Positions 1-27,554 of a stretch of 27,554 nucleotides of DNA are shown one piece after another; within the stretch, counting starts at the first letter, position 1; the number at the start of each line of letters is the position of its first letter. Position numbers and translations under genes: made by a program. Source of the DNA: a virus. The stretch spans positions 1-27,554 of IMG/VR virus record IMGVR_UViG_3300017598_000407. The stretch is one strand, 5' to 3'. Below the pieces are notes generated by a model. It made no database searches, was not told the DNA's origin, and saw only the letters and a program-made list of their open reading frames with translations.

Positions 1-1090
1 CAGCAAATATTATACCTCTATTCTGTACAGGAAATCCAGTTGCTTCTCCAGAATTACCAGCATATTCTAAAGCATATACGTTAGAAGCAGAAAGGGGAAA
101 AGCACTCGGAGGAGCAGGATCTTTACTGAAATCTTTTCTAAATATCCAATTATCTCCACCGTCATCTGATGTCCAAATTTGAGCCTTCGGGCCTGTTCCT
201 GCTATAATTCTACTACCTGTTGCTGATGGCGCACCAGATGGATCATAAGTTAAAGCATTAATATGTGTTAGATTAGCACCACCACTAGTTGGAGGAAGAC
301 TCAAATCTTTTTTGAGATAAAAAGTAGCATCTCCATTATGAGCTATACCACCTGGATCTCCCCATTCATTGGGAGCGACAGTACCTAAATCATCGCTCTT
401 CCATAATTGAGCTTTATTTATTCCTGTTCCCACAACCCAAGTGTCATGATGTTTATCATATACTATACACCTTGCACATCTTTCACTAGTAGCAGTAAAG
501 AAACTATAACGGATCTTCCAACCGTAACTAGCACCATGCGGATAAGAACCAGCACTAGCAGGAGGAATAAGAGTATCATTTGTAACAACTAGACCTAATG
601 AATTAGACACAGGATTATCTGGATCACCAGTTAAATAAACGTGTCTAAACTCGGCCTGACTTTTTGGTGATAGAGGTGTCTCTCTCTTATACCAAGCAAA
701 ATCATTAGACCATATCTCACCAGCATGATGATTAGTGTATCCCCAAGTATAACCACCATCGTCACTTATAAAAATCTCAATATTATCAGAAGTACCAGTA
801 TGTATCCTATCAATATGAGGATTATAACTCATCCATGACAATCTTTCAGCACTATCCCAATATGTCTGAGTCGTTGGAGTTATAAAAGAAAGATTATGTG
901 GATGCCATTTTGTTCCACCGTCACCACTTGACCATATCTGACAAGATCCAGCACCGTCATCTGTACCAACAATGATTCTACCCCTTAAAGAATCATATGC
1001 CATACTCCAGATACGAGATCTAGGCCCAGGTGTATAACCACCACCAGAAGGAGGTGAGTTACTCAAATCTTTTCTTTTTTTCCAATCCAT
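1..1090 (-). CDS. Asp-box (BNR/sialidase-like) tail fibre protein, 3' end cut by window
   Basis: The frame is open from an ATG at 1088-1090 to the left edge, so about 363 codons are visible and the C-terminus is missing. The protein has at least three Asp-box motifs of the form S-x-D-x-G-G-x-x-W: SSGDGGTKW (about 902-935), ISDDGGYTW (738-766) and TSDDGGDNW (147-177). Asp-boxes mark the blades of sialidase-like beta-propellers. Phrases such as 'WSMAYDS', 'ALTYDPSG' and 'ALEYAGNS' recur in the same blade register. No catalytic residues of a true sialidase can be assigned, so a sugar-binding or structural propeller in a tail fibre is the safer reading. The gene lies 58 bases after the giant tail protein, and the short gap carries a purine-rich AAGAAG as a weak ribosome binding site. 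It was probably co-transcribed with the baseplate genes. Confidence 0.8.
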   Translation of the reverse strand, partial: MDWKKRKDLSNSPPSGGGYTPGPRSRIWSMAYDSLRGRIIVGTDDGAGSCQIWSSGDGGTKWHPHNLSFITPTTQTYWDSAERLSWMSYNPHIDRIHTGTSDNIEIFISDDGGYTWGYTNHHAGEIWSNDFAWYKRETPLSPKSQAEFRHVYLTGDPDNPVSNSLGLVVTNDTLIPPASAGSYPHGASYGWKIRYSFFTATSERCARCIVYDKHHDTWVVGTGINKAQLWKSDDLGTVAPNEWGDPGGIAHNGDATFYLKKDLSLPPTSGGANLTHINALTYDPSGAPSATGSRIIAGTGPKAQIWTSDDGGDNWIFRKDFSKDPAPPSAFPLSASNVYALEYAGNSGEATGFPVQNRGIIFA

Positions 1091-1148
1091 AATATTATTA
1101 CTTCTTCATGTCATTTCTACTTCTTATACTTATCTAAAATTTAGCTCT

Positions 1149-4100
1149 TTACATTGGTTCTAGTATAGTTAAATGTACTCTTATTGAACTATCACCTGGA
1201 GCTTGTCTTCCATCTATAATTCCGTATTTATTATTTCCAAAAGCAGCAGATCTCATAGTAATCCAAGTTGAGACACCTGAATCAAAATCTTTTGTTCTAC
1301 TTTGTATAACATTCAGATTTTGGTCATAAAGCCAATGATAATGCCATTGACTTCCAAAACTCTTTCCATAAATTCCTAGATCACCAGTGTCCATTTTCCA
1401 CATAGTAGCACCACTCCAATGACCGTATGGATTATCACTTCCTGGATCTGAGAAAGGTGGATCATCTACAGTTATGCCTTTTATTAAAGCTCCATTTGAG
1501 TCAAACTTCTTCAACATAACCTTATTCTCACCCCCGCCGTTTTCTTCAAAATATAGTAATGCAAAATTACCAGCACTCAAAGGAATTGCTGCATTTCCAT
1601 TAGCTACATCGTTGATATCACCGAAAATTGCTGAAATAGAATTCAACGAAGATATGACAGTATCGGTAACAGGATTGTACAAGGAAAATTGTATATCATT
1701 GTCATCCTCATTCTGGTATACTATTACTACTCTCCCGTTAGTCAAAGTCGTTGCCACTGGATTATGAATCTCTGCACTACCAGGAGGAGCAGCGAAGATT
1801 CCAGCAGATACTACTATACTTCCCGATGGAGACAGAATTGTATATTGACCTACATTCGTGTTATTTACGCCATATCCAAAGAAGATATTACCACCGCTCA
1901 AAGTAGTACAGCAAGCTCCATTAAAATAAGAATAAGCGGGTTCATCTGTGTAAATTGGAAATTCTGGTACTACAGTATCACCAGTAGAAGGATCTATTAT
2001 AATTCCACTTACTCCCCTTGAATCAGTATCAGTAGAAGAAGCAATACCTATGAATATATTTCCATCTTCAAGTTTACAAGAAGCAAGTTGAGTAGATCTT
2101 AGAGCGCAACAGGTAGAATCCCGTAGACTTATATTTTGGGAATAGTTATTAGATCCAACCAGATCCACATTTTTTGTCTTTATTCGTAGATTAGATGCAT
2201 TACCTAAACTACTTAAATCCTCAGTCCATGAAATAAATGCTGAGTTAGAATTTGTTATTGCTAGTCCCTGAACAGAATTACCACTAGGAGTACCAAGTCC
2301 TAGAGTATCACTATTGAAACTTTGTGAAAGTGGAGCAGAGAATTGAAGAAGTCCAGAGAAAGAAAATGAACTTGAGCTTAGAGAAGAAGAACTCTCACTA
2401 CTCGATGACTCGCTCGAAGAACTCGATGATAGTGACGAGGACGATAAGCTGCTCGAAGAGCTTGACGAACTCGACGATAAGCTGCTCGAAGACTCGCTGC
2501 TCGATGACTCGCTGCTCGATGACTCGCTTGACGATGACTCACTCGATGAGGAGAAACTCAGCGATGAACTTGACTTACTGCTCGATGAGAATGATAAACT
2601 ACTCGATGATGACGAGGAGCTAGTAGGACATATCTTACTGGTTACTGAATAAACCTCAAAGTTATCTATAGTACCCCAAACATCTTCACCAGCTAACTGC
2701 TCCCATTGTATTCTCACATAAACGTCATCTGAATCAGATACTCTAGTGATGGCTCCAGCAACTAGTCCATCATATTCCCAACCAGATGGATTAAGACCGA
2801 TAGTACCTCCATCGTTATAGAAAACTCTACTAGTAGTACCAACTCTCGTAGCTCTTAATGCACCAGCACTAACAGGTTGAGGTATTTCACCAGAAGGCCC
2901 ACTAGGTTCAACTATAAACTCGCCTCCACCAAAGGAGTATTGTTCTTTACCAAAACCATTATAGTCAGTCTCCGCTCCTTTAAAGCCCTTTACTCTCCAA
3001 ACAGATCCTACTAACGAGTCATCAGATACTTTTCTTACCTCTAGTTTCGGACAACGCTGTAGGTTCGGATTCGGGGTATTAGCTGGTTGTGAGAATTTCT
3101 TTAATGTAAAGTCAACTCTTACATCAAAATCACCCTGTAGTATGGTTCTACTGTCCATGTAAGAAGTAACAGCACCAGAAATTGGAGTAGCATTGAACTC
3201 TAACTCATTATCTTGGATTGAAACAACATTACTCGGATCTGTTAGCACCCATTTATGCCCTACAGGTTTATCTCCGTTGCTTCCTGTAAAGTCATCGTTT
3301 CCTCCGTAGAAACAAGAGGATGACGAGGAAGAAGATGAACTCTTCGATGAGCTTGATACGCTGCTCGACGAGGACGATGTTGACGAGGAGCTACTCGACG
3401 ATGACTGACTCTCCGAAGAAGAAGATTCATCCGATGAGCTTGAAAAGGAGAACGAAATCCGTGATCTGGAACTACTACTCGTCGAGGAGGAAGATTCTGA
3501 TGACGAGGATACGCTACTACTTGAGCTACTCGATGACTCGCTCGACGATGAAATAGAAGTAGAAGACATAGAGCTAGAGCTAAAAGACTTCGCCGCTGTT
3601 CTTAATCTAAAATGATTCCATATAGGTTGTGGAACTGGAAGTCTATAATGAACTCCAGTAATTGAAGGCCACAGTCCTCCCTGCGGCTGTTGATCAGGTT
3701 CCCATGATGGTGGAAAATCATGATAATAATCAACCATATCTTTTATAGCTTGTTCTAAGTTATTGCTTCTAGTTTGACTAGTAGGATCTACTTTATTAGG
3801 TCTTGCATTACTCTGACCAGCAGACAATGGCATCGGATGAGCAGCAGCAACTACGCATTGATCTGGTGTTCTATATCTAATATAAGTATTAAATTCAGCG
3901 GAGACAGTACCGTCACCACCAAAAGGTCTAAGATCTCCGTAGTATTCAGTACCAAAAGGCCAAGTGCCTCCCATTGAAGAATTTCTTAGTCCTCCAGGTG
4001 AATTTACCAACCCCTGGCTTATAGGATGAAGTACCGCTCCATTCTGCGGATCTTCTTGTACTTCTGAATCCATTGTACCAGTCATTACTACAAAAGCCTG

Positions 4101-7100
4101 ATACATATACTCTTTATACCAACCACTACATACATAGTTAAAATTCATTCCTAGTTGCGACCACTGTGCGCCCTCCCAAGCATTACCCCAAGTTCTATAA
4201 CCATTAGCTGGATTAAGCTCTTGATTCGCATATTTAAACGGGGCACAGTCTTCATCCCAAATTCCACGAAGCGCAAACCCTGGACTAGCTGTCCATCCAT
4301 GCATACCTTGAAAAGAATTAAGAGGTTCACTACTATAAGTAACATTACCCAATGGAGTAACAATCTCAAAGTTTAAATCATAAGCATAAGCCTCACGTTC
4401 ATAACTTTCTTCTCCTTTTGGTGGGCAGATCGAACAAGTACTATTCATGGCTTCGTTATAAGAATCATATTCGTGACGACCATGTATAGTAAAATATTGA
4501 TTGTTATCATCCAACCAAAGTAACCAAGGTTGCCAGTTATCTAGTCCTACCCATAGAATTAAGTAATTAAGATTCCATGCCATACTACCATACTGAGAAA
4601 ACAATACTTCTTCCTCATCTATACCATGACAAGTAATCCTCAAATGAGCCGAACCTGGAGCATCGTTACAAGGACATCCTGGTACTGCACACCACGTAGA
4701 ATGGTAGTAACCCCACATTTTGAAACGTCCATCGGTTTCCATATCTCCAATCCCTGTATTTGGCTGTCCATCATAATAAGAGTCATAAGCATTATACCCA
4801 TACTGTGGAGGACTTAACCCTGGAGGATAACCGCTACCACACTGCCAATCATATTGTTGTATCTGCATTGACCACGGAGCTACGGTATTATGACAGAACC
4901 TTCCTTCCCCTGGCTGTCCAGTAGTAGGCCAATTATAGCGTATTGCATAAACTCTTGGAATTCCTCCCAAAAAATGCGTACCAGTAAATGCCACACCGCC
5001 GATATCACCAGAATACGGAGTATCAGTCGGTGGCCCTGCTGCTGTTGCATGAGGACTAGTAGTATCTAACCAATGCTGAAGCTGATCCCTTCTAACAGGA
5101 AAGTTTAAGTCTCCGTTACCTTGAGCATTTTCAATTTCTGCATAAGTATCGGTATCTGGATTCCATACAAAACCTACTCCATCAGTTGCCGAAGGACAAG
5201 AAGAGTATTGGTTAGGTGAGTAACTCGCACCGAAAGTTCCAACGTCTGCATCAGGATTAGATCCCATGAAGAAGAGTATTCCTTCCATACCAAATGATAT
5301 AGAATCACTGCTCGATGAGGAAAAGCTACTCGATGAACTAAGTGAGGAACTCGATGAGCTTGAACTCGATGACTCGCTGCTGCTGGAACTTAATGATGAG
5401 GAGGACGATGATAGCGACGAGGAAGAACTTAGTGACGAAGATGAGAAAGATACTGACGAGGAAGAACTTAGTGAGCTTGAACTCGATGACTCGCTGCTCG
5501 ATGACGAGGAAGAAGATATAGAATGTAACCAAACATTAACCAATGGCCCAACTCCACTAGGATACCCTTCAAGTCCTCCAAATGGCGTATCTTCAAAATC
5601 ATGGAAGATAGGCCATTGACCTGGAGTACATCCAGTTTCTTCAAAATGACTATAAGTTAACCGCCATGATTCTCCAGCTATAGTAACCCAACCGTTTATG
5701 GCTTCTGCAAAAATTATTTGAATATTATTATCATCTATTATAAAAATATTACTAGGCTCTATTCTTCTTGCTACATTTTTAGCGTTTTCATTACAAGTAG
5801 ATCCTTTTAAATTCTCCCATACCTGTACTACGTTATATCTACTATCCAAATTATGATTAATATTCCAAGTCTTTTTTGATATCTTCTGAATATGTAGATA
5901 AGTCGCTACTCCAGCAGAAGGAGTAGGAGCGCCAGCAGATAAAAATCTACTACCAGTAAAGAATGTATTAAAGTATCCGTTTGAATGCTCTGAATACAAA
6001 GGCACAGAAGTAGCAACCCTCTCCTCTTTTGCTGGAGGAGCTAGTAACTCATTATAAAGAACGTGCTTATTAACTGGTCTGACATACTCCCAATTTCTAA
6101 TTAATTCGTCAGCAATGAATTTATTGATAATAAAATCTTGACCCTCGAAAAGAGTATCGAAAGGAGTAACATCAATCAAAGGCTCAGAATTGAGATCCAC
6201 CTCTACTATATAATGAGGAGTCAATACAGGATAACCAGTAGGCCCAACACTCCACGTAAGAGTAGATAGATCTATATGTTGCCTCCAGACCTTCCCATGA
6301 AACTCTCCATCTAAACCATCAGTCACTCCGTTAGCTGCATGAAGAAAAGTATAATCTGGACATGAATGCAGAGTATGAGTAATGATTTCATCTAACCTCT
6401 CTTCTCTTCTCTTACCATTATATATATAAACCTTTATAGTGCCAGCATCACAATCTCTATCAATTCCAATTCTATATCTTTTACTAACTTCATAGTCAGT
6501 CTTGCTTCCAGGAGTGGAGTAGATAGTACCTCCATACTGCTCATAAATAACAAATCTCCTAACCGCACCAACAGAATCACGCTCGAAAGCTACTCCTATC
6601 CAATCATCTGTGTCGGCTCCAAAACCAGCATAGTCATTACTCAAACCGTAGAAGATAAAACTACAATCCTGAACAGTCAAATTTGACATTGTTACTCCAG
6701 CACAATGTTCAAAGTCTCCTGAGATATACTGACCAGATAGAGATATAGTACCAGTAGAAGAATCAACACAAGGATAAGCAGATAAACCAATAGAAAAACT
6801 CTCTAGGCTTGAAATGGAAACACCCATATCTCTTGGCTCATAACAGAGAAAACTTTCCGCTGGCCCACAATCCCATATTAGAGCATTACAATCATCAACT
6901 GGCGCTTCTTGAGCATGAGTAGGATACCTATTAGGATTGAATTGAGTATACCATAAATCACCAGCGCCCCCTGAAGGCTGCTGACCATAGAATTCCAACC
7001 AGTTATAGTCATTGATAGGATAAAGATTTGGCCCGTAATAACTATAAACACCAGCAGGAAGTCCAGGATGAAAACCTGGGAATCTATCGAAAGAGGAAAA

Positions 7101-7976
7101 ATTAGCTAACGTATTAGTATCCTTCTTCCAGATATTAGGCTGACACCACTCGTCCCACCGCTCATAGACATTCATCACATTAATAGTATTAGTTAAGTAA
7201 AGTTTCCAAATGACATACAGAGCATTGAAAGTACCAATACGTTTAAGGAAGTAAATTAAATTCTCTACCCACTCACGCAAGTTTAACTCTGCCATTTGCT
7301 CATTAACTTCTATACCATAAATCTGAGCGATATAGCCTATCCACTCCATATCAATTTCTCTAGCATCCATTAAAGACCATAGAGTCTTGAGCATAGTATA
7401 TGGCTCATGATGAACTTGATCGAAGTAAACCTTTAACCATTCTACTACATCTGGAGTTTGATTATGAGGAGGTATAGCTCTTAGAGTATAGTCTTTTAAA
7501 CCTTCGAATTCTATTGCATAGAGATTATCATTGCCTCTATTACCACCGCTCCAAATTTTTCCGAAGAAAGCAAAGGTTCTTTGTTGATTGACATAATTTC
7601 GGTATTCTTCATTTTCTGATCTGGCAAGCCATGCGTGGAAAAAACTATCCTTACGGAAGTACATTTCATTACCAACATCAAATGCACTTAAAGCCATAGT
7701 TTCTGTGTCTGTACGATACTTTTTAAAATCTGAGTAAACGCCTTTATACTCCATCTCGAAGCGATTACCATCTATAGCTTGTATAAGAAACTTATGACCA
7801 ACAAACCCTTTTGTAGGATTATTCTCATAGAGAACAGTAAAGGCTCCACCATCAGTCCAGATACCACTTCTAGGGCCAGCAATAAAGGATAGTTGTGTGC
7901 CTGTCTGTCTACCTATAGAACTGGTATTAAAATATCTTTGCAGTAGGTCATAATTAGGATCTGAAAACTTTCCCAT
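1149..7976 (-). CDS. Giant modular tail/baseplate protein with three poly-serine linkers
   Basis: This 2275-residue protein starts with an ATG directly after the stop of the upstream gene (TAA then ATG), with GGAG upstream. Residues about 170-290 (W-L-x-V-Y, a 'LREWV' segment, then 'KRIGTFNALYVIWK') resemble the phage tail protein I / TIGR02242-type region that attaches to the baseplate. Residues about 450-610 look like a concanavalin/LamG-type beta sandwich. Near residue 735 a 'WNINHNLDSRYNVVQVWE' segment matches a beta domain common in phage fibres. Three serine linkers (about 819-892, 1463-1554 and 1783-1877) separate a Trp/Tyr/Cys-rich module of unknown fold (893-1460), a jelly-roll-like module (1556-1780) and a C-terminal propeller-like module (1880-2275) with repeated 'L-x-x-G-N/R-x-x-x-x-Y' strands. 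It is probably a receptor-binding or baseplate-periphery protein. The function of each module is inferred. Confidence 0.85.
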   Translation of the reverse strand: MGKFSDPNYDLLQRYFNTSSIGRQTGTQLSFIAGPRSGIWTDGGAFTVLYENNPTKGFVGHKFLIQAIDGNRFEMEYKGVYSDFKKYRTDTETMALSAFDVGNEMYFRKDSFFHAWLARSENEEYRNYVNQQRTFAFFGKIWSGGNRGNDNLYAIEFEGLKDYTLRAIPPHNQTPDVVEWLKVYFDQVHHEPYTMLKTLWSLMDAREIDMEWIGYIAQIYGIEVNEQMAELNLREWVENLIYFLKRIGTFNALYVIWKLYLTNTINVMNVYERWDEWCQPNIWKKDTNTLANFSSFDRFPGFHPGLPAGVYSYYGPNLYPINDYNWLEFYGQQPSGGAGDLWYTQFNPNRYPTHAQEAPVDDCNALIWDCGPAESFLCYEPRDMGVSISSLESFSIGLSAYPCVDSSTGTISLSGQYISGDFEHCAGVTMSNLTVQDCSFIFYGLSNDYAGFGADTDDWIGVAFERDSVGAVRRFVIYEQYGGTIYSTPGSKTDYEVSKRYRIGIDRDCDAGTIKVYIYNGKRREERLDEIITHTLHSCPDYTFLHAANGVTDGLDGEFHGKVWRQHIDLSTLTWSVGPTGYPVLTPHYIVEVDLNSEPLIDVTPFDTLFEGQDFIINKFIADELIRNWEYVRPVNKHVLYNELLAPPAKEERVATSVPLYSEHSNGYFNTFFTGSRFLSAGAPTPSAGVATYLHIQKISKKTWNINHNLDSRYNVVQVWENLKGSTCNENAKNVARRIEPSNIFIIDDNNIQIIFAEAINGWVTIAGESWRLTYSHFEETGCTPGQWPIFHDFEDTPFGGLEGYPSGVGPLVNVWLHSISSSSSSSSESSSSSSLSSSSSVSFSSSSLSSSSSLSSSSSSLSSSSSESSSSSSSSSSLSSSSSFSSSSSDSISFGMEGILFFMGSNPDADVGTFGASYSPNQYSSCPSATDGVGFVWNPDTDTYAEIENAQGNGDLNFPVRRDQLQHWLDTTSPHATAAGPPTDTPYSGDIGGVAFTGTHFLGGIPRVYAIRYNWPTTGQPGEGRFCHNTVAPWSMQIQQYDWQCGSGYPPGLSPPQYGYNAYDSYYDGQPNTGIGDMETDGRFKMWGYYHSTWCAVPGCPCNDAPGSAHLRITCHGIDEEEVLFSQYGSMAWNLNYLILWVGLDNWQPWLLWLDDNNQYFTIHGRHEYDSYNEAMNSTCSICPPKGEESYEREAYAYDLNFEIVTPLGNVTYSSEPLNSFQGMHGWTASPGFALRGIWDEDCAPFKYANQELNPANGYRTWGNAWEGAQWSQLGMNFNYVCSGWYKEYMYQAFVVMTGTMDSEVQEDPQNGAVLHPISQGLVNSPGGLRNSSMGGTWPFGTEYYGDLRPFGGDGTVSAEFNTYIRYRTPDQCVVAAAHPMPLSAGQSNARPNKVDPTSQTRSNNLEQAIKDMVDYYHDFPPSWEPDQQPQGGLWPSITGVHYRLPVPQPIWNHFRLRTAAKSFSSSSMSSTSISSSSESSSSSSSSVSSSSESSSSTSSSSRSRISFSFSSSSDESSSSESQSSSSSSSSTSSSSSSVSSSSKSSSSSSSSSCFYGGNDDFTGSNGDKPVGHKWVLTDPSNVVSIQDNELEFNATPISGAVTSYMDSRTILQGDFDVRVDFTLKKFSQPANTPNPNLQRCPKLEVRKVSDDSLVGSVWRVKGFKGAETDYNGFGKEQYSFGGGEFIVEPSGPSGEIPQPVSAGALRATRVGTTSRVFYNDGGTIGLNPSGWEYDGLVAGAITRVSDSDDVYVRIQWEQLAGEDVWGTIDNFEVYSVTSKICPTSSSSSSSSLSFSSSSKSSSSLSFSSSSESSSSESSSSESSSSESSSSLSSSSSSSSSSLSSSSLSSSSSSESSSSESSSSLSSSSFSFSGLLQFSAPLSQSFNSDTLGLGTPSGNSVQGLAITNSNSAFISWTEDLSSLGNASNLRIKTKNVDLVGSNNYSQNISLRDSTCCALRSTQLASCKLEDGNIFIGIASSTDTDSRGVSGIIIDPSTGDTVVPEFPIYTDEPAYSYFNGACCTTLSGGNIFFGYGVNNTNVGQYTILSPSGSIVVSAGIFAAPPGSAEIHNPVATTLTNGRVVIVYQNEDDNDIQFSLYNPVTDTVISSLNSISAIFGDINDVANGNAAIPLSAGNFALLYFEENGGGENKVMLKKFDSNGALIKGITVDDPPFSDPGSDNPYGHWSGATMWKMDTGDLGIYGKSFGSQWHYHWLYDQNLNVIQSRTKDFDSGVSTWITMRSAAFGNNKYGIIDGRQAPGDSSIRVHLTILEPM
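2345..2630 (-). repeat. Poly-serine linker 3 with SSSSE pentapeptide repeats
   Basis: About 95 residues. The middle has a regular run of (S4-E)n pentapeptides, and at DNA level a 15-base unit (AGC GAG TCA TCG AGC) repeats near 2489-2531. It links the jelly-roll-like module to the C-terminal propeller-like module. Confidence 0.9.
3315..3592 (-). repeat. Poly-serine linker 2 of the giant tail protein
   Basis: About 92 residues rich in Ser with scattered Met, Thr, Glu, Arg, Val, Asp and Lys. It ends just before a Cys and the 'DDFTG' start of the jelly-roll-like module. A central 'SRSRISFSF' patch is less repetitive. It acts as a spacer between the second and third folded modules. Confidence 0.9.
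5301..5525 (-). repeat. Poly-serine linker 1 of the giant tail protein
   Basis: About 74 residues are almost all Ser, broken every four to ten positions by Leu, Glu, Val or Phe. Both TCN and AGY serine codons are mixed, so the stretch is not simple single-codon slippage. It joins the N-terminal attachment module to the Trp/Tyr/Cys-rich module and is expected to be a flexible tether. Confidence 0.9.
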
Positions 7977-8306
7977 TTACTTAGCTCCGTTCTTTTGAAT
8001 TTCCCAAACCATTTGACCTACTTTTGTTATAGGAATAAGTAGTTCGGACTTGCCTCCTTTCTTCCTAAGAATCAAATGCCTCATGTTTATATGTGCTATT
8101 CTACAAAGTTCTCCCTCGTACATAACATTTACATTTTTACTAATCTCTCGATCAAATCTTACTAGTACATAAGCAGTGACGTTTCTCAAAAGTTGATAAA
8201 CGAGAAGAGTAATACAGATAGTAGCTAGCATCTGAAGGAATAGCCACCAAAGCTCTGGAGTGATGACTGTTACCATATCATTTATTACTTGCTGTTCCAC
8301 TTTCAT
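7977..8306 (-). CDS. Small membrane protein with an MscS-like beta segment
   Basis: This 109-residue protein starts directly after the gp6-like gene (TAA then ATG) with AGGAG upstream, and abuts the giant tail gene. Residues about 18-45 ('WWLFLQMLATICITLLVYQLL') form one strong transmembrane helix. The following 60 residues ('VNVMYEGELCRIAHINMRHLILRK', then 'LLIPITKV') have the spacing of the MscS channel beta domain: a G-x-V/L turn, an I-x-x-R/M-x-x-x-L strand, a glycine-rich loop and an I-P motif. That is a resemblance by eye. A phage membrane protein between two baseplate genes is unexpected. It could act in the inner membrane late in infection or on entry. Family assignment is uncertain; the membrane segment is solid. 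Confidence 0.7.
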   Translation of the reverse strand: MKVEQQVINDMVTVITPELWWLFLQMLATICITLLVYQLLRNVTAYVLVRFDREISKNVNVMYEGELCRIAHINMRHLILRKKGGKSELLIPITKVGQMVWEIQKNGAK

Positions 8307-10736
8307 TTAGTACTCCTGTATCATCTTAACTGCGTCATCGGCCAATACTGGAAATTGATTTAGTCCTAGTTGTACTTGTCTCAGCATATTATCTCTATTA
8401 GTCCAGGGCTGCTCTACCCATCTTGGATAAAGACCAAACCTCGATCCAGGTTCATAGATTAATTTATTACTATTTATATCACGAATGACTATATTTCTAA
8501 TGCCTCGGATATTTTCAAATTCATCATCTGTAGACACTTCTGTAGTGTCCATTAAGAACTCTAATACATCCTTAAAATCCATCTCACTATTAAATAATTG
8601 ATTCTGTGGCCTGAAGTAGTAAATCAGTTTAGCTAGTAGATCCTGTGCTACCTCCGTGAAAACAAATGTTCTCTTTATCCTTACTCCCATCTCAAATGTG
8701 AAGTAAACCAAATCTGGAACTTCAAATATCTCATAAGCACAAATCATTTTTCTTGGAGCTAAGTAGTTAAGCAACTCTGCTTCCCATGCTGTTGAGTATT
8801 GATTTGGTAAAAGAGTAGCAGCAGACAATGACCAATCTGTTTCAAAAGAAGTCGGTCTGTTTATTCCATCATATGTGGCTGTAAAATTATCGACGTTTCC
8901 AGAACACGTCCCACCAGTTTCTTGTTCCTGAAGTATAAGAAACCACATGTCACCAGTCCAGTTTCCAATTACATACCCTGCTGAACTACCATTCCATTTC
9001 CAACTTGAATCTCCATTATCCCAACGATATGCAGTTATTACACTTCCTACTCTTGTGATTCTTAATTTTCCCGAAGCGTCTGCTGAAAGTAAATCAGTAG
9101 AACTACTAGTATTCACACCATCTGTCCAGTTAACACACCCATAACCATCGTTAATATTATTCTGAAAACGACCTATCGACCCTCGTATAGCATAACCACT
9201 ATCTATAGGATTAATCGGTCTAGTATAATCAGGGCCAGATTGACCCTCCCATAATCCCTTTGGATCTATAGACCAAAGGGATATATAAGGCATGTAGTTA
9301 GTACGAATGGATGGTGCGACAAATGAGGCAGAGTCAAACTCTAAAATAACATCAAAATCTCCTTGAAGTGCATTCAAACTAGTAAACCAACTATCTGAAT
9401 AAAATCCTGAAGAAGGATCAAAGTTTACCTTATTAGATTGAATTGAAGCATCTTGCATTTCCCTTACATCCCACCTACAGGTATTTGGAAGATCTCCATC
9501 TGTTCCTGTAAAGTCATCACTAGGATGAACATTCTGACAAGTAGAAATAGTACTATTTCCCCAAACTGTAGGAATCACGCTAAGATGTACTAAGTTATAC
9601 TCTTGAGGATTTCCAGCCGAAGGTGAGAGGTCTTGCTCACCCCAAGCATTAGCTCTTATAATATCTGATCTTGAAGACAAGTAAGAGTTATAGTCATTAG
9701 GAGTGACATCCCTAAACTGCGCTCGTAGAGCAGAAGCGGAATTAAATTTTATCTCCGTAATTGTTTCTGGATCAGCGGCTCCAATACTTGAAGCTGATAA
9801 TGAAATAGAAATATAATTATTATCAACATATTCAGGCATAGGACTAGTAGTAGGATTCCAAATCTCCATGAACTCAGAATCTAAAATAACCCAAGTCTCA
9901 TCAACATCAGCACCAATACTTCCATCAACTCCTAGAGAGTCGAGTACTCGTATATCTATACGATCATTATTATCTGGTACGTTCCTCGATGAATTAAAAA
10001 CTACTTTATTCCTCTCGTACCTATCGTAAATAAACATATAGACATTATCGGATACTTGAGGAATGAGATCCAAATAAAAATCCGAAACACGTTCCCATTC
10101 CGTTTGGAGAGTAGCAGTAGCAGGACTGACTAGTACTCTTACAGTAGGGTATACATCTGTTAAGTCATCGTCATATGAATACTGAACTGGTAGTATCAAT
10201 TCATTATCAATTAAATCGTCGCCTGAATAATTTTCCAAATCTATGACTTGCCCCTGCCTTATTGGTAGGTCAAAGACAATAGAATTACCAGAAGCAGTCA
10301 CCTCAACCGAAGCTGTAGTAGCAAATAAAATTGAATCACCATCGTCCGTTGTACGTCCAGAATTTAGAGCTTTCCAAGGAAGTACTCTTAATGTATCTCC
10401 AGGTTTAATTGGCCCCCAAGCAGGAGTACCCGTTACTGCAATAGAAACCGTAGCTCTGGCTGATCTTATTCCTTTAGGTTCATAACCTATTTGTCGAGCT
10501 AACCTGTTCGCGGCTTCATAGACATCTGCTGTTTCCAGATAAACGTTCTTCGCAATTTTATTAGTAAAGAAAGTAGTAAGCTCACCGACATAAGACATAA
10601 GTTCTATAAGGATTGAAATATTCGCACCTTCAAAATCATAGTCTCTATAAACATCACTCTCTTTTAACTCTTCCCTAAATTTGTCTACTAGAGTCAAAAA
10701 GTCAATCTCTAGGTAACTTGGTATAAATTCGGCCAT
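8307..10736 (-). CDS. Baseplate wedge protein, gp6/baseplate J-like, with inserted domain
   Basis: The 809-residue protein has the N-terminus of T4 gp6 and related baseplate J-like wedge proteins: 'SYLEIDFLTLVDKFREEL', then 'YDFEGANISILIELMSYVG' and 'ANRLARQIGYEPKG', followed by a beta-rich middle. gp6 dimers form the ring of the baseplate wedges. T4 gp6 is about 660 residues; here the excess is explained by an insertion at about residues 400-625 that begins 'DDFTGTDGD' and ends 'NVDNFTATYDG'. The same domain occurs in the giant tail protein. Wedge sequence resumes afterwards ('AWEAELLNYLAPRKMI'). GGGAG precedes the ATG. It lies 13 bases after the gp25-like gene, as expected for wedge partners. 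Confidence 0.85.
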   Translation of the reverse strand: MAEFIPSYLEIDFLTLVDKFREELKESDVYRDYDFEGANISILIELMSYVGELTTFFTNKIAKNVYLETADVYEAANRLARQIGYEPKGIRSARATVSIAVTGTPAWGPIKPGDTLRVLPWKALNSGRTTDDGDSILFATTASVEVTASGNSIVFDLPIRQGQVIDLENYSGDDLIDNELILPVQYSYDDDLTDVYPTVRVLVSPATATLQTEWERVSDFYLDLIPQVSDNVYMFIYDRYERNKVVFNSSRNVPDNNDRIDIRVLDSLGVDGSIGADVDETWVILDSEFMEIWNPTTSPMPEYVDNNYISISLSASSIGAADPETITEIKFNSASALRAQFRDVTPNDYNSYLSSRSDIIRANAWGEQDLSPSAGNPQEYNLVHLSVIPTVWGNSTISTCQNVHPSDDFTGTDGDLPNTCRWDVREMQDASIQSNKVNFDPSSGFYSDSWFTSLNALQGDFDVILEFDSASFVAPSIRTNYMPYISLWSIDPKGLWEGQSGPDYTRPINPIDSGYAIRGSIGRFQNNINDGYGCVNWTDGVNTSSSTDLLSADASGKLRITRVGSVITAYRWDNGDSSWKWNGSSAGYVIGNWTGDMWFLILQEQETGGTCSGNVDNFTATYDGINRPTSFETDWSLSAATLLPNQYSTAWEAELLNYLAPRKMICAYEIFEVPDLVYFTFEMGVRIKRTFVFTEVAQDLLAKLIYYFRPQNQLFNSEMDFKDVLEFLMDTTEVSTDDEFENIRGIRNIVIRDINSNKLIYEPGSRFGLYPRWVEQPWTNRDNMLRQVQLGLNQFPVLADDAVKMIQEY

Positions 10737-10749
10737 ATTTCTACTCCCT

Positions 10750-11133
10750 TTATCTAGTCAATACAAAATCTATCGATTGAGTATCATTCCTACCAATGAT
10801 AACAAAAGTAATCCTACAACGATAATAATTCTGATCTGGTCTAGGCTCTATATCGAATCCAGTTACTTCTATTCTCGTTTCCCATACTTCTATTGCTTCT
10901 AATAAATTCTCTGCAATTAATCTCGCAGTAACCTCATCAATAGGTTCAAAAAGTAAACCCCAAATATTAGTAGCAAAGGTAGGTAACATCCTCCGTTGAC
11001 CTTGCATAGTCAGAATGATATTCCGTAAACTATTGAATATAGCACCGACATCAACTTCTATCTTAATGTCTCCATCAGATTGTCTAGCGTAATTCTCGTC
11101 TAAGTCACTCCAAAAAAATGTTTGATTAGCCAT
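10750..11133 (-). CDS. Baseplate wedge protein, gp25/gpW family
   Basis: A 127-residue protein matching the gpW/gp25 family in length and pattern. It has 'DVGAIFNSLRNIILTMQGQR' followed by 'MLPTFATNIWGLLFEPID', then 'AIEVWETRIEVTGFDI' and a terminal beta strand 'YRCRITFVI'. The R-x-M-x-P-x-F and W-E-x-R-I positions are the family hallmarks. gp25 links the wedge to the first sheath disc and helps trigger contraction. The start overlaps the end of the upstream zinc protein by eight bases, indicating translational coupling. Confidence 0.92.
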   Translation of the reverse strand: MANQTFFWSDLDENYARQSDGDIKIEVDVGAIFNSLRNIILTMQGQRRMLPTFATNIWGLLFEPIDEVTARLIAENLLEAIEVWETRIEVTGFDIEPRPDQNYYRCRITFVIIGRNDTQSIDFVLTR

Positions 11134-11506
11134 CAGTTTTCCTCTGTGGATTAAGTACTATATCACCATCGTATTTTTTACGGGAATATCTAGAAGTATT
11201 TATCTTTTCTTGGTCAGGATTTTCAATAATTATGATCGATTCTGTATTTCTTCTCGACATTATTCTATCTTTATGCTTCAGATAATATCTTCTATTAGAT
11301 TCCTTGACTAGTTCTTTATTCTTTTTCTTCCAATCCTTATCCCGTTTTCTCTTTAGTATTCTGTAATGCTCCGTCCTTCGAGCAGCGGCATTCCTCTTCT
11401 TCTGACAGTCCTTACAATGAATCTGTTTACCATCTGGCTGGTAGCTATTATTATAGTACTTCCCTAACCTTCTATTCCTACCACAACCTGGACATATTTT
11501 TTTCAT
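11126..11506 (-). CDS. Small basic zinc-finger protein (four Cys), function unknown
   Basis: This 126-residue protein carries C5-P-x-C8 and C31-K-x-C34, a classic four-Cys zinc site with 'DGKQIHCKDCQKKR' at its second half. A long Lys/Arg-rich helix (about 36-90) follows. This N-terminal Cys arrangement is common in small phage proteins related to HNH or recombination endonuclease VII families, but no HNH catalytic core is visible here, so nuclease activity is not supported. DNA or RNA binding is the cautious inference. It shares a TAATG junction with the HxH protein upstream and overlaps the gp25-like gene by eight bases. Confidence 0.75.
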   Translation of the reverse strand: MKKICPGCGRNRRLGKYYNNSYQPDGKQIHCKDCQKKRNAAARRTEHYRILKRKRDKDWKKKNKELVKESNRRYYLKHKDRIMSRRNTESIIIIENPDQEKINTSRYSRKKYDGDIVLNPQRKTDG

Positions 11507-11730
11507 TACTCAACCGTTTTTAATTCGTGACCGTGACCATCAGGAGCGGGAATGACTACCATTGCTTTGATCTTATGCATATGACCTTTATTCCTAGAAG
11601 TACTTCCATCTCCTGACATATGTTTGATGAAGTAATCATGATCATGTCCTTTATCTTTTGTAGTCTTTCCTTTCTCCTCTCCATAATTAACAAGACTACC
11701 TGCTTCGTTTATATATTTTTTGAATTTCAT
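11506..11730 (-). CDS. Small HxH-repeat protein with capsid-targeting-like N-terminus
   Basis: The 74-residue protein begins 'MKFKKYINEA', which closely resembles the T4 internal-protein capsid-targeting peptide cleaved by the prohead protease after (L/I)-x-E (here I-N-E|A, after residue 9). The body has three HxH pairs (H29/H31, H50/H52, H66/H68) in glycine/aspartate contexts, suggesting metal binding. A strong AAGGAGT precedes the ATG by five bases. It follows the GP88-like gene after nine bases. I infer that it may be packaged inside the head. The metal-binding role is inferred from the His spacing only. Confidence 0.75.
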   Translation of the reverse strand: MKFKKYINEAGSLVNYGEEKGKTTKDKGHDHDYFIKHMSGDGSTSRNKGHMHKIKAMVVIPAPDGHGHELKTVE

Positions 11731-11739
11731 AATGACTCC

Positions 11740-13575
11740 TTATGCTGCCAATTTCTTTTTATTACCCTTGGCAAGCTGTGTATAGTCAGCAACTCTTCTA
11801 GGATTAAATCCACACGCATTAGGACACGTTTTACATTTACCTGTAGTACAACAAAGTTTAGAAAATACTTTAGGCCAATTAGCTTTGGGATGAGCTTTCT
11901 TCATTCCCTCCATAGCTTGTTTCCATCCCTTAGAACCAGCACTCATATCCTGATAAAGATCTTTATTTTTCATCCTAGAAGGAGTACCACTAAAATGCAA
12001 CAGAGTAATAACATCAACTTCTTTTTCTTTAGAATAAGCTATTGCCTCCTTTGGATTCCTAGCTACTACTCTAATGTTTACGTTACCTGGATAAACTCTT
12101 TTTAAATTTTTGGCTATCTCTAACTTAAAGCCTAGTTGCTCATCCACTGACATATTGATATTAAAAACTGGCTTCCCTTTCAAAGGCCCATCATTAAACG
12201 TCCTACCTCCGTACTTCTTAACGAACTTCTCTTGTTTAGTAATAGCCTTGAGTTGAAGACCTACTTTCTCTGCGTCTGCAATGATCCTCTCAATTTCTGT
12301 ATCCGTAGCTTCATTTTCAATGTAGTCACCAGAAGCAAAAAAACGAAGTCCTCCCATTTTATTGAACATCTCTCTATTCTTCACTCCACCTTTACTAAGG
12401 ATGACGTTACCATCTTTATCAAGTTTTGGATTTCCATCTTTATCGAGTTTCATCCACTTCTTGAAAGTATCCTGATACTTCATGCCTCTTACTTCTGCTT
12501 TAGCATATGTGTACTTTGGATTTTTAGCTTGCTGCTCTCTTCCACTTTCAACGTAGCAATAGGCACAAGTAGGATTATTAGCATCCGTGACTTTTAACTT
12601 ATCTGCTCTAGTCCGTAATTGATTTATCATTGAATCAGATGCTCCGTCCTCAATAGCATTTGTTAAGTCTGACTCAGCACTTCTCCATTCCTTGAGCATC
12701 TCTAATAACTTCTCTCGTTTAGGACATACAGTTGACATATCCACCGACGATTTAGTTTTCATGTTAGCGCCGATTGCGCTCATTTGCTCGACGCATTTCT
12801 TCAATTCATTGATGTTATTATATTGCTTTGATTGTATCTTAAACAAGTACTCCAGATATGGCCCCTCGTCAAACCAACCCTTACCAAATTTATCCTTTGC
12901 CCAAGTAAATAGCTTTTGGATATACTGATCAGTACTTTTGCCAAGTTTCATTTCTAGGTCTGGTAGACTTTTGAATTTTGCCATCATAGAAGTCAATCTC
13001 TGCTCACCTTCTTTTTGCTCTTTCTCTAGATTCTTCTGCATAGCTATAACAGCAGCAGCAAATCTTTGCTTCTCCTTATAGCTTTTAAGAGTATCGGCGT
13101 AGATCTCTTTTGTTGACTGTCCTGGCGCTCTTTTCATTCTACCCCATTGAGCATCTTGAGTCCTTTGCTGACCCGCACCATGAAGAATGTACTTACCAAT
13201 AAAAGATTTTTTAGCCAAAGAATCTAATTGAGTAAAAGCCTTTCTGGATTTTTTATTAAGATCAGCAACAGCCTTCATTACTTCTTTATCCACCTCAGAT
13301 TGATTATCCTCTGGATTTATATCTCTAGCAGCCTTGTATTCAGCAGCAGCCTCCTTACGTCTTGCCTTTTCTTCTCTAGTGATCTCATTAAGCAAAGCAA
13401 AGTGAGATAACTCATCTTCATTCAGAGCAGCGTTAATAGGATAGTACTCTCCCTCTAGTAAAGGATTCTCAAAGAACAGAAAAGTATTTTCTCCCAAAAC
13501 GACATCATTTACTTCTCTCATTTGATCTTGTAGAACATCAATATCATCGGCTGCTAAATATTTTTTTAGTTTCAT
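11740..13575 (-). CDS. GP88-like / radical-SAM-like cysteine protein
   Basis: The first 290 of 611 residues are charged and helical with no family I recognise. The C-terminal half resembles phage GP88-type, radical-SAM-related proteins: C337-x-x-C340-Y ('PTCAYCYVESGR'), then 'LRFFASGDYIE' with SGD at 415-417, 'LKAITKQEK', a strand 'FNINMSVDEQ', 'VITLLHFSG', and a terminal cluster C575, C576, C581, C584, C588 ('LCCTTGKCKTCPNACG'). In the family the Cys groups are expected to bind iron-sulphur or zinc. The usual C-x3-C-x2-C triad is not intact, so catalysis is uncertain. The N-terminus 'MKLKKYL' matches those of its neighbours but lacks the E cleavage site; an L-L-E|G lies at residues 39-42. 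ATGA overlap with the nucleotidyltransferase upstream, and an AAGGAGT ribosome binding site. Confidence 0.7.
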   Translation of the reverse strand: MKLKKYLAADDIDVLQDQMREVNDVVLGENTFLFFENPLLEGEYYPINAALNEDELSHFALLNEITREEKARRKEAAAEYKAARDINPEDNQSEVDKEVMKAVADLNKKSRKAFTQLDSLAKKSFIGKYILHGAGQQRTQDAQWGRMKRAPGQSTKEIYADTLKSYKEKQRFAAAVIAMQKNLEKEQKEGEQRLTSMMAKFKSLPDLEMKLGKSTDQYIQKLFTWAKDKFGKGWFDEGPYLEYLFKIQSKQYNNINELKKCVEQMSAIGANMKTKSSVDMSTVCPKREKLLEMLKEWRSAESDLTNAIEDGASDSMINQLRTRADKLKVTDANNPTCAYCYVESGREQQAKNPKYTYAKAEVRGMKYQDTFKKWMKLDKDGNPKLDKDGNVILSKGGVKNREMFNKMGGLRFFASGDYIENEATDTEIERIIADAEKVGLQLKAITKQEKFVKKYGGRTFNDGPLKGKPVFNINMSVDEQLGFKLEIAKNLKRVYPGNVNIRVVARNPKEAIAYSKEKEVDVITLLHFSGTPSRMKNKDLYQDMSAGSKGWKQAMEGMKKAHPKANWPKVFSKLCCTTGKCKTCPNACGFNPRRVADYTQLAKGNKKKLAA

Positions 13576-15005
13576 GGTGCTATACTCCTTATATAGTCAT
13601 CGATTTTTTCTTTATCGGATACATCGTTATTCATGATCCATTCAGTAGTTTTCCTAACAACATCTCCTAGCGGTTTTCCAGGCTTCATACCTGTGATTGC
13701 CATAACGTGTTTTCCATCGACAAGTTTAAGACGCTTCCCTACTTCCTTAGTACCGTATTTTTCTTTAATCTTTATAGCTTTGTCAATTATCTTCTCAAAC
13801 TCTCCAGCCTTCTTGAATGCCTCACCTCTGGAATACTCGTCTGCCTTTCCCACAGCAGCAAGTACATCCCAATTATCATCATTGACTAGCTTGGCAACTT
13901 TAGCTGGTTTCATATCAAGTATTAAATGGAACTTCATATGATTACCTACAGCAAAGATAACAGCATCCCTATCCTTATTACTCAGCTTTAATCTGTCAGC
14001 TATAGCGTCTACTAGCTTTATACTTTTCTCTGCGTGTCGGTAGTATGTAGGAGTCCCATGCGTTTTTTGTGGAGCAAAAGTAACCCCCTTACCAACATCA
14101 TGCAGAAGTATAGCAAGGTTTTTAATTGGATCTTTAGTATCGCTCTTTTTAAGTGCTGCCATAACATGACTGAATACCGTCCCTCCATGTCCTCTGGTTT
14201 CTGGATGGTGCTGGAGATTTTCCCTAAACCATTTTAAATTCATTATCTCTGGAAGTATATGCTTTAATATCTTCAACTCAGCTAGTGTCTCAATATAATT
14301 CGCAAACTTCTCACCGCTCTGAGCAGCCGATTTTAGTAGCTCTTCTCTTACTCTCTCTATAGAAAGCCCCTGAATATTCGGAGAAAGTTTTTGTGCTGCC
14401 TTCTTAGTCTTAGGCTCGATATCAAAATCCAACTTTGATTTAAATCTTGCTAGTCTCATCATTCGCAAGTAGTCTTCTCCAAATCTTTTAAGCGGATCTC
14501 CTACCGTCCTCAAGACCTTATTCTTTATATCCTTCCTACCGTCAAAGTGATCTATGATCTCACCCTTCGCATTTAAACCCATTGCATTGATAGTAAAGTC
14601 TCTTCTTCCAGCATCAGCTTCAAATGATCCAGTTACGGTAACTAACTCTGGTCTACGCCCATCGGCATACTTTCCATCTAATCTAAACTGAGCTACCTCA
14701 AAATCAAACCCACCAGCTTTAACGACTACTATACCAAAGTCTCTTGACTTTCCTATGTCATAAGTCTTGAACATCTTAGAAAGTTCATCTACTGGCATAT
14801 TGGTAGCAATGTCTATATCATGAGGTTTAAGATTTCCCAGGATTATATCACGCACCGATCCACCTACAATATAGGCTTTGTATCCTTTCTTGTTAATCTT
14901 ATCCAAGATAGATACTCCTGCCTGTAGCTCTTTATTCCTACGTATATAAGTCTGCCAATCCTTCAACTGTTGTCTCGCTTCTGTTAGATAATGTTTTAGT
15001 CTCAA
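13572..15005 (-). CDS. CCA-adding enzyme / poly(A) polymerase-like nucleotidyltransferase with HD domain
   Basis: 477 residues. It carries the bacterial (class II) tRNA nucleotidyltransferase signature: GGSVRD (48-53), catalytic D63-I-D65 in 'HDIDIAT', RRDFTINAM (134-142) and the nucleotide-selecting region 'GEDYLRMMRLARF' (176-188). A C-terminal HD phosphohydrolase domain has H302-D303 in 'LLHDVGKG' and H324. All key residues are present, so an active enzyme adding CCA or A residues to RNA 3' ends is likely. The start is TTG at 15003-15005: GAGGT lies seven bases upstream, and the stop of the preceding gene overlaps (TTGA). That start gives 'MRLKHYLTEA', a capsid-targeting-like peptide with an L-T-E|A cleavage site. 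Its place inside a baseplate operon is odd for an RNA enzyme and fits an injected protein. Confidence 0.88.
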   Translation of the reverse strand: MRLKHYLTEARQQLKDWQTYIRRNKELQAGVSILDKINKKGYKAYIVGGSVRDIILGNLKPHDIDIATNMPVDELSKMFKTYDIGKSRDFGIVVVKAGGFDFEVAQFRLDGKYADGRRPELVTVTGSFEADAGRRDFTINAMGLNAKGEIIDHFDGRKDIKNKVLRTVGDPLKRFGEDYLRMMRLARFKSKLDFDIEPKTKKAAQKLSPNIQGLSIERVREELLKSAAQSGEKFANYIETLAELKILKHILPEIMNLKWFRENLQHHPETRGHGGTVFSHVMAALKKSDTKDPIKNLAILLHDVGKGVTFAPQKTHGTPTYYRHAEKSIKLVDAIADRLKLSNKDRDAVIFAVGNHMKFHLILDMKPAKVAKLVNDDNWDVLAAVGKADEYSRGEAFKKAGEFEKIIDKAIKIKEKYGTKEVGKRLKLVDGKHVMAITGMKPGKPLGDVVRKTTEWIMNNDVSDKEKIDDYIRSIAP

Positions 15006-15529
15006 GGTAGATACCTCGTATAGATTTCTTGTACTTGCTCTGTTTTATCTTTATTTTTATTGACTATTGATTTCCCTGTGTTCACGCTATCCCTAGTAGG
15101 TTTAATACCATAGGTTCCATCAGTTCCTAACTCTTGCCAGATATGATTGTATGCCGCAGCAAAATCTGATACTCTAGTTATTTGATCGGTATCAGTAACA
15201 TCGGCATTTTTATATACCACTTTATGAGGTGCTGGAGGACATCCTCCACTTACTATAGCCCAATCTGTCAAATTAGTAACTCCGTAACCTCCAGAAGTAC
15301 AAACACTACAAGTTCCTCCACAAGAACCTACTCCTAAATCAAGTGACTTCTGAGCTAAGAAAGCATCCGAATCCGTTGTAGCTGTAGCCATTACTACATT
15401 CTCTATTGCTTCTCTTTGCTCCTGTAAATCTGCTGCTATTGCAGTAAGCTCCGTAATCGAGTCCTCTTGATTTTGAATCTGCTCTGGATATCCATCCACC
15501 ATTTCTTGTAATTTTGTTGCATCACTCAT
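15002..15529 (-). CDS. Unknown tail-tip-region protein with coiled coil and Cys motif
   Basis: I start this gene at the ATG at 15527-15529 because AGGAGG lies seven bases upstream and the PAAR gene stops two bases before; an upstream TTG at 15568 would overlap the PAAR gene and lacks an SD. This gives 175 residues. Residues about 3-45 are heptad-like helical. A Cys-rich 'SCGGTCSVCTSGG' follows near the centre, then a mixed C-terminal region. I do not recognise the family. Position directly after the PAAR tip suggests a spike- or tip-associated structural part. Metal binding through the C-x3-C-x2-C cluster is possible. Confidence 0.7.
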   Translation of the reverse strand: MSDATKLQEMVDGYPEQIQNQEDSITELTAIAADLQEQREAIENVVMATATTDSDAFLAQKSLDLGVGSCGGTCSVCTSGGYGVTNLTDWAIVSGGCPPAPHKVVYKNADVTDTDQITRVSDFAAAYNHIWQELGTDGTYGIKPTRDSVNTGKSIVNKNKDKTEQVQEIYTRYLP

Positions 15530-15530
15530 T

Positions 15531-15839
15531 TTAGCCTCCTGTTGACACGTTACCAGAACCAGTAACAATGGTTCCGAAAAAACATCCTGTGAAGTAACTA
15601 GTTAGCCTTGCCGCTGGTAAGCCATTACTAAACACGTTACTAGATCCGCTGACGATTATTCCAGTATGACCACATTGACCTAGTACTACATCTGTCATTC
15701 GTCCAGATCCTAAAGTGTTTCCGAATACAGTAGGAGATCCAGTCACGATGATCCCTGTCATTGGTATACAATCTGGTGAACTATGACAGCAACACGTTCC
15801 TACTCCTACATCTGTTAGTCTTCCAAAAGGCAATCCCAT
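15531..15839 (-). CDS. PAAR-like spike tip protein
   Basis: The 102-residue, glycine-rich protein is built of quasi-repeats 'GIIVTGSPTVF-G-N', 'GIIVSGSSNVF-S-N' and 'IVTGSGNV', each followed by an 'R-L/M-T' turn and a Cys/His (C16-C17-C18-H19, C56/H58, C86). This is the PAAR pattern: a three-fold cone that caps the T4 gp5 or VgrG spike and binds a metal ion near its tip (T4 gp5.4 counterpart). It sits one gene downstream of the spike gene, with a TAATG junction to the gene between them. A true PAAR tetrapeptide is replaced by 'PAARLT' at residues 75-80, so even the name-giving motif is present. Confidence 0.9.
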   Translation of the reverse strand: MGLPFGRLTDVGVGTCCCHSSPDCIPMTGIIVTGSPTVFGNTLGSGRMTDVVLGQCGHTGIIVSGSSNVFSNGLPAARLTSYFTGCFFGTIVTGSGNVSTGG

Positions 15840-16540
15840 TAAAACCTACTCGCTGGATTCAAGTCTCCAATCTCTGCTAGTTGTGTTTGTAAATTAGCAG
15901 TAGCAGCAGTATTCATGGCGTCAGATTGAGTTGTAAATATTTCCATATTCTCTGATAGAGCTGGAGACAAGTCCTCTGTTATTTTTCCTAAATCAAAATT
16001 CCCGCTACTGTCTATAGGCAAGTCATCTATTACTGCATCAATTCTCGCATTCTGATCGTCTATCTGAGCAGCCCATTCAGCAGCATCAGCAGAACTAGTA
16101 ATACAAGTCTGATTCCTATAGATAGCATCGAGTAATCTATTCAAACTATATCTATCAAACAAAGCCATTACATCTGCTAGTGAAGCACATAAAAATCTCT
16201 CCAGAACCGCAAGCTGAGTCTCAGCTACTTGAGCAGTATCCCAAAGAAGATCGTTTACTTTCTTATTGATCTCTGCTCTAAGTTTATTCTTACAGTCCTG
16301 AATGAAGTCATTTACTCTAGGAATATCAGTTACCTCACATCCCAATGTAGCAGTAGTCAAATTATCAACTACATCCAGTAACATATCCGCTGGATCTGTT
16401 ATAGGACTAGTTGCATCAAAATCCAATGCGTCATTAATCCAAGCATTAGCTTGTAATTCTAGTACATCTCTATAACTCTCTAAAGCATTGACTTGTGCCT
16501 CTAAACCCCGAATCGCTGAGTCTGTACATGCCCTAGCCAT
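15839..16540 (-). CDS. Unknown helical protein between spike and PAAR genes
   Basis: A 233-residue, mainly helical protein with heptad-like stretches ('IRGLEAQVNALESYRDVLEL' at the start; 'FLCASLADVMALFDRYSLNRLL' in the middle) and five Cys residues spread along it. No signal peptide or membrane helix. GGAGAG precedes the ATG. The gene lies ten bases after the spike gene and overlaps the PAAR start by one base, so a baseplate hub or central-spike role is likely from context. I do not recognise the family. Confidence 0.75.
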   Translation of the reverse strand: MARACTDSAIRGLEAQVNALESYRDVLELQANAWINDALDFDATSPITDPADMLLDVVDNLTTATLGCEVTDIPRVNDFIQDCKNKLRAEINKKVNDLLWDTAQVAETQLAVLERFLCASLADVMALFDRYSLNRLLDAIYRNQTCITSSADAAEWAAQIDDQNARIDAVIDDLPIDSSGNFDLGKITEDLSPALSENMEIFTTQSDAMNTAATANLQTQLAEIGDLNPASRF

Positions 16541-16550
16541 AATTTCTCTC

Positions 16551-17732
16551 CTAATTCAAATTAATTCTTGGTGCTGTTATGTTTACAACAGATGAAGAAG
16601 TCAAATTAACTGCTCCTGTTACGGTGATATTCAAGACTCCACCTATTGTCTCATCCTTATTACCACCAACATCTACTGTCTCGTTCCCGCCTATCGTCTT
16701 CTCCCTGTTACCACCAACATCTTTCGACTCATTCCCACCTATTGTCTCGTCCTTATTACCAGTGATATCTTTTGTCTCGTTACCACCTACAGTCTTCTCC
16801 TTATTAGCGCCAATATTTTCTATATCATCTACCTTAACTTCTGTTGTTCTAGTCTGATCAACTTGTCTATTCTCATCCTCATTAATCTCAGTGTATTTAG
16901 TACCAATTACTTTTACTCTCTCGTCACCAGCAACGGTTTCGCAGTTATCCTGTAAAACGTGAACAAATCTGCCTTCCATTGTTATCTCATATTTATTAGC
17001 TTGATTCCTAAAAACTATATTTCCATCATTATCACATTCAATATAAGTATTGCTTGGATGATAAATCTGAAAACGTTTCGCTCCTGGAGTAGAGTCAAGT
17101 TCTACCGTCAACCCTCCATGAGTAGTAATAACAAGATTATGAGGATACTGAGCAGCAAAAGCTGGACTTGGTTCATCCCATGATCCTCCGAATGCCTTCA
17201 TAACAGCTTGATCTAAATTCTCCTCTTTAGTAGTAACTAGTGTATCGTCGCTTACTCCTCTGGCTAACCTATGAACATCAGGCTCACCTAATTTACTCTG
17301 TACAGGATAAGAATCATCTGGATCTCTGAAACCTTCAGTCTTTGGTCTTGATTGCTCTTGAGTAACTATAGTCTTAACTAATGGATCTTTCTTTTCTGGA
17401 ATACCAGGAAGAGTAGCAAAGTACATCGGCAATAGTATATTACCATCTGCAAAAAAAACCATTACATGAGAACCTTGAACTGGCACTGACCATACACCAA
17501 ACCCACTTACAGACCCCTCTATTAAAGGTAGACATGGTTCAGCCCACGGTAGTTCTTCTGTAGGAATTCCTTCTGTCTCTGTCTTTAACTTCTTCTCCGT
17601 ATGAATACCGAAAATCCTAACCCTTACTCGTCCAGCCTTCTCAGGATCTTTGTTATCCTCTATTACTCCTCTGTAGAATCCCATAAGTTTTTCTGATTCT
17701 ACTTGCATATCTACTGGTTGATTTTTTAACAT
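16551..17732 (-). CDS. Baseplate spike protein, gp5/VgrG-like, no lysozyme domain
   Basis: The 393-residue protein has an N-terminal OB fold (about 15-115: 'FYRGVIEDNKDPEKAGRVRV', 'LPWAEPCLPL', 'WSVPVQGSHVMVFFADGN'), a linker, and a C-terminal triple-stranded beta-helix made of octads of the V/I-x-G-N-x-x-x-x type (about 270-365, for example 'TVGGNETKDITGNKDETIGG'), as in T4 gp5C. It forms the membrane-piercing needle with the gp27-like hub and the PAAR tip. T4 gp5 carries a lysozyme domain between OB fold and helix; none is present here. AAGGAT precedes the ATG. Neighbours on both sides are hub and tip genes, which supports the call. Confidence 0.92.
   Translation of the reverse strand: MLKNQPVDMQVESEKLMGFYRGVIEDNKDPEKAGRVRVRIFGIHTEKKLKTETEGIPTEELPWAEPCLPLIEGSVSGFGVWSVPVQGSHVMVFFADGNILLPMYFATLPGIPEKKDPLVKTIVTQEQSRPKTEGFRDPDDSYPVQSKLGEPDVHRLARGVSDDTLVTTKEENLDQAVMKAFGGSWDEPSPAFAAQYPHNLVITTHGGLTVELDSTPGAKRFQIYHPSNTYIECDNDGNIVFRNQANKYEITMEGRFVHVLQDNCETVAGDERVKVIGTKYTEINEDENRQVDQTRTTEVKVDDIENIGANKEKTVGGNETKDITGNKDETIGGNESKDVGGNREKTIGGNETVDVGGNKDETIGGVLNITVTGAVNLTSSSVVNITAPRINLN
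16600..16830 (-). repeat. Tandem repeats coding the gp5 beta-helix
   Basis: Imperfect 24-base units (eight codons each), visible in the plus strand as recurring 'ttaccaccaacatct' and 'cctattgtctc' blocks, often in 48-base pairs. They encode the octapeptides of the spike beta-helix. Confidence 0.85.
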
Positions 17733-17741
17733 ATTAAATCC

Positions 17742-19070
17742 TTATGGTTTAATAAAAATAGTTGGTTGTTTCTTCGCTGAATATAAGTTAGTAACATCAG
17801 ATTCATGAAGCAGGATACTCTTACTATCGTGATACGCATTCTTAATACACACTAGTCTTTGCTGATAAGGATAAGTTCTTCCGACTTTAAAACTATGAGT
17901 AACTGACTTTATCAAGTACTTCCCTTTCAATGCATCATTCATTTTATCTGATCCTTTAAGTCCAGGCCACTCGACTTCTATATGCTGACCAGCAAATCTC
18001 TTCTCGTCGCCTTCAACTGTTATGTTTAAAATGAACTGCATATTATATCTCTTAGACCAATCGTTAAACGCTATATCAGAAAGAGTCTCGATGTCACTGT
18101 CTCCTGGTAACCAATTAGCACAATTAAGATCGTCTATTCGTTGATATAAAGTCTTCCTACCTAGCATGACAGTTTTCTTGGATGCATCTGAATATTGATA
18201 GCCTACTTGTAGTAAACTCTTCGTAAGAAAATCATGACCTCTCCAGTATCCTCCTCGTATAGTTTGGTTACCTGTTCGATCTAAACCACTTATCCACCAT
18301 TCCAAAATCTTATTCTCATCGGAGACAAGATCGCTTTGATGCCTATATGGTTTTTTATCAACTGTTTTGCCTATATCTCCTAGTAGATAGTTCATTGAAA
18401 CTACATTAGTAGTAATCCCATTTACTGTGTTATTGAAAATCAAATAACCACTAGTACCGCTTTTCGCTCCTTTAGCTCTCTTAGAAAGCCATGATAGAGC
18501 GGTTCTAGGAGTCCAATATGGAATATAAAAATCTGTCTTATTGCTTGAGTCCTCTAAGTTTAGAGGAAAGCCAGTGTCCTTCAGAAATAACATATTATTG
18601 ATAATGTCTCTCATGATATCTGAGTACTTAGCATCAGTCCAGCTTCGGCTGTATCTTCTCAAAGTAAGAGCAGCATAGTATGGATCAACAAAATATATCT
18701 CCATTTGCTGCTCACTAGTCTCGCGTATTCCAGGGCCAGCTTGTGTTATCTTACCGATCTTCCAAATATCAAAAATCATATTCTTATCAGCATCGCCTTT
18801 ACCGTAAATTAAAGCGATCTTCTCTTGACCAGTAAAAGGCCCATTTTCAAAAAAGTTATACCGATCATTGAATACTAGTTTGCCGACCATAGAATACTTA
18901 AATATATCTTCTATAAAATAGAAGTCATAGATATCCTCATTCATTAGTATAGCGTTCCCTGCTTCACTAATTAACATTACGGCATAGACGCCTTTCTTGA
19001 GTTCTACTTGACCCTTAGATTTTCCATCTGCTGGCCCTAGATTTGATTTTACTTGGTCTGATCCACCCAT
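17742..19070 (-). CDS. Baseplate hub protein, gp27/gpD-like
   Basis: A 442-residue protein between the gp53-like and gp5-like genes, which is where the hub is expected. Recognisable features are an N-terminal beta region ('DFYFIEDIFKYSMVGKLVFND') typical of hub tube domains, a middle segment ('YSDIMRDIINNML') that resembles the gp27 and late-control-D helical part, and a C-terminal 'KGKYLIKSVTHSFKVG' strand pair found in many hub proteins. gp27-type trimers connect the tail tube to the spike. Similarity is by pattern and place. TAATG junction with the gp53-like gene. Confidence 0.78.
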   Translation of the reverse strand: MGGSDQVKSNLGPADGKSKGQVELKKGVYAVMLISEAGNAILMNEDIYDFYFIEDIFKYSMVGKLVFNDRYNFFENGPFTGQEKIALIYGKGDADKNMIFDIWKIGKITQAGPGIRETSEQQMEIYFVDPYYAALTLRRYSRSWTDAKYSDIMRDIINNMLFLKDTGFPLNLEDSSNKTDFYIPYWTPRTALSWLSKRAKGAKSGTSGYLIFNNTVNGITTNVVSMNYLLGDIGKTVDKKPYRHQSDLVSDENKILEWWISGLDRTGNQTIRGGYWRGHDFLTKSLLQVGYQYSDASKKTVMLGRKTLYQRIDDLNCANWLPGDSDIETLSDIAFNDWSKRYNMQFILNITVEGDEKRFAGQHIEVEWPGLKGSDKMNDALKGKYLIKSVTHSFKVGRTYPYQQRLVCIKNAYHDSKSILLHESDVTNLYSAKKQPTIFIKP

Positions 19071-19462
19071 TATGTTTTCTGCTCCGCAATTCTCTCAAGA
19101 TCCTTTACAAGAGTATAGACATAATCAGGTCGAAGAACTTTAAGTATCTGACCATCTTCTAACTCCTCAAAAGGATTAACTGTATTATTCAAGATAGCAA
19201 GTATCCACCAGAGATACGGAGACTCGTATATATTCCAAGATATATTGTCCCAAAATTCTCCGTTGGCTACCTCATAGGTATTATAAAAATCAGTCTCAGT
19301 GAATACCTCATCATTTATAATATAGCTTCGGAAGATATTCATGAACTTTGTCTCTCTATCCTCATCCAGGAGAATATTGAAGAGTCTCATGAAACTAAAG
19401 TTATTAACTTCCTTTCCAGTGAGTTCGAAAAAGTTTTCAGCCGTGTATTCTGTTACTGCCAT
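19070..19462 (-). CDS. Baseplate wedge protein, gp53-like
   Basis: 130 residues. The signature 'FYNTYEVANGEFWDNISWNI' followed by 'YESPYLWWILAILNNTVNPFEELEDG' matches the T4 gp53 / LysM-like wedge family: Y-x-V, then D-x-I-S-x-x-I-Y, L-W-W-x-I-x-x-x-N, and a closing G-x-x-L. gp53 fastens adjacent wedges during baseplate assembly. GAGGAG lies upstream of the ATG and the gene directly follows the 123-residue gene. Confidence 0.88.
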   Translation of the reverse strand: MAVTEYTAENFFELTGKEVNNFSFMRLFNILLDEDRETKFMNIFRSYIINDEVFTETDFYNTYEVANGEFWDNISWNIYESPYLWWILAILNNTVNPFEELEDGQILKVLRPDYVYTLVKDLERIAEQKT

Positions 19463-19834
19463 TTACATCTCCTCGATTCCCTTCTTAATGCCTTCATCGA
19501 TCTCAGAAGTCAAGATACCCTCTGCTGCTAATACTTCCCTTGCAAACTGTAAATTATGCTGTCTGGTGTGCCTAGATAGCTCTGGTTTGCTTCCATATCG
19601 GATAGCTTGGTGGTAGTTGCCTTGACCAGTGAAGTACGTCATGACGCCATCCTCAGACTCGACCATCTGAATTCCTCCACCTTTATCACCATCTCTGATG
19701 AGCATCTTTGCTACTTTCTTCTGATTCTTTTTCTGTTCTTTTTCAGCATTAGACAATGCTTTCGCATAGACCTTATCTATAGTCTCCACGTATTTCGTTT
19801 TTTTCTGTAAATACTTATCTACTTTATCTGCCAT
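19463..19834 (-). CDS. Unknown 123-residue protein at head of baseplate operon
   Basis: Lys/Glu-rich N-terminal helix (about 1-50, 'YLQKKTKYVETIDKVYAKAL') followed by a compact part ('VMTYFTGQGNYHQAIRYG'). An excellent AAGGAGG precedes the ATG. It abuts the gp53-like gene, so it is probably a virion or assembly protein. I do not recognise a family. Confidence 0.8.
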   Translation of the reverse strand: MADKVDKYLQKKTKYVETIDKVYAKALSNAEKEQKKNQKKVAKMLIRDGDKGGGIQMVESEDGVMTYFTGQGNYHQAIRYGSKPELSRHTRQHNLQFAREVLAAEGILTSEIDEGIKKGIEEM

Positions 19835-19920
19835 TTTGCCTTATCCTCCTTACATAATTTAACTTTACGAGGTTTTTTCTTATATCTCTTTTTCTTGACT
19901 ACTCGCCAATTAGGTTTCAA
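19819..19920 (-). CDS. Possible 33-residue very basic peptide, TTG start
   Basis: A frame from TTG (19918-19920) to TAG (19819-19821), preceded at five bases by GGAG. About half of the residues are Lys or Arg ('VVKKKRYKKKPRKVKL'). It overlaps the next gene by 16 bases and contains that gene's ribosome binding site, as a translationally coupled leader would. Size and TTG start make it uncertain. Confidence 0.4.
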   Translation of the reverse strand: MKPNWRVVKKKRYKKKPRKVKLCKEDKAKWQIK

Positions 19921-19957
19921 ATAGACTCCATAATAAAATTATAGTCCTACTAATTAT

Positions 19958-19965
19958 TATTTATA
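19958..19965 (-). promoter_or_regulatory. T4-late-like promoter box TATAAATA
   Basis: On the minus strand the exact octamer TATAAATA, the -10 consensus of T4 late promoters, lies in an AT-rich gap just after the intrinsic terminator and about 40 bases before the first ORF of the baseplate operon. The same octamer also occurs by chance within genes (near 8475 and 26814), so position is the main support. Confidence 0.55.
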
Positions 19966-19996
19966 TATTTTATTGGGGATTTTAAGAATTTAGGAC

Positions 19997-20031
19997 AAAA
20001 AAAAGCGGTAAGGTGAAAACACCTTACCGCT
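19997..20031 (-). terminator. Strong intrinsic terminator
   Basis: A perfect 12-base-pair stem (20004-20015 with 20020-20031) with a four-base loop, followed on the minus strand by seven to eight T residues (19997-20004). It ends transcripts coming from the small-gene/structured-RNA region and isolates the baseplate operon downstream. There is no T-tract on the plus side, so it works for the minus strand. Confidence 0.95.
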
Positions 20032-20186
20032 CGAATGAGGGGAGACTAGTCACTGCTCCCTTTCGTGGGCGCAACGCCAGCAATGACTAGCTCCGAAATG
20101 TAGCAGTGTAGCTCATTGTACCTCGCGGGTACGGCATTGCACTGCTACTGGCACCTCCTGGGCCTCACGACAATAAGCGCCGCAGG
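20032..20186 (-). ncRNA. Candidate structured non-coding RNA
   Basis: A GC-rich stretch in an AT-rich genome with no convincing ORF. It folds into consecutive long stems: 20157-20160 with 20183-20186 (plus inner pairs); 20100-20108 with 20140-20148 (nine pairs) enclosing 20118-20122 with 20128-20132; and 20041-20044/20047-20052/20054-20057 with 20091-20094/20084-20089/20079-20082, capped by 20068-20071 with 20075-20078. It ends in the intrinsic terminator. It contains AGGAGGTG (20152-20159). The strand follows from the terminator. I do not recognise a known RNA family; it lacks a tRNA cloverleaf. Confidence 0.6.
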
Positions 20187-20260
20187 AAAAAAACGTTAGG
20201 CTGGAGCTAAGCTAGCGTTACCGATGCGATCTTGGAATACCGATCAAAGCCCAACCTAAA
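20187..20260 (-). terminator. Terminator-like hairpin with T7 tract after the 49-residue gene
   Basis: Stem 20248-20259 with 20196-20208 (12 pairs, one bulge), then seven T residues on the minus strand (20187-20193). The loop is large (about 39 bases) and contains further pairing, so it may be an attenuator or the 5' domain of the structured RNA that follows. It begins six bases after the small acidic gene's stop. Confidence 0.5.
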
Positions 20261-20265
20261 TTCGA

Positions 20266-20415
20266 TTACTCTTTAGTGTTAAAAATATCCTGGGGAGTAC
20301 CGCTAGAGAAAAGATCTGGTGCTTGTCCAGTATCAAAAAGTTCCTCATCGGATACTTCTCCGACTTCATCTGGATCGATGACAAATTCGTCGATGTTAAA
20401 AAAATCGTCGCTCAT
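20266..20415 (-). CDS. Small acidic protein, 49 residues
   Basis: ATG at 20413-20415 with AAGGAGAG seven bases upstream; TAA at 20266-20268. The product is strongly acidic (Asp/Glu rich: 'MSDDFFNIDEFVIDPDEVGE') with almost no basic residues. Small acidic phage proteins often act by mimicking nucleic acid or binding host enzymes, but nothing here shows that. It is the last gene of the small-gene cluster. Confidence 0.75.
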   Translation of the reverse strand: MSDDFFNIDEFVIDPDEVGEVSDEELFDTGQAPDLFSSGTPQDIFNTKE

Positions 20416-20433
20416 GATTCTCTCCTTTTTTGG

Positions 20434-20634
20434 TTAATCAAAATCCCATCTGGTAATCTTCTTTTGTGAGCGATTGAAGTCTTTGATAGCTCCAGTTTTG
20501 AGGTATTGGCGATACGCTCTTCTCGCTCGACGTTTATGAGCTTTAACGTCCTCATTTACAGTAGAAGATTTCCAGATAGTAAAGATAGGACGAAGATCCT
20601 TTGCCACTACATAACTTCCGAGATAATAATCCAT
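20434..20634 (-). CDS. Small basic protein, 66 residues
   Basis: Begins 'MDYYLGSYVVAKDLRPIFTI' and has a basic helix ('KAHKRRARRAYRQYL'). GGAGG (20641-20645) lies upstream, directly beside a seven-base-pair hairpin (20646-20652 with 20658-20664) that could modulate its translation. Family unknown; nucleic-acid binding is possible from charge. Confidence 0.8.
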   Translation of the reverse strand: MDYYLGSYVVAKDLRPIFTIWKSSTVNEDVKAHKRRARRAYRQYLKTGAIKDFNRSQKKITRWDFD

Positions 20635-20645
20635 TTTTGACCTCC

Positions 20646-20664
20646 ATTAGGTTAGTTACCTAAT
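20646..20664 (-). promoter_or_regulatory. Hairpin next to the SD of the 66-residue gene
   Basis: Inverted repeat ATTAGGT/ACCTAAT with a five-base loop, touching the GGAGG at 20641-20645. It could expose or hide the ribosome binding site. No T-tract follows, so it is not a terminator. Confidence 0.4.
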
Positions 20665-20700
20665 GAATGTCATTATCAAATTTATTCATGATACTCCCTT

Positions 20701-20853
20701 TTAAATGGTTACTGTTGGAGTGGTTATAATAGCAATTTGAACGTCATTAAAACTCATACGATGGCAATCTTTACGATATTTTTCATTATTCAATTCAGCT
20801 TCTTGTTTTTCAAGTTCTGCCATGTATTTTTTTACAAATTCTGAATCCGACAT
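20701..20853 (-). CDS. Small charged protein, 50 residues
   Basis: ATG at 20851-20853, TAA at 20701-20703, with AAAGGGA upstream. The first 30 residues form a charged helix ('FVKKYMAELEKQEAELNNEK'); the end is Ile/Thr-rich. It is the first gene after the downstream sigma70-like promoter. Family unknown. Confidence 0.75.
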   Translation of the reverse strand: MSDSEFVKKYMAELEKQEAELNNEKYRKDCHRMSFNDVQIAIITTPTVTI

Positions 20854-20884
20854 TTTTATTCCCTTTTTGATTGTTTATAATACC

Positions 20885-20912
20885 ATTATATCATACTGAT
20901 TCAGGATGTCAA
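20885..20912 (-). promoter_or_regulatory. Consensus sigma70-type promoter
   Basis: On the minus strand TTGACA (20907-20912) and TATAAT (20885-20890) are both perfect, separated by 16 bases. Transcription would start near 20878 and read the 50-, 66- and 49-residue genes and the structured RNA. The -35 box overlaps the last codons of the 55-residue gene. Confidence 0.88.
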
Positions 20913-21068
20913 GCGTTTTTTATAACTTTCTGCTGATTTTTTATCCATCCAACCCAGGAGCTTTTCACCATCATCGACCATTGGATGGAAAACACCAAGA
21001 TTTTTACGACATCCTAAATCCTTGAATTCAAAGGGTATTTCATGCCATTTTTTCTTTTTTTCAGCCAT
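20901..21068 (-). CDS. Small protein, 55 residues
   Basis: ATG at 21066-21068, TGA at 20901-20903. Lys-rich start ('MAEKKKKWHEIPFEFKDLG') and end ('KKSAESYKKRL'). It has no strong SD of its own; the stop of the hydrophobic peptide upstream lies one base before its ATG, so translation is probably coupled. Family unknown. Confidence 0.7.
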   Translation of the reverse strand: MAEKKKKWHEIPFEFKDLGCRKNLGVFHPMVDDGEKLLGWMDKKSAESYKKRLTS

Positions 21069-21069
21069 T

Positions 21070-21129
21070 TTAGGTCAATATAAAAGGAATTAAAGCGAAA
21101 ACGATGATCCAATATACGATGAATTCCAT
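21070..21129 (-). CDS. Hydrophobic micropeptide, 19 residues (single membrane helix)
   Basis: ATG at 21127-21129 with AAAGGA eight bases upstream and TAA at 21070-21072. After Met-Glu nearly every residue is Ile, Val, Phe, Leu, Ala, Trp or Tyr, enough for one transmembrane helix. It is the first ORF after the consensus promoter at 21167-21195, about 30 bases from the expected start of the RNA. It is either a real membrane micropeptide or a translated leader for the 55-residue gene. Confidence 0.6.
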   Translation of the reverse strand: MEFIVYWIIVFALIPFILT

Positions 21130-21166
21130 TTTTATATCCTTTTGTTAAAGTTTGAGTTTATGTCTA

Positions 21167-21195
21167 ATTATCGCATAAAAAAAATGATCTGTCAA
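21167..21195 (-). promoter_or_regulatory. Near-consensus sigma70-type promoter
   Basis: TTGACA (21190-21195) and GATAAT (21167-21172) with an ideal 17-base spacer that includes an eight-base T run. It overlaps the end of the glycosyltransferase gene and fires into the small-gene cluster. A TATAAATA octamer sits just upstream at 21200-21207, inside that gene. Confidence 0.85.
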
Positions 21196-21863
21196 CTATT
21201 ATTTATAATAGGTTGAATAAAATCCTCAAAAACCCGTTTGTATTTAGTGACGTAATCCTCCTGAGATCCTGCTGATATGTCATTCTTCGTACTTTTAGCG
21301 ACAAATGATGCCTGTGGTACGGCTAGACCGACATATCCCGCCTTAAAGCATTTCAGAAGGAACGCATAGTCAAGTAATCGCTTGTACTTATCATCAGTGA
21401 CTAGACCTACCTCCTCGATCACTTCTGATCGAAACAATGAATTTGAGCTAATATAATTCGCCTGGAGTAGTCGATTAATGTCAAAGGGATCTGCTGGAAA
21501 TTTTTGGTTTACATGACCTTGAAATTCAAAGCTAGCATAAGCATATCCAGCTTGCTTGAATTGAGAATGAGTCTTTAACATACCGACAAGTTTATCGATC
21601 ATCCCTCGACCTAAAACGATGTCTCTATCTACCATGAGATAGTAAGGAGGCAATGGTTTAAAACTCTTGTAATACTTTATTGCCTCCATTGCATTGGCAG
21701 GGATATTCTTATCTCCGTAGCTTTTAATCCAGGCAAACTGAGTTCTATTCCTCTTTATTGAAATCTTAGTCTCTCGACTTATTTCATGATCTGGAAGAAG
21801 AGGAGTAACTACTAGCACCTCTGGATTTTTACACTCCTTCATAATACAAATTCTATTCGGCAT
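21192..21863 (-). CDS. Glycosyltransferase, family 2-like (GT-A fold)
   Basis: 223 residues. 'VLVVTPLLPDHEISRETKIS' gives the first GT-A strand and turn, 'YYLMVDRDIVLGRGMIDKLV' contains the D-x-D-type motif (D-R-D) that binds the metal and sugar nucleotide, and 'LLDYAFLLKCFKAGYVG' matches the late acceptor-side helix of family 2 enzymes. It lacks membrane helices and is near the minimal length. GGAG precedes the ATG by eight bases. Its neighbours are a methyltransferase and an SQD1-like epimerase, so it probably transfers a modified sugar to a phage or host target not identifiable here. Confidence 0.8.
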   Translation of the reverse strand: MPNRICIMKECKNPEVLVVTPLLPDHEISRETKISIKRNRTQFAWIKSYGDKNIPANAMEAIKYYKSFKPLPPYYLMVDRDIVLGRGMIDKLVGMLKTHSQFKQAGYAYASFEFQGHVNQKFPADPFDINRLLQANYISSNSLFRSEVIEEVGLVTDDKYKRLLDYAFLLKCFKAGYVGLAVPQASFVAKSTKNDISAGSQEDYVTKYKRVFEDFIQPIINNS

Positions 21864-21865
21864 GA

Positions 21866-22930
21866 CTACTGCTCCTTTAAAATAATTACAGCTATTTTAT
21901 CGAATCCTAATGCATTAGCTAAACCAGAACGATGATTACCATCGTCTACCATATAACCTTCATCGGTTTCTCGTACTACTGGTGGCTGCTGTATACCAAT
22001 TTCTTTTACTGATTCAAATAGTTTTGGTTTATGATTAGCTATGAAATCTAATTCCGTAGTAGTACCATAAATTTTCTGATGTCTACTTGATAGGAAATTT
22101 CTATATATTAATGTACTAGGAGATACATAAGTAATAAAATCACTTAAATCCTTTCTCTCTGTTTTATCCGTTCTATTCCATACTCTTAAATTTTTGCAAT
22201 CTGTGATTTTTGATATAATCTCATCCCATCCTCTTGTTTTATCATCGTCAAATGCCATACGATGATTCTTAGCTAACTTTAAATTCTCATCCCGCTGGTA
22301 TACTACTAAATTACGATTACCTAATTCCTTCCGCTCGATTTCCTGATAGTTGAATTTTTGTAACTGCTCGTAGAATATGTCACCGTTTCGGCAGTTATCT
22401 TCTGTACGCCACCTACAGATGAGCATGTATGCCTTATCTGTTAATACTTTAGCTCTTTGATAGAAGTAGTCTTCCAAGTATTTTCTATCCAGTGAAGCTA
22501 TATTAGTACGTGGATATAAAACTGATGAAGCAATAATGGCATCGTATCTCGTATTAATAGGAATCGATGTTAAATATTTCTGGAAGTCTTTCTGAATTAT
22601 TCTGATAGACTTACACTTGTTTTTATCTAAAAAAAATGATTTAACGAAATTAGCTTGATTGATGCATTTTGTATCAATGTCTACTCCTGTAGCATCTGCT
22701 GCGCCATCGAGCATTAATCTTACAATAAAATATCCTGAATTACATCCTACATCTAAAAAATGTGTTGAATCTAAATGTCTAGGAAGAAATGATCTAATAT
22801 CTTGATATACTTGTTCTGCTGTTCCTGTAGCAGAAACATTATTATTAGTAAAAACTCCATTACCAAAATCTATAGTTTGATACCAGTTCCCTAGATCTTC
22901 TATTTGTTGTTTTAATGTAACCTTATCCAT
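21866..22930 (-). CDS. CmoB-like SAM methyltransferase fused to a ParB-like C-terminus
   Basis: The N-terminal part has 'NWYQTIDFGNGVFT', the entry signature of CmoB/DUF1698-type methyltransferases, then motif I 'FLDVGCNSGYF' and the acidic 'GVDID' end of the second strand. The C-terminus 'GYMVDDGNHRSGLANALGF' followed by 'KIAVIIL' is a ParB/sulfiredoxin-like motif (D-G-N-H-R). I choose the ATG at 22928-22930 because GGGGAG lies just before it, though the spacing is short; a TTG at 22946-22948 would add six residues and overlap the epimerase gene. The substrate is unknown; the cassette suggests a sugar or nucleotide-sugar product. Confidence 0.8.
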   Translation of the reverse strand: MDKVTLKQQIEDLGNWYQTIDFGNGVFTNNNVSATGTAEQVYQDIRSFLPRHLDSTHFLDVGCNSGYFIVRLMLDGAADATGVDIDTKCINQANFVKSFFLDKNKCKSIRIIQKDFQKYLTSIPINTRYDAIIASSVLYPRTNIASLDRKYLEDYFYQRAKVLTDKAYMLICRWRTEDNCRNGDIFYEQLQKFNYQEIERKELGNRNLVVYQRDENLKLAKNHRMAFDDDKTRGWDEIISKITDCKNLRVWNRTDKTERKDLSDFITYVSPSTLIYRNFLSSRHQKIYGTTTELDFIANHKPKLFESVKEIGIQQPPVVRETDEGYMVDDGNHRSGLANALGFDKIAVIILKEQ

Positions 22931-22937
22931 TTCTCCC

Positions 22938-24107
22938 CTACTTGACAAATTTTATCTTCGGTTCGACAACTGCCTCCAGAGGAAACAACTCATCCTTGAG
23001 AGGTAGTAAAGTTTCGAACATATACATAATCTCTTGAGTCATCTCTCTCGTCGGTTCATACCCAAGAGCTTTTAATTTATCGGTAACATAGTGATAGTAA
23101 TGATCACCTGTATGCTCTAGACGAGGAGTATCTATCCATTGATAATTTATATCTAAACCATATAGATCCTTTCCCACTTTAGTAACCATTCCAGCTAACT
23201 CATTCATGCTATGCCACTCACTTAACTGATTCCATACTTGAGCATGTCCTTTCTCTGCTCTATTATAATAGGCAAGCATTAATGCCTGAACACTATCATT
23301 TAGAGCTAGGAACGTCCTCTGATGATTCCCTTGACCATAGATAGTCAATGGTATATCCAGAATAGCTTGAATAATAAAGCGATTGATTACAGTGCCTCCT
23401 GCCTCATCTGAGTCAAGTCTTGAATAGATATTAGTATCCGCAATTTGATCTGTATAGGCTCCGAAAACAATGCCTTGCATGACATCAGTGCATCTCAGAT
23501 CCCATGCCCTAGAGAGGTAGTCAATTAGATAAGTCGAACATGTCTTGCTAATATGGTAGATGCTTCCAGGCCGACGAGGAAAAATCACCTCATTACTCAT
23601 TCTGCCTTTATGCATAAGAGTAGTATAACCTTCTTCGATATCAATATTGCAGTAGTGATCATATTCTCCCGCTGTACCGATAGTGATATAATGACAATCT
23701 GGAACTATCTCCTTTATAAGCCAAAGCAAGTTATTAGTTCCGAGGATGTTATTAGATAAGACATTTTCTGCTTGTCTCCTCGATCCCATGCTATAAGGAG
23801 CAGAAGGATTGTGAGCAAGATTGATCACCGTTTCAGGTTTGAAGTCTTGGAAGAGATGTCTTAATCGATCTACCTCCGTTTCAATGTCTAGTTCCTCAAA
23901 TGAGAAAGTCCCTGGAAACATGAGATTAAACATATCCAGTTTCTCATCCATATTAAAAATAGGAGTAGCTGACATACTACCCATCTCGTCTTGATCCCGT
24001 TGCCTTCTCCAGAAATCATCAATGCCTAGTACTTCTTTTCCTTCTGACAATAATCTCTGAGTCAAAGCATTTCCAATATAACCGTCACACCCAATCACAA
24101 ATATCAT
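22938..24107 (-). CDS. SQD1-like (UDP-sulfoquinovose synthase-like) NAD-dependent epimerase/dehydratase
   Basis: The 389-residue extended short-chain dehydrogenase has the NAD site 'VIGCDGYIG' (G6-x-x-G-x-x-G), T145 within 'GTAGEY', and the Y184-H-I-S-K188 catalytic pair. Beyond general family features it shares long blocks with plant and bacterial SQD1: 'SAPYSM', 'NIDIEEGY', 'QGIVFGAYTDQ', 'RLDSDEAGGTVINRF', 'IPLTIYGQGNHQRTFL', 'SMNELAGMVTKVGKDL' and 'HYYHYVTDKLKALGYEP'. SQD1 makes UDP-sulfoquinovose from UDP-glucose and sulfite. Whether this enzyme uses sulfite cannot be read here. AGAGGAGG precedes the ATG. Confidence 0.88.
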   Translation of the reverse strand: MIFVIGCDGYIGNALTQRLLSEGKEVLGIDDFWRRQRDQDEMGSMSATPIFNMDEKLDMFNLMFPGTFSFEELDIETEVDRLRHLFQDFKPETVINLAHNPSAPYSMGSRRQAENVLSNNILGTNNLLWLIKEIVPDCHYITIGTAGEYDHYCNIDIEEGYTTLMHKGRMSNEVIFPRRPGSIYHISKTCSTYLIDYLSRAWDLRCTDVMQGIVFGAYTDQIADTNIYSRLDSDEAGGTVINRFIIQAILDIPLTIYGQGNHQRTFLALNDSVQALMLAYYNRAEKGHAQVWNQLSEWHSMNELAGMVTKVGKDLYGLDINYQWIDTPRLEHTGDHYYHYVTDKLKALGYEPTREMTQEIMYMFETLLPLKDELFPLEAVVEPKIKFVK

Positions 24108-24128
24108 AACAACCTCCTCTAAGGTGCA

Positions 24129-24173
24129 TTAAAGTACCATTAAAGACCCATAAGTGGCTTTAAAGTACCATAT
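24129..24173 (-). repeat. Short direct repeat ATGGTACTTTAA before the SQD1-like gene
   Basis: On the minus strand the 12-mer ATGGTACTTTAA occurs twice with a related ATGGGTCTTTAA between them. Each unit is itself a three-codon minigene (ATG-NNN-CTT-TAA). They lie in the short leader before the epimerase gene. Confidence 0.6.
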
Positions 24174-24182
24174 ATGAATCAT
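24129..24182 (-). CDS. Possible 17-residue micro-ORF coupled to the 47-residue gene
   Basis: ATG at 24180-24182 overlaps the stop of the 47-residue gene (TAATG); the frame ends at TAA 24129-24131, 22 bases before the SQD1-like gene. The product 'MIHIWYFKATYGSLMVL' is hydrophobic. Its only support is the coupled junction, and it may be untranslated. Confidence 0.3.
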   Translation of the reverse strand: MIHIWYFKATYGSLMVL

Positions 24183-24325
24183 TACACCTTGAATTCTTCT
24201 TCTTTTATAAAATCTTCTCTGTCTGGTTTATCTTTATCTTTTGGTTTTTCTCTCCTTGGCCCGACAGTAATAGACCCTCTCTCATGAAACTCATCCCACA
24301 TTGTAGGTTTTTGATAAATAAGCAT
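24182..24325 (-). CDS. Small charged protein, 47 residues
   Basis: ATG at 24323-24325 overlaps the stop of the 87-residue zinc protein (TAATG); TAA at 24182-24184. The second half is strongly charged ('PRREKPKDKDKPDREDFI'). Family unknown. The coupled junction and continuous operon layout support it. Confidence 0.7.
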   Translation of the reverse strand: MLIYQKPTMWDEFHERGSITVGPRREKPKDKDKPDREDFIKEEEFKV

Positions 24326-24588
24326 TATTCACCCGCCTCTGGAAGTCTGACATTCTCTCCTCTATCTTTGGCTTCGTTATACTTCCGATAGTATTGAGTG
24401 GTATTACCATCCCAATCGCAAATGTCAGTCTTCGGATTGTATTTTAAATCAAAAGTCGGTGCCTTGCAAAATGTCTTATGACAAACATCATGACCGCACT
24501 TCTTGCAGACGACTTTATTTGTTTCCATACTCGTCCAGTCCTCGAAAATTACTCCACACTTCTCACATTGCCAATCGTTTGCTACCAT
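24325..24588 (-). CDS. Zinc-ribbon protein, 87 residues
   Basis: Contains C-E-K-C-G ('WQCEKCGVIFEDW') and C-K-K-C-G-H-D-V-C-H ('VVCKKCGHDVCHKTFC'), a four-Cys zinc ribbon with extra Cys/His. The start abuts the stop of the second zinc ribbon gene. Such phage ribbons may bind nucleic acid or a host protein; the role here is unknown. Confidence 0.78.
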   Translation of the reverse strand: MVANDWQCEKCGVIFEDWTSMETNKVVCKKCGHDVCHKTFCKAPTFDLKYNPKTDICDWDGNTTQYYRKYNEAKDRGENVRLPEAGE

Positions 24589-24774
24589 TTAGTATCCCTC
24601 CTTACCTTTTTGCGCCCACTTCTTACCTTTTAAGTGGAAAGTATTACTAGAAATTATCTTCTCTGCTACCTCTCCACAGTGTCTACACTTAGCTGTCTTC
24701 ACGTCTTTAGTAATATCATGAGACTCTGATGTTAACTTATTACACTTTTCACACATATATTCATAAATAGCCAT
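24589..24774 (-). CDS. FmdB-like zinc ribbon protein, 61 residues
   Basis: Starts 'MAIYEYMCEKCNKLTSES' and continues with 'AKCRHCGEVAEKIISSNTFHLKG', the pattern of the FmdB/CxxC regulatory zinc ribbon family (M-x-I-Y-E-Y-x-C-x-x-C, then C-x-x-C-G, then a hydrophobic 'KIIS'). TAATG junction with the gene upstream. It forms a tandem pair with the 87-residue ribbon. Confidence 0.85.
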   Translation of the reverse strand: MAIYEYMCEKCNKLTSESHDITKDVKTAKCRHCGEVAEKIISSNTFHLKGKKWAQKGKEGY

Positions 24775-25376
24775 TATCTTTTCCTCCTAGCTAGTAGTCC
24801 TACATTACCGAGTTTAACCTTTGGTAGTTCAGGAAGACTGAAAACCATTTGATCAAATAACTCTAGATCAAATGATTTAGCTTCTATTGAGAATAGCTTA
24901 ACATAGCATGTATTATCTTGTAAAGCAAGAGAAAATTTAGAAAAGCACTCATTCATTTTTTTCAAGAAATCCTTATTGAAAAAATAATCTATCATGATGA
25001 AATCCATATCACCTTCACGTAGTATAAAAACTCCCCCAGGTTTGAAGGCTATATCTTCTCGTATCTTCTTCAATGACTTGATAAGTTTATCCCGCTTATA
25101 CTCTCCTTCAACGGATGCCATTGTGAGATAAGGATTTATTGCTTCGTATGCTATGTTGTATCGGATAAGCCATGACTTGATATAATCAAAGGTTCTTTTT
25201 AACTGTAGCTTACTCAAGCCGTATCCTATGGAAGTCTCTACAATGTAAGGTTTATCACGCCTAGCAACCGTATCATAGAAGTCTTCCTCTGTCGGCCCTA
25301 ATGGAGTCTCTACAATTTTTTTCTCGATATCCTTTTTCTTATATCCAGACTCACCTACATATTCGCTAAATTTCAT
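24774..25376 (-). CDS. Unknown 200-residue protein with capsid-targeting-like start
   Basis: Begins 'MKFSEYVGESGYKKKD', which resembles the starts of the HxH protein and the nucleotidyltransferase but has V-G-E|S instead of the (L/I)-x-E|A site. The remainder alternates helices and strands ('QLKRTFDYIKSWLIRY', 'MDFIMIDYFF'). No catalytic motif is visible. The gene overlaps the heptosyltransferase-like gene by 11 bases. Confidence 0.75.
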   Translation of the reverse strand: MKFSEYVGESGYKKKDIEKKIVETPLGPTEEDFYDTVARRDKPYIVETSIGYGLSKLQLKRTFDYIKSWLIRYNIAYEAINPYLTMASVEGEYKRDKLIKSLKKIREDIAFKPGGVFILREGDMDFIMIDYFFNKDFLKKMNECFSKFSLALQDNTCYVKLFSIEAKSFDLELFDQMVFSLPELPKVKLGNVGLLARRKR

Positions 25377-26214
25377 TCTTTAAAAAATCCTCCATTCCCT
25401 TGATTATAGTATTGGGATTTTTTGCTTCTGGAATCACTACGCATTTATCATTACCAAAATTATAGATGCCTCTTGACTCCGTATTCATATCGTATCTAAA
25501 TCTACCTGGACTCTTACCCCAAGAAAAAACATGCTTCCTCTGTAGGTTTGCTAATCCAGTCCAGTATGACGATGGACATATAACCGCTTTCGCTCTAGCT
25601 ATATATTGTATAAGATACTTCCATCCATTTTCATAGTAGTCAACCTGATTAAGAATAACATTATCATTCGAAAACCAAGTATCGGTACTTCCAACTACAA
25701 GGACATTATACTCCTTTTTTAACCATTTGTAAACGTAGGCTAGTAATTCTAATTTCTCTGACTTAGCTGGAATGAAAATAACCTTATTCTCATGCTTCTT
25801 AGGAATCTTGATCTGTACGTCTGGAATCTTATCGAATAGCTTATTGTAGATAGAATACGGAGGAGTCGATTTTGAATAGGATAAGTGATGGATCTCAATA
25901 TCTCGCTTATTGCATTTTTCTCTTTTTATGATCTCATCTTTAAACTTTCTGAGTACGAGTCTAAAATCACTCTTGGCAATTTTATTATGTACGTATCCTG
26001 CTTGATTCTTCTCATCTCTAGAGTACTGCTGATAAACTGGTATTATATTTTCGCTAGGAACGAAATTCTCATATAGAAAAACTCTGTTAAGATGAGTAGA
26101 TAGATATATCTTATCCCATTCAATCGCCTCTGCCAACCAACGTGCATAAGGTCGAAAGGTAAATATCTCTTCTTTAAAGTCACCTAAATATGGCCCTATG
26201 GCTAGTATTTTCAT
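25366..26214 (-). CDS. Glycosyltransferase, heptosyltransferase (GT9)-like
   Basis: 282 residues with two-domain GT-B character: 'MKILAIGPYLGDFKEEIF' as the first nucleotide-fold strand, 'NKVIFIPAKSEKLELLAYVY', 'YNVLVVGSTDTWF' and 'YIARAKAVICPSSYWTGLAN', the last matching the donor-binding region of ADP-heptose-type transferases. It is shorter than full-length members (about 350), mainly in the N-terminal domain. ATGA overlap with the unknown gene upstream. The acceptor is unknown. Confidence 0.65.
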   Translation of the reverse strand: MKILAIGPYLGDFKEEIFTFRPYARWLAEAIEWDKIYLSTHLNRVFLYENFVPSENIIPVYQQYSRDEKNQAGYVHNKIAKSDFRLVLRKFKDEIIKREKCNKRDIEIHHLSYSKSTPPYSIYNKLFDKIPDVQIKIPKKHENKVIFIPAKSEKLELLAYVYKWLKKEYNVLVVGSTDTWFSNDNVILNQVDYYENGWKYLIQYIARAKAVICPSSYWTGLANLQRKHVFSWGKSPGRFRYDMNTESRGIYNFGNDKCVVIPEAKNPNTIIKGMEDFLKNEI

Positions 26215-26681
26215 ATTCCATTATCGGAAATAATTACATTTCCTTTCCACTTGTCCAGCACTTCCAATTTCAAATCATGAGTATGCTTATCGATAGCAAT
26301 GACTTCCGTATTCTTCAGCACGTCATCAAAGACTCCATCCAGAAGGAAGAACTCCTCCTCCTCGACACTGAGGCTATTAAAATTCAACAGGATCTTGTTA
26401 TTCTTCCTGAAGAAGCTAATAATATCCGCTCCGAATTTATTCATGACGTAGTACTTCTTTGAAGTTCGTTTCAGGATGGCATTGTAGTCACGGATATTAT
26501 CTTCGATGACAAATCTATTTGTCTTAGGAAATAAAGATAATACCTCATTGATAATCACTCTGGTAGGATTCTGGAAATCCAATTTGATTAAATGAACTCT
26601 AGAGATGTTTTGAAATTTCTGCGCTCCATAGTTCTGTTCGTTTATACTTATGTAGTCTGTTCCGACTTTTGTAATTCGCAT
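26211..26681 (-). CDS. Unknown 156-residue protein overlapping the primase end
   Basis: ATG at 26679-26681 with GGAGGG nine bases upstream, inside the primase gene; the two overlap by 83 bases in different frames. The product begins 'MRITKVGTDYISINEQNYGA' and has strand-helix alternation with an acidic patch ('SVEEEEFFLLDGVFDDVL'). I recognise no family. The ATGA overlap with the next gene supports it. Confidence 0.75.
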   Translation of the reverse strand: MRITKVGTDYISINEQNYGAQKFQNISRVHLIKLDFQNPTRVIINEVLSLFPKTNRFVIEDNIRDYNAILKRTSKKYYVMNKFGADIISFFRKNNKILLNFNSLSVEEEEFFLLDGVFDDVLKNTEVIAIDKHTHDLKLEVLDKWKGNVIISDNGI

Positions 26682-27554
26682 CTTTCTTACCCTCCAACAG
26701 TTTATTAGAAATAGTTAATTTGGCATAAGCTGTAGAAAAATTTACAGAGTCTTGGGTAATCATTCCATAGACATCCTCTATGGAGTTTACTCTAACAATA
26801 CTATTTATATCATCATGACTCTGAAATCTCTGAGGATGAAAAAAATACTTCACTTTTTGTGCAAATTTATTTTCCTTCATGAATTTGGAAAGTGCTTTCC
26901 TTCCCTCGTCATCATTGTCTAATGCTATTATTACTCCTTTCTTTGTCTTTAAAAATAGTTTAGTCAAAAATTCTGGTGATATAAATTTACCTAAACAAGT
27001 AGTCCCTTGATCTCCAACCATCCAAGCATCGATGATACCCTCAGAGACTACTATGTACTTATCTGAATCAAACGAAGAATGATTTAGAATAATAATCTCT
27101 TTAGGTGACGCTGGATTATCATACTTCGGAACGATGTTAGTTCCTGGAATTCTTCTTGCTTGAAAATAAACTATGTTCTGATCGTCATCGAATATCGGGA
27201 TAACGATTCTATTTTTATACCTTCCCTTATAGCAAATGTATATTACACAATCTCTAGAGATCTTGCGATCCTCATAGAATTTATCCAATGCTTTTACATA
27301 TCTCTCTGGTGGATCTTTACAGTCTTCAGCTATCCAATTATAATGAGTGAACTCTACTTTTTCTTTTACTTCTTTTTTCTTCTCTAGTCTCTTTTTAACC
27401 TTATCCGTTTTCTCCTTATCACCACGTTTCCATGCTGGATTCTTTAGACGCTCCACAGCATCGTCATAAGATATACCCAATACTCTTGAGTATATCTCAT
27501 AAAAATTCCCATGCTCATTGCAGTTAAAGCAATTCCATCCAGGATCAGAGGGTA
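26599..27554 (-). CDS. DnaG-type DNA primase, 5' end cut by window
   Basis: The frame continues past the right edge, so the N-terminus is missing. The first visible residues 'WNCFNCNEHGNFYEIYSRVLG' are the end of a CHC2 zinc finger, which binds template DNA. A TOPRIM catalytic domain follows: 'YIVVSEGIIDAW' with the conserved Glu, and 'GVIIALDNDDEGRKAL' with the D-x-D-type metal site. The C-terminus lacks an obvious helicase-binding or helicase domain. A TTG at 27478-27480 could look like a start but lies inside the zinc finger. It makes RNA primers for phage DNA replication. Confidence 0.92.
   Translation of the reverse strand, partial: PSDPGWNCFNCNEHGNFYEIYSRVLGISYDDAVERLKNPAWKRGDKEKTDKVKKRLEKKKEVKEKVEFTHYNWIAEDCKDPPERYVKALDKFYEDRKISRDCVIYICYKGRYKNRIVIPIFDDDQNIVYFQARRIPGTNIVPKYDNPASPKEIIILNHSSFDSDKYIVVSEGIIDAWMVGDQGTTCLGKFISPEFLTKLFLKTKKGVIIALDNDDEGRKALSKFMKENKFAQKVKYFFHPQRFQSHDDINSIVRVNSIEDVYGMITQDSVNFSTAYAKLTISNKLLEGKKDANYKSRNRLHKYKRTELWSAEISKHL

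Follow-up and report, generated by a model that had tools for sequence, protein, structure and literature searches.

Otherwise unrelated proteins encoded by a viral DNA fragment and its relatives begin with a common short peptide (consensus M[KR][FL]KxY[LI]xE, hereafter the tag), which is very probably a capsid-targeting sequence (CTS) of the phage T4 type. The best reading of the sequences is that these uncultured T4-like phages carry an expanded T4-type internal-protein cargo system, with an island of cargo genes placed between baseplate genes, and that the tagged proteins would be packaged, cleaved and injected. The DNA analysed here, which we refer to as the window, is the whole of record IMGVR_UViG_3300017598_000407, a viral fragment of 27,554 nt. 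It contains a three-gene cassette flanked by T4-like baseplate and tail genes, with PAAR, gp5-like and other genes upstream and gp25 and gp6 downstream, which confirms the placement of the cassette within the baseplate operon by an earlier note on this DNA. The features of the locus are listed below.

10750-11133, minus strand: gp25-like baseplate wedge protein, untagged downstream flank (phrog_261, 3e-34; 0 of 11 homologues tagged)
11126-11506, minus strand: endonuclease VII-like ORF, untagged, downstream edge of the cargo island (phrog_1035, 9e-8; 12 of 12 homologues untagged)
11506-11730, minus strand: His-rich (HxH) protein of 74 aa, MKFKKYINEAGS (homologue MKLKKYLEE in L005 and L008)
11704-11730, minus strand: predicted capsid-targeting peptide of the HxH protein, codons 1-9, MKFKKYINE, with cleavage predicted before A10 (from sequence and motif class)
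11740-13575, minus strand: cysteine-rich protein of 611 aa, MKLKKYLAADDIDV (conserved in relatives)
13513-13575, minus strand: predicted long-form targeting peptide of the 611-aa protein, codons 1-21, MKLKKYLAADDIDVLQDQMRE, with cleavage predicted before V22 (from the IDE/IRE sites of relatives and analogy to T4 IPI)
13572-15005, minus strand: nucleotidyltransferase (NT) of 477 aa with a TTG start, MRLKHYLTEARQQ; tRNA nucleotidyltransferase / poly(A) polymerase family with a C-terminal HD domain, the constant cargo gene (PolyA_pol, 2e-31; phrog_2244, 7e-77; 29 of 29 tagged)
14979-15005, minus strand: predicted capsid-targeting peptide of NT, codons 1-9, MRLKHYLTE, with cleavage predicted before A10 (from sequence and T4 IPIII CTS spacing)
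15002-15568, minus strand: untagged ORF, upstream edge of the island (from position; 0 of 6 homologues tagged)

The N-termini of NT (MRLKHYLTE) and of the HxH protein (MKFKKYINE), each followed by alanine, are present as the earlier note had read them. That note had placed the motif on all three cassette genes; the 611-aa protein does start MKLKKYL (MKLKKYLAADD) but lacks a glutamate at position 9, so the full short motif is found on only two of the three. Coupling of the genes by overlaps likewise holds in part: there is an overlap of 4 nt between the NT and 611-aa genes and one of 1 nt between the 74-aa gene and the ORF after it, whereas a 9-nt gap separates the 611-aa gene from the 74-aa gene. 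The name GP88-like that had been given to the 611-aa protein is not borne out, since neither the window protein nor two relatives had a meaningful Pfam match at E values up to 10. In Pfam, the HxH protein has a YmaF match below cut-off only, and its C-terminus resembles that of phrog_15223, which is annotated 'protease' (E 1.7e-4). Elsewhere in the window, a 200-aa protein outside the cassette (24774-25376, minus strand) has the tag-like start MKFSEYVGESG, and a 2,275-aa protein with hardly any family match is encoded downstream of the baseplate wedge genes (1149-7976, minus strand).

As the window is a fragment and no head genes were found in its 27.5 kb, the genome-wide test of the motif was made in relatives. 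Searches found 7 loci with the 611-aa protein as query and 37 with NT, in records of up to 161.6 kb; no relatives were obtained with the gp5-like protein as bait. Because L002, L003, L004, L009, L010 and L032 are near-identical, family counts use distinct proteins. Our strict tag pattern, M[KR].[KRED].[YF][LIVM].E, was picked after the motif had been seen, and the control was run with the identical pattern. In five records it matched 25 of 890 called gene starts compared to none of 3,474 internal methionines (Fisher p = 4e-18), and 19 open frames that begin with a strict tag are scattered over both strands of record G022 (161.6 kb). At least 47 families carry the strict tag and are mutually unrelated outside it. 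A looser pattern raises the number of tagged proteins to 137; these form 75 families between which no similarity is detectable past the tag. The looser pattern also catches some false positives (apparently an internal start of SpoVR, and coiled-coil proteins), and our claims therefore rest on the strict pattern.

The tags end in Y/F-L/I-x-E, and the commonest residues after the glutamate are A, G, S, D or K. In the phrog_11975 family, whose members share 29-41% identity, few alignment columns are invariant, and M1, Y6 and E9 of the tag belong to them. No strict tag occurs in the examined segments of T4, of a cyanophage and of Caulobacter phage Cr30, while the T4 pattern recovers IPI-III; a second tag class, I[DE]..[LIFY][LIM].E, had no N-terminal occurrence. 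Another flavour of the tag, M-D-L-[VI]-[ED]-K-Y-L-x-E, is one residue longer, as in T4 (L006:11081-11278, L012:13252-13467 and L011:11428-11610). One 509-aa protein (L028:7981-9510) starts MKFQKYLTEK and contains a second, internal SKLEKYLTEKW; its sequence suggests that cargo units have been fused here and are separated by a cleavage site.

The island extends from an upstream ORF of the baseplate operon to the untagged endonuclease VII-like gene and gp25, and its order relative to its baseplate neighbours is conserved. NT is its constant member, and the remaining genes vary by phage and are mostly tagged; in L041, the majority of a run of ~15 genes carry the tag. The small endonuclease VII-like protein of the window adjoins gp25 in most relatives. 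Tagged genes sit among late structural genes, and yet none of the ~80 tail and baseplate homologues neighbouring the island is tagged, indicating that the tag is no general mark of late genes. Almost no T4-like late-promoter box was found within 100 nt of tagged genes (0 of 15 in G022), most of which lie inside operons.

The constant member has PolyA_pol (PF01743, 2e-31), RNA-binding (PF12627, 1.5e-12) and HD domains, and its phrog_2244 match places it with phage tRNA nucleotidyltransferases. We read NT N-termini directly, as the automatic start caller had missed several tagged NT starts. All 29 readable NT N-termini carry the tag, and in 23 of these an alanine follows the glutamate; the NT of L042 has a tag of T4 length, MKTFKQYLVE, followed by A. 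A distant NT homologue in a bacterial genome (L160) is without the tag. Among cellular genomes there was a single close match, a contig assigned to a Thermoplasmata archaeon MAG (L158); it has a tagged array together with NT and is probably a misbinned virus. NT was found in none of 14 capsid-carrying records, so many members of the clade either do without it or are incomplete.

In some relatives NT is split, at about one position in three groups of contigs. In L005, L008 and L035 the interruption falls near residue 270 and holds a gene for a GIY-YIG endonuclease; in L008 this gene (8579-9274) lies within NT at a conserved HHPETRG site. Both halves are tagged in this group (N-half MKFEKYLIEN, C-half MKYREYLSEI) and in L036, L037 and L039 (N-half MRLENYLNEN, C-half MRLMNFINEQ); the second half in L040 has only a weak version of the tag (MNRTLNES). 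As the break position is common to both groups, the split was perhaps a single event, and the tags on the second halves nevertheless differ. The presence of a tag on both halves points to a sorting signal, because a tag that was part of the fold would not reappear on the second half.

The 611-aa protein shares 58-68% identity across 7 aligned relatives, which either start MRFKDFMTE or have a later site before the conserved core (IDE|A in L006, L007, L008, L012 and L018; IRE|V in L002). In the window protein the candidate site follows MRE at residues 19-21 and precedes V, with Met rather than Leu or Ile at the proposed P3; its N-terminus thus would fit the long form known from T4 IPI. The protein had no match in Pfam, PHROGs or a PDB sequence search. 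Its AlphaFold model has a pLDDT of 56, and the best Foldseek match, viperin, is not significant (E 0.07). Given the poor model and this non-significant match, a possible TIM-barrel or radical-SAM-like fold for the C-terminal half is a weak hint only.

By Pfam and PHROG matches, the tagged proteins comprise, among others, a zeta-toxin-like P-loop kinase, HAD enzymes of the 5' nucleotidase and acid-phosphatase types, a J-domain, a cytidylyltransferase-like protein, an ATP-grasp enzyme and a cyclic-phosphate-processing cREC domain. Roles in RNA repair or in removal of ADP-ribose signals have been proposed for cREC domains (PMC7824862, PMC9503650). A phrog_11975 model (pLDDT 82) had no Foldseek match in the PDB, and its four top VIA rows are ART-type enzymes, weak at Z 2.7-4.9. 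The functions to which the cargo points form a theme, not a proof.

If the tag is a CTS, a prohead protease of matching specificity would be expected to act on it. G009 and G022, both long records with NT, encode a Peptidase_S77/gp21 prohead protease (2e-31 and 9e-29), and Peptidase_S77 was also found in T4 and other controls. The clade protease aligns with T4 gp21 at GEL-HPP and SSRGLGS, the His and Ser motifs. The window and the short relatives, all of which are fragments, had no PF03420 match, and no protease match was found in the examined part of G010 and G011. The head module of G022 follows the T4 order of portal, gp67-like, protease, scaffold and capsid genes; among small ORFs between the protease and scaffold genes, one is tagged (MNFEKYLTEA). 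In 77 of 80 capsid relatives, an x-L/M/I-x-E site separates a conserved prodomain from the capsid body, with x an aromatic residue or His in 72 of them; the residue after the site is T, A, G, Q or S, and we infer that the capsid proteins may be cut there. In T4, the gp21-type protease shreds the scaffold protein. As expected from this, the scaffold gp22 of the clade contains [LI]xE at 5.0 per 100 aa compared to 1.2 in the proteome, a ~4-fold enrichment. The earlier note had looked to a prohead protease and to further tagged proteins as the test of its proposal, and both were found in relatives (G009, G022 and others). Together with the end motif of the capsid proteins and the tags on both halves of split NT, they support its capsid-targeting reading.

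The T4 tag had been described as nearly identical to that of the window, whereas T4 IPIII starts MKTYQEFIAE before A; what is alike is the spacing. The first 10 residues of IPIII are sufficient, with residues 4 and 7 needed for targeting and residues 8 and 10 for processing, and T4 gp21 cuts after L/I-X-E (PMC9026906). The F/L3-x-x-Y6-L/I7-x-E9 of the clade has the IPIII spacing one residue earlier; the clade tag is usually one residue shorter, and the L042 NT is in the T4 register. In the window, (L/I)-x-E is present as LTE in NT and INE in the HxH protein, and the 611-aa protein has M-R-E. T4 also has a 19-residue form in IPI, MKTFKEFTSTTTPVSTITE, which ends in ITE and is followed by A, so that the 10-residue (IPII/III) and long (IPI) forms would both have counterparts in the clade. 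In T4 IPI, IPII and IPIII (and Alt), as in the clade, a short N-terminal peptide with an (L/I)-x-E end is found on otherwise unrelated proteins in the company of a gp21-type protease. The two differ in that the clade has dozens of cargo families where T4 has a handful, that its cargo includes large enzymes such as the tRNA nucleotidyltransferase, and that its main island is in the baseplate operon and not at ip loci. Packaging has been demonstrated for T4 and is predicted for the clade.

An analogous L-x-E tag is found in the 490-kb Agrobacterium jumbo phage Atu_ph07 (L163, NC_042013), which has a gp21-type protease and in which relatives of phrog_11975 form the array gp053-gp063. Several of these eleven neighbouring genes are paralogues, and nearly all of the eleven start M[RK]WxQL[TN]E or similar (MRWEQLTE, MKWEQLTE, MRWHQLNE and alike). 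This tag is shorter than that of the clade, at 8 residues, and contains Trp; as in the clade, a cargo family is tagged, here in a cluster that cluster-level MS indicates is rich in virion proteins. The array lies within CDS 31-76, of which MS detected 29 proteins in virions, a count for the whole cluster, where just two had been predicted as structural beforehand; the text of that study does not name gp053-gp063 among the 29 (PMC6102473). Fusion of enzymes to structural domains in MuF and polyvalent proteins (PMC9503650) is likewise a route for packaging enzymes for injection, for which the clade would instead use a removable 9-residue tag. Phages phiKZ and SPN3US resemble the clade in that many head-packaged, protease-processed proteins are delivered to the cell, and the phiKZ cleavage motif differs in being S/A-x-E (PMC9026906). 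To our knowledge, neither phiKZ nor SPN3US has a short common N-terminal consensus of the clade's kind.

We considered other explanations for the shared N-terminus. The genomes are AT-rich and have many Lys codons, so lysine-rich N-termini could resemble each other by chance; residue-shuffled N-termini, however, give a mean of ~0.03 strict tags per genome, compared to up to 15 among called genes and 19 among open frames, and this, with the lack of any match at internal methionines, rules out chance resemblance, whose probability is practically nil. That genes of the island are swapped, and that the tags of neighbours are alike, would fit a DNA- or RNA-level element (a translation operator or recombination site) that serves gene shuffling and has no peptide function. 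Such an element is very unlikely, as codons within the tag vary synonymously (Tyr TAT/TAC 30/13, Phe TTT/TTC, and several for Leu) with residues 6, 7 and 9 fixed, and the DNA upstream of tagged genes is not conserved; it is thus the peptide that is kept.

Two further explanations accept that the peptide is functional. It might address proteins to the tail or baseplate, for action at the cell surface or delivery via the tail tip, as the position of the island between baseplate genes in conserved order would suggest. We regard this as improbable, because the baseplate proteins are themselves untagged, the end motif of the tag is that of the presumed cleavage site of capsid proteins, and tagged genes of G022 are also found far from the baseplate operon, at 48-57 kb, at 92-97 kb near terminase and at 105-112 kb within the head module, which is evidence against a tail signal. 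The tag might also be a common N-terminal helix that serves intracellular localisation, degradation or partner docking, with no packaging into the head. Short amphipathic helices could have such roles, and tagged genes are scarce in some long relatives (1-2 strict tags in G010 and G011). This explanation is also improbable, as it leaves unexplained the [LI]xE end with its following Ala, Gly or Ser, the presence of a gp21 protease, the corresponding site in capsid proteins and the T4 spacing.

For the capsid-targeting reading, we propose the following course of events. During head assembly, the hydrophobic or aromatic residues 3 and 6 of the tag would bind the prohead core, so that the tagged proteins become enclosed. 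The gp21-type prohead protease would cut after (L/I)-x-E and free the mature proteins within the head, and these would reach the host along with the DNA. The cargo would be drawn from the variable island between baseplate genes, with NT as its constant member. Speculatively, an injected NT, which combines a nucleotidyltransferase with an HD phosphohydrolase, could maintain or mend the 3' ends of tRNA when infection begins and so counter host defences that target tRNA; alternatively, it could work on tRNAs of the phage itself or on other RNA.

Each of the three internal proteins of T4 inhibits a distinct GmrSD restriction enzyme (PMC12373910). A wider proposal, on which our confidence is evenly balanced, is that the CTS is a general, transferable delivery tag and that the heads carry a large, swappable set of enzymes (NT/HD, kinase, phosphatase, J-domain, ART-like), which would act as the DNA enters and forestall defences based on tRNA or nucleotides ahead of any phage gene expression. 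If this is true, the N-terminus would be a readable list of the proteins that a phage injects, and the injected proteins of uncultured phages would be predictable from sequence alone. This would single out dozens of uncharacterised proteins as candidates for early roles in anti-defence or takeover, a set far larger than the three of T4, and delivery of tRNA-processing enzymes by phages at time zero would become directly testable.
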